Source of the DNA: Acidobacteriota bacterium | Lineage (GTDB): Bacteria; Acidobacteriota; Terriglobia; Bryobacterales; UBA6623 | Length of the DNA stretch: 53,000 bases | Assembly (NCBI GenBank): GCA_027592785.1 | Contig: JAQCLD010000018.1 | Coordinates: 1-53,000 of the forward strand | Reading direction: 5' to 3' | Part shown: positions 1 through 53,000 of the stretch, one piece after another | Position numbering within the stretch: position 1 is the first letter of the stretch | Layout: each line of letters opens with the position of its first letter | Notes under the pieces: generated by a model | The model's input: the letters and a program-made list of their open reading frames with translations, nothing else | Database searches by the model: none | What the model was told of the DNA's origin: nothing | Translations under genes and position numbers: made by a program

Positions 1-1
1 G

Positions 2-1192
2 TTTTCCGGCGCCTTCCGACGCCTTCACACCGCCGCTTTGTGGTCTAGTTTTGCAGTGCCGTTCTCACCCAGGCCGACCTTGGTCGATTCGGCAACGGTA
101 ACCCGCGGTCCGCTGCAGGTCTCGATCGTCGAAGAGGGCAAGACGCGAGTCGTCGATCGCTACATCGTGTCGGCTCCGACGGCTGGTTACGCGCGGCGTC
201 TCGAGTTGAAGGTCGGTGACCAGGTGCGCGCCCGACAGGTACTGCTGCGATTGGATCCGCTGGCGTCCAACGTGCTCGATCCGCGCAGCCGCGCAGAAGC
301 TGAGGCCCGCGTCAGGGCCGCGGAGGCGGCGATCCAGCCGGCGTTGGACGAAGTGCAGGCAGCGCGCGCCGACGTGCGCTATTGGGAGATCGAGCTGCCG
401 CGAATCCGCGACGGCGTCGAAGCAGGCGTGATCGCCGCACGCGAATTGACCCAAGCTGAATCATCCCAACGCACTGCCAAGGCGCGCCTTGATGCGGCGG
501 AATCGCGCGTCACAGTGGCTCGTGCGGACCTGGAGACCGCCAAGACGGCCCTATCGCATTCCGCGGCCGAAGGCACGACACGGGGCGGCGAGAGCGTAGT
601 CGTGCGTACGCCTACAGCGGGCCGCATCCTGAAGATCTACAACGAGAGCGAAGGCGTCGTGACCGCCTCCCAGCCGCTGGTCGAAATCGGCAATACACAG
701 GGTCTTGAGGTCGAGGTGGAAGTCCTCTCGTCCGACGCGGTCCAGATCCAACCGGGGATGAAAGTTCTGTTGGAGCGCTGGGGCGGCGAGAACCCGCTGG
801 ACGCCGTTGTGCGCCGCGTCGAACCGGTCGCCTTCACGAAGATCTCCGCGCTGGGTGTCGAAGAGCAACGCGTGCTGATCATCGTCGACTTCACGGCTTC
901 GCGAGAGCTGTGGTCGAACCTCGGCGACCAATACCGCGTCGAGGCCCGATTCATAACCTGGGAGGAGCCGGACGTCCTTCAAGCTCCCTCCAGTGCGCTC
1001 TACCGCCACGAGGGCGGCTGGGCAGCCTTCCGCGCCGAAGGCGGTGTGGCGCACGTGCAGCCGGTTGAGATCGGGCGCAGGGGCGGTTTTGTCGTGCAGA
1101 TCCTATCCGGGCTGAACGAAGGCGACAGGATCATCAATCACCCCAGCGACAGCATTGTCGAGGGCGGCTTAGTGGAGTTGCAGTCGCCCTAG
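2..1192 (+). CDS. HlyD/RND-type periplasmic adaptor (membrane fusion protein), 5' partial
   Basis: Periplasmic adaptor that links an inner-membrane exporter to an outer-membrane channel. The frame is open to the first base, so the real start and most of the membrane anchor lie upstream; a TTG at 38 is the first start-like codon but is unlikely to be the true one. Visible order: a first lipoyl half (VSAPTAGYARRL...VGDQVRARQVLLRLDP), a long Ala/Glu/Arg-rich alpha-helical hairpin, a second lipoyl half (RTPTAGRILKIYNESEGVV), then beta-barrel and membrane-proximal domains ending in LNEGDRIINHPSD. The family assignment is from this arrangement. The partner permease is not in the window, so the substrate is unknown. 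Its TAG stop shares the palindrome CTAG with the stop of the convergent thioredoxin-like gene. Confidence 0.85.
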   Translation, partial: FSGAFRRLHTAALWSSFAVPFSPRPTLVDSATVTRGPLQVSIVEEGKTRVVDRYIVSAPTAGYARRLELKVGDQVRARQVLLRLDPLASNVLDPRSRAEAEARVRAAEAAIQPALDEVQAARADVRYWEIELPRIRDGVEAGVIAARELTQAESSQRTAKARLDAAESRVTVARADLETAKTALSHSAAEGTTRGGESVVVRTPTAGRILKIYNESEGVVTASQPLVEIGNTQGLEVEVEVLSSDAVQIQPGMKVLLERWGGENPLDAVVRRVEPVAFTKISALGVEEQRVLIIVDFTASRELWSNLGDQYRVEARFITWEEPDVLQAPSSALYRHEGGWAAFRAEGGVAHVQPVEIGRRGGFVVQILSGLNEGDRIINHPSDSIVEGGLVELQSP

Positions 1193-1749
1193 CTGTTACG
1201 CCACTTGATATTGCAGCCCACCGCCGGGGTCTGGTCCTCAGCAATGTCTTTGCCCGCAATCACGGCGTCCAGCGCCGCCCGCAGGTCCTTGCCGTCCACC
1301 GGGACGTCATTGCCTGGCCGTGCGCCGTCGAGTTGCCCCCGGTAAACGAGCTTGCGGCTCGCGTCGTAGAGGAAGAAGTCCGGCGTGCAGGCTGCGTCGT
1401 AAGCTTTGGCGACGTCTTGGCTATCGTCTTTGAGATACGGAAAGACGAAGCCCTGCTGCTCTGCCTGGGTCTTGAGATTGGCCAGGCTGTCCCGGGGCGA
1501 GACGCCCTCGTCATTCGAGCATATGGCCACGATTCCGACGCCGGAATCGCGGTAGTCCTTGCCCAATTGGGCCAGTTGCGACTGCACGTGGACGACGAAC
1601 GGACAGTGCCCGCAGATGAACATCACCAGCACGCCCTTGTCGCCCGTGACGTCATCGAGGGACACGGTTCTTGCAGTCACGATGTCGGGCAGAGAGAAGG
1701 TTGGGGCCTGCGTTCCGAGTGCAGGCATCGTTGAAGGTGTAAGCGCCAT
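1189..1749 (-). CDS. Thioredoxin-fold AhpC/TSA-type protein
   Basis: Thioredoxin-like redox protein of the peroxiredoxin/ResA-like group. The fold is shown by GTQAPTFSLPD near the N-terminus, the strand VLVMFICGHCPF carrying a CxxC pair (CGHC), the cis-Pro segment ACTPDFFLYD, and RGQLDGARPG near the end, typical of the 'thioredoxin family protein' that resembles alkyl hydroperoxide reductases. Starts: the ATG at 1749 (MALTPSTMPALG) gives the family length of about 186 residues; an upstream ATG (1761) and GTG (1788) are open but none has a clear ribosome site. It is divergent from ccmC, so a role in cytochrome c thiol chemistry is possible, but that is inference only. The 3' end overlaps the convergent adaptor gene by 4 bp. 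Confidence 0.85.
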   Translation of the reverse strand: MALTPSTMPALGTQAPTFSLPDIVTARTVSLDDVTGDKGVLVMFICGHCPFVVHVQSQLAQLGKDYRDSGVGIVAICSNDEGVSPRDSLANLKTQAEQQGFVFPYLKDDSQDVAKAYDAACTPDFFLYDASRKLVYRGQLDGARPGNDVPVDGKDLRAALDAVIAGKDIAEDQTPAVGCNIKWRNS

Positions 1750-1783
1750 GACAATCAGCATAAAGCCACAGGGCTCAGATTGA

Positions 1784-1789
1784 TACACT
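1784..1789 (+). promoter_or_regulatory. Candidate -10 box of ccmC
   Basis: TACACT lies 12 bp before the ccmC ATG. With a usual 6-7 bp to the transcription start, the mRNA leader would be only about 5 bases. No -35 hexamer is obvious. Prediction by eye only. Confidence 0.25.
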
Positions 1790-1801
1790 AATGGCGTCGC
1801 G

Positions 1802-2497
1802 ATGAGGACCAGCGCCTACCCGAAACCAGCCGCTCCGCCATGGCTCGTTGGCCTAGCCGGAATCTTGATGATGATCTCGTTCTACTTGATCTTCATCTGG
1901 GTTCCGATGGAACGCAGCATGGGCGTGGTGCAGCGGATCTTCTATTTCCACGTGCCGTCCGCCTTCGTGGCCTTCATTGCTTTCACGATTGGCGGCATCG
2001 CATCGATTCAGTACCTGGCGACTCGCAAGAACAGCTATGACGACCTGTCGGTTTCGGCCAACGAGGTTGGTTTAATGTTCGCGGTCGTGAACCTGCTGAC
2101 AGGGATGCTGTGGGCGCGGCCAATCTGGGGCGTTTACTGGGCCTGGGACGCCCGGCTGACGACCATGTTGTTGTTGGCCCTGATCTACTTTGCGTACCTG
2201 ATCTTGCGGCAGTCGGTGGTGGAGCCGACCCAGCGCGCCGTGGTCTGCGCGGTAACGTCGATCTTTGGAATGGTCGATATTCCGATTGTTTACATGGCAA
2301 ACCAGTGGTGGCGAACGCAGCACCCAGCGCCGGTACTATCGGGAGAAGGTTCGATCGATCCGCGTATGCGCTTCGTTCTGTACTTTTCGACGTTCGCGCT
2401 GCTGAGCGTCTTCTGGATTCTGGTGCGCATGCGACGCCGGATTGAAGATCTGCGACGTGAAGCCGACGGGCTGCGTCGCGAAGTGCATTCCCTGTAG
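1802..2497 (+). CDS. ccmC: Heme exporter/cytochrome c biogenesis protein CcmC (CcsA family)
   Basis: Integral membrane protein that handles heme for c-type cytochrome maturation and delivers it to CcmE in System I. About six membrane segments are visible. The WWD-like heme motif is WGVYWAWDARLT at about residues 109-120. The flanking heme-ligand histidines fit FYFHVPSAF near residue 50 and WWRTQHPAP near residue 175. Its 231 residues match CcmC (about 220-250). The start is ATG 1802, with no Shine-Dalgarno but a -10-like TACACT 12 bp upstream. It is followed after 12 bp by a CcmD-like gene, then by a c-type cytochrome. No other ccm genes are in the window. Confidence 0.93.
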   Translation: MRTSAYPKPAAPPWLVGLAGILMMISFYLIFIWVPMERSMGVVQRIFYFHVPSAFVAFIAFTIGGIASIQYLATRKNSYDDLSVSANEVGLMFAVVNLLTGMLWARPIWGVYWAWDARLTTMLLLALIYFAYLILRQSVVEPTQRAVVCAVTSIFGMVDIPIVYMANQWWRTQHPAPVLSGEGSIDPRMRFVLYFSTFALLSVFWILVRMRRRIEDLRREADGLRREVHSL

Positions 2498-2509
2498 GAG
2501 TTTGAAGCC

Positions 2510-2665
2510 ATGGAAGAGAATCTGAAATGGATATGGGCGGCGTTTAGCCTGGCCTGGGCATTGCACCTGCTCTACGTCTACTCCCTCGGTTCGCGCCAGA
2601 AGGCGCTGAAGCGGCAAGTGGAAGACTTGCGGGCGCAATTGGAAGACCAGGGGCGCGCCCAGTAG
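2510..2665 (+). CDS. ccmD: CcmD-like small membrane protein
   Basis: A 51-residue protein with one N-terminal membrane segment (MEENLKWIWAAFSLAWALHL) followed by a charged coiled coil (RQKALKRQVEDLRAQLED). Size, topology and place directly after ccmC match CcmD, which helps load and release heme-bound CcmE from the CcmABC complex. The start is ATG 2510, preceded by GTAGGAG with 9 nt spacing, a good ribosome site that overlaps the end of ccmC. CcmD sequences are poorly conserved, so the call rests on context and topology. Confidence 0.75.
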   Translation: MEENLKWIWAAFSLAWALHLLYVYSLGSRQKALKRQVEDLRAQLEDQGRAQ

Positions 2666-2716
2666 CGCTCGGTTTACAATAAGGTTTGTTCTTGCTGGCC
2701 CGATAAGGAAAGGTTG

Positions 2717-3130
2717 ATGAAGAGTCTGGTTCTAACAATCGCCCTGTTAAGCGTCGGAGCGTTTGCAGTGCAGGCGGAAGTCATTGCGACGGCTCCAACG
2801 GATGCGGTCGCCCGCGGCGAGTATCTCGCAGTGTCGGTGGCGCAGTGCATTCAATGCCATTCCCCGCATGACCGCGACGGGAACTTACTGCGCGATCAGC
2901 TCTTCACTGGGCAGGCGATGCCCTTCACCTCTCCCTACCCGGATGGCCCTCGCTGGGCGCCGCGCGCGCCGGCGATCAAACGCTTGCCCGGTTGGTCGAC
3001 GGAAGAGTTTGTGAACATCCTGACAACCGGCAAGCGCCTCAATGGCCGTCGTCCGGAGTCGCCGATGCCGCAGTTCCGTATGTCGACGCAGGATGCCGAA
3101 GCGATCGCCGCCTATCTGAAATCTTTGTAG
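2717..3130 (+). CDS. Small periplasmic c-type cytochrome
   Basis: A 137-residue exported cytochrome c. A signal peptide (MKSLVLTIALLSVGAFAVQA) precedes a single heme-binding CxxCH (CIQCH) at about residue 47. Candidate distal Met ligands are in MPQFRMSTQDAEAIAAYLKSL, the usual end of a cytochrome c domain. The start is the ATG at 2717 behind AAGGAAAGG, rather than the TTG one codon earlier. It follows ccmC-ccmD directly, which fits a substrate of that maturation system. The redox partner is unknown. Confidence 0.88.
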   Translation: MKSLVLTIALLSVGAFAVQAEVIATAPTDAVARGEYLAVSVAQCIQCHSPHDRDGNLLRDQLFTGQAMPFTSPYPDGPRWAPRAPAIKRLPGWSTEEFVNILTTGKRLNGRRPESPMPQFRMSTQDAEAIAAYLKSL

Positions 3131-3148
3131 TTCTGGGGGAGGATGCCA

Positions 3149-3406
3149 ATGTTCGCCGAAATAGCTTCACGCCGCTCTTGGATGGCCGCCGAAGCTCGTG
3201 CGTCAACCCTCCGGACGATCTCGCGCCCGTCGCTGGGAGACGTATTCTTCCGCGGTTTCATGAATGGCAGCATGCTGCAAATGGCGGTATGCAGCCCGCC
3301 GCGCAACGCCGCAATGGCCGAAGTGGAACAAAAATACGCGGCAGTCTACGTGACCCGCTTGAGCGCCAGAGTCGCCGCGGACGAAACCGTATCCGTCGAG
3401 GCCTAG
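3149..3406 (+). CDS. Small hypothetical protein
   Basis: An 85-residue open frame that I do not recognise. The start is chosen at ATG 3149 because GGGGGAGG lies 6 nt upstream; another ATG at 3143 sits too close to that site. The product (MFAEIASRRSWMAAEARAST...) is basic at the N-terminus, has no clear membrane segment and shows no motif. The strong ribosome site and its place between the cytochrome and lemA argue for a real gene; an overlapping alternative frame and the lack of a family argue against. Confidence 0.4.
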   Translation: MFAEIASRRSWMAAEARASTLRTISRPSLGDVFFRGFMNGSMLQMAVCSPPRNAAMAEVEQKYAAVYVTRLSARVAADETVSVEA

Positions 3407-3429
3407 CGGCCCGATTCGCCCAGCCCGCC

Positions 3430-3435
3430 TATACT
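3430..3435 (+). promoter_or_regulatory. -10-like box immediately upstream of lemA
   Basis: TATACT is followed by only 7 nt before the lemA ATG, so transcription would begin at or next to the start codon (leaderless mRNA). There is no Shine-Dalgarno in those 7 nt. No convincing -35 is visible. Confidence 0.4.
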
Positions 3436-3442
3436 AGCCCTG

Positions 3443-4009
3443 ATGGCGCTAGCGGTCGTACTTTTCACTGTTGTTGCCGGCTTCGGGGCCTTTCTGTTTA
3501 ATCGTCTCGTGGGACTCAAGAACCGCGCGGCTTCGGCTTGGTCCGACATCGACGTCCAGCTCAAACGTCGACATGACCTAGTCGATAACTTGGTCGAGAC
3601 AGTCCGCGGCTACACCCAACACGAAAAGCAAACGCTTGAAGAAGTGACGCGTCTGCGCACTCAAGCCGAGCAGACCCGCAACGCTGGATTACCGGCGGCC
3701 ACCGGAGCGGCTGAGGCGGCGCTCACCTCCCGCTTGACCTCCTTGTTGGCCGTGGTGGAAGCCTACCCCGAGCTCAAGGCCAGCGCGCGCTTCCTCGACC
3801 TGCAGCGTGCGCTGACCGCCGTCGAGAACGACATCCAGAATGCGCGACGTTACTACAACGCCGTCGTGAGAGACCTGAACACGAGGATTCAGTCCGTTCC
3901 CGATCTACTCATTGCCGGCCCGTTGGGATTTCGCCAGCGAGAGTTCTTCCAATTAGACAACCCGACCGAGGCCGCTGTCCCCAAGGTGAATTTGGAGCCG
4001 AAGTCATGA
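3443..4009 (+). CDS. lemA: LemA family protein
   Basis: Membrane-anchored helical-bundle protein of unknown biochemical role. It has one N-terminal membrane segment followed by the family signature LKNRAASAWSDIDVQLKRRHDLVDNLVETVRGY at about residues 25-57, and near the end the conserved ENDIQNARRYYNAVVRDLNTRIQSVPD. Length 188 matches the family. The stop overlaps the next start (ATGA at 4006-4009), so it is translationally coupled to the DUF2207 gene, a pair often found together. The start has no ribosome site but a TATACT box 7 nt upstream, suggesting a leaderless message. Confidence 0.95.
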   Translation: MALAVVLFTVVAGFGAFLFNRLVGLKNRAASAWSDIDVQLKRRHDLVDNLVETVRGYTQHEKQTLEEVTRLRTQAEQTRNAGLPAATGAAEAALTSRLTSLLAVVEAYPELKASARFLDLQRALTAVENDIQNARRYYNAVVRDLNTRIQSVPDLLIAGPLGFRQREFFQLDNPTEAAVPKVNLEPKS

Positions 4010-5754
4010 CGAAGCTGCAGCGAGCCGCCATATTCTGCGTAGCGTTGGCCCTTTCGGTCTCGCCTGCCACCGCGGACCGCGGAGCTTTCGTCATCACCGA
4101 TTTCCATGCCGACATTGCCGTGCAGCAGGACGCCAGCGTCATCGTCGAGGAGCGCATCGACGTCTAGTTCTCTGAACCGCGGCACGGCATCTACCGCACG
4201 ATCCCGGCAAATTACACGGATCCGCGCGGCTACGGCTACTCGCTGGGCTTCCGCTTTCTGGGAGCTACGGACCAAACCAACAATCCCCACGGCGCCAGCG
4301 TTTCGAAGAGCGGTCGCTACGTGCAGATCCGCCTCGGCGATGCGGATACGTTCGTTCAGGGCCGTGTGACGTACATCTTGCGTTACGAGGTGACCCGCGC
4401 CCTGGTCCACTTCGCCGACCATGACGAGCTGTATTGGAACGTTACCGGCAACGAGTGGCGGACTACGATTGAGCGTGCCTCGGCGACCGTGCATCTACCG
4501 GGGGCGGTCCCGCCCGAGGAGCTGGAACGGCAAGCCTACACTGGCCCGTTCGGCAGCCGCGAACAATCGGCGACCAGCGAGCAGCGCAATCCTTCCACGG
4601 TCACCTTCCGGTCCACCGGAGTGCTCAACCCAATGGAGGGACTGACGATCGCGGTCGGTCGGCAGCACGGACTGGTCAACTTCCCCGGACCGCTGCAGAA
4701 GACGCTCGCCTTTCTCGCCGACAATTGGATCGCCGTCGCTCCCTTTTTGGCATTTGCTTGGCTCTGGCGCAGCTACCGCCGCAGCGGACGGGACCCTGAG
4801 GGAGGAGGCTCCGTCGTCGTCCGTTATGAGCCGCCCGCCGGACTGACCCCCGGCGAGATCGGCACTCTGGTCGACGAGAAGGTCGACCTACGCGACATCA
4901 CCGCCACTGTCGTAGACCTCGCCGTCCGCGGATTCCTGAGAATCAGCAACGAGAAGAAATCCTACCTGGCCGGTCTATTCACCGTCGACGAGACGGCATT
5001 TGAACTCCTCGCGACTCCCCGCGCCAGCTCTCTCTCGGCGCACGAGACGCTCGTTCTCAACGCGTTATTCTCACGTGGTTCGCAAGTTCGCGTCTCTGAT
5101 CTCAAACAGCGCTGCTACAAGCACATCCCAAGCATCAAGAACGCTCTTTACGAGCATCTTGCCGCGCAGGATTACTTCGTGGGCTCGCCGGAAGCGGTCC
5201 GCACCCGATACCGCATCTTCGGCGCCCTCGCCGGAGCCGGCGTCATGGCACTCGGCGTCTGGTGGGTCTGGGTCCAGGGCGGCATCTTGCCCGAAGGGAT
5301 ACTCTTGCCGATCGTCGCCAGCATACTCACGACCTTGGTTTTCTTTGGATTCGCTCCCGCGATGCCCAAACGCACAAAGAAAGGCGTGACGATGCGCGAG
5401 TGGGCGGTTGGCTTCGAGGAGTTCGTTAGCCGCGTCGAGGCTAGCCAGTTGGAGGCCGACCGTGCCCGGAATGTCTACGAGACTCTGCTGCCTTACGCCA
5501 TGGCGCTCGGCGTCGCCGAACAATGGTCGCGGCAGTTTGAGGGGATTTATGCCGCGGCCGGGCCGAGTTGGTATGTCGGCGGCGATCCGGGCACGGGCTT
5601 CTCGACGCGATCGTTTTCGAATTCACTGACGTCCGCGATGGCCCAAACCGGCCAAGCTATGACGTCCGCTCCGCGATCCCAAGGATCGAGCGGAAGCGGC
5701 GGCGGCGGCTCTTCGGGAGGCGGAGGAGGAGGGGGCGGCGGAGGATCCTGGTAG
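4006..5754 (+). pseudogene. DUF2207 membrane protein interrupted by an in-frame TAG at 4165-4167
   Basis: DUF2207 proteins have a signal peptide, an extracytoplasmic beta domain, membrane segments and a Gly-rich tail. From ATG 4006, coupled to lemA, the frame reads a signal peptide and ITDFHADIAVQQDASVIVEERIDV, then TAG (codon 54), then continues in the same frame FSEPRHGIYRTIPANY with full family character to 5754. Membrane segments lie near WIAVAPFLAFAWLW and in two consecutive stretches around 5215-5360; the end is a run of Gly closing in SW. No frameshift is needed, and one base change (for example CAG to TAG) would explain it. The part after the stop has a GTG at 4321, but that omits the signal peptide. 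It may be a recent nonsense mutation, a sequence error or readthrough. Confidence 0.85.
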
Positions 5755-5778
5755 GATCGACCGCCGACCGGCTGGAAC

Positions 5779-8700
5779 CTACTGTCTCGGCTTCTCGCTA
5801 AGACGGCGGAAGTACTCCGCAACCGCCTCGCGGTACTCTTCCGGGACGGGCTGCGACACGATTGCCCGCACGTCCCCGCCCTGCCTGAGCTCTGCTTGGC
5901 GGCGACCCTGCAGCTCAAGCTGCTCCAGCAGAGTGATCATCTGCCGGTACTCGCGCTCCAGCAACTCGGTATTGCCGCGGAACCGTTCGTTGGACAGACC
6001 CTGAGCAAACTCCCGCAGTTCAGCCAGGTCCTCGCTTGAGATGCCGCTGCGGCGAAGTTCGTTGGTCAACTGGGGAATCTGCCGACCGCCTTCGCGGAGA
6101 GCCTGCTCCATCTCGGCGCGCATCTCCGGCGAGGACGGTAGCCGCTGCTGTTGGCCCCACTGGTCGAGCCGACTGCCATCGGACGGACCGCCCGAAGCGC
6201 CACCAAATCGCGAGCCGCCGCCGCCCCGCTGGCCACCGCCGCGGCCCTGACCGATCTGCTGCCCCTGTCCCTGACCTTCCCCCTGGCCCTGGCCTTGTCC
6301 CTGACCCTGACCTTGTCCTTGTCCTTGCCCTTGGCCCGGTTGCTGCCCTTGACCCTGCTGACCGTTCTGGGCTTGCTGCTGGCCGCCTTGTTGGCCTTGG
6401 CCCGGCTGCTGCCCCTGGCCCTGCTGGCCTTGCTGGCCGCCCTGTTCGCCTTGCCCTTGCTGTTCTCCATCGCGGCCTTGGTTCAGGCCAGCGGCTTCTT
6501 CCAGCCTGCGCCGCAGGTTTTCCATCTCCGTCAACGCCTGCCCCAAACGTTCCTGGCTCGGCTCGCCTCCAGGACCGCCGCCTTGCTCGGCCAATTTTTG
6601 GGCCTCTTTCAGCCGTTCGCTCAAACCCCTGAGGGCTCGAGCGACACCTTCCTCGCTGTTGGCGACATAGGGCGCCGCCTGACGCCGAATGTATTCAGCG
6701 GCAGTATCCAAGCGGCTGCCGACATCCTCCTGCTGCAGTTCGCTCAAGGCTTCACGCAGACTGCGTGACGCGCCCGGCTGAGTGTCTCTCATTCGCCGGG
6801 AGGCGCCTTGCATGTCAGCTTCCATGGACCGCAACTGCTCGGCCATCTTGCTCTTCAACTCCGAAAACTCGCGCTCTTGTTCCGGCGTCAATCCGCTCGG
6901 CAGCCGGGTTCGCTTCCCTTCGGCCTGCTGCTCGCGCATCACTTCGAGAGCCTTCCTCAACGCTTCCTCTAAGTGAGGCTGCACCTGGGCCTGCTCCTGC
7001 ACCAACTGATCCGCTCGATTCGATAAATCCGCCAAGGCAGACTGATTGGCCTGCTGACGCTCTTGGGCCAACTGATTCAACGCCTGCTGCAATTGCTCCT
7101 GGGCCCGCTGCGCTCCCTGCTGGGCTTGCGCGCTGGATGACTGCTGCTGACCAGACTGTTGAGCGCCCTGCTCCATCGCTTGCGTGGCCTGCTCCAGACG
7201 GCGAATCGTCTCTTGCAGCCTCTGCTGCTGCTGACCTTGCTGGCCTGACTGACCAGACTGACCTTGTTGCCCCTGTTGTCCTTGTTGACCTTGCTGGCCT
7301 GACTGACCAGACTGACCTTGTTGCCCCTGTTGGCCTTGCTGGCCCTGTTGACCTTGCTGGCCCTGTTGGTTCTGGGCGGACTCCTGCTTGCGCTGCAGCT
7401 GCTCCATTTGCCGTTTGAGTTCTTCAGCTTCGCGCCGCAACATCTCCTGCTGCCAGCGCTCGGCAAACGTCGTCTGCTCCTGGCTCTTCATGCGCTCGGC
7501 AAGCTCTTGCTGGCGCTTGGCCAACTCCTCAAGCTTCTTGAACGCATCGTCTACCTCGCGCTCTAGCTGCTGCTGCGATGCGCCGCCGCCGGTTTCATAT
7601 TGGTTTTTCTCGAGATCCATCTCGAGTTCAAACATCTCGGCCAGATCACGGCCAGCGCCGCCGCCTCCACCTCCACCGCTGCCCTGCTGCATCGAGACCT
7701 GAATGCCGGTGAAGATCGACTCAGCACGCAGCAAGAACTGCAAAGCCTGCTGTTCGGGCTGCACAGCCGCCTGCAGATCCAGATCTCCGAGTTTGTCCGC
7801 CGCTGGTTCCATCGCCGCCGCGGCCTTTTCAAGATTCTCAACGAACTCCCGGAACTGGCCATTCGTGCTGTCGAGTTGACGGGCCCGCGTTCTCTCGGCC
7901 ATCGTCAGCGCTTGTTCACGCAACGTGCGCTGCAACTCCGAGAGCATGACGGTGGACTCGCGAATCTCTTCGCGCGACCGGCTGTCCGCGGATTCCTTCT
8001 CTCGAATCAGATTCCAAGTCGCTGAAATGATCTCTTTCTGGCGCTTCGAAATCTCGTCGCGTTGCTCTTGCTGCCCGCTGCCTCCGCCGCCGCCTTGCTG
8101 CGACTGCGAAAACTGCCTGTCGAAAGGCTGCACTTCGATGAAGTAAATGTCGGTTTGAGCGGTGCTCTGGTTGTCTTTGGCTGCGACGTAGTAGGAGATC
8201 AAATCGCCTGGGCGTAAGCTGCGCCTGCCGTCGGCTTCCGCCGCTTCAGGAACTGCCGGCTCGCTGTCAAACGGGCTCGGCGAAACGCGCAAGTCTTCCA
8301 GGTAGAACGTGTACGGTGCGGAAACCGACTTCCGCCCGGAAGCAGGTAACTTGACCGTCGTGAACTCTCCGCCGTTGACGCTGTACGAAAGCTCGAACGA
8401 GCGCACGCCAAAGTCGTCGGTAACTTCGAACTGCGCCGGAACCTCTTCGATGCTCGTCGCCTTCCAGTCGCGGCCCGGTTCTTTGATCTTCACTTCCGGT
8501 TTCTGGTTCTCAACCGTCGTAATGAAGAAGTCATCGGTAAGACGAACATGCTCGCCATCGTAGATCGTGGCGAAGTGGTACTCGCCGTCATCCGCCACGC
8601 TGATATCGCCGCGCAAGATCAGTCCGTCGGCGCGCAACGGGACGTCTTTGTCGTCAACCGTGAGGACGCCGCCGGCTAGCGGCTTGTCCGTCGTCGCCTC

Positions 8701-9657
8701 AACCGTGACGACTGTTCCGATTACGGCGCGGATGTCCCCTCCCGGGTCTTCGACGTAGGGCTCCAGGCCAGTCCAGCTGGGGTACTTATAGGTGAGCTTG
8801 ATCGTTTGAATGTTCGGCAGAATAACGACGTTGACTTCGTAAGTGTTTGTTCGAACGCCGCCGGATTCCACGTAGTACCGGAACGGCTCACTGACGCCGG
8901 TGAACATGAACTCGAACCCGCTCTCCACCGCTTGCGGAGACATCGGAGCCGCTTCCCACTCGACGCCGCTTTCATACTGGGCGTAGATGCGCACGTCGTT
9001 GGAATCGAATCCGACCAGTTGGGCCTTGACCTCAAAGGTCGCGCCCGAGCGGACCGTGGCATCCCCGGGCTCCACGACGACGTCATAGATAGGCTTGTCG
9101 GGAGAGGAAGTCCATCCGCCCCAAAGACGCGACGCGCCGTAGCCCCAATAGCCGGGTCCGGAGGTTGCCAGCCAGAAAAGCGTGCCGACACAGATGACTG
9201 CCAAAACCGCAAAAGATGCAATGCGTCCTGTAGTCAGGACGTTCTCCACCGGAGCCATCTCGGCAACCTGCATCGCATCCTCGGCAAGCAGATCGAGGAA
9301 CGGATTCTTCTGTCCCGATTGCTCCGCCTTGCGGGTCTGGTCTAAGTAGGTTTCCACTCGTCCGCCAAACGCGGGTACGTTCTCCTCAACTTCCCTGGCT
9401 ACGCCTTTTCGACGGAAGCGGCGGAACGGCAACACGACAAGAGCAGCGATTGCGGTCGCCACGCCGGCGAAGAGTAACGTGCGTGAGGAGAGGACGCTCG
9501 CGTCCGAAAACGCGAACCGATTGGCGACGAAGACGAGAACAATCGTCAGCAACAACGCGACCAAAGCAACGAACCCCAACCCCCGCGACGCCAAACCAAG
9601 TTTGAAGCGTCGCCCGAATTGAGCAAGGTATGCCTGCAGGCCGCCTGGGCTGGTCAC
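5779..9657 (-). CDS. Giant DUF4175-like membrane protein with Gly/Gln-rich coiled coil
   Basis: About 1292 residues; last gene of the eight-gene operon. Order: three N-terminal membrane segments (about residues 15-45, 60-78 and 135-155), a beta-rich extracytoplasmic region with Ig/Fn3-like strands, then a very long Gln/Glu/Arg coiled coil broken by Gly-Gln repeats (GQQGQQGQSGQ type; DNA about 7215-7375 and 6240-6460) and ending in a helical C-terminus. This layout resembles the DUF4175/TIGR02302 family, though it is longer than usual (about 850). The start is GTG 9657 behind GAGAGG, overlapping the end of the upstream BatA-like gene; a longer frame to 9753 lies inside that gene and is unlikely. 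Its role is unknown; partnership with the MoxR/VWA machinery is inferred from the operon. Confidence 0.85.
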   Translation of the reverse strand: MTSPGGLQAYLAQFGRRFKLGLASRGLGFVALVALLLTIVLVFVANRFAFSDASVLSSRTLLFAGVATAIAALVVLPFRRFRRKGVAREVEENVPAFGGRVETYLDQTRKAEQSGQKNPFLDLLAEDAMQVAEMAPVENVLTTGRIASFAVLAVICVGTLFWLATSGPGYWGYGASRLWGGWTSSPDKPIYDVVVEPGDATVRSGATFEVKAQLVGFDSNDVRIYAQYESGVEWEAAPMSPQAVESGFEFMFTGVSEPFRYYVESGGVRTNTYEVNVVILPNIQTIKLTYKYPSWTGLEPYVEDPGGDIRAVIGTVVTVEATTDKPLAGGVLTVDDKDVPLRADGLILRGDISVADDGEYHFATIYDGEHVRLTDDFFITTVENQKPEVKIKEPGRDWKATSIEEVPAQFEVTDDFGVRSFELSYSVNGGEFTTVKLPASGRKSVSAPYTFYLEDLRVSPSPFDSEPAVPEAAEADGRRSLRPGDLISYYVAAKDNQSTAQTDIYFIEVQPFDRQFSQSQQGGGGGSGQQEQRDEISKRQKEIISATWNLIREKESADSRSREEIRESTVMLSELQRTLREQALTMAERTRARQLDSTNGQFREFVENLEKAAAAMEPAADKLGDLDLQAAVQPEQQALQFLLRAESIFTGIQVSMQQGSGGGGGGGAGRDLAEMFELEMDLEKNQYETGGGASQQQLEREVDDAFKKLEELAKRQQELAERMKSQEQTTFAERWQQEMLRREAEELKRQMEQLQRKQESAQNQQGQQGQQGQQGQQGQQGQSGQSGQQGQQGQQGQQGQSGQSGQQGQQQQRLQETIRRLEQATQAMEQGAQQSGQQQSSSAQAQQGAQRAQEQLQQALNQLAQERQQANQSALADLSNRADQLVQEQAQVQPHLEEALRKALEVMREQQAEGKRTRLPSGLTPEQEREFSELKSKMAEQLRSMEADMQGASRRMRDTQPGASRSLREALSELQQEDVGSRLDTAAEYIRRQAAPYVANSEEGVARALRGLSERLKEAQKLAEQGGGPGGEPSQERLGQALTEMENLRRRLEEAAGLNQGRDGEQQGQGEQGGQQGQQGQGQQPGQGQQGGQQQAQNGQQGQGQQPGQGQGQGQGQGQGQGQGQGEGQGQGQQIGQGRGGGQRGGGGSRFGGASGGPSDGSRLDQWGQQQRLPSSPEMRAEMEQALREGGRQIPQLTNELRRSGISSEDLAELREFAQGLSNERFRGNTELLEREYRQMITLLEQLELQGRRQAELRQGGDVRAIVSQPVPEEYREAVAEYFRRLSEKPRQ
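7215..7375 (-). repeat. In-gene tandem repeat coding GQQ/GQS units
   Basis: Short Gly-Gln-Gln and Gly-Gln-Ser codon repeats, including a direct duplication of roughly 45 bp: the block cctgactgaccagactgacc occurs twice, followed each time by ttgttgcccctgttg. The reading frame is preserved, so copy-number change would lengthen or shorten the low-complexity linker without breaking the protein. Confidence 0.75.
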
Positions 9658-9662
9658 GATTG

Positions 9663-11687
9663 CTACACCTCTCGTCTTACATTCAAGTGTTGGTTGCCTA
9701 TGACGGATTCTACCAGTACCACCACGACAAGCAGCAGTAGGAGAAACCTCCAAATTTTGAGGGGAGGAGGCTTAATGGGCGATTCCGCACCGACGCCGGC
9801 CGTCTGAGTCGGCTCGGTCCCACCTCTTCCGGTCGCCTGCCAAAGCGTCAAAGTATCCGACTCCAAGGGCCGGAAGTTGGACTCCCTGGGGTCTGGATTG
9901 ACGGCAATCAGCTCAACTCCGCGCGCGCTCTGCATCTCATAAAAGCCCAGCTGATCGAGCGCTACGTCGGTCTGCTCAACCGATTGGGACAGCGATAGAG
10001 CGCGGTCTCCAGCCGGATCCACTATTTGGATCGCCGCACCGCCCTCTCGTCGCTGGGCCAGCGCCAGCGATGTATCGACCGTCGCTTGATGAGTATCCTC
10101 GGCAGCGCCGGAAAGGTAACGGGCAAGTTCCACGACGAAGGGCACAAACACGGGCTGGACCGGGAGATCGTTCCAAACGTTGTCGAACGACGACGCAAAC
10201 ACCATCACCTTTCCCGCACCGAGAGGATTTTCGATCAACAGAGGGGATCCGTCCGCCAAACTGACCAGCACGTCGTCGACTTCTGTCGCTTCGACCCGCG
10301 CCTGGCGAAAGAATTTCACGCCACGAAAACGTTCTACCCGCCCCAGGGCTGCATGACTTAGATCCAGCTGCCCGGCAATCTGGAACTCCGCTCCGGCGCG
10401 GTCCTGCAACGGCGCGACCGAAACGCGCCGGCCCGACACAGGCACAGACCCACGCGTGGAAACGGCCGGCCCGATGGCGACCAAGACCGCCCCGCCTAGT
10501 TCGGTCCATTCGCGCAGTTTATTCTCGAAGCCCGTGGATAGATTCGCGATATCAGAAAGGACGATCAGCGCGAAATAGTCCGGTTTGCGCCGCTCGGCTT
10601 CGCCCGCGGAAGTGACTTCCAATTTAAATCTCGCGGAACGCGAGGCGCCCACTGCGGCGCCAAAATACAGTGCGTCGCGTTGCCGGCGGTCCGACGTCAC
10701 GAATAGAATCGGTTCCGGTTCCGAATTGTCAATCGCCACCAGTCGAACATCGTCGCCCGCCAGGTCATCGCCGGGGGTGATCTCAAACGAGGCCCTACTG
10801 AACCCAACTGGAGGCTCGAATCCGGCGAAAGTGAAGGCTGCCCGGCCCATCGCCGGCACCTCCTGGCTTTCTGAACCGATGACGTTGCCGTCGATCTTGA
10901 AAGTAACGGTCTTGCGGGCCGCCTCGAGCGAGTAGCCGGCGACCGTCACCTCCAATTTTGGATTCTCCGCACCGAACGCGCGCACGTCGCCACGCACGCT
11001 CTCAATCGCCCAGTTCTGATCATTCGGCTCCGCGACATTCGTCACATCCAGCTTCGCGAATGTCGGCAGCGCCACCTCCGAGAAACGTCCCGGCATGGCC
11101 GAGTTCTGTAAGTCGGAGATCAGATGCACCTCCACTGGAAGATCGCCCTCGGGCGCCAGACTACGCGTCGCCTCAACGACATAGCTGTAGCTGTTGCGGC
11201 CAACGCCAGGAGCCAAGCCAGCGATTGCGGACCTTAACTCCACCTTGTCGTTGGAGCGCTCGGTAATCACCGAAATACCCGGTCCCACGGCTAGAACCTG
11301 GGCGCGATCATTTGGACTCAGGTCGGCAACGATCGCCTCGGCGGCGGCCACGGCTCGGTCCCAGCGGCCAGCCGCGGACATCGAGAGCGACGTATCCAGC
11401 ACGATCAGATGGAGCGCTGGAATTTCTCCGAATGCCGTCGACGCCGAGCGCTCCCAAACCGGTTTGGCAAAGGCCAGCGCCGCCAGCACGATCAGCGCCA
11501 AGCGCAGCGCCAACAAAAGCAGATAGCGCAGCCGCCGCTCCAGCAGCCGACTCTCCTTCATCTTCTCGAAAAACATCAGCGACGCAAACGGCAAGCGCAC
11601 TGGGTTGTCGCGCTGCAACAAGTGCAACCACAGCGGCAAGCCTACCGCTAGCGCGCCCAACAAAAACCATGGAGACAACAAACTCAT
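9663..11687 (-). CDS. BatA-like von Willebrand factor A membrane protein
   Basis: 674 residues. The N-terminus (MSLLSPWFLLGALAVGLPLWLHLLQR) is the BatA/DUF1550-type anchor, with a second membrane helix around residues 54-74. A VWA domain follows with a MIDAS-like motif DTSLSMS (D98, S100, S102). A middle region resembles a glutamine-amidotransferase-like fold, and a C-terminal membrane helix (RFLLLLLVVVVLVESVIG) closes the protein. VWA domains bind metal and protein partners, and such proteins are commonly partners of MoxR ATPases. It starts 6 bp after the DUF58 gene, and its last codons carry the ribosome site of the DUF4175-like gene, so it belongs to the operon. Confidence 0.9.
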   Translation of the reverse strand: MSLLSPWFLLGALAVGLPLWLHLLQRDNPVRLPFASLMFFEKMKESRLLERRLRYLLLLALRLALIVLAALAFAKPVWERSASTAFGEIPALHLIVLDTSLSMSAAGRWDRAVAAAEAIVADLSPNDRAQVLAVGPGISVITERSNDKVELRSAIAGLAPGVGRNSYSYVVEATRSLAPEGDLPVEVHLISDLQNSAMPGRFSEVALPTFAKLDVTNVAEPNDQNWAIESVRGDVRAFGAENPKLEVTVAGYSLEAARKTVTFKIDGNVIGSESQEVPAMGRAAFTFAGFEPPVGFSRASFEITPGDDLAGDDVRLVAIDNSEPEPILFVTSDRRQRDALYFGAAVGASRSARFKLEVTSAGEAERRKPDYFALIVLSDIANLSTGFENKLREWTELGGAVLVAIGPAVSTRGSVPVSGRRVSVAPLQDRAGAEFQIAGQLDLSHAALGRVERFRGVKFFRQARVEATEVDDVLVSLADGSPLLIENPLGAGKVMVFASSFDNVWNDLPVQPVFVPFVVELARYLSGAAEDTHQATVDTSLALAQRREGGAAIQIVDPAGDRALSLSQSVEQTDVALDQLGFYEMQSARGVELIAVNPDPRESNFRPLESDTLTLWQATGRGGTEPTQTAGVGAESPIKPPPLKIWRFLLLLLVVVVLVESVIGNQHLNVRREV

Positions 11688-11693
11688 CGCGGC

Positions 11694-12584
11694 TCATCTT
11701 CTCCGTTGGCGGAAAGTCAAATACTCTCTCAATGCTTCGTCGAGCGGCTCGGCCGTATTCAGCAAAACGTAGTCCGCGCCTGCGCCCTGCACTTCCGACT
11801 TCAGCTTGTCCATGTGGGCCTTAATCCTGGCCGGATACTCACCGCGTGCGAAAGAAGACGAGACCTCCATCAACTCTCCCGTCTCCATATCTTCCAGCAC
11901 GGTCGACGCCCCGATATCGGGCTCAATCTCCGCAGGATCGAGAACATGGAAAAAGGCAACGTCCTGGCCCTGGTAGGCCAACGGCCTGACGGCTTCCATC
12001 ACCTTCTCGGGGTCGTAATAGAAATCCGAGATGACCACCACCAGCCCGCGTTTCGTGACGTACTGTTGAAAATGGTCGAACGGCAAAGCCAGGTCGGTCC
12101 CGGTCGACGCCTCGGCGCGGTCGATCATATGCAGGATGGTCTGCAGGTGACCCGGCCGGTAGGCGGGCGGCCGCGCGTCGCGTACTTCTTCGTCGAAGAT
12201 GACCAGGCCAACCGCGTCATGTTGCCGCGTCGAAAGGTAAGCCAGCGATGCGGCCACCCACTTGGCGTATAGCAGTTTCGAAATCCCCTTGGACTGGAAA
12301 CCCATGGACGCGCTCGTATCGAGCAGGATCGCCAAGTGCGTGTTCGTTTCACCCAAGAAGCGCTTGATGTAGGTGCGATCCGAGCGCGAGAAGACGTTCC
12401 AGTCGATAAATCGCGGATCGTCGCCCGGCACATATGGCCGATATTCAGCGAACTCCAAACTGAAGCCGAAGAACGGCGAACGGTGCATACCGGTCAGCAT
12501 GCCGTCGACCACCGCCCTCGCCACGAGCTCAATGTTCCTCAGCTTAATGAGAACGTTCGGGTCGAGTAGATCGGTGGCCGCCAT
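11694..12584 (-). CDS. DUF58 domain protein (VWA-like MoxR partner)
   Basis: 296 residues. The DUF58 signature is clear: EFAEYRPYVPGDDPRFIDWNVFSRSDRTYIKRF at about residues 45-77, followed by a VWA-type motif LLDTSASMG. No membrane segment is present, so it is probably cytoplasmic and faces MoxR. DUF58 proteins are almost always encoded next to MoxR AAA+ ATPases; here it starts 10 bp after the moxR stop. The exact function of the family is not established. Confidence 0.95.
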   Translation of the reverse strand: MAATDLLDPNVLIKLRNIELVARAVVDGMLTGMHRSPFFGFSLEFAEYRPYVPGDDPRFIDWNVFSRSDRTYIKRFLGETNTHLAILLDTSASMGFQSKGISKLLYAKWVAASLAYLSTRQHDAVGLVIFDEEVRDARPPAYRPGHLQTILHMIDRAEASTGTDLALPFDHFQQYVTKRGLVVVISDFYYDPEKVMEAVRPLAYQGQDVAFFHVLDPAEIEPDIGASTVLEDMETGELMEVSSSFARGEYPARIKAHMDKLKSEVQGAGADYVLLNTAEPLDEALREYLTFRQRRR

Positions 12585-12594
12585 CAGAGGGTTC

Positions 12595-13620
12595 TCACTC
12601 TGTCGGCGCTGGACGTGCGGCGATGGCCTGCGTCAGAACGTCGTCCACCGTGACGCGATCGGACTCCGCGTGGAAGTTGACCAGAACACGGTGACGCATG
12701 ATCGGCAGCACCAGCGCGCGAATGTCCTCGTGGGTCACGTGATAGCGGCCCGCCATCAGCGCTCGCGCCTTGGCAGCCATGGTTAAGAACATCGTGGCGC
12801 GAACCGAGGCGCCATAAGTGACGTACTTCTTCACCACATCGGGGGCCAGCGGATCGGCCGGCCGTGACGAGCGAACCAGCTCCACAGCGTAGCGGCAAAC
12901 GGCATCGGACACCGGCACCTGTCGCGTCAGCCATTGGAACTCGATAATTTCTTCAGCCGTCGTGCAGGCTTCTACGGGCGCCGGATTGCTGCCGCCGGTA
13001 AACCGGTTCACGACGTCGATTTCATGATCCGTCGAGAGGTAGTCAAGAATCACGTTGAACAAGAAGCGGTCCAACTGCGCTTCAGGCAACGGGTACGTGC
13101 CCTCTAACTCGATCGGGTTCTGCGTCGCCAACACAAAGAACGGTGGCGAGAGATTGTAGGTGTTGCCTCTCACCGTGACGCTCTTCTCCTGCATGGCCTC
13201 AAGCAACGCGGCCTGCGTCTTGGGCGGCGTACGGTTAACTTCATCAGCCAACAATACGTTCGTAAACAACGGCCCCTGCACGAAAGTCCATTGGCGATGC
13301 CCGGAGGGATCCTCGTCGATAATGTCGGTTCCCGTTACGTCGGTCGGCATCAAATCGGGCGTAAACTGGATGCGCTTAAAGGTCAGCCCCAGTGCATCCG
13401 ACAGCGTCCGAACCAGCAAAGTCTTTGCAGTACCCGGCATGCCAGTGATCAAACAGTGTCCGCCGACGAGAAGCGTCAGCAAGAGATGGTCGACAACCTC
13501 GTCCTGGCCGACGATGATCTTGCGGATCTCGCCCTGTATGCGCTCAATCTTCGTTTGGAACCGCCCGATGACTTCTCGGGTTTCGGTGCTATCCATGGTG
13601 GATGCCGTTGGAACGGTCAT
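12595..13620 (-). CDS. moxR: MoxR-family AAA+ ATPase
   Basis: 341 residues. Walker A GMPGTAKTLLV, Walker B/sensor region LLADEVNRTPPKTQAALLEAMQE and sensor FVLATQNPIELEGTYPLPEAQLDRF define the MoxR AAA+ chaperone class. It probably remodels or activates VWA-domain clients in an ATP-dependent way. The start is ATG 13620 with GAGAGG upstream; an upstream TTG (13629) lies too near that site. It is flanked by the TPR-peptidase gene (16 bp gap) and by DUF58 (10 bp gap), in the order typical for MoxR operons except for the two peptidases upstream. Confidence 0.95.
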   Translation of the reverse strand: MTVPTASTMDSTETREVIGRFQTKIERIQGEIRKIIVGQDEVVDHLLLTLLVGGHCLITGMPGTAKTLLVRTLSDALGLTFKRIQFTPDLMPTDVTGTDIIDEDPSGHRQWTFVQGPLFTNVLLADEVNRTPPKTQAALLEAMQEKSVTVRGNTYNLSPPFFVLATQNPIELEGTYPLPEAQLDRFLFNVILDYLSTDHEIDVVNRFTGGSNPAPVEACTTAEEIIEFQWLTRQVPVSDAVCRYAVELVRSSRPADPLAPDVVKKYVTYGASVRATMFLTMAAKARALMAGRYHVTHEDIRALVLPIMRHRVLVNFHAESDRVTVDDVLTQAIAARPAPTE

Positions 13621-13636
13621 AAATTGCAACTGCCTC

Positions 13637-15928
13637 TCAACGCGCGATTTCCAGCAGCAATCGCTGCGCCGGTTTGTAGGTCGGAGCGATCTCCAGCGAC
13701 ATCAGAAGATTGCGCCGGGCTCTCTGAGAATCATTCATCTTATGATAGGTTTCCGCTAAGCGGAAGTAAGTCGCCGCTTTGTCGTGCGGATTCATGCTCA
13801 GCAGGACGTTAAACTCGCGCAAAGCCTCTTGATTAAGGTTGTCCGCGAGCATCCAATCGCCCAAATCGGCGTGGAGTTCTTCATCCGCGGGCCAGACGTA
13901 TAGCAGCTCGTCCAGCACGGCTGTCGCCTCTTCGCGGCGGCCGGCTTCATCCAACCAGCCCGCCAATTTCTTCAACTCGTCCGGTTCACGTCCACCGCGC
14001 TGGAAGTAGCCGAGCAACTCGCCGATAGCGGCATTCCTCTCGCCCTTCTTTTCGTGGACTTCCGCCAACATCACGTAAGGGTTGCCTGACTGGGTGAAGT
14101 CCGGGTAGAGCTCTTTCGCCCGCGTTGCCGGGGCCACAACGTCATCCCACTTCTCTTCACGAGCTGCCGCGACGGCTTGCTTCATTTCGGCCCGCCAGTG
14201 CTGTAGCCCTTGTTTTTCAGCCAGCGGTCCCAGCAATTCCTTTATGTAGACCAGCAATCGCTTGTCAAATTCTTCGGGCGCAATCTCCAACACCTGTTGG
14301 ATGGCCTCGGCCGTCGGCGTATCTTTGGCAAACGCTTCCAACAAGCGCAGCAACTTATCCGCGCCCCATTGACGGTCGATCATCTGACAAATCAGACCAG
14401 CCTGGAAGTACGACACGACCACCTGATTCTCGTAGGTGGGCCGCATGAAGCCGCGATCGAGGGTAGCGACCGGCAGCAACTTGTCTTCGGTGAAAGCGTC
14501 GATGAAATCCGGCATGATCCGCTCGCCCCAATTCGGGCGCGCTTCCCACTCCTCATACATCGAGATCCCTTCCGAGTACCAGCGCGGGACCAGATGATTT
14601 GTCGCCTCCAGGGTGAAGACGTGGGCCATTTCATGCCAAAGAGTCGTCCCCCAGTGGAACTCCCCTGGACCTCGGCTCGAAGGACTATCCATCGCCACCA
14701 GATAACCAAACGTCACGCCCAGCAGACCGACTCCGGGCATACCCATCGTACGCACCGCGAAATCGTCGTGATCCGGGTAAAGTTCCACGTAGATTGGCCG
14801 GGTCGGCTTGAAGTTGTACTTCTTCGAAAAGCTCACAGCGGCCTTCTCGGACAAGGCCATCGCGTAGGGCCGCAGCAGTTCGGCCTCTTTCTCGTGCAGC
14901 CGCAGGATCACGTGGGGAGTATCGATCGCCGCCCGCACCGCTTCCTCGCCCCGCGACAACAGGTCGTCCTTGTTCGAGTACAGCTTGAAATTGTCGAAGC
15001 TATCGACGAGCCGCAGCGTGTTGACGGTTTTTGCGGAGAACGGATCTCCCTTGAAGGCGATTTCTAGGTGGGCGTACGCTTCCTTGTCGCGGTTTTCGCG
15101 CAGCAGGTTCACACCCAAGTCGGCGTGAGCCGAATACAGTTGCGGATCGACCTCAACCGCTTGCTCGTACATCTCGATCGCTTCACGATAGCGTCGGGTG
15201 ATCACGTAGAAGTGCGCCACATCGGAATAGATCTGGCCGTAGACCGGGTTGTAGGCCAGAGCCCTAGCTGTCCACTCACTTTGCGAAACAGGAATCTCGC
15301 GCAACAGATCTAGTGCCGTGAGCAGCGAATAGGTTTCCAGCGGCGAGCGGCCATCGGCCTCCACCTTCTGCAATGCAGACTGCAAATGTTCTTCCGCCAC
15401 CTCCAGCTCGTGGTCTTCGAGAGCGAGCCTGGCAATCAGCAGATGTCCCAGAATCAAGTCTTCCCGTTTGGCGATGACCTCTTCCACTGAAGCTTTCGAC
15501 TTGGGATCGAAGCGCTTGGCCATAACCATCGCCACGCCCAACTGGGCCGGCACATTGTCTTCGTCGATTCCAAGCGCTTCTTTGAATAGCTGAACCGCTT
15601 CTTCCGGGTTATAAGTTTGCTCGAACAAGTAGCCCCAACGTACCCGCAGGTCGGCGTTGTCCGGATGTACTTTCAGCGCCTCACGAAAAACATCGTTGGC
15701 CTGCTTGAAGTTGTCCAGTCCCCACCAAGCCTCGGCTCGCAGTGCAAGATCCGAACTTTCCAGCAGCCCGCTGTAACAGGCCCGAGCCTGCACTCGATCG
15801 CCCTTGTCGTACAGTGCGTCGCACGATTCCAGCGCCGCGGGCCTCGCGCCGCGATCGTCTCCGTAGACACCCGCCGCGGCCGGTGCGACGGCTGACAAAG
15901 CGATTAGAACTGCGGCGTAGAGTTTCAT
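13637..15928 (-). CDS. Exported TPR protein with gluzincin (HExxH) peptidase domain
   Basis: 763 residues. A signal peptide (MKLYAAVLIALSAVAPAAA) is followed by several TPR units (roughly residues 30-330), then a metallopeptidase MA-like domain: WHEMAHVF with H432, E433 and H436, and a third ligand E453 in PRWYSEGIS, i.e. HExxH plus Glu 17 residues on, the gluzincin pattern. More TPRs follow to the C-terminus. The start at ATG 15928 is chosen for the signal peptide and sits just after the caspase-like gene's stop; the longer frame to 15976 overlaps that gene. It probably acts in the periplasm on the envelope. Its substrate is unknown, and its operon position suggests work with the VWA proteins. 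Confidence 0.88.
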   Translation of the reverse strand: MKLYAAVLIALSAVAPAAAGVYGDDRGARPAALESCDALYDKGDRVQARACYSGLLESSDLALRAEAWWGLDNFKQANDVFREALKVHPDNADLRVRWGYLFEQTYNPEEAVQLFKEALGIDEDNVPAQLGVAMVMAKRFDPKSKASVEEVIAKREDLILGHLLIARLALEDHELEVAEEHLQSALQKVEADGRSPLETYSLLTALDLLREIPVSQSEWTARALAYNPVYGQIYSDVAHFYVITRRYREAIEMYEQAVEVDPQLYSAHADLGVNLLRENRDKEAYAHLEIAFKGDPFSAKTVNTLRLVDSFDNFKLYSNKDDLLSRGEEAVRAAIDTPHVILRLHEKEAELLRPYAMALSEKAAVSFSKKYNFKPTRPIYVELYPDHDDFAVRTMGMPGVGLLGVTFGYLVAMDSPSSRGPGEFHWGTTLWHEMAHVFTLEATNHLVPRWYSEGISMYEEWEARPNWGERIMPDFIDAFTEDKLLPVATLDRGFMRPTYENQVVVSYFQAGLICQMIDRQWGADKLLRLLEAFAKDTPTAEAIQQVLEIAPEEFDKRLLVYIKELLGPLAEKQGLQHWRAEMKQAVAAAREEKWDDVVAPATRAKELYPDFTQSGNPYVMLAEVHEKKGERNAAIGELLGYFQRGGREPDELKKLAGWLDEAGRREEATAVLDELLYVWPADEELHADLGDWMLADNLNQEALREFNVLLSMNPHDKAATYFRLAETYHKMNDSQRARRNLLMSLEIAPTYKPAQRLLLEIAR

Positions 15929-15932
15929 CGTT

Positions 15933-16883
15933 CTACTGCTGCGGCGTCGTTCCCTCGTCGGGGTTACCCTGAGCATTCTCGATCTGGATGTCGACGGTGG
16001 CCAATTGCAGCAAGATCGTTTGCAACTCGTCGAAGTAGGAGTCCTCGTCCATCGCGTCCCGGCGAAGCTTCAGAGCATCGATGCTCATGCGTAATTCTTC
16101 ACGGCGTTTGAACAGCGGAGCGAGTTCCGGATCGAGCGCCAGCGCGGCGTTCTTGCCCAAACGGGCCAGCAGAAAGGTCTCCGGCCCCGGGCCTTCCATG
16201 CGAGCGTGCTCGGTCGCCAGCCGTTGCGCGGACTTGTAGAAAGTGTCCACCTTACCCACCGCGTAGTCGTACGCTTCCTGGACCGTTATGCTCTCGTCCT
16301 TGTCTACGTCGGCTTCCGCGTCCTCGAAAGCGGTCGTCCAGTAACGGCTGAAGACCGTTGCGTTTCGCTCACGGCCGTTCTTCGTCGCCGTAATAATAAT
16401 GCGGCCGTCCTTTTGCATGGACGTTTCCAACATCGCCCCGCTGCAACTCGTCATATTGACGACGAGCTGGCGTTCGGCCGGGATGTTGTCCAGCAACTGC
16501 GCCAAGCGCGCCGCCGTAATATCCGGCCCAGGGATGTTGAATTTGTAATCTTTTCCGTCAAACGAGCCGTGACCGATCAAGTAGACGACGACCGCGTCCT
16601 CGGCCTTCGCCGCAGCGACTAAGTCGGTCAAGGTCTGCTCCAACGCCTGCCTGGTCGCGCCCGCTCCTTTCAGCAGCGCGACCTGTTCAGCGCCCACCGT
16701 GCCAGTAGCCGTTTCGGCCAGATCCTCGGCCTCCTGGGCAAACCTCTCCGCGTAGTCGCGCTCGCCGCCGAGGCCGCCGACGACTACAAAATGAGTCGCC
16801 GCTGCTGCCGGCATCGCCGATAGCGCCAGCACAAAAATCCCGATTCGCTTTAGATAACGCCCCATTGTCTTCTCAGCATCCAT
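15933..16883 (-). CDS. Exported caspase-like (clan CD) cysteine peptidase with EF-hand-like loop
   Basis: 316 residues. The signal peptide spans about residues 10-29 (RIGIFVLALSAMPAAAA). The catalytic dyad of clan CD (C13/C14-like) is visible: His105 in YLIGHGSFDG and Cys147 in NMTSCSGAM, each after a hydrophobic strand. Residues 192-203 (DVDKDESITVQE) match a 12-residue EF-hand loop (D1, D3, D5, S7, I8, E12), hinting at calcium control. A helical tail with coiled-coil character follows. The start at ATG 16883 has AAGGG 6 nt upstream and overlaps the VWA gene by 34 bp, implying coupling; ATG 16865 is an alternative. It could be a structural homologue without proteolysis, but both catalytic residues are present. 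Confidence 0.82.
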   Translation of the reverse strand: MDAEKTMGRYLKRIGIFVLALSAMPAAAATHFVVVGGLGGERDYAERFAQEAEDLAETATGTVGAEQVALLKGAGATRQALEQTLTDLVAAAKAEDAVVVYLIGHGSFDGKDYKFNIPGPDITAARLAQLLDNIPAERQLVVNMTSCSGAMLETSMQKDGRIIITATKNGRERNATVFSRYWTTAFEDAEADVDKDESITVQEAYDYAVGKVDTFYKSAQRLATEHARMEGPGPETFLLARLGKNAALALDPELAPLFKRREELRMSIDALKLRRDAMDEDSYFDELQTILLQLATVDIQIENAQGNPDEGTTPQQ

Positions 16884-19096
16884 TCGCAACCCTTAAGAGC
16901 GAGCAGCATCAAGAACAAGAACGGCATGTCCCAAAGATCCAAGATCTCTCGCGCCGTGATGCCCGCATCGGAAAACCGAATCTGCTCAGGCAGGCCGCTC
17001 AAATCGTCCACCGTCCAGTATTGGCCGCCGGTCTGTTCGGCGAGCCTCGTCAGCAAATCACGATTCTGGACAGGGTGGAAATCTTCCGCCACGCCGTCCT
17101 CACGCCTCACATGCAAGGCCGCCGCGCCCAAGGAGTCTTCTCCTAGGAACGCCTGCGCCTCTATACGATACGCGCCCGCCTTCGTCGCCGTTACTTCGGC
17201 CAGGTAGATACCTTGCTCCTCGGTCGACGGATGCATTTCCACCGCGGAAGCGGTTCCGTCATCCGCCGTGACCGTCGCCGTCACGATTGCATTGTTCGCC
17301 GGATCATACTCTTTCGTCCGAACCTCGGCTCGCAACTGCATCCGCGGATCGTCCGCATACAGCGAACGGTCGCTCGATATCGTGACTGCGCCCGGAGAAT
17401 CCGCCGACATGGCCCGCAATAATTGCCGCCAGAACGTATGATGGCGCTCGTCCTCGTGAGGCAAACTCATCTTCCAGCGCCAGGTGCCGCCCGTCGCTAG
17501 AATCATCGTCTTACCGCGTCCGTAGTTCTGCCTCACCAGCAGCGGAGATTGCTCGCCGCCGCGACTCACGTTCAGCAAGGTCACCGCGGCAGGCTTCAAT
17601 TCCCCGAAAGTCTGGTAGTCCGCCAGCTCCGGCAGTTCGTCCCAAAGCTTAGTGTTCTCGGCCGGGTCGGCAGCCAGCCGGGTAATCAGCGAATCGCGTC
17701 CTTCGACGGTCAGGCTGACTTTTGCCTTTTCACGGGAGAAGGTCTTGCTGCCGCTGACGGCCAACTGGACCGGAAGGGTTTCTTCAACCTGTGATGCTCC
17801 CCAGCCGCCATCCGCCAAACCGGCGCGGCCGCCCAGCATCAACAGCGTCCCCCCGCGCTTGCCGACAAAGTCGCGAATCATGCGCTGCTGCTCCGGTGTA
17901 AAGAAAGCCGCCTCAAAGCTGCCAATGATCAGCCCGTCGTAGGTGAACAGCTCTTCTGCGGTCTCAGGGAACCCTTCTTCCAGTTGGTCCGCTGTCTCAA
18001 CCCCTTGGCGGTAGTACTTGTTCGTCGAAGTCCGCAGCAGCGAGACGAGGTTGACGGACTCATCCTTGGTCATGGCCCGCCGAATGAACTTGTACTCCCA
18101 GCGCGGCTCGCCCTCGACGTACAGGACTTTCTTCCGGCCCCGAGGTACATCCAACACTCGCCGAAGGTAGTTGTTGCCGGTGATCTCTTCGTTCGGCAGC
18201 GGGTCCAACGAGAAGCGCAGGTCGCGGATGCCCGGCTCGCCCGCCGGAAAATCGATCCACTCCGCCTGGACCTGCTCGCCCCGCCGCAGCGAGATGTCCT
18301 TCGAAGCAAGAATCGTCGTGCCGTCGCGCACCGTCAGCCGGGTTTCCCCGCCGTCGCCGCCGTGTTCGATGGTCGCTCGCGCCGTAACTCGCGACTTGGG
18401 CAAGGCCCGCGCGGCCAAATCGATATTGCTCAGTTCGATATCGCCGGGTATAACTGTGCGGCCAACGCCCACCGTGTGGATCGGCACTCGTGAATTGCGA
18501 ATCGCGGCCATAACCTCGCGGCTAAAGCTGCCCGAGTTGTCGGAACCATCGCTGATCACGACCACCGCCCCAAGCGGCGCCGCCGCGGATTCTCTGAGGA
18601 CGCCGGCAACAGCCTCCCCGATATGGGTCGCGTTGCCCGGATCCGGTAGAACCTCAAGCGACTCTAAACGAGACACATCGCCCGAGAACCCATAGAAGCG
18701 CACGCTAAACCTTTCGCGAAGGCCTTCGATCACACCATCGTCGAGCGCCGCCACGGCCTGCTGCAGGCGCGACTGATCGCCTTCGGCTAGGGCCATCGAC
18801 CGAGACAGATCCAGCAAAACCGAGACGACATTCTGCTCCGACTTGAGCGAGCGCACCGCCAGCCCGGGCTGCCACAGCATGAGAAGCGCTAGAGCCGCCA
18901 TAGCCGACTGCAGGCCCCACAGAATCCACTGTTTCGCCTGGCTCAGTCGCGCGTGGCTCCTCTGCAGATACCACCAGATCCCGCCCGCGGCGGCGGCGGC
19001 AGCGATGAACAGCAGCCACACGGACAGACCGCTAGCGAAAAGGAACTCGCCCTTTCGATAGACGCTCAGAGGGTACTTGAAGAGGAACTCAAACAC
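16850..19096 (-). CDS. VWA-domain membrane protein with glutamine-amidotransferase-like region
   Basis: 748 residues. Two N-terminal membrane helices (about 22-42 and 60-80) precede a VWA domain with MIDAS-like DLSRSM (D96, S98, S100). A middle section (LEEGFPETAEELFTYDGLIIGSFEAAFFTPEQQRMIRDFV, then a GGTLLMLGG strand) fits a class-I glutamine-amidotransferase-like fold without an obvious catalytic Cys. Beta domains and a C-terminal membrane segment (LWDMPFLFLMLLALKGCEWML) follow. The start is GTG 19096, 14 bp after the DUF4159 stop. It is the second VWA protein of the operon, with the same overall build as the BatA-like protein; the two may act as paralogous subunits. Confidence 0.88.
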   Translation of the reverse strand: MFEFLFKYPLSVYRKGEFLFASGLSVWLLFIAAAAAAGGIWWYLQRSHARLSQAKQWILWGLQSAMAALALLMLWQPGLAVRSLKSEQNVVSVLLDLSRSMALAEGDQSRLQQAVAALDDGVIEGLRERFSVRFYGFSGDVSRLESLEVLPDPGNATHIGEAVAGVLRESAAAPLGAVVVISDGSDNSGSFSREVMAAIRNSRVPIHTVGVGRTVIPGDIELSNIDLAARALPKSRVTARATIEHGGDGGETRLTVRDGTTILASKDISLRRGEQVQAEWIDFPAGEPGIRDLRFSLDPLPNEEITGNNYLRRVLDVPRGRKKVLYVEGEPRWEYKFIRRAMTKDESVNLVSLLRTSTNKYYRQGVETADQLEEGFPETAEELFTYDGLIIGSFEAAFFTPEQQRMIRDFVGKRGGTLLMLGGRAGLADGGWGASQVEETLPVQLAVSGSKTFSREKAKVSLTVEGRDSLITRLAADPAENTKLWDELPELADYQTFGELKPAAVTLLNVSRGGEQSPLLVRQNYGRGKTMILATGGTWRWKMSLPHEDERHHTFWRQLLRAMSADSPGAVTISSDRSLYADDPRMQLRAEVRTKEYDPANNAIVTATVTADDGTASAVEMHPSTEEQGIYLAEVTATKAGAYRIEAQAFLGEDSLGAAALHVRREDGVAEDFHPVQNRDLLTRLAEQTGGQYWTVDDLSGLPEQIRFSDAGITAREILDLWDMPFLFLMLLALKGCEWMLRRQWGVI

Positions 19097-19110
19097 TCAG
19101 CGACATCCGA

Positions 19111-19905
19111 TTAATGCGTCATTGCATATACGACGTAGTTTACGCCGAAGCGATAGGCCAGACTGGTAAAGCGTTCCGGGTAGAGCGGGTAGTCGGCGTG
19201 CTCCCAGGCATCGCCGAGGTCCATATTGTGGTTGATCGCCACGATCAGTCGTTCTTCATCGTCGTAAATGCCTCGCCAGTGCGCCGGGAAACCATCCTCG
19301 CGCTCCCAGGTGACGCCGCGCTGGGCATAGCCCACGTTGGGGATCTGAATTTTTTGGTCGATGTCGAAAACAATCGTCATCAGCGCATCCGATTCAGGAA
19401 TGTCCACGACCGGACGATCTGGAAAGACTTTCTGCATCGACTCCATGAAGTCCGACCACTCGTAGCCGCCGTGAAAATCGTCGACCATCAGGAACCCGCC
19501 GCGCAGCAGGTACTCCCGCATGTTGGCCGCTTCCTCGTCGCTGAGGACCCAGTTGCCGACTTCTACCGCGTAGATCCAGGGGTACTCGTAAATCTCGTCG
19601 TCGACGGGCTGCACGAACCGGCCACCCTCGGCTGCGTCGATTCCAGTGAGGCGTCTGACGCCCTGCATGAAGTGGTAGTCCGCTTGGGGCCAATCCGTCG
19701 TCCAAGAAGAACGGCCTCTTCTGCCGCCGCCATAACCCGAATAGGCCAGCCGTGTAAAGAAGAACTCCGCCCTCACGTCCGGATCCGCAAAGCCCATTCC
19801 GGGCTCCATAAAGCGGCTTCGGAATCGCTGGCCAATCAAGGGGACGCTGGTGGCGACAAGCGCCAACAAAGCGAATACAACTAAGACGCTTCGTTTGCTG
19901 TTCAA
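19111..19905 (-). CDS. DUF4159 domain protein, exported
   Basis: 264 residues; first gene of the operon. A signal/anchor (SVLVVFALLALVATSVPLIGQ) precedes the DUF4159 domain: EFFFTRLAYSG, TDWPQADYHFMQGVRRLTGI, the strand-loop EYPWIYAVEVGNWVLSDEEAANMREYLLRGGFLMVDDFHG, and GIYDDEERLIVAINHNMDLGDAWE. The fold of the family is glutamine-amidotransferase-like. The start is TTG 19905 right behind AGGAGGGGG, preferred to the TTG at 19929, which would bury that ribosome site. DUF4159 genes regularly accompany MoxR/DUF58/VWA clusters. Its function is not known. Confidence 0.88.
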   Translation of the reverse strand: MNSKRSVLVVFALLALVATSVPLIGQRFRSRFMEPGMGFADPDVRAEFFFTRLAYSGYGGGRRGRSSWTTDWPQADYHFMQGVRRLTGIDAAEGGRFVQPVDDEIYEYPWIYAVEVGNWVLSDEEAANMREYLLRGGFLMVDDFHGGYEWSDFMESMQKVFPDRPVVDIPESDALMTIVFDIDQKIQIPNVGYAQRGVTWEREDGFPAHWRGIYDDEERLIVAINHNMDLGDAWEHADYPLYPERFTSLAYRFGVNYVVYAMTH

Positions 19906-19988
19906 GCCCCCTCCTAGCGCGTGTATCAACGAGTGCGCTCAGCGTAGCACAGCCTAGCGTTGCGCCTCTGCAAAGCGTCGGCAGCCGA

Positions 19989-19994
19989 TATAAT
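19989..19994 (+). promoter_or_regulatory. Perfect -10 box (TATAAT) upstream of the 20009 gene
   Basis: TATAAT ends 14 nt before the GTG at 20009, predicting a leader of roughly 8 bases. There is no clear -35 and no Shine-Dalgarno before the GTG. Confidence 0.4.
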
Positions 19995-20008
19995 GATGTC
20001 TGCCAACT

Positions 20009-20272
20009 GTGTCAAAAACTACTCTCGTCTCAATTCTGTTTCTGCTCGCCGTCCTCGGAACCCTGGTCTATTCGACGCTCGATCTTCAGGGATACAGCTG
20101 CGAGGTCTGCATCACCTTCAACGGTCGAACGAACTGCGCCAAGGCTTCCGGGACTTCCCCTGAAGAGGCGCAGCGAACCGCCACCGACACCGCCTGCGCT
20201 CCGATCACCGGCGGCATGTCTGAGACCATAGCCTGCTCAAACACTCCGCCCGACAGCGTCAACTGGTATTAG
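20009..20272 (+). CDS. Small exported Cys-containing hypothetical protein
   Basis: An 87-residue protein with an N-terminal membrane/signal segment (TTLVSILFLLAVLGTLVYS) and a compact outer domain holding five cysteines (SCEVC, NC, AC, AC) and the tail NTPPDSVNW. I recognise the general pattern as a small conserved exported protein but no function. The start GTG 20009 has no ribosome site but a TATAAT box upstream. It lies 63 bp before the M16 peptidase on the same strand; co-transcription is possible, though neither the export route nor processing can be judged from sequence. Confidence 0.65.
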   Translation: MSKTTLVSILFLLAVLGTLVYSTLDLQGYSCEVCITFNGRTNCAKASGTSPEEAQRTATDTACAPITGGMSETIACSNTPPDSVNWY

Positions 20273-20335
20273 AGCCTCCGCCCTGCCTCCCACGCCAAGG
20301 AACTCCCTACCCTGGCCGATCGCTAGGACAGCCCA

Positions 20336-23005
20336 TTGAATTCGAAAATCGACATCCCCTTCCAGCGCTTCGTCCTCCAAAACGGCCTGACCCTCATTAC
20401 CCACGAGGACCGCAAGGCGCCAATCGTCTCGGTCAATGTCTGGTATCACGTCGGCTCAAAGAACGAACGCCCCGGCAAGACTGGCTTCGCCCACCTGTTT
20501 GAGCACCTCATGTTCAACGGCTCCGAGAGCCATCCCGGCGACTACATCAAAGCCATGGAGGCGGTCGGCGCGACCAGCCTCAACGGGACAACCAACAACG
20601 ACCGCACCAACTACTTTCAGAACGTCCCGACTCCCACTCTCGATTTCGCACTCTGGATGGAATCCGACCGCATGGGCCACCTGCTCGGGGCTATCGATCA
20701 GGCCAAGTTGGACGAGCAGCGCGGCGTCGTCAAGAACGAAAAGAAGCAGGGGCAAAATCAGCCTTACGCCGTCGCCCACGACCTGCTGACCCAACGGACC
20801 TATCCCTACGGCCACCCCTACTCTTGGACGGTCATCGGCGAGATGGAAGACATCGACGCAGCCTCGCTCGACGATGTTCGCCACTGGTTCGAGCGATTCT
20901 ATGGCGCCGCCAATGCCACTCTCGTCGTTTCCGGCGATATAGACGCCGCAACGGCCTTGGACAAAGTCCAACAGGCCTTCGGCGATATCGATCCGGGGCC
21001 GATCGTCCCTCGACTACGTTCCAACGTCGCCCGTCGATTCGGCGAAGACCGCGAGACGGTCGAAGATCGCGTCCCCCAAGCCCGCGTATATAAGGTCTGG
21101 AATGTCCCCGGCTGGGGCACTCGCGAAGCCGTCGCCTTCGATCTCATCACAGACGTGCTGGCTGACGGAAAGAACTCGCGACTATATAAGCGTCTTGTCT
21201 ACGAAGAGCAAATCGCCACCAGCGCCAGTGCGTCCATCGGCGCCCGCGAAATCGGCGGCCAACTTTCGATGGTGGCTTCCGTGCAGCCCGGCGGCGATGT
21301 GGCTGCGGTCGAGGCGGCCATCGACATCGAACTCGCCCGATTTCTGCGCGAAGGCCCGACCGCGGACGAACTAGAACGCATCCGCATTCAGCATCGCGCC
21401 GAGCTGATCCGAGGCGTCGAACGAATCGGCGGTTTTGGCGGCAAGGCCGACATCCTCGCCAAGGGCCAAGTCTTTGCCGACAACCCTGAGCACTATCTGC
21501 AGATGAATCGCTGGACTGAAGAACTCACTGCCGAGGATTTGATCGAAACCGCTCGCGAATGGCTAACCGACGGCTCCTACGTCCTCGGAGTTCAGCCGGC
21601 CCCGGAGCGCAGTTCCAGCTCCAGCAAAGTCGACCGCTCCAAGGCGCCGATCAGCACCGGCAAGACGAAGTTGTCACTTCCGCACTTCGAAAAGGCGACT
21701 CTCTCCAATGGACTGCAAGTCACCCTTGCTCAGCGCCATGAGATCCCGACCGTCGAGTTGTCGCTGATCGTCGACGCAGGGTTCGCAGCGGACCAGTTCA
21801 CCCGCTCGGGCGTAGCCACCATGACCATGGCTATGCTCGATGAGGGCACCGCCAGCCGGACTTCGCTCGAAATCGAAGACCAACTCGACCGCCTCGGCGC
21901 CGGCCTGGGCGGTCGATCCGGACTCGATACCTGCTACGTGGGGCTCTCCGCGCTAACCGAGCAGTTCGGTCCCTCACTCGAACTGTTCGCCGACGTGATC
22001 TGCAATCCGTCCTTCCCAGAAGGCGATTTCCAGCGCCTGAAGCGGCAACGCCTAGCGCGCATCGAGCAGGAGAAGAGCGCTCCCTCCAGCACCGCTTTCC
22101 GGCTGCTCCCACAGCTGCTCTTCGGTTCGGCGCACGCCTACGGTACGCCGCTGACCGGCAGCGGCTATCCAGACACCGTCACCGCCATGACCCGCGAAGA
22201 CTTGGTGACCTTCCACCGAACCTGGCTGCAGCCGAGCCGATCCTCGCTCGCGGTGGTCGGCGATGTGACCCTGGCCGAGCTGTTGCCCCTTCTAGAACAG
22301 CATCTTGGACAGTGGCGAGACTCCGCCCCGCCGCCACTAAAGAACACGGCCGAGGTCCCGCTCCCCGACCAGCGCGCTATCTACCTGGTCGACAAGCCCG
22401 GCGCGCACCAGAGCGTCGTCATCGGCGGCCTGCCCGCTCTCCCCACCAATAACCCGCACGAGCCGGCGATCGAGATGATGAACGCCATCCTGGGCGGCGA
22501 TTTCGCGTCGCGCATCAATCAGAACATCCGCGAGGAAAAACACTGGTCCTACGGCGCTCGCACCATGTTCCTCGACGCCAAGGGACCCCGTCCCTTCCTG
22601 CTCTATGCGCCTGTCCAGGCGGATAAAACCAAGGAGACCCTCCAGGAATTGGACTTGGAGCTCCGTGGCGCCCTCGGACTTAAACACTTCACCGACGACG
22701 AACTGAACCAAGCCAAGAACAACGCGACGCTCAGCCTGCCGGGAAGCTTCGAAACCAAGCTAGCCGTCATCGGCGCCATGCAAGACATCTTGATCTACGG
22801 CCTCCCGGAGGACCACTTCAACACCTATTCCGATCGAATCAACGCCGTCACCATCGCCGAGGCCGAAGCTGCAGCCAAGCGCATCCTCGATCCCGACCGC
22901 GTGATCTGGATCGTCGTCGGCGATGCCGCCACGACCGAAGGACCGCTATCCGAACTCGGATGGGGCCCCATCCGGCACATGGATGCGGAAGGCAATCTGC
23001 TCTAG
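20336..23005 (+). CDS. M16 (pitrilysin/insulinase-type) zinc peptidase, two fused halves
   Basis: 889 residues. The first half carries the inverted zinc motif HLFEH (HxxEH) in GFAHLFEHLMFNGSE at about residues 54-58, with the distal Glu in DEQRGVVKNEKKQ. The second half (from about 445, ATLSNGLQVTLAQR) repeats the M16 fold without HxxEH, as in clamshell peptidases with one active and one inactive half. No signal peptide is clear, so it may be cytoplasmic or exported by another route. The start is TTG 20336 with AGGA 7 nt upstream; no ATG is near. It probably degrades peptides. Confidence 0.93.
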   Translation: MNSKIDIPFQRFVLQNGLTLITHEDRKAPIVSVNVWYHVGSKNERPGKTGFAHLFEHLMFNGSESHPGDYIKAMEAVGATSLNGTTNNDRTNYFQNVPTPTLDFALWMESDRMGHLLGAIDQAKLDEQRGVVKNEKKQGQNQPYAVAHDLLTQRTYPYGHPYSWTVIGEMEDIDAASLDDVRHWFERFYGAANATLVVSGDIDAATALDKVQQAFGDIDPGPIVPRLRSNVARRFGEDRETVEDRVPQARVYKVWNVPGWGTREAVAFDLITDVLADGKNSRLYKRLVYEEQIATSASASIGAREIGGQLSMVASVQPGGDVAAVEAAIDIELARFLREGPTADELERIRIQHRAELIRGVERIGGFGGKADILAKGQVFADNPEHYLQMNRWTEELTAEDLIETAREWLTDGSYVLGVQPAPERSSSSSKVDRSKAPISTGKTKLSLPHFEKATLSNGLQVTLAQRHEIPTVELSLIVDAGFAADQFTRSGVATMTMAMLDEGTASRTSLEIEDQLDRLGAGLGGRSGLDTCYVGLSALTEQFGPSLELFADVICNPSFPEGDFQRLKRQRLARIEQEKSAPSSTAFRLLPQLLFGSAHAYGTPLTGSGYPDTVTAMTREDLVTFHRTWLQPSRSSLAVVGDVTLAELLPLLEQHLGQWRDSAPPPLKNTAEVPLPDQRAIYLVDKPGAHQSVVIGGLPALPTNNPHEPAIEMMNAILGGDFASRINQNIREEKHWSYGARTMFLDAKGPRPFLLYAPVQADKTKETLQELDLELRGALGLKHFTDDELNQAKNNATLSLPGSFETKLAVIGAMQDILIYGLPEDHFNTYSDRINAVTIAEAEAAAKRILDPDRVIWIVVGDAATTEGPLSELGWGPIRHMDAEGNLL

Positions 23006-23153
23006 TCTCATCGTCTCTTCCGCTCACTGATTAGCTGAGTCAGCTTGAAGTTGGCTGCATCATGTTTCACTCGTAACGGTAACGGTCAACCGCGCCCAAG
23101 CGACTCAGTTAGTACGGGGACTGAGCGAGCCCTGCCGTCTCGAGCCCCAGTCT

Positions 23154-24845
23154 TTGTCCCCTATCCGCTCAAATTGGTTGCCGGCCGCCTTATTGGCGGC
23201 GGCCTTGGCCGTACTTCCCCAGTCGGCCTTCGCGCAAGGCGTCCAGGCTGAACGCGGCTCGGTCACCCTGATCCCTTTCGTGCTGAAAAAGGGCTACTCC
23301 GACGCCACCGCTCCAGGAGCCTTCTCCTTCGCCTGTTCGGACCGGGCCAGATACCTCGAACTCTACTTTCTCGAGCGAGGCTTGCCTTTCGAGCCGGATC
23401 TGGTCCATCCCGACGGCAAGTTCGCCGCCTGCCACATCTACTACGAACCAACACTACGAGATTTCCGCGCTTCGGTCGAAGACCTGCCGATTAAGCGGCT
23501 CTACATCGCTGTCGATCCACTCAACTTTTTCGCCGACGCCGAGTTTGGCGGCGGCAGTCTCAGCATTGCCAAGACCGTCTTGGCAAAACTTCCACGCCCC
23601 GTCGATGTCCGGCTGAGCGTCTCCGGCGGCTATCCCGAGAAGCTTTGGCAGCCGACGGCGGCCTATCACTTCGGAGCCATGCCTCACCATCTCGACTTCT
23701 TCGACACCGGCCTCGAACAAGTGCACCCTTGGACCCAGGACCATCTCGAATCCGGAACAGTAAAAGGTGAAAGGCGCGTTCTGATACCCCGTCATCTATA
23801 CGAGGGACGGCCCGAGGATGGGGCCTAGTTTGAGACCTTGCTGCAGCGCCTTGAGGAGCCCCACGTCGTCCGCTCCAAGCTTTCTTGGGAGGGAGGCGAT
23901 CTGCAGTTCGTCGCCAATCCGCAGGACCCCAGTCGAATCATCCTGGCCCACGGCACGACGGCGCGCGCCTACTGGGGACCCGAGCTGACCGCCAAGGAAT
24001 ACAGCTACATCCTGCGCGTCGAATTCGGCGCCGACGACGTTCTCGATCTGAGCCAACTGGGCCCCCATGCCGACTATCTCGTAGCCTTCTTGCCTGCCGA
24101 CCGCACCGCCTTGGTCTCCCAGCTCGTTTCCGGCAATCCCGACGTCGCCCGAGCGGCGGCATTCGAGCTCGTCGGCTCGTTCCCTGCCGGAGCCCCTCTA
24201 GAGTTCCGTGCAGTGGCGACAGCAGCAGCAGCCTGGGATGGTTCCGACAAAAAGGCCGGGCGCGCGCTCGTCGACTCCATCTCCGCCGCGCGCCAAAAAC
24301 TCGAGGGCCTCGCCGACGCAAACGACCCCCAGATCACGCATCGCCTGAACGAATACATCACCAAGTATTGCCCCAAGAATCCGGAAATCTGTTTCAACGC
24401 CGTGGGAACGGTGCAGATGCTCGATCAGGACCGCGAACTGCTGCGCGCCTCGATCTCCCAAGAAGTCGCGGCCGCACTCCACCAACTATTGCGACCCCTT
24501 CTTCTCGACCTAGTTGAGGCTCAAGTCTCGCCGCCGCAGGGGCGCGAGAGCCGTCTCGACGACGTCGTGACAAAGCTGGAAGACTGGGGCTTTCGTGTAG
24601 TCCGCACGCCGCATCTGGCCACCAAGACTTTCCATACTTTGTGGCCCGGCGCCAGCTACGCCAACATGTTGGTCTTCGACCGCCACCTTTTCGTACCAAC
24701 GCTCGGCCTAGGCCAAGTCGAGGAGAATTTCATCGCCAAGCTGCGCGACGATCTCCACGGCGCCTACGACATCGTTCCCGTCGACGCACGCACGTCGCTC
24801 ATCAATAACGGCGGCGTCCATTGCGTCTTCGGCATCATTCGTTGA
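23154..24845 (+). pseudogene. Secreted pentein-fold (deiminase/amidinotransferase-like) enzyme interrupted by in-frame TAG at 23826-23828
   Basis: One frame of 564 codons from TTG 23154, broken only by TAG at codon 225. A signal peptide (residues 5-28, ending QSAFAQ) precedes motifs in the order of guanidine-modifying pentein enzymes: WTQDH (193-197), WEGGD (245-249), GPHADY with H305/D307, and near the C-terminus NNGGVHC with C557. The catalytic set Asp/Glu-His-Cys is thus complete when the two parts are joined, with the stop falling between the first two motifs. A helical insert of about 150 residues lies between H305 and C557. The closest families are agmatine deiminase and bacterial peptidylarginine deiminase. 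The second part alone (TTG 23838) would lack WTQDH and be inactive. Confidence 0.75.
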
Positions 24846-24851
24846 ACCCGG

Positions 24852-25775
24852 TCACCCGTCCCGGCGCTTAATTACTTCCATCGCGGTCGCTAACATGCCC
24901 GCTACGTCGCTCACATTCGAGGGCACGATCATGGCGTTGTTCGTGTGAGCCAGCTTGCCGAACTCCTCGATATACTGCTCCGCAAGCCGCAACTGCACGG
25001 CCTCAAAACCGCCAGGCTGCGTAATGGTCGAGGCCACTTTACGAATGCCTTCGGCCGTGGCCTCGGCAACAGTCAACACCGCGGCAGCTTCGCCCTCGGC
25101 GACGTTGATCTGACGTTGCTTCTGAGCCTCTGATTCTTTGATGATCTTCTGCTTATCGCCTTCCGCGTTGTTAATTGCGGAGTCGCGCGCTCCCTCAGAT
25201 TCCAACACGTGGGCGCGCTTCTCGCGCTCGGCGCGCATCTGCTTCTCCATCGCCTCGAGTACGTCGCGCGGCGGGGTGATGTTCTTGATCTCGTAACGCA
25301 GCACCTTCACGCCCCAAGGGGCGCTAGCCTTATCCAGTTCTTCCACAATTTGCACGTTGATCGTGCCCCGCTCCTCGAAGGTCTTGTCCAAATCGATCTT
25401 GCCGATCTCACTGCGCAGCGTCGTTTGCGCCAATTGCGTCACCGCGAAGACGTAGTTCGAAATACCGTAGGAGGCCCTCTCAGCGTCCATCACCTTGAGG
25501 TACAGCACGCCGTCGACGCCTACCTGTACGTTGTCGCGGGTGATGCAAATCTGCTCGGGAATATCGAGCGCCGTCTCTTTGAGCGAGTGTCGATAACGAA
25601 TCAAGTCGACAAAGGGCGTTAGGATATGGAACCCCGCCTCAAGCGTCCCCGCGAACTTACCTAAGCGTTCGATTACGTATACGCTTTGCTGCGGAACGAC
25701 CACCGCTGTCTTCGCGATCAGAATCAACAAGACGATCAGCAGAAAGCCAAGAACAAGTAAAACTCCGAACTCCAT
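24852..25775 (-). CDS. SPFH/band-7 (stomatin/paraslipin-like) membrane protein
   Basis: 307 residues. An N-terminal membrane anchor (residues 3-22) is followed by VVVPQQSVYVIERLGKFAGTLEAGFHILTPFVD, the SPFH start, then a band-7 domain to about 200, a coiled coil (AEREKRAHVLESEGARDSAINNAEGDKQKIIKESEAQKQ) and a C-terminal oligomerisation region. Such proteins form large rings in membrane microdomains. It lies 15 bp after the NfeD gene; SPFH-NfeD pairs are a standard operon in which NfeD or its OB domain works with the stomatin. It ends 6 bp from the convergent pentein gene. Confidence 0.95.
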   Translation of the reverse strand: MEFGVLLVLGFLLIVLLILIAKTAVVVPQQSVYVIERLGKFAGTLEAGFHILTPFVDLIRYRHSLKETALDIPEQICITRDNVQVGVDGVLYLKVMDAERASYGISNYVFAVTQLAQTTLRSEIGKIDLDKTFEERGTINVQIVEELDKASAPWGVKVLRYEIKNITPPRDVLEAMEKQMRAEREKRAHVLESEGARDSAINNAEGDKQKIIKESEAQKQRQINVAEGEAAAVLTVAEATAEGIRKVASTITQPGGFEAVQLRLAEQYIEEFGKLAHTNNAMIVPSNVSDVAGMLATAMEVIKRRDG

Positions 25776-25790
25776 CGAAACCTCCCTTCC

Positions 25791-26222
25791 CTACTCGGAC
25801 CGAACCCACAATGTGAGTCCCTCGACCTTTTCGACCCGGCACATTTGCCCGGCGATGATCGTTCGCTCGTCCAAATTTCTGGCGTTCCACGATGATCCGC
25901 GAAACTCCACCTTGCCTTCGCCGCCGCCCGCTAGCTCTCCAACAGCCTTAGCGCGTTCGCCGATAAACGTGTCCACCTCTCTATCGACGGTGCCGGCCTT
26001 AAGCCGGTTCGACAGTTTCCTGCGAAAAAAGATTAGCAAGCCTCCCGCGACCGCGCAGAACACGAACAGTTGGGTCGTCATCGCATGGCCGCCGCCCAGG
26101 TCCACGAGGCCGACTACCAAAGCGGCCGCGCCGATGAATAACAGATATAACTCACCGCCGGAAAGCACCGCTTCCAGTCCAGCAAGAATTAAGCCGCCGA
26201 CAATCCAAATCCACCAAGGCAC
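25791..26222 (-). CDS. NfeD family membrane protein
   Basis: 143 residues. Three or so membrane segments (WWIWIVGGLILAGLEAVL, LYLLFIGAAALVVGLVDLG, TQLFVFCAVAGGLLIFF) are followed by a C-terminal OB-fold (EGKVEFRGSSWNARNLDERTIIAGQMCRVEKVEGLTLWV), the short NfeD1b form without the serine protease domain. The start is GTG 26222 behind GTAGGAG with 8 nt spacing; the frame to 26321 runs into the divergent gene and is not used. It is paired with the SPFH gene downstream. Confidence 0.93.
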   Translation of the reverse strand: MPWWIWIVGGLILAGLEAVLSGGELYLLFIGAAALVVGLVDLGGGHAMTTQLFVFCAVAGGLLIFFRRKLSNRLKAGTVDREVDTFIGERAKAVGELAGGGEGKVEFRGSSWNARNLDERTIIAGQMCRVEKVEGLTLWVRSE

Positions 26223-26251
26223 TGCAATTTCTCCTACAAAGCGACCACAAG

Positions 26252-26257
26252 TATACG
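26252..26257 (+). promoter_or_regulatory. -10-like box of the methyltransferase gene
   Basis: TATACG lies 10 nt before GTG 26268. Together with the lack of a ribosome site it suggests a leaderless start. It sits in the 45-bp gap between the divergent nfeD and methyltransferase starts. Confidence 0.3.
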
Positions 26258-26267
26258 TTGATTGCCC

Positions 26268-27680
26268 GTGCAGGGTTCTGGCCCGACGGCCCGATTGATA
26301 GCATGGGACGTGCCGCTGCACCTGGCCTCAAACGACGATTTCTCTACAGTCCGCAAACTGCTGAAGAGCGTCGGTTTTCTCGAACAACCCATCGCCGAGC
26401 GGCTGCAAGCCGGCCCGCGTGAAAGCCAAGACGCCGTCGGCGTTCTCATCGACCTTTTCGCACGCGCCCAACCTATTGAGGCGACCGCCGCCGCCGCTCT
26501 GCTTGGCGACAAGGCTCAGGCCGCATTACAGGCGCTCGGCTTGATCGAGACGATCGGAAATTCCATCAAAGCGACTTGCCTGCTTTATCCCTTCGAAGAC
26601 CTGTGGATCGCTTCCGACTTCCCCGGCGCCTCCCGCGAAGACTTTGTCTTCCCCGCGCTCTCCACGCAAAGCCATCAGTTCCACGCCATCCTTCCCGATA
26701 CTCCCTGCGATGCGTTACTCGACATTGGCGCTGGCGCGGCAGCAGCGTCGTTGGCCGCCGCCAAGGATTACGCTGCCACTGTTTGCGCCAGCGATATCAG
26801 CACGCGCTGCGTCCTGTTTGCTGAGTTCAACCGGCGGCTCAATAACGTCGCGAACGCCGAGGTCATACAAAGCGACGTCTACGAAGCGCTCGACTCGCGG
26901 ACCTTCGACCGCATCATCGCTCATCCGCCTTACATTCCCACGCTGGGCGACGGCGAGAGTTACCGGCACGGCGGAGCGCACGGCGAAGACATCCTGCGGC
27001 GCGTATTGGAGGGTCTTTCGAAACACCTGCGCCCTGGCGGGCGCGCGTACCTCAGCACGCTCGCTTGCGATCACTCCGATGCTCCGCTCGAAGAACGTCT
27101 GTTCGAGATGCTCGGGCCGGACTCCAGCGATTTTCGTCTGCTGGTCGCCGAGTGGGAATCGCTCCCCTCCATTGAGTTCGTTATGCGTCTGGTCGAAGTC
27201 GGCGAACTCGACTTCGATCAAGGCGCCCAACAAGTACGTAGCTTCCGCGAGGCAGGAGTGACCCAACTGGTGCGTTGCGCCGTTGTCGTGGCTCGAGAAT
27301 CGGGGGACGGATCTCAGGTCATGCGCCGCGTCATGGGCCAAGGCACCGGCGCCGCCGAACTCGACGCCGCCTTTGCTGCGTCCCCAGCCGAGATTGCCGA
27401 TCTGCTCGAACAGCGCCTCGTCCTTTCGCCCTGGTCGACTCTGGAGTCAACCTCCGCCCTCAGCGAAAACCGTTGGCGCTCCTTCACCCGCGTCCTCGAC
27501 TGCCAGCACCCGTTTCACTTCCGCACCGATTGCCCCGAATGGGCAGCAGAAGCTCTGGCCCATCTCGACGGTTCGCTAACCCTGCGCGAGGCCCTCGGGC
27601 AAGCCGACGTCGACCCAGACGACGCCGAAATCTTCTTCGAGTGCCTAGTCAACGCCGGCGCCCTAACGCCAACCGCCTAG
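26268..27680 (+). CDS. Class I SAM-dependent methyltransferase (HemK/MTS-like)
   Basis: About 470 residues. An N-terminal helical region (about 1-140, winged-helix-like) is followed by a Rossmann methyltransferase core: motif I LLDIGAGAAAASLAAA, then the catalytic-loop motif IIAHPPYIPT, which resembles the NPPY of N-methyltransferases (HemK, RsmC) but with His in place of Asn. The C-terminal 150 residues look like a winged-helix/helical domain. The target is not known; glutamine in a protein or a base in rRNA are both possible. Start uncertain: TTG 26262 and GTG 26268 are both open, and I prefer 26268 because TATACG lies 10 nt before it. Its stop codon falls inside the first copy of a duplicated repeat. 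Confidence 0.85.
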   Translation: MQGSGPTARLIAWDVPLHLASNDDFSTVRKLLKSVGFLEQPIAERLQAGPRESQDAVGVLIDLFARAQPIEATAAAALLGDKAQAALQALGLIETIGNSIKATCLLYPFEDLWIASDFPGASREDFVFPALSTQSHQFHAILPDTPCDALLDIGAGAAAASLAAAKDYAATVCASDISTRCVLFAEFNRRLNNVANAEVIQSDVYEALDSRTFDRIIAHPPYIPTLGDGESYRHGGAHGEDILRRVLEGLSKHLRPGGRAYLSTLACDHSDAPLEERLFEMLGPDSSDFRLLVAEWESLPSIEFVMRLVEVGELDFDQGAQQVRSFREAGVTQLVRCAVVVARESGDGSQVMRRVMGQGTGAAELDAAFAASPAEIADLLEQRLVLSPWSTLESTSALSENRWRSFTRVLDCQHPFHFRTDCPEWAAEALAHLDGSLTLREALGQADVDPDDAEIFFECLVNAGALTPTA

Positions 27681-27804
27681 CCATCCAGGCTTCGCCAACC
27701 TCAATACCCATGGACCACCGCAAAGGAGCCACGACCGTCAGGTCGTGTCTAGACGCAGCCTCATGGCTGCGTCTCCGTTGCTTACGTCAATGCGCCAACT
27801 GGAT
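27673..27804 (+). repeat. Two-hairpin repeat element, copy 1
   Basis: This 132-bp block is about 95% identical to the copy at 28138-28271. It contains two stem-loops: CACGACC-GTCA-GGTCGTG (27730-27747) and the perfect 10-bp stem AGACGCAGCC-TCAT-GGCTGCGTCT (27751-27774). Its first 8 bp overlap the last codons and stop of the methyltransferase gene. The core GAGCC.CGACCGT.AGG is shared with the REP repeats around the RAYT gene at 42.3 kb, which suggests a REP-derived, possibly mobile element. Confidence 0.85.
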
Positions 27805-28137
27805 CAGTCCAGGCACAGCAATCTCATCGGAGTCTGTCCGCCTGCAACCACAAGTCCAGCGACCCGAGCCCAGCCGCCTGAGCGGCGGGCCTGACCTAAG
27901 GCGCCGACACCAGCGCGGCGATCCGCTGGAGGGCCGCTGCGCAACTCGCCGCAGGCAGGCAAGGCGACTACTGCATGTATGCGTCGATGTGAACCTTACC
28001 CAGTGCCAAATTCACAGTTCCCGGCGCCCAGATCTGGCGCGTGTTGACCCACTCGTAACCCGCGGCGGCGGTCGTTAGAGTCACGTTTTCGCACAAATCG
28101 GCGACGGGTTCTTCTGCGCGCATCACCGCCACGCCGC
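27805..28137. other. Spacer between the two repeat copies
   Basis: No complete gene is visible. There is a GC-rich palindrome with stem GCCGC-CTGA-GCGGC around 27870-27885, and on the minus strand a short coding-like remnant (listed separately). Base composition is similar to the neighbours. Confidence 0.5.
27968..28129 (-). pseudogene. C-terminal gene remnant, possibly DUF3237-like
   Basis: A minus-strand open stretch reads VAVMRAEEPVADLCENVTL, then GYEWVNTRQIWAPGTVNLAL and ends GKVHIDAYMQ with TAG at 27968-27970. The strand pattern 'Y-x-W-x-N ... V-x-I-x-x-Y' near the C-terminus resembles the end of DUF3237 proteins, but this is a weak match from memory. The upstream side runs into repeat copy 2, which has an in-frame TAG, so the N-terminal part of the gene is missing. 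It may be a gene truncated when the repeat inserted, or chance. Confidence 0.3.
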
Positions 28138-28271
28138 CCGCCTAGCCATCCAGGCTTCGCCCCAACCTCAATACCCATGGACCACCGCAAAGGAGCCACG
28201 ACCGTCAGGTCGTATCTAGACGCGGCCTCATGGCTGCGTCTCTGTTGCTTGCGTCAATGCGCCAACTGGAT
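28138..28271 (+). repeat. Two-hairpin repeat element, copy 2
   Basis: Second copy of the block at 27673-27804, 465 bp downstream in the same orientation, with two extra C and a few substitutions. Hairpin A keeps 6 bp (GTCA loop). Hairpin B (28218-28241) differs by one base, A to G, which pairs as G-U, so the 10-bp stem is kept. The retained stem suggests the folded form matters. Confidence 0.85.
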
Positions 28272-28384
28272 AAAAAAACAACCGTGTTCTCGCAGCCAAT
28301 CCCGCAATAATGCAACGCACGGGCCAACTACTGCTATGTATCGGAAATGCACGGTCATCTACCTGTAGTCCTTATCTCAAGCCC

Positions 28385-29167
28385 TCACTGGGCCAGCGTC
28401 GGCAGTTCACACTCTGGATAGCGACCAAATAGAGACCCCGATTCCTCAGCAGGTGCTGCTCCCATCAATAGAACAACGAGTGCGCAACGTTGATCCCGAG
28501 GCGAGGCGTCGGCGCGCGCCGAGACAGCCGATACTGCTCCAGAACCAGCGATTGCCAGGAGTGCCCGTGCAGCATGGATGACGAGAAAGCTATTGTCCGT
28601 CGACAACGCAGCTATCAATACAGGTCTTACCTCTGGGCTCCCCGTATACTCCAAGAACTGCAAGGCCCTCGGGATCGTATAGATCTGGTTGGATGCCTCA
28701 CGGTTCGGGTCCAAACCGCGCTCGAGACACCATTCAAGGAAAGCAGGGTTGAGGTTCTCACGATCGAGGCCGCCAAATTCGTCGAACGCGATTGGGGAGG
28801 GAGCCGCTGAGTCAATTGTCTTCCGCGCCTCTTCTATTAAGTAGTCGAGCGGCTCGGCAGAATCGGCGCCGCTACGAACCAAAGCTACGGCCAGCCATTG
28901 CTTTTGAGGCTCCGTCGCCACAGATTCGAACGCCCGTTGTAGGGCTGGGACAGCTCTTTCCTGTGGATTCGCCATGATCCTCATGATTACTGAGAGATCA
29001 TCGGGGCGTGCTTCGAGCTGCTCGATGAGACCCGGTTGATCTCCCGGTGACGTCAAGGTGGCCGGTACTTGGCCGAATGCGGGCGCTACAGCAACCGCCA
29101 TCGCTGTTTTCGCGATCAATAGAGCAGCGCGTGAAAAACTCAATGACTTGGATACCTTGGTGATCAC
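28385..29167 (-). CDS. Exported protein with helical (HEAT-like) repeats, hypothetical
   Basis: 260 residues. The start is GTG 29167 behind GGAGG with 7 nt spacing; it gives a signal peptide (LSFSRAALLIAKTAMAVAVAPAFGQ). The mature part is a series of helix pairs (AVPALQRAFESVATEPQKQWLAVALVRSG; VRPVLIAALSTDNSFLVIHAARALLAIAG) like HEAT or ARM repeats, usually protein-binding scaffolds. There is no catalytic motif and I do not recognise the gene. It lies 83 bp after pilT on the same strand. Confidence 0.7.
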   Translation of the reverse strand: MITKVSKSLSFSRAALLIAKTAMAVAVAPAFGQVPATLTSPGDQPGLIEQLEARPDDLSVIMRIMANPQERAVPALQRAFESVATEPQKQWLAVALVRSGADSAEPLDYLIEEARKTIDSAAPSPIAFDEFGGLDRENLNPAFLEWCLERGLDPNREASNQIYTIPRALQFLEYTGSPEVRPVLIAALSTDNSFLVIHAARALLAIAGSGAVSAVSARADASPRDQRCALVVLLMGAAPAEESGSLFGRYPECELPTLAQ

Positions 29168-29250
29168 TGATTCGCCTCCGGATCTACTTTCGACAGACAC
29201 GCCAACCAACCGGCTGAGAGCAACAGCCACCAATTTCGGCCGCAACACCG

Positions 29251-30432
29251 CTACCCGTTCAAATACCGCCGCAACTCATCCGGTCTTAAACAGTGTGCCG
29301 CCGCGGCATCCGCGGAAATCAGCCCCTGCTTCACCAGCCCGGCCAGCGACTCCTCCATCATGACCATGCCTTCGGCTTTGCCAAGGCTCAGTTGCGAGCG
29401 AAGCATGTGGTCTTCGCCGCGGCGGATTAGGTTGCTCACCGCATTGTTGCCCATCAACACTTCGACGGCCAGGTGCCGACGCCTGCCGTCCGCTGAGGGG
29501 ATCAGCTGTTGGGCGACCACCGCGATCAGTCCCAACGAGAGCTGCTGGCGGATCTGGTTCTGTTGATCGGAGGGAAAGCCGTCGACCACGCGGCCGATAG
29601 CCCGTATCGCATCGTTCGTGTGCAACGTCGCCAGCACGAGATGTCCTGTCTCGGCCGCCGTGATCGCCGCCGACATCGTCTCGGAATCGCGTATCTCGCC
29701 AACCAGAATCACGTCCGGGCTTTGGCGCAAGATGCTGCGCAGCGCGCTGGCGAAGCTCCTGGTGTCGCGACCAACCTCGATCTGTTCAACGACCGACTTC
29801 TGGTTGGCGTGCCGGTATTCGATCGGATCTTCAATCGTCACGATGTGGTGCGCGTGGCGTTCGTTGATCAGCCCAATCAAGGCCGCCAGCGTGGTGCTTT
29901 TTCCTGAACCGGCTGAACCGGTCACCAAAATCAGCCCCTTCTTGCGGTCAGCCAGCGAGCCCAGCTGTCTGGGCAAGCCCAGCGACTCCACCGTGGGAAC
30001 CTCTTTCGGCAACACCCGCAGGGCCACGCCCAGCGTTCCCCGTTGGAAGTGCAGATTCGCCCGGAAGCGCCCAATACCCTGCCGCACGAAACCGAAGTCC
30101 ACCGTGAAGTTATTTTCTAGATCCTGACGGTAAGTCTCAGTCAACAAAGGAGCTACCAGTGCGCGAATCGTGCCGTCCTTCAACACGGGCTTTTCGCTGG
30201 TCACGAGCCCGCCCTGCAACCTCAGCGTCAAGCCGGAGCCGTCGGTCATCAAAATGTCCGACGCTCCGCGGTCCACCGCGTACTTCAGCACCTCGTCCAA
30301 TCCCTCGAATGCTCCAGGCCCCGTGGAGGGAGTCATCAGCGGATCGCCAGCCTTGGCCCGCTTAGGCGCCGTCGCCGATCCCACGTTCATCTCTCGGACC
30401 AGATTCTCTAGCTGTGGATCGAATTGGGCCAT
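29251..30432 (-). CDS. pilT: PilT-family type IV pilus retraction ATPase
   Basis: 393 residues. An N-terminal PAS-like domain (LDEVLKYAVDRGASDILMTDGSGLTLRLQG) precedes the secretion ATPase core: Walker A TGSAGSGKSTTL, Asp box IVTIEDPIEYRH, Walker B ILVGEIRDSETM and His box HLVLATLHTND. The C-terminal NLIRRGEDHMLRSQ is a variant of the PilT AIRNLIRE motif. PilT powers pilus retraction at the inner membrane. No other pil genes are in the window. It is 7 bp downstream of the M20 dipeptidase gene and probably co-transcribed with it. Confidence 0.93.
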   Translation of the reverse strand: MAQFDPQLENLVREMNVGSATAPKRAKAGDPLMTPSTGPGAFEGLDEVLKYAVDRGASDILMTDGSGLTLRLQGGLVTSEKPVLKDGTIRALVAPLLTETYRQDLENNFTVDFGFVRQGIGRFRANLHFQRGTLGVALRVLPKEVPTVESLGLPRQLGSLADRKKGLILVTGSAGSGKSTTLAALIGLINERHAHHIVTIEDPIEYRHANQKSVVEQIEVGRDTRSFASALRSILRQSPDVILVGEIRDSETMSAAITAAETGHLVLATLHTNDAIRAIGRVVDGFPSDQQNQIRQQLSLGLIAVVAQQLIPSADGRRRHLAVEVLMGNNAVSNLIRRGEDHMLRSQLSLGKAEGMVMMEESLAGLVKQGLISADAAAAHCLRPDELRRYLNG

Positions 30433-30439
30433 ACGCGAC

Positions 30440-31804
30440 TTACTCCCCTAACATCTGCAAGTAACGGCCAATCGCAGCAACGCCCTGGTGGAAGTTCGGC
30501 AAGTGGAACTTCTCGTTCGGGGCGTGCAGGTTGTCGTCCGGCAGCCCAAACCCGACCAAAACCGGTGGGATTCCGGCGTCGGCGAACAAGCCGACAACAG
30601 GAATCGAGCCGCCGCAGCGGATGTAGACCGTCTCTTTGCCGAACGTCTCTTTCAGCGCCTCGGCCGCAGTGGAAACATAAACGCTGTCCGTCGACACGAC
30701 CGCCGCGGGCGACGCCGCCAGCACCTTGGGCCTCACCACGGTGCCCTTCGGCGTCAGCGCCTTCACGTGATCGCAGAACGCCTGGGCGATCTTATCGGCG
30801 TCCATATTCGGGACCAGCCGCATGCTGACCTTGGCCAGCGCCTTGGCCGGGATGACCGTCTTGGCGCCGTCGCCGGTAAACCCGCCGCGGATTCCGTGAA
30901 CGTCCAACGCAGGGCGCGCCCAAAGCCGTTCGATGGGGCCAAACCCAGGCTCGCCGGTCAACTCGGTGCAGCCAATCTCGGTTTCGCGATACTCGTCGGC
31001 GTCGAACGGCAGCTGCTTCCAAGCATCGAGTTCCGCCTCGGTGGGGGCCTCGACGTCGTCGTAGAAGCCCGGTATCAGGATGCGACCATCCTTGTCTTTG
31101 AGGCCAGTGATGACCTCGGCGATGGCCTGCATGGGGTTTGGGGCCACGCCGCCATAGATCCCTGAGTGCAGATCGGTCTTCGCCGCGGTCACCTCGATCT
31201 CGGTGTAGATGATGCCGCGCACACCGGTGGTGATCGTCGGCAGCCCCTTGGTGAACATCTCCGTATCGCAGATCAACGCAGTATCGGCATGGAGTTCGTC
31301 GCCATGCTCGGCCAGATACGTGTTGATCATGCCGCCGTCAGTCTCTTCTTCGCCCTCGATCAGGAACTTCACGTTGACTGGCAATTTGCCGTCGACAGCC
31401 AGCAGACCTTCGACGGCCTTCAGCAGAATCCACATCTGGCCTTTGTCGTCAACCGCGCCGCGGGCGAACAGATCGTCGCCTCGCAGAGTCGGCTCAAAGG
31501 GCGGCGAGATCCACTCGTCCATCGGGTCCGGCGGCTGCACGTCGTAGTGCCCGTAAAGAACGACGGTCGGCTTGCCGGGAGCGTCCATCTTTTCTGCGTA
31601 AATAATCGGGTGGCCTTCGCCCTCGATGAGCTTGACCGTCTCGATCCCCATGCGCTTGAGGTCGTCGACGATGAAATCGGCGGCGCGGCGCACGTCCGCC
31701 TTGTGCGCGGGTAAAGCGCTAATGCTGGGGATCCGCAGGAGGTCCTTCAGGCCCTCCACAAAACGGTCCCCGTTCGCCTGGTAGTACGAGATCAGTTTCG
31801 ACAT
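30440..31804 (-). CDS. M20 family dipeptidase
   Basis: 454 residues; zinc aminoacyl-/dipeptidase. Metal ligands can be read in order: VVLYGHYDVQPPD (His, then catalytic Asp), LFARGAVDDKGQ (bridging Asp) and LIEGEEETDGG (general base Glu, ligand Glu), with a later His in the dimerisation/catalytic C-terminal part (PNEKFHLPNF). Length matches M20 dipeptidases of the ArgE/DapE/CPG2 group with a lid domain. No signal peptide, so cytoplasmic. The start ATG 31804 begins MSKLISYYQANGDRF. The substrate is not predictable beyond short peptides. Confidence 0.95.
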   Translation of the reverse strand: MSKLISYYQANGDRFVEGLKDLLRIPSISALPAHKADVRRAADFIVDDLKRMGIETVKLIEGEGHPIIYAEKMDAPGKPTVVLYGHYDVQPPDPMDEWISPPFEPTLRGDDLFARGAVDDKGQMWILLKAVEGLLAVDGKLPVNVKFLIEGEEETDGGMINTYLAEHGDELHADTALICDTEMFTKGLPTITTGVRGIIYTEIEVTAAKTDLHSGIYGGVAPNPMQAIAEVITGLKDKDGRILIPGFYDDVEAPTEAELDAWKQLPFDADEYRETEIGCTELTGEPGFGPIERLWARPALDVHGIRGGFTGDGAKTVIPAKALAKVSMRLVPNMDADKIAQAFCDHVKALTPKGTVVRPKVLAASPAAVVSTDSVYVSTAAEALKETFGKETVYIRCGGSIPVVGLFADAGIPPVLVGFGLPDDNLHAPNEKFHLPNFHQGVAAIGRYLQMLGE

Positions 31805-31964
31805 CTCGACTCACCGTACACGATAGCCCGGCTTCTCGCCCAGCGTCCCCGCAAGAGAGACCTGACTCTCGCCCGATATTCGCCTCAGAGGCGGCCTCAA
31901 CGGATATCGCAGCGAAGTTCACCCCCCGGTGGAAATATGCCGATGAGACTGTCAGAGACTCTCT

Positions 31965-32573
31965 TTGTCGTTATCCAAAACTAGCGCCTGCACCAAAGTC
32001 TGTCTGGTGGCCTCGCAAGCTCTGTTGCGGGAAGGCCTGAAACTGCTGATTGAAGCCGAACGCGACCTCTGCGTGGCCCCTAGCGAAGAGGCGGACATCG
32101 TCATCTTGGACCTGGCCGACGAGGACGCGCTGACGACCTTGCAGCAGGGCTCGGGCCGCGGCAAGAGCCGCTTCATCGTGCTCACCGAAAGTTCCGAACT
32201 GGCCGAGCTGGATTGCGCTCTGCGGGCTGGAGCGCGAGGCATTGTCGTCAAGAGCGCCCACCCGGCCAGCCTATTGCAGGCAATTCGCAGCGTGAGCCGG
32301 GGCCTGAAGTGGCTCGATCCTGAGATACAACAAAAGCTCTCCAGTCCCGATTCCATTCTGCCGACTCCCCAGGAACGCTGGAGAAGTCTCTCCAAGCGCG
32401 AACGCCAGATTGCCGAACTCGTGCTGCAAAGCCTGCGCTACAAGGACGTCGCGGATTCGCTGCACATCAGCGAGCATACGGTTCGCAACCACCTGCGGAG
32501 CGTCTTCACCAAGCTGCGCATCACCAGCCGAGTGGAACTGGCGCCCTATGCCGGCGAAGCCGTCTCGACTTAG
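31965..32573 (+). CDS. LuxR/NarL-type response regulator with degenerate receiver
   Basis: 202 residues. The N-terminal receiver-like domain (about 10-125) keeps the phosphoacceptor strand DIVILDLADED and the switch strands RFIVLTESS and ARGIVVKSAHP, but the usual acidic pair after beta-1 is replaced (LVASQALLREG instead of LVDDH.LVREG), so Mg2+-dependent phosphorylation may be lost. The C-terminal LuxR HTH is complete (LSKRERQIAELVLQSLRYKDVADSLHISEHTVRNHLRSVFTKLRI). No histidine kinase is next to it. The start TTG 31965 has no good ribosome site, but no alternative preserves the receiver. Confidence 0.88.
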   Translation: MSLSKTSACTKVCLVASQALLREGLKLLIEAERDLCVAPSEEADIVILDLADEDALTTLQQGSGRGKSRFIVLTESSELAELDCALRAGARGIVVKSAHPASLLQAIRSVSRGLKWLDPEIQQKLSSPDSILPTPQERWRSLSKRERQIAELVLQSLRYKDVADSLHISEHTVRNHLRSVFTKLRITSRVELAPYAGEAVST

Positions 32574-32675
32574 ACTCAGGCGCCCTGGCGGCGCGTGCTA
32601 ATATTCTTTGTACTTCGGGGAGCGTGTCGTCGACGGGACGGCGCTGGCCTCGGCAAGCCTTCATTCCGAGACCGT

Positions 32676-33803
32676 ATGAGAGCCGTTCCGTTTGCCGTCG
32701 TTTGCCTGGCCCTGGCGGCTCAGCTGCACGCGGCCGAGATCGCCACCGGCTCGATGCTTGGCCCTCGTTATAAGTCCGACCTGTTTTTCGTCCGCAAGAG
32801 TTCCACGCAGTGGGAAGAGACCTACCGCGCTTCGGAGTATCAACGCCGAGCGCGCGGCAAGTTGATCTTGGTCGACGCGTCTCAGGGACTTTTTGAAGAC
32901 GAATGGCTCTCGGAACAACCGTTCGACCCAGCAGCCAACACGGACGCGCTCATCGCCGCCTTGGACCTCTATAAGAAGTACGGCGTACTGGCCGTCGCGG
33001 TGAGTCTGCAAGGGGCCGATCCTGGCTACTCGGCCGAGCGCAACGGAATCGTCCGCAAGAGCGGCGCACTTTTCGGCGATAAGGAAGGCGCACTGATCAG
33101 CGCATTCGAACCTGACGGGTCGCTCAAGCCCGCCTGGACCGCGAGGCTCGGCAAACTGCTCCAGGCGGCCGATGAACGCGGCATGTTCGTTAAGCTGACT
33201 TACTTCCAACCCGCGCAGGACGAAGCTCTCGATAGTCCCGAGGCGATTGTCGCCGGCGCCCGGAACATGACCCGGTGGCTCGTGGCCGGCGATCACCGTA
33301 ACGTCATCATCGACGTCGCGGCGGGATGGGACGTGGAGGGCGAATGGGACCACTTAGAATTCATTCCGCGCAACATCGCTAACCTCATCGGCGTGATCCG
33401 CGAACAGTTCAACGGCGCCTCGTTCAGCCTGCCGATTGGGGCCGCGAGCGGACCGTCGATGATGTATCCCGTTTCGCTGGCCCAGGTTTGCGACCTCGTG
33501 CTGCTCGACGAACGGGGCCTAAAGCCCGATCTGGTGGCCCGCCGCTTCGCACAGATGTCCGACTATGACCGACCGCTGGGCGTCGTCGTCGATGCCGGCA
33601 AGGAGTTGACGCTCTCGGCGTCGACGTTCGACAAGAGCGCGAGCTGGACCTACAGTCCACTTCAGCTGACGCAGTATTTCCCTTTCGCCTATACGCCGAA
33701 CACGGAAGTCGCCGGAAGCGACGACCTTGGCGCTCTGTTGGGGCAAGTCGCCTCGTTGGTGTTGAAGAAGTCTCCCCAAGAGGCTGACGCCGGCACAGAG
33801 TAG
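32676..33803 (+). CDS. Exported protein, putative TIM-barrel (glycoside-hydrolase-like), hypothetical
   Basis: 375 residues. The start ATG 32676 gives a clean signal peptide (MRAVPFAVVCLALAAQLHA). The body has alternating strands and helices as in a TIM barrel: DALIAALDLYKKYGVLAVAVSLQG, LGKLLQAADERGMFVKLTYFQ, RNVIIDVAAGWDVEG, VCDLVLLDERG and RPLGVVVDAGKEL. The order recalls GH5-like barrels, but I cannot place catalytic glutamates, so enzymatic activity is unproven. A TATTCT box lies at 32602-32607. It ends 7 bp from the convergent antiporter gene. Confidence 0.7.
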   Translation: MRAVPFAVVCLALAAQLHAAEIATGSMLGPRYKSDLFFVRKSSTQWEETYRASEYQRRARGKLILVDASQGLFEDEWLSEQPFDPAANTDALIAALDLYKKYGVLAVAVSLQGADPGYSAERNGIVRKSGALFGDKEGALISAFEPDGSLKPAWTARLGKLLQAADERGMFVKLTYFQPAQDEALDSPEAIVAGARNMTRWLVAGDHRNVIIDVAAGWDVEGEWDHLEFIPRNIANLIGVIREQFNGASFSLPIGAASGPSMMYPVSLAQVCDLVLLDERGLKPDLVARRFAQMSDYDRPLGVVVDAGKELTLSASTFDKSASWTYSPLQLTQYFPFAYTPNTEVAGSDDLGALLGQVASLVLKKSPQEADAGTE

Positions 33804-33810
33804 CGCGGCT

Positions 33811-35388
33811 CTAATGCGGCCCGACGCCGCCCAGCCGTTCCATTTCTTCGTCAGCGCGAGCCGCCATTTCCTCGGCTGTGTGATGGGAAATCAGCCCGTC
33901 TCGCAAAGCCCGCTGAATGGCCGTCTTCTCGGCCCCGAGCAGGCGGGCGCGCGCCAACCGTTCCTCTTCTTCCACCCAGGATTCGTCCTCGGCGTGCAAT
34001 TGCTCCACGCGCCGCTCCATCTCTTGCTGACCCTGATCTAACTCGCTGCGCAATCGATCATAGACCGGCACGGACACGACGTGCGCTTTGTGCATTCCAG
34101 CCAGTTCCGCCGACGCCGCAGCGAGCGCCATCTGACGCACGCGCGTTCGGTCGTATTCGTCCTCATCGCCCAACTTGACGCCCAGCCAGCGCATCACGGG
34201 AGTCACCGACAGTCCTTGGACAACGATCGAGAAGGCCACGACGCCAAAGGTCATCGCCAGAATCAACTCGCGGTTCGGGAAGTCAGGAGCCAAGCTTAGG
34301 GCCAAGGCCAACGAGACGCCGCCGTGGATACCGCCCCAGAACATCACATGGCGCCACTTTGTCGGGATGCTCGCCCCCATCAACCCCGCTAAAGGAGCCA
34401 GCGGATAGACGGCCAGTGCCCGGCCCACTAGAACGGCGAGAATCGCCAGCAGGATCGGCTGCCAATACTGCATCAAACTCAGCACATGCACTTCGATGCC
34501 GATCAGCAGGAAGACCAGCGAATTGATCACGAAGCCAACGTATTCCCAGAACGACCAGACCGCCACTTTGGTCCGCGAGCTCATGCCGACTTCGGCGCCG
34601 AAGTTGCCGATCATCAGCCCCGCCGCCACGACGGCGATCACGCCCGACAGATGGAAGTGCTCGGCCATCAGGAACGAACCGTAAGCCAAGATCGTCGTCA
34701 GCGTAATTTCCACTTGGGGATCGTCCACGCGCTGCGTCACGCGACTCACGACGTAGCCTAAACCCAAGCCGATCGCCGCGCCTCCGAGCGAAACCACGAA
34801 GAATCGCCCGACGCCGGCTGCAACGCTAAACTCGCCGGTCGCAACGGCCGCAACCAAGATCTGAAACAGCACCACAGCCGTGCCGTCGTTGAACAGGCTT
34901 TCGCCCTCAACCAACACGGCCAGCCGCTTGTTGACGCCCAGCTGCTTGAACAGCGCCAGCACCGATATCGGATCGGTGGCCGAAATCAATGCGCCAAATA
35001 CCAACGCAGCCATCAGCGGTATGCCCACAAACCAATGGACAAAGTAGCCGGTCACCGCGGCGGCGATCAGCAGGCCCGCGACGGCCACCAACAGAATTGG
35101 CCCGAGTTCTTTCAACAAGTGCCGAACATTGATATTGATGCCCGCCTCGAACAGCAGTCCGGGCAGGAACACCATGAAGATGATCTCGGGAGACAGCCAG
35201 CGTTCGCCCGCGCCCGATTCCCCTAACAGTTCAACTATCGGCAGATGAAATAGGTCGATCGCGACGCCCGCGAAGACCAGCGCAATCGTGTAAGGAACGC
35301 GAAAACGCCTAGCGGCCATCGCCACCAACGAGGCCGCGATCAGCAACAGTAAGAGCAGTTCAACGATTTGTGTGAGATTGCCGGGCAT
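33811..35388 (-). CDS. CPA1-family Na+/H+ antiporter (NhaP-like)
   Basis: 525 residues. About twelve membrane segments fill residues 5-410, with the CPA1 signature SATDPISVLALFKQLGVNKRLAVLVEGESLFNDGTAVVLF; the ATDP and EGESLFNDG motifs carry ion-binding carboxylates. A cytoplasmic tail of about 110 residues rich in Glu/Arg follows. It exchanges Na+ (or K+) for H+ for pH and salt homeostasis. It is the last gene of a minus-strand run (isomerase, YtxH, GNAT, PQQ protein, antiporter) and starts 30 bp after the PQQ gene. Confidence 0.95.
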   Translation of the reverse strand: MPGNLTQIVELLLLLLIAASLVAMAARRFRVPYTIALVFAGVAIDLFHLPIVELLGESGAGERWLSPEIIFMVFLPGLLFEAGININVRHLLKELGPILLVAVAGLLIAAAVTGYFVHWFVGIPLMAALVFGALISATDPISVLALFKQLGVNKRLAVLVEGESLFNDGTAVVLFQILVAAVATGEFSVAAGVGRFFVVSLGGAAIGLGLGYVVSRVTQRVDDPQVEITLTTILAYGSFLMAEHFHLSGVIAVVAAGLMIGNFGAEVGMSSRTKVAVWSFWEYVGFVINSLVFLLIGIEVHVLSLMQYWQPILLAILAVLVGRALAVYPLAPLAGLMGASIPTKWRHVMFWGGIHGGVSLALALSLAPDFPNRELILAMTFGVVAFSIVVQGLSVTPVMRWLGVKLGDEDEYDRTRVRQMALAAASAELAGMHKAHVVSVPVYDRLRSELDQGQQEMERRVEQLHAEDESWVEEEERLARARLLGAEKTAIQRALRDGLISHHTAEEMAARADEEMERLGGVGPH

Positions 35389-35418
35389 CAGAGCGAGAGA
35401 GTCGAAGGGACTACCAGC

Positions 35419-36648
35419 TTAGCTTTGTTGGACCCGTATGTCGTAACAGTTCAAGCGATCCTGATCGCGAATGTAGAGACGTCCATCGGCGATCACCGGC
35501 AATGTCCAAGTCGGCAGGTCAGCGTTGCTGAACTTAAATCGCGAGATCTCGCGATAGCCAGTGGGCGTCGCCTCAGCCAGCCCAGCGATTCCGTCCTCGC
35601 CTTGCAGGTAGAGCAAGCCTTCGGCGGTGATCACTTGGCCCTTGCCAACACTGCGGTCGCGCCATAGAACTTCGCCCGTTGTGAAATCCATGCAGGTCAA
35701 TATACGGCTGGAGTAGCCGTATAGCTTGCCGTCCAGCAAGACGGACGTTGAGTAATGGTTGCGCATCTCGCGGCTGAAGTAGACTTCTTCCGCCTGCACT
35801 CCGCCCGTGCCGTTCGGCGAAATCTGCAGCAAAGCACAGCCCGTCCCGTAGTCGCTCGACAGGAACACTTTGTCGCCGCTGACGATCGGCGTAGCTACAT
35901 TGGCCGTTCCGTTGGCGACCTTCGCGTAACGCCACAGCAGCTTGCCGTCCGCCGCCCTTACGCCGACACCGCCCGATGCGGTCAGCAACACGTACTGATG
36001 CACGCCCGCCATCACGGCCGAGACCGCCGACGAGTAACCGGCACGCTGGCTCTCGGACTTCCAAACGACGCCGCCGTCCAGCTTGTTCAGCGCGACGACT
36101 CCTGCGTCTCTGCCCCCTGGCGTGGCGATGACGCGGGCGCCGTCGATCAGCGGCGACTCGCTAATTCCCCAGCTGATGTTGCGAGCGCCGAACTGGCCGA
36201 GCAGGTCGATCTGCCAGTTCGTTTTGCCCGTCTCGGCCGCGGCGCAGATCAGATTGCCGCTGCCCGATATTGCATAGAGGCTATCCCCGTCGATTGTCGG
36301 AGTACCCCGCGGGCCGTCGCCCCGGCCATCGAGATATCGCTTGCCGTTCTCGGTCTCCCAGAGTTTCGCGCCGCTCGACGTGTCGAACGCCATCAGAAAC
36401 TGGCGGCCATCGCGCTGCCCTTGGGTGTAGAGTTTGCCGCCTTCGACGGAGAACGAAGAATAACCCGCGCCCAAACCGTCCGCCGCCCAGACGAGTTCCG
36501 GCCCGTTCGCCGGCCAACGCTTCAACAGGCCAGTCTCGGCCGACTTCCCATCCCGCGCAGGTCCGCGCCATTGCGACCACGACGCAGCGTCCGCAGCGGC
36601 GGAGAACAAGACGAGCGGAAGCGGCTTGAGAAAGGCGCGGCGATCCAT
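35419..36648 (-). CDS. Exported PQQ-like beta-propeller protein
   Basis: 409 residues. The start ATG 36648 gives MDRRAFLKPLPLVLFSAAADAA, a Tat-like signal with RRAFLK; the longer frame to 36738 overlaps the GNAT gene. The mature part is a WD/PQQ-type propeller: SQWRGPARDGKSAETGLLKRWPANGPELVW at the front, then repeated blades with 'G.LLW' or 'G.VLWR' strands (ASGGVGVRAADGKLLWRYAK, DFTTGEVLWRDRS). This is the common 'outer membrane protein assembly/PQQ-binding-like' family. No catalytic residues of quinoprotein dehydrogenases are evident, so it is probably a binding scaffold. Confidence 0.92.
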   Translation of the reverse strand: MDRRAFLKPLPLVLFSAAADAASWSQWRGPARDGKSAETGLLKRWPANGPELVWAADGLGAGYSSFSVEGGKLYTQGQRDGRQFLMAFDTSSGAKLWETENGKRYLDGRGDGPRGTPTIDGDSLYAISGSGNLICAAAETGKTNWQIDLLGQFGARNISWGISESPLIDGARVIATPGGRDAGVVALNKLDGGVVWKSESQRAGYSSAVSAVMAGVHQYVLLTASGGVGVRAADGKLLWRYAKVANGTANVATPIVSGDKVFLSSDYGTGCALLQISPNGTGGVQAEEVYFSREMRNHYSTSVLLDGKLYGYSSRILTCMDFTTGEVLWRDRSVGKGQVITAEGLLYLQGEDGIAGLAEATPTGYREISRFKFSNADLPTWTLPVIADGRLYIRDQDRLNCYDIRVQQS

Positions 36649-36685
36649 CAGCGTCAGTATAGCCAGAGCCTCTCGTCTAGCAATT

Positions 36686-37459
36686 CTACTCGCGGATGGC
36701 TTCGCCTTCGACGTACTCGCTATGGACGTCAAAGCCAAGCGAACGATACAAGGCGATCGCGCCGGTATTCTCGACGGCCACGTTTAAGCAGATGACGCCG
36801 ATGCCGCAGCCTACCAACTCGTTCAGAACGCCTGTCGTCGCCTGTCGCGCGTAACCGCACCGGCGCAGATCGCGGCGCGTGTAGATATTGCCGACGCCTG
36901 CGACATCTTCTTCTGGAGCGCAAACGTGCGTACCCGCGGCGGCAGCCAGACCATCGTGTGTCTGAACCGCGTAGTAGACGCCCGTATTCAGCATCGAGTC
37001 GAGGAAAAACTCCGGGGATTCTCCGCGGGGCTCGCCGTCCGCATAAAGCGCTTTCAGTTGCGCCAGGTCCGTGGGCGCCAGTCGAATAGCCGCGGACGAT
37101 AGGGGTTCGAAGCGCTGAACGTCGAGGCGCATCCGCAGCATGCGCTTGGGCTTCGCGATATGGAAGCCGGCCTGGCGCAGCAACTCAAGGGTCGGCTGGC
37201 GGATGGAGAGGTAGAAGTTTCGCTCGTCCTTCAGTTCGGCGATCGTTTCACGCACCGCGTCGAAGTCGCCTGAGTCCAAAAAGATCGAGAAGCCGAAGCC
37301 GCGGTAGAGCAACACGGCGCAGCGCCCGGCGTTGTCGGGCGCATACCACTCCGCGTGGGCGCTGTGTTCGGGCGAGAGGTCGGCTAGAGCGTAGAGCGAC
37401 CAGGCCGGGTCCCGCTGCAAAACAGGCCGCACCAGCGCGGGGTCGTGGATCCGCGGCAC
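36686..37459 (-). CDS. GNAT family N-acetyltransferase
   Basis: 257 residues. The C-terminal half is a GNAT fold: VGNIYTRRDLRRCGYARQATTGVLNELVG contains a variant of the acetyl-CoA loop R-x-x-G-x-A, followed by ICLNVAVENTGAIALYRSLGFDVHSEY, the classic end. The N-terminal half is a degenerate GNAT-like domain, as in two-domain forms. The start is GTG 37459, one base after the YtxH gene stop; the longer frame to 37519 lies within that gene. The acceptor substrate is unknown. Confidence 0.9.
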   Translation of the reverse strand: MPRIHDPALVRPVLQRDPAWSLYALADLSPEHSAHAEWYAPDNAGRCAVLLYRGFGFSIFLDSGDFDAVRETIAELKDERNFYLSIRQPTLELLRQAGFHIAKPKRMLRMRLDVQRFEPLSSAAIRLAPTDLAQLKALYADGEPRGESPEFFLDSMLNTGVYYAVQTHDGLAAAAGTHVCAPEEDVAGVGNIYTRRDLRRCGYARQATTGVLNELVGCGIGVICLNVAVENTGAIALYRSLGFDVHSEYVEGEAIRE

Positions 37460-37460
37460 G

Positions 37461-37694
37461 TTACAGCGGTCGCCGCAGCTGCCGCGCCCGCTGGGCGACC
37501 TCGAAAGCATCCGTCGCAACGCTGCGTGCTTCGCGGCTGCGTTCCATTGCGGCCTTGCTCAAGCGCAGACCCTCGCCCGCTTCCCCGGCCAGCAGACCTC
37601 GCAGCTCGCGGCCTTCCATCGGCGCAATTGCAAGCCCCACGGCAGCGCCAACAGCAACGCCCATCAACAGAAATGCGAATTCCGAATCACGCAT
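37461..37694 (-). CDS. YtxH-like small membrane protein
   Basis: 77 residues. The N-terminal glycine-zipper membrane helix (FLLMGVAVGAAVGLAIAPMEGRELR) followed by an amphipathic, charged helix matches the YtxH/DUF883-type pattern of small stress-related proteins. The start is ATG 37694, 14 bp after the isomerase stop. It runs directly into the GNAT gene. Confidence 0.75.
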   Translation of the reverse strand: MRDSEFAFLLMGVAVGAAVGLAIAPMEGRELRGLLAGEAGEGLRLSKAAMERSREARSVATDAFEVAQRARQLRRPL

Positions 37695-37708
37695 GGCTAA
37701 TCACCCCG

Positions 37709-38701
37709 CTATTCGTTGAATGCCGCATCAAATGCGCGACCCGACGGCCTGAAGTCCACCTTCTTCACAAAAGCGCAAGCTTCCCGCGCTCCCGCTTCGC
37801 GATCCATGCCGCTGTCTTCCCACTCAATCGAAAGCGGGCCATCGTAGTTCAAGTGGTTCAAGGCGCGAATGATCTCTTCAAAATCCACGCCGCCATGCCC
37901 TAACGAGCGGAAGTCCCATCCGCGCCGGGGATCGCCGAAATTCAAGTGCGAACCGAGAATTCCGCTCTTGCCATCCAACTGCCGTGCCGCGTCCTTCATA
38001 TGGACGTGATAGATCCGATCGGGAAACTCCCGCAGAAACGCAACCGGGTCCACGAACTGCCAGTGCAAATGGCTGGGATCGAAGTTGAAGCCGAACGCGG
38101 GGCGATGATCGATCGCCGCCAGCGCCTTCTTCGCCGTGTAGATATCAAAGGCAATTTCCGTAGGATGGACCTCTAGCCCAAAGCGCACGCCGCACTCGTC
38201 GTAGACGTCCAGAATCGGATTCCACATCTCCGCGAAATAAGCGAAGCCTTCGTCAATCTGCGCATCGCTCACCGGCGGAAAGCTGTAAAGCATGTGCCAG
38301 ATCGAGGATCCGGTGAAACCGTTGGCCACCTTCAGCCCGAGATTCTTCGCCGCCCGCGCCATGTTCTTCATCGCCTCGACGGCCCACTCGCGCTTCTTCT
38401 CCGCATCGCCCGCGCAATCGGCCGGCGCGAAGCCGTCGGATCGCGAGTCGTTATTCGGGTCGCAGACGAGCTGGCCCGCGAGGTGATTCGAAATCGCATA
38501 GAGTTCCAGATTGTGCTTCTGGAGAATCCCCCTCTGGCGGGCGCAGTAGTCGAGGTCATCGGCCGCGCGGGCCACATCCATGTGGTCGCCCCAGCAGGCA
38601 AGCTCCAATCCGTCAAAACCCCATTCGGCGGCTTTTTCCGCCAATGTCTCCAAGGGCAAATCCGCCCACTGTCCGGTGAAAAGCGTTACGGGTCGACTCA
38701 T
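37709..38701 (-). CDS. Sugar phosphate isomerase/epimerase (xylose isomerase-like TIM barrel)
   Basis: 330 residues. The AP-endonuclease-2 type TIM barrel is shown by [19 protein letters not shown] near the N-terminus, the metal-site strands [15 protein letters not shown] (Glu) and [13 protein letters not shown] (Asp, His), YHVHMKDA (His, Asp) and [10 protein letters not shown] (Glu) near the end. It probably isomerises or epimerises a sugar or inositol derivative with a divalent metal; the substrate is not identifiable. The start is ATG 38701 with AGGA 6 nt upstream; the frame to 38800 has no better site. It is divergent from the HD-GYP gene. Confidence 0.92.
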
Positions 38702-38848
38702 CGCGGGTCCTGCCTCCTGCGTCGCGGCTATTTTCCTGTCCGCAGACGCCCAAATGAGAGTAGCAAATCTCCCGCCCGGCCTCATATGTTCGCCGCGCAA
38801 CTAAGGGGTTCATCCGATGCCCTATTTAAACCGAAGTACCGGCCTATC

Positions 38849-38878
38849 TTGACGCGGCTTTACCTTAAGCAGAACAAT
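38849..38878 (+). promoter_or_regulatory. Candidate sigma-70 promoter of the HD-GYP/GGDEF gene
   Basis: TTGACG at 38849-38854 and AACAAT at 38873-38878, 18 bp apart, in the 240-bp gap between divergent genes and about 60 bp before ATG 38941. The -35 matches 5 of 6 and the -10 matches 4 of 6. Confidence 0.3.
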
Positions 38879-38940
38879 GACTTACAGGGTGTTTGTTCTG
38901 TCGTCTTCTGCCCTCCCGAGACGGCCAAAACCAGCAGCCG

Positions 38941-41424
38941 ATGTCCGCGTTGTCTACAGAGAATACTGACCCTGGCTCGTCCGCCGGTCTGTTCACCGCG
39001 CTTGTCGCCGCGGCGGCGGCTTATGCCGTCTACGCCATGCTGCCCACCGCCGGGGCGCCCAACTGGTCAGCGGTCACGGTTCTGTTGCTCGTCGCCTGCA
39101 TGGCGACCCGGCTACGCCTAGAGATGCCGGCGGTTGAGGGGATCTTCTCGCTGGCATTCGTCTTCAGCTTCTCAGCCATCGCGACGCTGCCGGCGCTGTG
39201 GGCCTTCGCCGTGATCGGCTCGGTGGAAGTCTTTGAATATCTGCTGGCCGACGACCGCGGCAAAACATCCTTCGGCCAGCTGCTGCTTGGAGTTCTGTTC
39301 CGCGTCTCGGTCGCCGCTCTGTGCGTGCCAGTCGCCGCAGCCATCCTCAATGGTTTAGGTTCGGGCGACGCACTCTCCTGGAAACTCTCCCTTGGCCTTG
39401 CCGCCGTCGCCTACTTCCTCGTCCAGACCACGCTACGGTCGATCCAGATCGCCATCCAGCAATCCCGCAGCCCGTGGGATGTTTGGCGCAATCGTTTCTT
39501 TTGGACCAGTCCGATCTATCTGTTGGCCCCCTTCGGCGTCGTCGTGGTGGGACTACTTCTCGAACCGCGCAGCTTTTGGGATAGCCTGCTGGCCATCGCC
39601 GTCATCGGCGGGGCCTACTTCTACCTGCGCAGCTACTTCCCGCAACTGCACGACCGCGAAGACCGCGCCCAGAGTCTTGCCGATATTCGTCAGCGCGCCT
39701 TAGAAACCCTGGCCGTCGCTATCGAAGCCAAAGACGGCAGCACGGCCGGTCACCTGCGTCGTGTGAAATTGCTCGCCACCCAACTCGGGCGCAAGAAGGG
39801 CTGCAATCCCGAAGAGATCCGCACCCTGCAACTCGCCGCCGTGCTGCACGACGTCGGCAAGGTTGGCGTGCCCGATTACATCCTGCAGAAACCCAGCCGC
39901 CTCGACGAACGCGAATTTCAAACCATCGCCACGCATGCGGCCATCGGCGCAGGCATCGTCTCCGCCATGGATTTCCCCGAGCCCGTCGACGAAGTCGTCC
40001 TCTGCCACCACGAGCACTGGGACGGCTCGGGCTACCCACGCGGCCTAACCGGCGAGAATATTCCGCCGCTGGCGCGCATCCTGACCGTCGTCGATTGTTT
40101 CGACGCACTCATTAGCGACCGCCCCTACCGCAAAGCCATGTCGATGGAGAAAGCCATCGAACTCATGCAGCGCCAGCGCGGCACGATATTCGATCCGCAC
40201 ATCCTCGACCTCTTCCTTGATGAGTTGCCCTCGCACATGGACCAGCTCGTTGTGGAACTGGCCGCCGACCGCGAGGCCTCCAAGGCTGCCGCCGCCAGCG
40301 CACCCAAGATTAAGCAGACCTGGATTCACGACGAAGTTGACATCATCGCCTCCTCGCGCATCAAGACGTTGCAGAAGCTCAGCCGTCGGCCCGACCACTT
40401 GGCTGCCTTCTACGAAGTGCTCAGCGTCCTCGGCGCCGATCTGCATTTCGAGAGGACCTTCCAAGAAGCGTTGCGCATCATCGCCCAAGAATGCGGCGCA
40501 CGCACGGCTGCTTTATTCGTCCACAGTCCCAAGAAAGGCAAGTTCGTGCTGCAAGCTTCGTCGGGACTGCCCGCCCACTGCACAGGCCGCCTCTGGTTAT
40601 CGGCATCGAGCGGAGTCGTTGGAGATGCTGTCGAGACCAAGGCGCCGGCGATGGGCGACAGTCCGCCTGTCGGCGACGGCGAGGAGCCCCGCTACTTTGA
40701 GTTCGCCCGCTGCACGCTGGCGGTGCCGCTCATCATCCAAGAGCGCATCGTCGGCCTGATTCTGGTGTGTGCCGAACGGCCCGAAGCCTTCGACCCCGAT
40801 CAGACGCTCTTCCTGTCGTTGCTGGCCGAGAAGATGTCGTCAACGCTGGTCGCCTCACAACAGCTACGCAAGATTCACATCGACGCCAACACCGACACGG
40901 TCACTTCCCTGCCCAACGCCCGGGCGTCGTTCCTGAGCCTAGAACAAGAACTCAACCGCGCCCGGCGCCAAGAGCAAACCATCGGCGTATTGTTTATGGA
41001 TCTCGACGGTCTCAAGCCCGTCAACGACTCCTACGGCCACGCCGCGGGCGACCGGCTGTTAGCGGCCACGGCCGCCCGCTTGCGGCAGTCCTTGCGTAGC
41101 TACGACTTCGTCGGCCGCATCGGCGGAGACGAGTTCCTGGCCATCCTGCCAGGCATCAAAACCGACGACATGGAGAAGTCCGTCGAGCACATGAAGAAGA
41201 TGGTCTCCGAGTCCACGGTTGAGCTTGGCGTGGGGATTCAGGTGCGTCCGATGATTAGCGTCGGCGCTGCACTGTTCCCCGAAGACGCCTCCGACCCCGA
41301 CGAGCTGATCTACCTGAGCGATCAGCGCATGTATGACGACAAAGAACGCTCACGCCGCAAACCCGTCGACCCCAGCCTGACCGCCACCCCGCTCAAAGCC
41401 AAAGCCACCACCGCCGGCGACTAA
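38941..41424 (+). CDS. Membrane HD-GYP / GAF / GGDEF cyclic-di-GMP protein
   Basis: 827 residues. Order: about seven N-terminal membrane segments (15-230, MASE-like sensor); HD-GYP phosphodiesterase with HDVGK (HD at 303-304) and HHEHWDGSGYP at 356-366, all metal-binding residues kept; a GAF-like domain (about 480-640); and a C-terminal GGDEF diguanylate cyclase with intact GGDEF at 728-732 and an RxxD inhibitory site at 719-722, five residues before it. It can therefore in principle both make and break c-di-GMP, with synthesis under product inhibition. The start ATG 38941 is preferred to the upstream GTG/TTG starts because it begins just before the first membrane segments. It stands alone, with no pilus or receptor genes beside it. 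Confidence 0.95.
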   Translation: MSALSTENTDPGSSAGLFTALVAAAAAYAVYAMLPTAGAPNWSAVTVLLLVACMATRLRLEMPAVEGIFSLAFVFSFSAIATLPALWAFAVIGSVEVFEYLLADDRGKTSFGQLLLGVLFRVSVAALCVPVAAAILNGLGSGDALSWKLSLGLAAVAYFLVQTTLRSIQIAIQQSRSPWDVWRNRFFWTSPIYLLAPFGVVVVGLLLEPRSFWDSLLAIAVIGGAYFYLRSYFPQLHDREDRAQSLADIRQRALETLAVAIEAKDGSTAGHLRRVKLLATQLGRKKGCNPEEIRTLQLAAVLHDVGKVGVPDYILQKPSRLDEREFQTIATHAAIGAGIVSAMDFPEPVDEVVLCHHEHWDGSGYPRGLTGENIPPLARILTVVDCFDALISDRPYRKAMSMEKAIELMQRQRGTIFDPHILDLFLDELPSHMDQLVVELAADREASKAAAASAPKIKQTWIHDEVDIIASSRIKTLQKLSRRPDHLAAFYEVLSVLGADLHFERTFQEALRIIAQECGARTAALFVHSPKKGKFVLQASSGLPAHCTGRLWLSASSGVVGDAVETKAPAMGDSPPVGDGEEPRYFEFARCTLAVPLIIQERIVGLILVCAERPEAFDPDQTLFLSLLAEKMSSTLVASQQLRKIHIDANTDTVTSLPNARASFLSLEQELNRARRQEQTIGVLFMDLDGLKPVNDSYGHAAGDRLLAATAARLRQSLRSYDFVGRIGGDEFLAILPGIKTDDMEKSVEHMKKMVSESTVELGVGIQVRPMISVGAALFPEDASDPDELIYLSDQRMYDDKERSRRKPVDPSLTATPLKAKATTAGD

Positions 41425-41488
41425 TTGACGCCGACTCTCCTTTCCTCACTACCTCCCACCCAACAACTTGCCGCTCAAACCGACCGAT

Positions 41489-41511
41489 ACAGAGCCGCGA
41501 CCGTAAGGGAG
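41489..41511 (+). repeat. REP element 1
   Basis: Near-identical copy of the REP core at 42796-42818, with one change (GTAAGGG for GTGAGGG). It lies in the otherwise empty 221 bp after the HD-GYP gene. Confidence 0.75.
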
Positions 41512-41645
41512 TCGGTCCCGGTACCCATCACCAGCCGCTTCGCCCGCGACGAAAATATGCTCGCCCCTCATCCAGTATCCGATGTTCCTAGCGAGTTGAG
41601 CGATTAAGACCACGTTTGGCAAGGCAAAGGCGGAGGGTTAATTCT

Positions 41646-42101
41646 GTGAAGACTCTGTGCGTTTTCTGTTTCCTTTCTCTCGTGTCGCCGCTAGCGCTGT
41701 TCGCGCAGGCCGCTGCTTGGGTGCCTGTCCAGGGCCTGAGCCCAGGTGACCGGATCGAAGTTAAGCTTTTCTCTCGCGGCGGTCGCATGCGCGGCACCGT
41801 CGAGCAGGTGACCGAAGACGCGCTCGTCGTACGGCACAAGCGAGGCGTCGCAACCTTCGACCGCACCGACGTGCGGCGGGTTCGCATCGATTCGGGGCAG
41901 AAAAGCAAGTTCGCCCAAATCTTCGCGCCCACCCTGACGGGGGCATTCGCCATGAACACCGAAACTCCAAGGTGAAATCGGGGAGCCGACGTCGCCTACA
42001 TGGTCGGCTCGGGCTAACTATTGGGTTGGGGTCTCGACGGAATGATCGACGATTACCGACGTAAGACCGTCTACGAAGGCCAACCGCCTCCAAAGAAGTG
42101 A
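41646..42101 (+). pseudogene. Small exported protein gene with two in-frame stops (TGA 41973, TAA 42015)
   Basis: GTG 41646 has GGAGGG 8 nt upstream and begins a signal peptide (VKTLCVFCFLSLVSPLALFAQ). The frame then reads a beta-rich domain (GDRIEVKLFSRGGRMRGTVEQVTEDALVV...KRGVATFDRTDVRRVRI). It meets TGA at 41973-41975 and TAA at 42015-42017, yet the same frame continues with coding character: GADVAYMVGSG, stop, LLGWGLDGMIDDYRRKTVY and GQPPPKK to TGA at 42099. The Gly-rich membrane-like segment plus DYRRKTVYE tail looks like the natural C-terminus. Two nonsense changes and no frameshift. The N-terminal 109 residues may still be made. Confidence 0.7.
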
Positions 42102-42226
42102 GCAAATCCAAGAGAACTTTCCTGACCGTCCCGCTCGATCAAAGTGGGGCCGAAGTGGACTGCTTCCGCGGGAACTATCGCTCGGAAGGCACCGGGTAAT
42201 TTCTTGCTCGCTCAACGGCGGTTCGG

Positions 42227-42248
42227 TCCCTGACTGTCGCGGCAGCGT
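42227..42248 (-). repeat. Degenerate REP element
   Basis: TCCCTGACTGTCGCGGCAGCGT resembles the reverse-oriented REP at 42916-42937 (about 17 of 22 identical). It sits just past the 3' end of the RAYT gene. Confidence 0.5.
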
Positions 42249-42267
42249 TTTTCGGGACGGACTTCTT

Positions 42268-42777
42268 CTAGGGATTGGGGTAGCGGGCCATGGATGTACC
42301 TTGGCCGTGGACGACATAGTCGACGGCGCTTTGAAGCTGGCGTGGGTCCCAAATGTATCCGGTGCTGCCGTGACGGCTCCAGCATTTGGTTCGGCCAAGC
42401 GCGCGGCTAGCATAGGCCTTGAGTTTCGTCATCACCGCCTCGGGTTTGGCGGTTGAACAAACAACGACGTGAACGTGAGTGCTTAGGACGTGGGCGGCGT
42501 GGAGCGTCCAAGACTGGTGTTCACAGACGGAGCGGATGGATTCGAGGACGGTGCGACGACTGCTCGCAGAGAGCGTCACGGCAGCCTTCCGCATGCGATC
42601 GCGCTCAACGCGCTTTCGGGACGCGTCGGCGTCGAGGTAGGGCGTTCGCCAGCCATTGTGCCCTGGGTCAACCGAACCGCACCCGTCGCCATGGAGTCGT
42701 TCGCTGTAGCAGGCGAAAGTTAAAAAGTAGGCCCACGGTTCCGCAGCGGGACGCGCCAGCCCTTCGCCAGAGTTCAA
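42268..42777 (-). CDS. REP-associated tyrosine transposase (RAYT, Y1/HUH family)
   Basis: 169 residues. The HUH motif is HVHVVV in AHVLSTHVHVVVCS at about residues 95-108, and the catalytic Tyr is in AVDYVVHGQG near the C-terminus. These single-strand nucleases recognise REP hairpins and are thought to spread them. REP-like sequences lie on both sides: reverse at 42227, direct at 42796, reverse at 42911 and direct at 41489. The start is a TTG at 42777 without a ribosome site; later starts would cut the first strand (WAYFLTFACY). It appears intact, so it may be active. Confidence 0.85.
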   Translation of the reverse strand: MNSGEGLARPAAEPWAYFLTFACYSERLHGDGCGSVDPGHNGWRTPYLDADASRKRVERDRMRKAAVTLSASSRRTVLESIRSVCEHQSWTLHAAHVLSTHVHVVVCSTAKPEAVMTKLKAYASRALGRTKCWSRHGSTGYIWDPRQLQSAVDYVVHGQGTSMARYPNP

Positions 42778-42795
42778 TCCGCTTAGCGTAACGCG

Positions 42796-42822
42796 ACAGA
42801 GCCGCGACCGTGAGGGAGCGAT
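42796..42822 (+). repeat. REP element 2 (left arm of a BIME-like pair)
   Basis: 27 bp (ACAGAGCCGCGACCGTGAGG then GAGCGAT) that is the exact reverse complement of 42911-42937. It begins 18 bp upstream of the RAYT start. Confidence 0.9.
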
Positions 42823-42910
42823 CCAACAGTGGAGCTCCTGAGGAACTCGGAAGAATAGAAGCGCAATCTGGCTCGGGACGCCATCAATTCAATGCCTCGC
42901 CCGGCACCGC

Positions 42911-42937
42911 ATCGCTCCCTCACGGTCGCGGCTCTGT
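42911..42937 (-). repeat. REP element 3 (right arm of a BIME-like pair)
   Basis: Perfect 27-bp inverted copy of 42796-42822, separated from it by 88 bp. It lies 29 bp beyond the 3' end of the 42966 gene, so a transcript from that gene could fold the pair into one long hairpin. Confidence 0.9.
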
Positions 42938-42965
42938 TGCTGGTCGGCTGGAGTGCTGCGGTGAT

Positions 42966-43547
42966 CTAACTAATCCCGCCCAGAATCTCCGCCAGCGTTC
43001 GCGCCGTCTTGGCCTCGACGCTATACCCATAACGCCGCAGCGGATCCTCATCGCGCGTCATCGTATAACCGCCAGCGCCGAAGATCCGATCCAGCGCCGC
43101 CGTCAGCCCGCTCTTCAGCGCCGCCTCAGTCGCAGCGTCATTCGGGAAGCCCAGCCGGTCATTGATCGCCACAATCCACTTGTCGCCTTGCGGCTGCAAA
43201 TCCAGCGGCCATTCCTCTTCGCCAGTCAGCCGTACTGCAAGCGCGAGGTGACGTTTCATCGCTTCAACGAAACGCTCTTCAACAGAGCCTTCTAGCCCTT
43301 TGCGCGTCTGCAACAGCAGACCTACGCCCGGCACGTTGGTGTCCAACGAAAAGTGCTCCCGTTTGCCGGCCATCATCACTCGCGGCCCGCGCTGCATGTG
43401 CGCATAGTCGGCGAGATCGACCCAGTCCGAAGGCGCATCCTTCTCCTGGCGCCAGCGTTCGAATACCGTCAGAATCGGGTCCGCCGAGTACTTCTCGGGC
43501 GTGTCGACCAGGACCTTCCAGTCGATGCGTTGCAGATCGTTTGCCAT
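42966..43547 (-). CDS. Hypothetical protein co-transcribed with sulfite/nitrite reductase
   Basis: 193 residues, no signal or membrane segment. The start ATG 43547 (MANDLQRIDW) lies 15 bp after the reductase stop. I do not recognise a named family. Visible features are WVDLADYAHMQRGPRVMMAGKREHFSLDT, GLLLQTRKGLEGSVEERFVEAMKRHLALAVRL and WIVAINDRLGFPND, suggesting a mixed alpha/beta fold. Tight linkage suggests a helper or accessory subunit of the reductase, or a role in sulfur/nitrogen assimilation; this is inference only. Confidence 0.8.
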   Translation of the reverse strand: MANDLQRIDWKVLVDTPEKYSADPILTVFERWRQEKDAPSDWVDLADYAHMQRGPRVMMAGKREHFSLDTNVPGVGLLLQTRKGLEGSVEERFVEAMKRHLALAVRLTGEEEWPLDLQPQGDKWIVAINDRLGFPNDAATEAALKSGLTAALDRIFGAGGYTMTRDEDPLRRYGYSVEAKTARTLAEILGGIS

Positions 43548-43562
43548 GTAATCCAACCGCCG

Positions 43563-45689
43563 TTACGCCTGGCTATAAACGCCCTGCGCCGCTTCAATAA
43601 ACAACGTCGCTTCTTCCACGCGCGACCGCGCCGCGGCAGACGCTTCGTCCGCGCTCTCTTCAGCCGAGCGGAAGAAATTCTCCGCGAACGGCTTCCAGAA
43701 CACGCCCGTGTCGTAGAACAGCTTGCGGAACTCGGCAACCGTGTCGTACTTGTCCGAGATCAGCAAGCCCTTGGTGAACAGCAGCGCATCCGCCGCCTTC
43801 ATCTGCGCCTGAAAGGCCTTCTGAGCAGCCTCCTGCGTGCGGCCCTCATCAAGCGCAATCGTCGCCTCGAATTGCAGTCGATCCGCATCGTTCAACATGA
43901 ACTCCGCCTGGTCGACAACCTCGCCCGCGCATTCGCCGACTCCGACGCTCTTGTGATAAACCCACGTCTGCCGGTTATCGCGATAGAAGTCATCGTTCTC
44001 TTCCATCGTCGGAAGTTCAGCCAAGTCGGCGATCTCTTCCTTGAGGCGAACCTTGCCAACACGCTCGACCACGTCGGCGAACGTTTCGTTGTCTTGCTTC
44101 TCGCGGTCATAAAGCTCGACCAGCCGTCGAATCGTGTCCGGCACGCGCTTCGCAGGAACTTTGCCGATGGCCAGCCCGTAGCGATCCCCGTTGTTGTTTG
44201 TCGTGCCGCCTGGAACAACTTGGAAAACCGGCGCGGAGTTCTGCCCCTTCCTCTGAATCGAACCAAAGAAGCCAAGGTCGGCAATGTGATGCTGACCGCA
44301 GGAATTGAAGCAGCCAGAGAGCTTCACCTTGAGGTCATCCCGATCGGCCAAATCGCTCATGCCGTTCGAGAACTTCTCATGCATCACGCCAGCCAGGCCG
44401 CGCGAAGACGAAATGCCCAGCTTGCAGGAGTCCGTCCCCGGGCAAGCGGTGATGTCCTTCAACTTGCCCGCGCCAGTCTCGGCGATCTGCAGGGCCTTGA
44501 GGTCCTCATGGAGCGCCGGAAGATCCTCGTTCGTAATCCAGCGCAACAGCAAGTTCTGGCTCACCGTGGCCCGAATCGTACTCTGGATGTACTTCTTCAG
44601 GACACCCGCCAGGCCGCTCATCTGATCCGAGCTGATATCGCCCAGCGGCAAGAAGACCTCGACCATCGAGTAGCCGTCCTGCTTCTGCGGACGCACGTTT
44701 AGCTCAAGCCATTTCTTGTACTCGGCGCTGGCGCCCGCAGGCGTCTCCAGCTTCGAGGGAGCTTTCAAAGGCTGATCCGAGTACTCGGCCAAAGCCGTTT
44801 CGAGTTGCTGTTCCCAAGCCGGGTCAAACGGCAGCTTGGTGCGCTCTTCGTCGACCCGCTTCTTGAATTCGTCGAAGCCAATCTTGCCGATCAAGAACTT
44901 CATGCGCGCCTTGGCGCGATTGGTTTTTTCGCCGTCGCGTCCAAACACGCGTGCAATCGCCTGCGCCAACGGCAACATTTCGTTGGCCGGCACAAAGGAG
45001 CTGTACTCCCATGCCTGCTGCGGCAGCGAACCCAGCCCGCCGCCCACAAATACCTGGAAGCCTTCTTGACCGTCTTTGATCGCCGCCACCGCGCCCAAGT
45101 CATGCATGCGCGCTAGTCCGCAAGCCTTCTCCGCGCAACCCGAGTAGGCGATCTTGAACTTACGTCCAAAGTTCTGCGCGTCCGGGTGACGCAGCATGAA
45201 GTAGGTCATCGCCTTGGCATGCGGCACGACGTCAAACAACTCAGTCGTGCAGACGCCGGCCTCGGGGCAGCAGGTCACATTGCGCACCGTATTGCCGCAA
45301 GCTTCCTTGGTCGTGATGCCCGTCTCAGCCAAACGCCGGAACATGTTCGGGCAGTCGTTGATGTCGATGAAGTGGCACTGGAAGTCTTGTCGCGTAGTCA
45401 CGTGCAAAACGCCGACCGCGTACTCTTCCGAGATATCCGCCAGCGCACCCAACTGATCCAGCGTCAACATGCCCATCGGGATCTTGATGCGCTGCATCTG
45501 GACGCGCTCCTGACGCTGTCCATACGCGCCGTGACGCAGACGAAACTCGGTGAAAACCTTCTCGGGAACTTCGCCCGCTTGAAAACGCCGGAGTTCCGTC
45601 TCAAAGACGTCAATCTCCTTGCGCATCACTTCGGGAATAGAACTCCAGCGGTCAGAACCGCGTGTCGCGTCGGCAACTGTGGTGGCCAT
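43563..45689 (-). CDS. Ferredoxin-type nitrite/sulfite reductase (siroheme, 4Fe-4S) with C-terminal helical extension
   Basis: 708 residues. Two ferrodoxin-like/hemoprotein repeats: first EFRLRHGAYGQRQERVQMQRIKIPMGMLT and TCCPEAGVC; second with cluster/siroheme cysteines TACPGTDSCKLG (C-x5-C) and SGCFNSCGQHH (C-x3-C) at about residues 415-465. It performs six-electron reduction of sulfite to sulfide or nitrite to ammonia; which one cannot be told here. The family is usually 550-600 residues; the last 110 or so (from about 600) form an extra, mostly helical region (DRLQFEATIALDEGRTQEAAQKAFQAQMKAADALLF). The start is ATG 45689 behind GAGAGGGG with 8 nt spacing; a longer frame to 45764 is not used. 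Confidence 0.93.
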   Translation of the reverse strand: MATTVADATRGSDRWSSIPEVMRKEIDVFETELRRFQAGEVPEKVFTEFRLRHGAYGQRQERVQMQRIKIPMGMLTLDQLGALADISEEYAVGVLHVTTRQDFQCHFIDINDCPNMFRRLAETGITTKEACGNTVRNVTCCPEAGVCTTELFDVVPHAKAMTYFMLRHPDAQNFGRKFKIAYSGCAEKACGLARMHDLGAVAAIKDGQEGFQVFVGGGLGSLPQQAWEYSSFVPANEMLPLAQAIARVFGRDGEKTNRAKARMKFLIGKIGFDEFKKRVDEERTKLPFDPAWEQQLETALAEYSDQPLKAPSKLETPAGASAEYKKWLELNVRPQKQDGYSMVEVFLPLGDISSDQMSGLAGVLKKYIQSTIRATVSQNLLLRWITNEDLPALHEDLKALQIAETGAGKLKDITACPGTDSCKLGISSSRGLAGVMHEKFSNGMSDLADRDDLKVKLSGCFNSCGQHHIADLGFFGSIQRKGQNSAPVFQVVPGGTTNNNGDRYGLAIGKVPAKRVPDTIRRLVELYDREKQDNETFADVVERVGKVRLKEEIADLAELPTMEENDDFYRDNRQTWVYHKSVGVGECAGEVVDQAEFMLNDADRLQFEATIALDEGRTQEAAQKAFQAQMKAADALLFTKGLLISDKYDTVAEFRKLFYDTGVFWKPFAENFFRSAEESADEASAAARSRVEEATLFIEAAQGVYSQA

Positions 45690-45794
45690 AATTCGTACCC
45701 CTCTCAGGGAATCCCTACTAAGTCTATCGACATTGTAGCAATTCGCTCTTCCGCCTGTTATCAAAGTCTTCCGTTGCGCCGCCCGGTGCCCTGC

Positions 45795-45800
45795 TATCCT
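45795..45800 (+). promoter_or_regulatory. -10-like box of the rlmI-like gene
   Basis: TATCCT is 8 nt before GTG 45809, again implying a leaderless message. No ribosome site is clear in between. Confidence 0.3.
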
Positions 45801-45808
45801 CCGGGTTC

Positions 45809-46978
45809 GTGTCCAACATAACGGAAGTCCGCGTCAATCGCAGAGCAGCCGAGCGAATCAGCTCCGGCCGCCCCTGGGTCTATCGTAGCGATCTCATCAA
45901 CGCGGGGGACGCCGTCGCCGGACAAGTTGTTCGCGTGCTCGACGGCCGCAACAACCGCTACGGCTGCGCGCACTACAGTTCCAGCTCCGAAATCGTGCTG
46001 CGCATGCTGCCTTTCGAGACCGCGATCACCGATGTCGGCTTCTTCCGCCGGCTCATCCGCCGCGCCCAAGAGTTCCGCGAAAAAGTCGTCGCCAACACCG
46101 ACTCCTACCGCGTCGTCTTCGCTGAAGCCGACTTCTTGACCGGACTCATCGTCGACCGCTACGGTCCCCATCTAGTCATTCAAACGCTTTCGCAAGGTAT
46201 GGACGCTGCGAAAGCGGCCATCGTCGAAGCGCTGCGCGAAGTCCTCAACCCCGACAGCATCACCGAGCGCAACGATGCCGCCACGCGCGAAAAAGAAGGC
46301 CTCGAACGCATCTCGGGCACGCTCCACGGCGAGACCCCCGATTACCTTGAAGCCAAAATCAACGGGCTGCGCTTCATAGTCAATCTTGCTGAAGGGCAAA
46401 AGACCGGCCTGTTCCTCGACCAGCGCGAGAACTGGCAAGCCGCGGCCTCTTACGCCCGTGGCGAAGCCCTCGACTGCTTCAGCTACACCGGCGGTTTCGC
46501 CCTGCACATGGCCCGCGGCTGCGACTCGGTAACCGCCGTCGACAGCTCCAAGCCCGCCCTCGCGCAGCTCGCCTACAACGCCAAGGCCAACAATCTCGAA
46601 AACATACAGACCCGCCACGGCAAAGCGTTCGACATGCTCAAGCAGTACGTCCTAAGCCGCCGCGAGTTCGACACGATCGTCGTCGATCCCCCGGCCTTTG
46701 CCAAGACCTCCCGCCAACGCGAAGACGCCCTGCGCGCCTACAAAGACGTCAACCTCCGAGCCCTCAAGCTGCTCAAGCGCGACGGCATTCTGATTACCTG
46801 CTCCTGCTCCCAACACGTCTCCGAAGCAGACCTGTTCGAAGTCATCGCCTCCGCCGCCCTCGATTGCGGGAGCCGTCTCACCGTCGTCGAGCGCCGCACC
46901 CAAGCTCGCGACCACCCGATCCTGCTCACCGCCCCGGAAACGCACTACCTCAAGTGCATCGTCCTGCGCGCTTTCTAG
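45809..46978 (+). CDS. rlmI: Class I rRNA methyltransferase, RlmI-like
   Basis: 389 residues. An N-terminal PUA domain (VNRRAAERISSGRPWVYRSDLINAGDAVAGQVVRVLDG) precedes an EEHEE-type linker and a Rossmann methyltransferase domain with GEALDCFSYTGGFALHMARG (motif I), DTIVVDPPAFAK (motif IV) and LITCSCSQHVSEADL (motif VI, catalytic Cys region). This is the layout of RlmI, which methylates C1962 of 23S rRNA to m5C using SAM. The start GTG 45809 gives the full PUA domain and has a -10-like TATCCT 8 nt upstream instead of a Shine-Dalgarno. Divergent from the reductase gene. Confidence 0.93.
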   Translation: MSNITEVRVNRRAAERISSGRPWVYRSDLINAGDAVAGQVVRVLDGRNNRYGCAHYSSSSEIVLRMLPFETAITDVGFFRRLIRRAQEFREKVVANTDSYRVVFAEADFLTGLIVDRYGPHLVIQTLSQGMDAAKAAIVEALREVLNPDSITERNDAATREKEGLERISGTLHGETPDYLEAKINGLRFIVNLAEGQKTGLFLDQRENWQAAASYARGEALDCFSYTGGFALHMARGCDSVTAVDSSKPALAQLAYNAKANNLENIQTRHGKAFDMLKQYVLSRREFDTIVVDPPAFAKTSRQREDALRAYKDVNLRALKLLKRDGILITCSCSQHVSEADLFEVIASAALDCGSRLTVVERRTQARDHPILLTAPETHYLKCIVLRAF

Positions 46979-46988
46979 GCACAACTGG

Positions 46989-46994
46989 TAGACT
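46989..46994 (+). promoter_or_regulatory. -10-like box of thrC
   Basis: TAGACT ends 9 nt before ATG 47004, in the 25-bp gap after the rlmI-like gene. It may mean thrC has its own leaderless promoter. Confidence 0.25.
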
Positions 46995-47003
46995 GGCTCG
47001 CTT

Positions 47004-48188
47004 ATGTCTTCGTCCATGACACATCTGGAATGTTCGCGCCCCAACTGCGACAAAGTCGTCCCCTACGACACCCCGCAGAACCTCTGCCCGGCCTGCAAAT
47101 CCCCCCTGCTGGCGCGTTACGACCTCCGCAAGGCGGCGCAAACGCTCTCTCTTAGCGCGCTCAAAGGTCGTCAAAACTCCATGTGGCGTTACGAAGAGGT
47201 GATGCCCAATGCGACCCCCGTCACGTTAGGCGAAGGCATGACGCCGCTAGTCCACACGAAGCGCCTCGGAGCCAAGCTCGGCCTCAATCGCCTCTACATC
47301 AAAGACGAGGGCATGAACCCGACCGCCTCGTTCAAAGCTCGCGGACTCTCGGCCGCCGTCACCATGGCGCAGTCGCTGGGCATCAAGACCATCGCCCTGC
47401 CCACTGCCGGCAACGCCGGTGGAGCCGCCGCGGCCTATGCCGCACACGCCGGCATGAAGTGCGTCATCGCCATGCCTGCCGACACACCCTCGACGAACAT
47501 CCTCGAAGCCCGCGCCTTCGGGGCCGACGTGCGGCTGATCGACGGCCTGATCTCCGACTGCGGCAAGTTCATCGCCGAGAACCAAGCCGCCAACGGCTGG
47601 TTCGAAGTATCGACGCTCAAGGAGCCTTACCGCATCGAAGGCAAGAAGACCATGGGCTACGAGCTGTGGGAAGAGTTCGACGGCGACCTGCCCGACGTCA
47701 TCGTTTACCCCACCGGCGGCGGCGTCGGCCTCATCGGCATGGTCAAAGCCTTCGAAGAGCTCGAAGCCATGGGCCTCGCCGGCAGCAAGCGTCCGCGCAT
47801 GATCTCCGCGCAGGCCGCCGGATGCGCGCCCATCGTGCGCGCCTTTGAGCAACACGCCGACGCCTCGGTGTTCTGGGACAACGCGACCACGGTCGCCTCC
47901 GGCCTGCGCGTGCCCAAAGCTCTAGGCGACTTCCTCATCCTCTCGGGTGTCTACAGCACCGGCGGCGCCGCCGTCGCCGCGACCGACGACGAAATGATGG
48001 ACGCCTGCAAGGAGTTAGCTCATCTGGAAGGAATCTTCGCCGCGCCCGAGGGCGGCGCCGGCCTCGTCGCTGTGCAACAGCTGGTCTCGGCGGGTAAGAT
48101 TCAGGCCGACGAAAGTGTCGTCGTCTTCAACACCGGCAGCGGCTACAAGTATTCCGAAGCATGGAACGCGACCATCCCAGCAAGATGA
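47004..48188 (+). CDS. thrC: Threonine synthase
   Basis: 394 residues; PLP enzyme converting O-phosphohomoserine to threonine and phosphate. An N-terminal Cys4 zinc-ribbon-like segment (LECSRPNCDK...LCPACKSPL) is followed by the fold-type II core with the PLP lysine in NPTASFKARGLSAAVTMA, the phosphate loop LPTAGNAGGAAAAYAA and the C-terminal FNTGSGYKYSE. The start is ATG 47004; an ATG at 47016 (MTHLECSR) is possible. The TGA overlaps the next gene start (ATGA at 48185), so it is coupled to the SLC13 transporter. Confidence 0.95.
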   Translation: MSSSMTHLECSRPNCDKVVPYDTPQNLCPACKSPLLARYDLRKAAQTLSLSALKGRQNSMWRYEEVMPNATPVTLGEGMTPLVHTKRLGAKLGLNRLYIKDEGMNPTASFKARGLSAAVTMAQSLGIKTIALPTAGNAGGAAAAYAAHAGMKCVIAMPADTPSTNILEARAFGADVRLIDGLISDCGKFIAENQAANGWFEVSTLKEPYRIEGKKTMGYELWEEFDGDLPDVIVYPTGGGVGLIGMVKAFEELEAMGLAGSKRPRMISAQAAGCAPIVRAFEQHADASVFWDNATTVASGLRVPKALGDFLILSGVYSTGGAAVAATDDEMMDACKELAHLEGIFAAPEGGAGLVAVQQLVSAGKIQADESVVVFNTGSGYKYSEAWNATIPAR

Positions 48189-49612
48189 CCGCTCAGCAGC
48201 AACGAACGCTCCACTTACTAGGCGCCCCGGCAGTATTTCTTCTCTTAGTGCTGCTCCCTCTTGAATCGGCGGCCTACCCGATTCGCGGCAGCCTGGGCCT
48301 ACTGGTGTGGATGTCCTGGTGGTGGATCTTCCAACCCGTCCACCTGGCCGTTACCGGTCTGCTGCCTCTGGTCGTGCTGGCGATCTTCAATTTCCTACCG
48401 GTCGCGTCGATCCTACCCGCCTACGCTCAGCAACTCGTCATTCTCTTGATTGGGGCCAACATCCTGGCGACGGTCTGGACGCGCTGGGGTCTGGACCGGC
48501 GCATCGCCCTGGTTTCCTTGCTCAGCTTCGGAGCCGGCGCCAAAAGACAGATCCTCGCCTGGTTCGGCATCGCCGTCCTCCTCAGTACGATCCTGCCCAA
48601 CGTGGTCGTCGCCGCGGCGCTGATGCCCATCGTTCTGGCGATGCTGCGCTTCGTCGGCATCAAAGACGTCACCCAGAGCAAACTCGGCTCCGCTCTGCTC
48701 ATTGCTGTCGCCTGGGGTACCAGCGTCGGCGGCGTGGCAACGCCCCTGGGCGGCGCGCCCAATCTGCTCACCGTGAAGCTCATCGAAGAGCAACTGCTCG
48801 GCCACGAGTTCCTCTTCATCACCTGGGTAACGCACCTCGCGCCGCTCACCCTGCTCATCTTCGCCGCATCCTTCCTGTTCATGCGCTTCACCTTCCGCCC
48901 CGACGCGGAAGGAATCGGCGGCACGCGCGACTACTTCTCCCAAGAACTGAATGCGCTTGGCAGCATGAAGGCTCCCGAAAAGTGGGCGCTCGGCTTATTC
49001 GCCGCCGCGACTCTGCTCTCTTTCGCCCGTCAACTCTACGCCGAATCGATCCCTGGCCTCACCCCGGCCCTCGCCTTCATGACCTGCGCGGTGCTCAGCT
49101 TCACCATCCGCCATCGAGGTGAGCCCCTCGTCGATTGGGAGTACGCCGAAAAGCACATGATCTGGGGGCTCATCTATCTCTTTGCCGGAGGCTCCGCACT
49201 CGGTCAAATCCTCAGCCAAACAGGAACCGCACAATTCCTCGCCGACCAGCTGGTCCCCCTCGCGGAGGGAGGCGGCTTCATCGCCGTAGCCGTCTTCTCC
49301 TTCCTGTCGATCGCCCTTACCCAGAGCACCAGCAACACAGCAGCCGCGGCGATCGTTGTCCCGATTACCATCAGCACATTTCAAAGTTTGGGACTGAATC
49401 CGATTCCCTTCGTCTACATCGTCGCCGCGGCCGGCAACTGCGGATTCATGCTCCCATCCTCGTCGGGAGGTCCCGCCCTCGCAGCCGGATACGGCGTCAA
49501 TCTTAAGACGATGTTCGTGCGCGGTTTGTGGCTGACATTACTCCTCTGGCTCGTCATTCTCTTCGCCGGATACCTCCTCGCGACCTACTGGCCTACTTTC
49601 GGTGAGGCCTGA
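48185..49612 (+). CDS. SLC13/DASS-family anion:sodium symporter
   Basis: 475 residues with about eleven membrane segments. The two SNT-type signature regions are readable: VGGVATPLGGAPNLL in the first half and IALTQSTSNTAAAAIVVPI in the second, typical of Na+-coupled dicarboxylate, citrate or sulfate carriers. The C-terminal membrane part ends LFAGYLLATYW. The start at ATG 48185 overlaps the thrC stop as ATGA; ATG 48161, inside thrC, is an alternative. The substrate is unknown. Confidence 0.93.
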   Translation: MTAQQQRTLHLLGAPAVFLLLVLLPLESAAYPIRGSLGLLVWMSWWWIFQPVHLAVTGLLPLVVLAIFNFLPVASILPAYAQQLVILLIGANILATVWTRWGLDRRIALVSLLSFGAGAKRQILAWFGIAVLLSTILPNVVVAAALMPIVLAMLRFVGIKDVTQSKLGSALLIAVAWGTSVGGVATPLGGAPNLLTVKLIEEQLLGHEFLFITWVTHLAPLTLLIFAASFLFMRFTFRPDAEGIGGTRDYFSQELNALGSMKAPEKWALGLFAAATLLSFARQLYAESIPGLTPALAFMTCAVLSFTIRHRGEPLVDWEYAEKHMIWGLIYLFAGGSALGQILSQTGTAQFLADQLVPLAEGGGFIAVAVFSFLSIALTQSTSNTAAAAIVVPITISTFQSLGLNPIPFVYIVAAAGNCGFMLPSSSGGPALAAGYGVNLKTMFVRGLWLTLLLWLVILFAGYLLATYWPTFGEA

Positions 49613-49668
49613 CTTGTCCGGTACAATGGGGGTTCGCCTTCGGGCTCTTCTCGAGGAATCAAGGATCA

Positions 49669-51117
49669 ATGTCGCAAGGTAATTTTGGTGTCGCCGGCCT
49701 CGGCGTGATGGGGCAAAACGTCGCGCTTAACATCGAACGTAACGGCTTCCAGGTCATCGCCTACAACCGTTCGGACGAGAACGCCAACGTGATGCGCGCG
49801 AAGGCCGAAGGTAAGAACTTCATCGTCACGCAGTCCATCGAAGAGTTCGTCAAAAAGCTAGAGCCGCCCCGCCGCGTGCTGCTCATGGTCACCGCCGGCA
49901 AAGGCACCGACGCCGTCATCGACGCGCTCACCCACTACCTCCAACCCGGCGATATCATCATCGACGGCGGCAACTCGCACTTCCCCGACACCAACCGCCG
50001 CGCCGAGGCGCTGCACGCCAAGGGCTATCACTTCGTCGGCTGCGGCATCTCCGGCGGCGACGAAGGCGCCCTGTGGGGTCCGTCCATCATGCCCGGCGGC
50101 AACTACGAGGCCTACGAGCGCATCGCGCCCGTCCTCGAAAAGATCGCCGCCAAGACCAAAGACGACGGCGCCTGCGTCACCTACTGCGGCAGGACTTCCG
50201 CCGGCCACTACGTCAAGATGGTCCACAACGGCATCGAGTACGGAATCATGCAGGTGATCTGCGAGGTCTACGATGTCCTGCGCAACTCCCTGGGCCTCTC
50301 CGCCAAAGAGATCGGCGAGATCTTCCAGAAGTGGACCAAGAGCCAAGAAGTCGGCGGCTTCCTCGTCGACATCACCGCCGTCTGCCTAGCGAAGAAGGAC
50401 GACCAAGCGAAGAAAGGTCACCTCGTCGACCAGATTCTCGATACCGCCGGCCAGAAGGGAACCGGCAAGTGGACCGCGCAGTCCGCTCTCGATCTCGGCG
50501 TACCCATCCCGACTTTGTCGATGTCCGTCGAAGCGCGTATCCTCTCTGGCCTCAAGCCTTTACGCGTAGAAGCTGCCAAGATTCTTGATGGCCCTGAAGT
50601 CAAAATCGACAAGAAGAAGAAGGACGATGTCGTCGACGCGCTCTACAACGCGCTGCACCTTTCGATGATCGCCTGCTACGCCCAAGGCATGGCCCTCATC
50701 CAAGAGGCTTCCAAGACTTACGACTACGGCACCAACTACGCCGAAGTCGCGCGCATCTGGAAAGAAGGTTGCATCATCCGCTCCAAGCTGCTCGATCCCA
50801 TTAAAGAGGCCTTCAAGGATCAGCCTGATCTGTCGAACTTGATGGTGCACCCGTCGTTCTCGAAGATCGTCAACGACTCCCTGCCCGACCTGCGCAAGGT
50901 TGTCCGGCTGGCCGCCAAAACCGGCGTGCCCGCCACCTGCCTCGGCGCGACTTTGGCTTACATCGATAGCTACCGCTCCGAGTTCCTGCCGGCGAACTTG
51001 CTGCAGGCGCTGCGCGACAACTTCGGCGCGCACACCTACAAACGGCTCGACCGCGAAGGCGTCTTCCACTCGGATTGGAACGGCGAAGGCCCCGTAACCG
51101 AATCATCGGGACACTAG
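49669..51117 (+). CDS. gnd: 6-phosphogluconate dehydrogenase, decarboxylating
   Basis: 482 residues; oxidises 6-phosphogluconate to ribulose 5-phosphate with NAD(P)+ in the pentose phosphate pathway. An N-terminal Rossmann motif GVAGLGVMGQNVALNIERNG is followed by LLMVTAGKGTDAVID, the substrate-site block IIIDGGNSHFPDTNRRAEALHAKG and GISGGDEGALWGPSIMPGG, then catalytic HYVKMVHNGIEYG and the C-terminal helical domain with EGCIIRSKLLDPI. Full-length dimeric form. Start ATG 49669 with AAGGA upstream. The HAD gene follows 38 bp later. Confidence 0.97.
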   Translation: MSQGNFGVAGLGVMGQNVALNIERNGFQVIAYNRSDENANVMRAKAEGKNFIVTQSIEEFVKKLEPPRRVLLMVTAGKGTDAVIDALTHYLQPGDIIIDGGNSHFPDTNRRAEALHAKGYHFVGCGISGGDEGALWGPSIMPGGNYEAYERIAPVLEKIAAKTKDDGACVTYCGRTSAGHYVKMVHNGIEYGIMQVICEVYDVLRNSLGLSAKEIGEIFQKWTKSQEVGGFLVDITAVCLAKKDDQAKKGHLVDQILDTAGQKGTGKWTAQSALDLGVPIPTLSMSVEARILSGLKPLRVEAAKILDGPEVKIDKKKKDDVVDALYNALHLSMIACYAQGMALIQEASKTYDYGTNYAEVARIWKEGCIIRSKLLDPIKEAFKDQPDLSNLMVHPSFSKIVNDSLPDLRKVVRLAAKTGVPATCLGATLAYIDSYRSEFLPANLLQALRDNFGAHTYKRLDREGVFHSDWNGEGPVTESSGH

Positions 51118-51155
51118 ACGCCTCGCGTCGCCCATACACGGTCCAGGTAGAACAC

Positions 51156-52043
51156 ATGGCGCTTGTACACGCACTCGCAGACTTCCAAAAAGAACACGAC
51201 TTCTTCATCGGCCTCGACTCCGACGGCTGCGTTTTCGACTCGATGGAGATCAAGCACAAAGAGTGCTTCACCCCCGCCTTCATCAAGCATTGGAAGCTCC
51301 AAGCCGCCGCTAAGTACGCGCGCCAAGCCTGGGAGTTCGCCAACCTTTACTCGGTCGCTCGCGGCATGAACCGCTTCCCTGTTTTGGTGCGGACTCTGCG
51401 CCTCATCCAGGACTGGCCCGAGCCGATGCGCCGCGGCATCGTCATCCCCGACCTCAAGCCGCTCGACGACTTCTTGGCCTCCGGTCTGCCGCCCTCAAAC
51501 GCCGGCCTCACCGACTATATGAAGCAGCATCCGCACGCGCTGCTCGACCGCACCATGGGCTGGAGCCTCGCCGTCAACGCCTCGGTCAAGGACATCGTCG
51601 AAGGCGTGCCGCCGTTTCCGCTCGTTCGCGAATCGCTGGACAAGATGGTGGCCAAGGCTGACTTGGCAGTGGTCTCCGGCACGCCCACCGACGCGCTCGT
51701 CCGCGAGTGGGTAGAGAACGAGATGATGCACTGGCCCAAGATCATCGCCGGCCAAGAGCTAGGCAAGAAGACCGAACACCTCGCCGAGATGTCCGGCGCC
51801 GGCCGCTACGACAGCGATAAGAAGCTGATGATCGGCGACGCCCCCGGCGACCAGACGGCGGCGGAAGCCACGGGTTGTTTGTATTACCCGATCAACCCCA
51901 GCCACGAAGAAGAATCCTGGCAACGGTTGCACGACGAAGCGCTGGACCGCTTCTTCGCCGGTACGTATGCTGGCCAATACGAAGCCACCCGCATCGCCGA
52001 GTTCGAAAAGCTGCTCCCCGAGCAGCCGCCCTGGAAGGTTTAG
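51156..52043 (+). CDS. HAD-superfamily hydrolase
   Basis: 295 residues. Motif I FIGLDSDGCVFDSME has the nucleophile and general acid Asp (DxD), motif II is the strand AVVSGTPTD, a lysine lies in LGKKTEHL, and motif IV is MIGDAPGDQ. A helical cap of about 110 residues sits between motifs I and II. It is probably a phosphatase. The start ATG 51156 begins MALVHALADFQKEHDFFIG; the longer frame to 51075 overlaps gnd. The close position after gnd suggests a sugar-phosphate substrate, as inference. Confidence 0.88.
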   Translation: MALVHALADFQKEHDFFIGLDSDGCVFDSMEIKHKECFTPAFIKHWKLQAAAKYARQAWEFANLYSVARGMNRFPVLVRTLRLIQDWPEPMRRGIVIPDLKPLDDFLASGLPPSNAGLTDYMKQHPHALLDRTMGWSLAVNASVKDIVEGVPPFPLVRESLDKMVAKADLAVVSGTPTDALVREWVENEMMHWPKIIAGQELGKKTEHLAEMSGAGRYDSDKKLMIGDAPGDQTAAEATGCLYYPINPSHEEESWQRLHDEALDRFFAGTYAGQYEATRIAEFEKLLPEQPPWKV

Positions 52044-52090
52044 GACCGCTGACGTCCGGCGGGGTGCTCGCTTTGGCCGCGAATGTCCCG

Positions 52091-52160
52091 CCTGGGTCCG
52101 CCCAGGTCCGCCAGAGTCCGCCCAGGTCCGCCTAGGTCCGCCCAGGTCCGCCTAGGTCCG
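52091..52160 (+). repeat. Seven tandem 10-bp units (CC[CT][AG]GGTCCG type)
   Basis: Units in order: cctgggtccg, cccaggtccg, ccagagtccg, cccaggtccg, cctaggtccg, cccaggtccg, cctaggtccg. The last four alternate cccagg/cctagg. They lie in the gap after the HAD gene. The period of 10 is not a multiple of three, so this is not a coding repeat. Confidence 0.9.
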
Positions 52161-52291
52161 CAGGAAATTGAGCTAAGTTATTGATAGCACTGGCCATGAG
52201 CCATTTCTAGGCGGTTTTCGCGGACATTCCCCGGAAATGCCGCTTGGGCTGTCCGATCGTGGTCCAAGCATTTTCTTATCTCGCCAAATGA

Positions 52292-52319
52292 AACGGCCCG
52301 CTCTTTCGAGCGAGCCGTT
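52292..52319 (+). terminator. Terminator-like hairpin
   Basis: AACGGC-C-CGCTC, loop TTTC, GAGCG-A-GCCGTT: an 11-bp stem with a single C/A mismatch, followed by the weakly T-rich CTGTTCTT. It could end transcription of the gnd-HAD operon. It lies inside the long open frame of the downstream RAYT remnant, which argues that the first part of that frame is not coding. Confidence 0.5.
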
Positions 52320-52374
52320 CTGTTCTTACGTTATCACGCGCCGCAAGGGCGACCGGAGCCATTCGCGTTCGGTG

Positions 52375-52920
52375 GCTGTCACCGATCGCCGGGGTTACTG
52401 CCTGATGAGCAACCACGTCCATCTGGTCGCCGTGCCGCGACGCGCGGATGCTCTGGCCCAGGCCTTGGGGCAAGCGCACGGCAAGTACGCACGATGGTTC
52501 AAGCGGCGCTATCGCCGCAGCGGACACTTGTGGCAGAACCGCTTTTATTCCAGCGCGTTAGGCGGAGCGCATCTGGAGACGGCGTTGGCTTACGTCGATC
52601 TAAATCCGGTGCGGGCCGGGCTGGTTCGCAGCGCAGAACTGTACGAATGGTCGAGCGCGGCGGCCCATTTGACGGGCCGAGGCGGAGACTCGCTGCTCGA
52701 TTCCTGGGATGGGGAACAGTTTGGTTTTGGCGCGGATTGGGCGGAGCGATTGGCTGACTTGCGAACCGCGGATCAGGGCGACATGCTGCGCGATGCGACC
52801 TACGGCGGACGCCCGTTTGGGGATGACAAATTCGTTGCAGAGATGGAGAACAAGCTCCGCCGGCCGCTACGCAAACGCCTCCCCGGTCCCAAACCCAAAG
52901 CGCTCAGCGCCTCAGCATGA
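52375..52920 (+). pseudogene. 5'-truncated RAYT/Y1 transposase
   Basis: From about 52375 the frame reads RRGYCLMSNHVHLVAVPRR (HUH motif HVH), KYARWFKRRYRRSGHLWQNRFYS and LAYVDLNPVRAGLV with the catalytic-Tyr helix, then a typical tail. The usual first 45-60 residues (with HHVT.RGN) are absent: the open frame back to TTG/ATG-like codons near 52237 holds unrelated sequence and a hairpin. So the gene has lost its N-terminus and has probably been inactivated, though a GTG at 52375 could start a short product. It is a different subfamily from the RAYT at 42.3 kb. Confidence 0.6.
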
Positions 52921-53000
52921 TGAATTGCGAGTGGCCTGCACCCCTTCACCGCAACAAAGAAACCAGTGACAGGTTATCCGGCTGTTGTTGTGCCGGTGTT

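Follow-up and report, generated by a model that had tools for sequence, protein, structure and literature searches.

The closest described relatives of the enzyme considered here are the agmatine deiminases and Porphyromonas-type peptidylarginine deiminases of PF04371, proteins of 330-390 aa with a pentein fold, followed by the vertebrate-type enzymes PAD1-4. We analysed a window of 53,000 nucleotides, the entire contig C22 of the metagenome-assembled genome of an uncultured bacterium (4.55 Mb, 203 contigs, 93.7% complete, 3.1% contaminated), in which a gene of this kind is interrupted by an in-frame amber codon. For comparison, 11 homologues were gathered from relatives and GTDB genomes. They are ~32-42% identical to the window gene; all those with names come from Acidobacteriota, and the nearest share the family or order of the window genome.

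The homologues and the window copy resemble the penteins in carrying the WxQD, WEGGD, HxD and Cys motifs of that family in pentein order. The W-QD, H-D and H-C residues are invariant in the 11 homologues and kept in the window copy, and the invariant Asp, His-x-Asp and Cys are the putative catalytic residues, equated by motif order. The GGxHC-bearing C-terminal module of the window copy passes the curated cut-off of PF04371 (PAD_porph; 27.6 bits against 25), the match being confined to that module. All 11 homologues match the same profile at E<=0.01 (40.3 bits for homologue L004) and none matches any other Pfam domain, while NCBIfam agmatine deiminase models, including AguA TIGR03380, match 4 of the 11 weakly (best E 1.3e-6) and leave the first member unmatched. 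An AlphaFold2 model of L004, which comes from isolate RI_231 (pLDDT 85.7, pTM 0.86), was compared with the PDB using Foldseek. The best match was 1xkn (E 1.6e-12), and the ranking placed agmatine deiminases first, P. gingivalis PPAD next and vertebrate PADs last (E 1e-12 to 1e-6), with TM scores normalised by target of 0.59-0.70 against the agmatine deiminases. The fold modelled for the homologue is thus like that of agmatine deiminases and PPAD (E 1e-12 to 1e-8); PAD1-4 also match (E 1e-8 to 1e-6) and are of similar total length, but more weakly than the agmatine deiminases do. Unlike the PF04371 enzymes, the family is ~560 aa long, has a signal-peptide-like N-terminus and contains a mostly helical region (~residues 296-423 in the L004 model) inserted between its HxD module and its Cys module. 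Identity to solved structures, taken overall, is just 10-14%. On the strength of the model, we assign the family to the guanidino-modifying enzymes of the pentein superfamily; the window copy is assigned by way of its homologues. The initial annotation had described a secreted deiminase-like enzyme and suggested assays with agmatine or peptidyl-arginine: the pentein fold and the exported-looking N-terminus agree with the former, whereas neither substrate can be assigned. A literature search on this enzyme family in Acidobacteria found nothing, and the family, comprising rare, exported-looking Acidobacteriota enzymes, appears uncharacterised.

The interrupted frame runs from 23154 to 24845 on the + strand, from TTG to TGA, and is open apart from the TAG at 23826-23828 (codon 225). 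Its 5’ part (23154-23828) comprises 224 codons, is homologous to the N-terminal part of the 11 intact homologues and has no Pfam match of its own. It begins with what looks, by inspection, like a signal peptide (LLAAALAVLPQSAFA|Q), contains WTQDH (23730-23744, codons 193-197) and ends at the TAG. The only start candidates at the beginning of the frame are TTG codons, and no clear ribosome-binding site lies ahead of it. The 3’ part of the same gene (23829-24845, 338 codons and then TGA) holds WEGGD (23886-23900, codons 245-249), the HxD motif as HAD (24066-24074, codons 305-307), the helical insertion and GGVHC (codons 553-557), the catalytic-type Cys of which lies at 24822-24824; PF04371 matches residues 248-333 of this part (E 2.1e-6). 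The codon-usage signal keeps to a single frame before the TAG as well as beyond it, with no other frame competing, and restarts immediately 3’ of the stop, the next ATG or GTG being 128 codons further on. These two features make the deiminase gene stand out from the other same-frame ORF pairs, of which 706 kb of the genome contain 56 in all. Re-reading the frame and its motifs confirmed the coordinates, the codon number and the motif placement of the initial annotation, WTQDH preceding the stop and WEGGD, HAD and GGVHC following it.

All 11 homologues are single uninterrupted ORFs that span both halves, and a profile built from them recovers the window gene as a single match of 575 bits with one TAG inside. 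The initial annotation had called for an alignment of orthologues at codon 225. In this alignment, the column of the stop is occupied by K/E/S/E/A/L/L/V/K/S/P, i.e. variously by K, E, S, A, L, V or P, and is therefore not the position of a conserved special residue. Together, the intact homologues and the variable column indicate one gene with a single nonsense lesion rather than two natural proteins; orthologues naturally encoding two proteins, which would have spoken against the annotation, are absent among the 11. The window copy differs at 1 of 60 homologue-invariant columns (K to E at 199), against 0-7 for intact homologues under the same test, and the tip branch of the window gene equals the median (0.94 in both cases). 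Since conserved columns are kept and the branch is ordinary, neither half of the gene bears traces of relaxed selection. An old pseudogene, in which conserved columns would be lost and the branch long, was rejected on these grounds, in keeping with the remark in the initial annotation that survival of all four motifs is unexpected for an old pseudogene. It follows that the lesion, if real, is recent.

Full-length copies of the family were found in about 4 of 396 sampled genomes of the phylum. Within the same family of bacteria they occur in 2 of 18 genomes, the window genome and that of a relative, G002. The deiminase-like gene is dispensable and, the enzyme family being so sparse in relatives, its loss would not surprise. 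No relative of the gene was found in viral contigs. Directly upstream, at 20336-23005 of the window, lies an M16 peptidase gene, which matches the M16 and the M16_C domain twice each and itself ends in TAG. Neighbouring window genes, this peptidase included, are not conserved beside the homologues. A second candidate for a split gene, at 32573 of the window, proved to encode a complete LuxR-type regulator with TAG as its terminator and was rejected.

We conclude that the gene very probably carries an ordinary nonsense lesion in one secreted-type pentein gene, brought about either by a recent mutation or by an error in the metagenome consensus. The ancestral state was a single ORF for a secreted-type, agmatine-deiminase-like, guanidino-modifying pentein enzyme. 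The nonsense codon may then have arisen very recently in this strain, giving a young pseudogene, or the stop may be a consensus error. If it is real, translation would end at codon 224 and would leave a fragment that includes only the first of the catalytic motifs, behind the signal peptide. Such a fragment would lack the His/Asp and Cys modules and thus would presumably be inactive. A real mutation as the source of the stop has, in our judgement, about an even chance; this is an inferred choice between mutation and assembly error.

The other possibility, that the organism has no stop at this position and its living cells produce the enzyme in full, comes close behind and we regard it as a serious candidate, if a little short of even. 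It is consistent with the lack of any other decay in the deiminase gene and with the state of the assembly as a whole. We surveyed 706 kb, supplemented by family searches, with a coding-potential heuristic that is biased to same-frame stops and was partly checked against homologues, so that the lesions found are examples and not a rate. A protein in C18 is cut by TAA to 245 aa, the frames of relatives being mostly 338-395 aa; a gene in C162 (L107:14599-16672, - strand), 63-67% identical to its G002 homologue, carries a TAA in addition to a frameshift; and a PD40 repeat protein in C101 has a TAA between repeats. TGA interruptions occur at C59 and C160, two TAG lie in one damaged gene in C128, and frameshifts were found at C139 and C9. 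MacB-type permease genes appear broken at 3 places here, none of which is evident in G002. All three kinds of stop and frameshifts are thus present in this assembly of 203 contigs, with two lesions in one conserved gene, as an error-prone consensus would produce. It is a known problem of long-read assemblies that errors in the consensus fragment genes (PMC12007338), although the present assembly may not be long-read. Against this, real young pseudogenes would equally account for the number of candidate nonsense lesions, approximately 4 in 706 kb.

Apart from the gene in C162, those of this genome that are interrupted by TAA, TGA, TAG or a frameshift lie at L093:8452-9498 (+), L113:2439-4373 (+), L130, L131, L132, L129 and L133. 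They suggest either that young pseudogenes are numerous or that the consensus is error-prone. Related propeller proteins of the PD40/WD40-like kind are also numerous in the genome; some have a C-terminal domain in common (44 matches in total), and several are damaged.

We also considered whether the TAG is read through, either by a suppressor tRNA that was not assembled or because its context is leaky, which would let the cell export the full enzyme at a low, regulated level. Both halves are intact, the 3’ half retains its coding signal and every catalytic motif, and surviving catalytic motifs would be expected of a suppressed functional gene as well. Every test argues against such a mechanism, which we consider highly improbable. 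RF1 is present in the genome (521.7 bits, above cut-off), whereas PylS gave sub-threshold matches only (27.6 bits against a cut-off of 178). No tRNA with the anticodon CUA was found among 48 tRNA matches in this 93.7% complete assembly, outside which a suppressor tRNA could lie; in two tRNAs truncated at contig ends, inspection of the loops gave the anticodons CGT and CGC. A degenerate tRNA-like sequence of 34 bits lies at L059:1576-1646 (+) (G000:C64:5225-5295), just before a good tRNA-Asp. It was rejected as a suppressor, the Rfam-aligned anticodon loop being CUACGAA and the anticodon ACG and not CUA, and it is probably a decayed tRNA.

In a genome of 61% GC, TGA would usually be expected as the dominant stop. 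TAG is nevertheless the commonest, closing 223 of the 485 called ORFs in 706 kb including the window, against 131 each for TGA and TAA. Reassignment of TAG was therefore rejected, the codon being neither absent nor rare, and if suppression were general, close to half of all proteins would be extended. We likewise rejected programmed read-through driven by an RNA structure beyond the stop: the sequence 3’ of the stop shows no unusual folding (z-score +0.73) and the stop region matches no Rfam element. Variation of the residue at this position also speaks against read-through. The strongest argument against recoding is that the lesions are not specific to amber codons, since TAA, TGA and frameshifts interrupt other genes of the assembly. 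Amber suppression was thus rejected on the tests of RF1, PylS, tRNAs and stop usage. The initial annotation had left the stop as recent, an error or suppressed; the first two survive, supported by whole homologues and the lack of decay, and the third falls.

Equally improbable is that the gene now encodes two cooperating proteins which together form an active enzyme, the second starting at a TTG 9 nt 3’ of the stop (23838, the start of a mechanically called + strand ORF of 335 aa, 23838-24845) or made by re-initiation: no homologue among the 11 is split, which led us to reject two natural proteins and to judge a separate protein unlikely; the TTG encodes a leucine common to most homologues at that column and so need not be a start; a ribosome-binding site before it is not evident on inspection; and only the first part has a signal peptide, which would place the halves in different compartments.

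An ordinary nonsense lesion, whether mutational or artefactual, means that this stop merely adds to the broken genes of a draft metagenome-assembled genome. It is also a warning that a single in-frame stop in an assembly of this kind should not be taken for recoding. The enzyme family may be worth an assay, by way of an intact homologue. We found nothing that sets the deiminase gene apart from known nonsense-interrupted genes, be they young pseudogenes or assembly artefacts. It is like them in having a single in-frame stop with the rest of the gene intact, in having intact homologues, and in lying in a genome that contains similar lesions.
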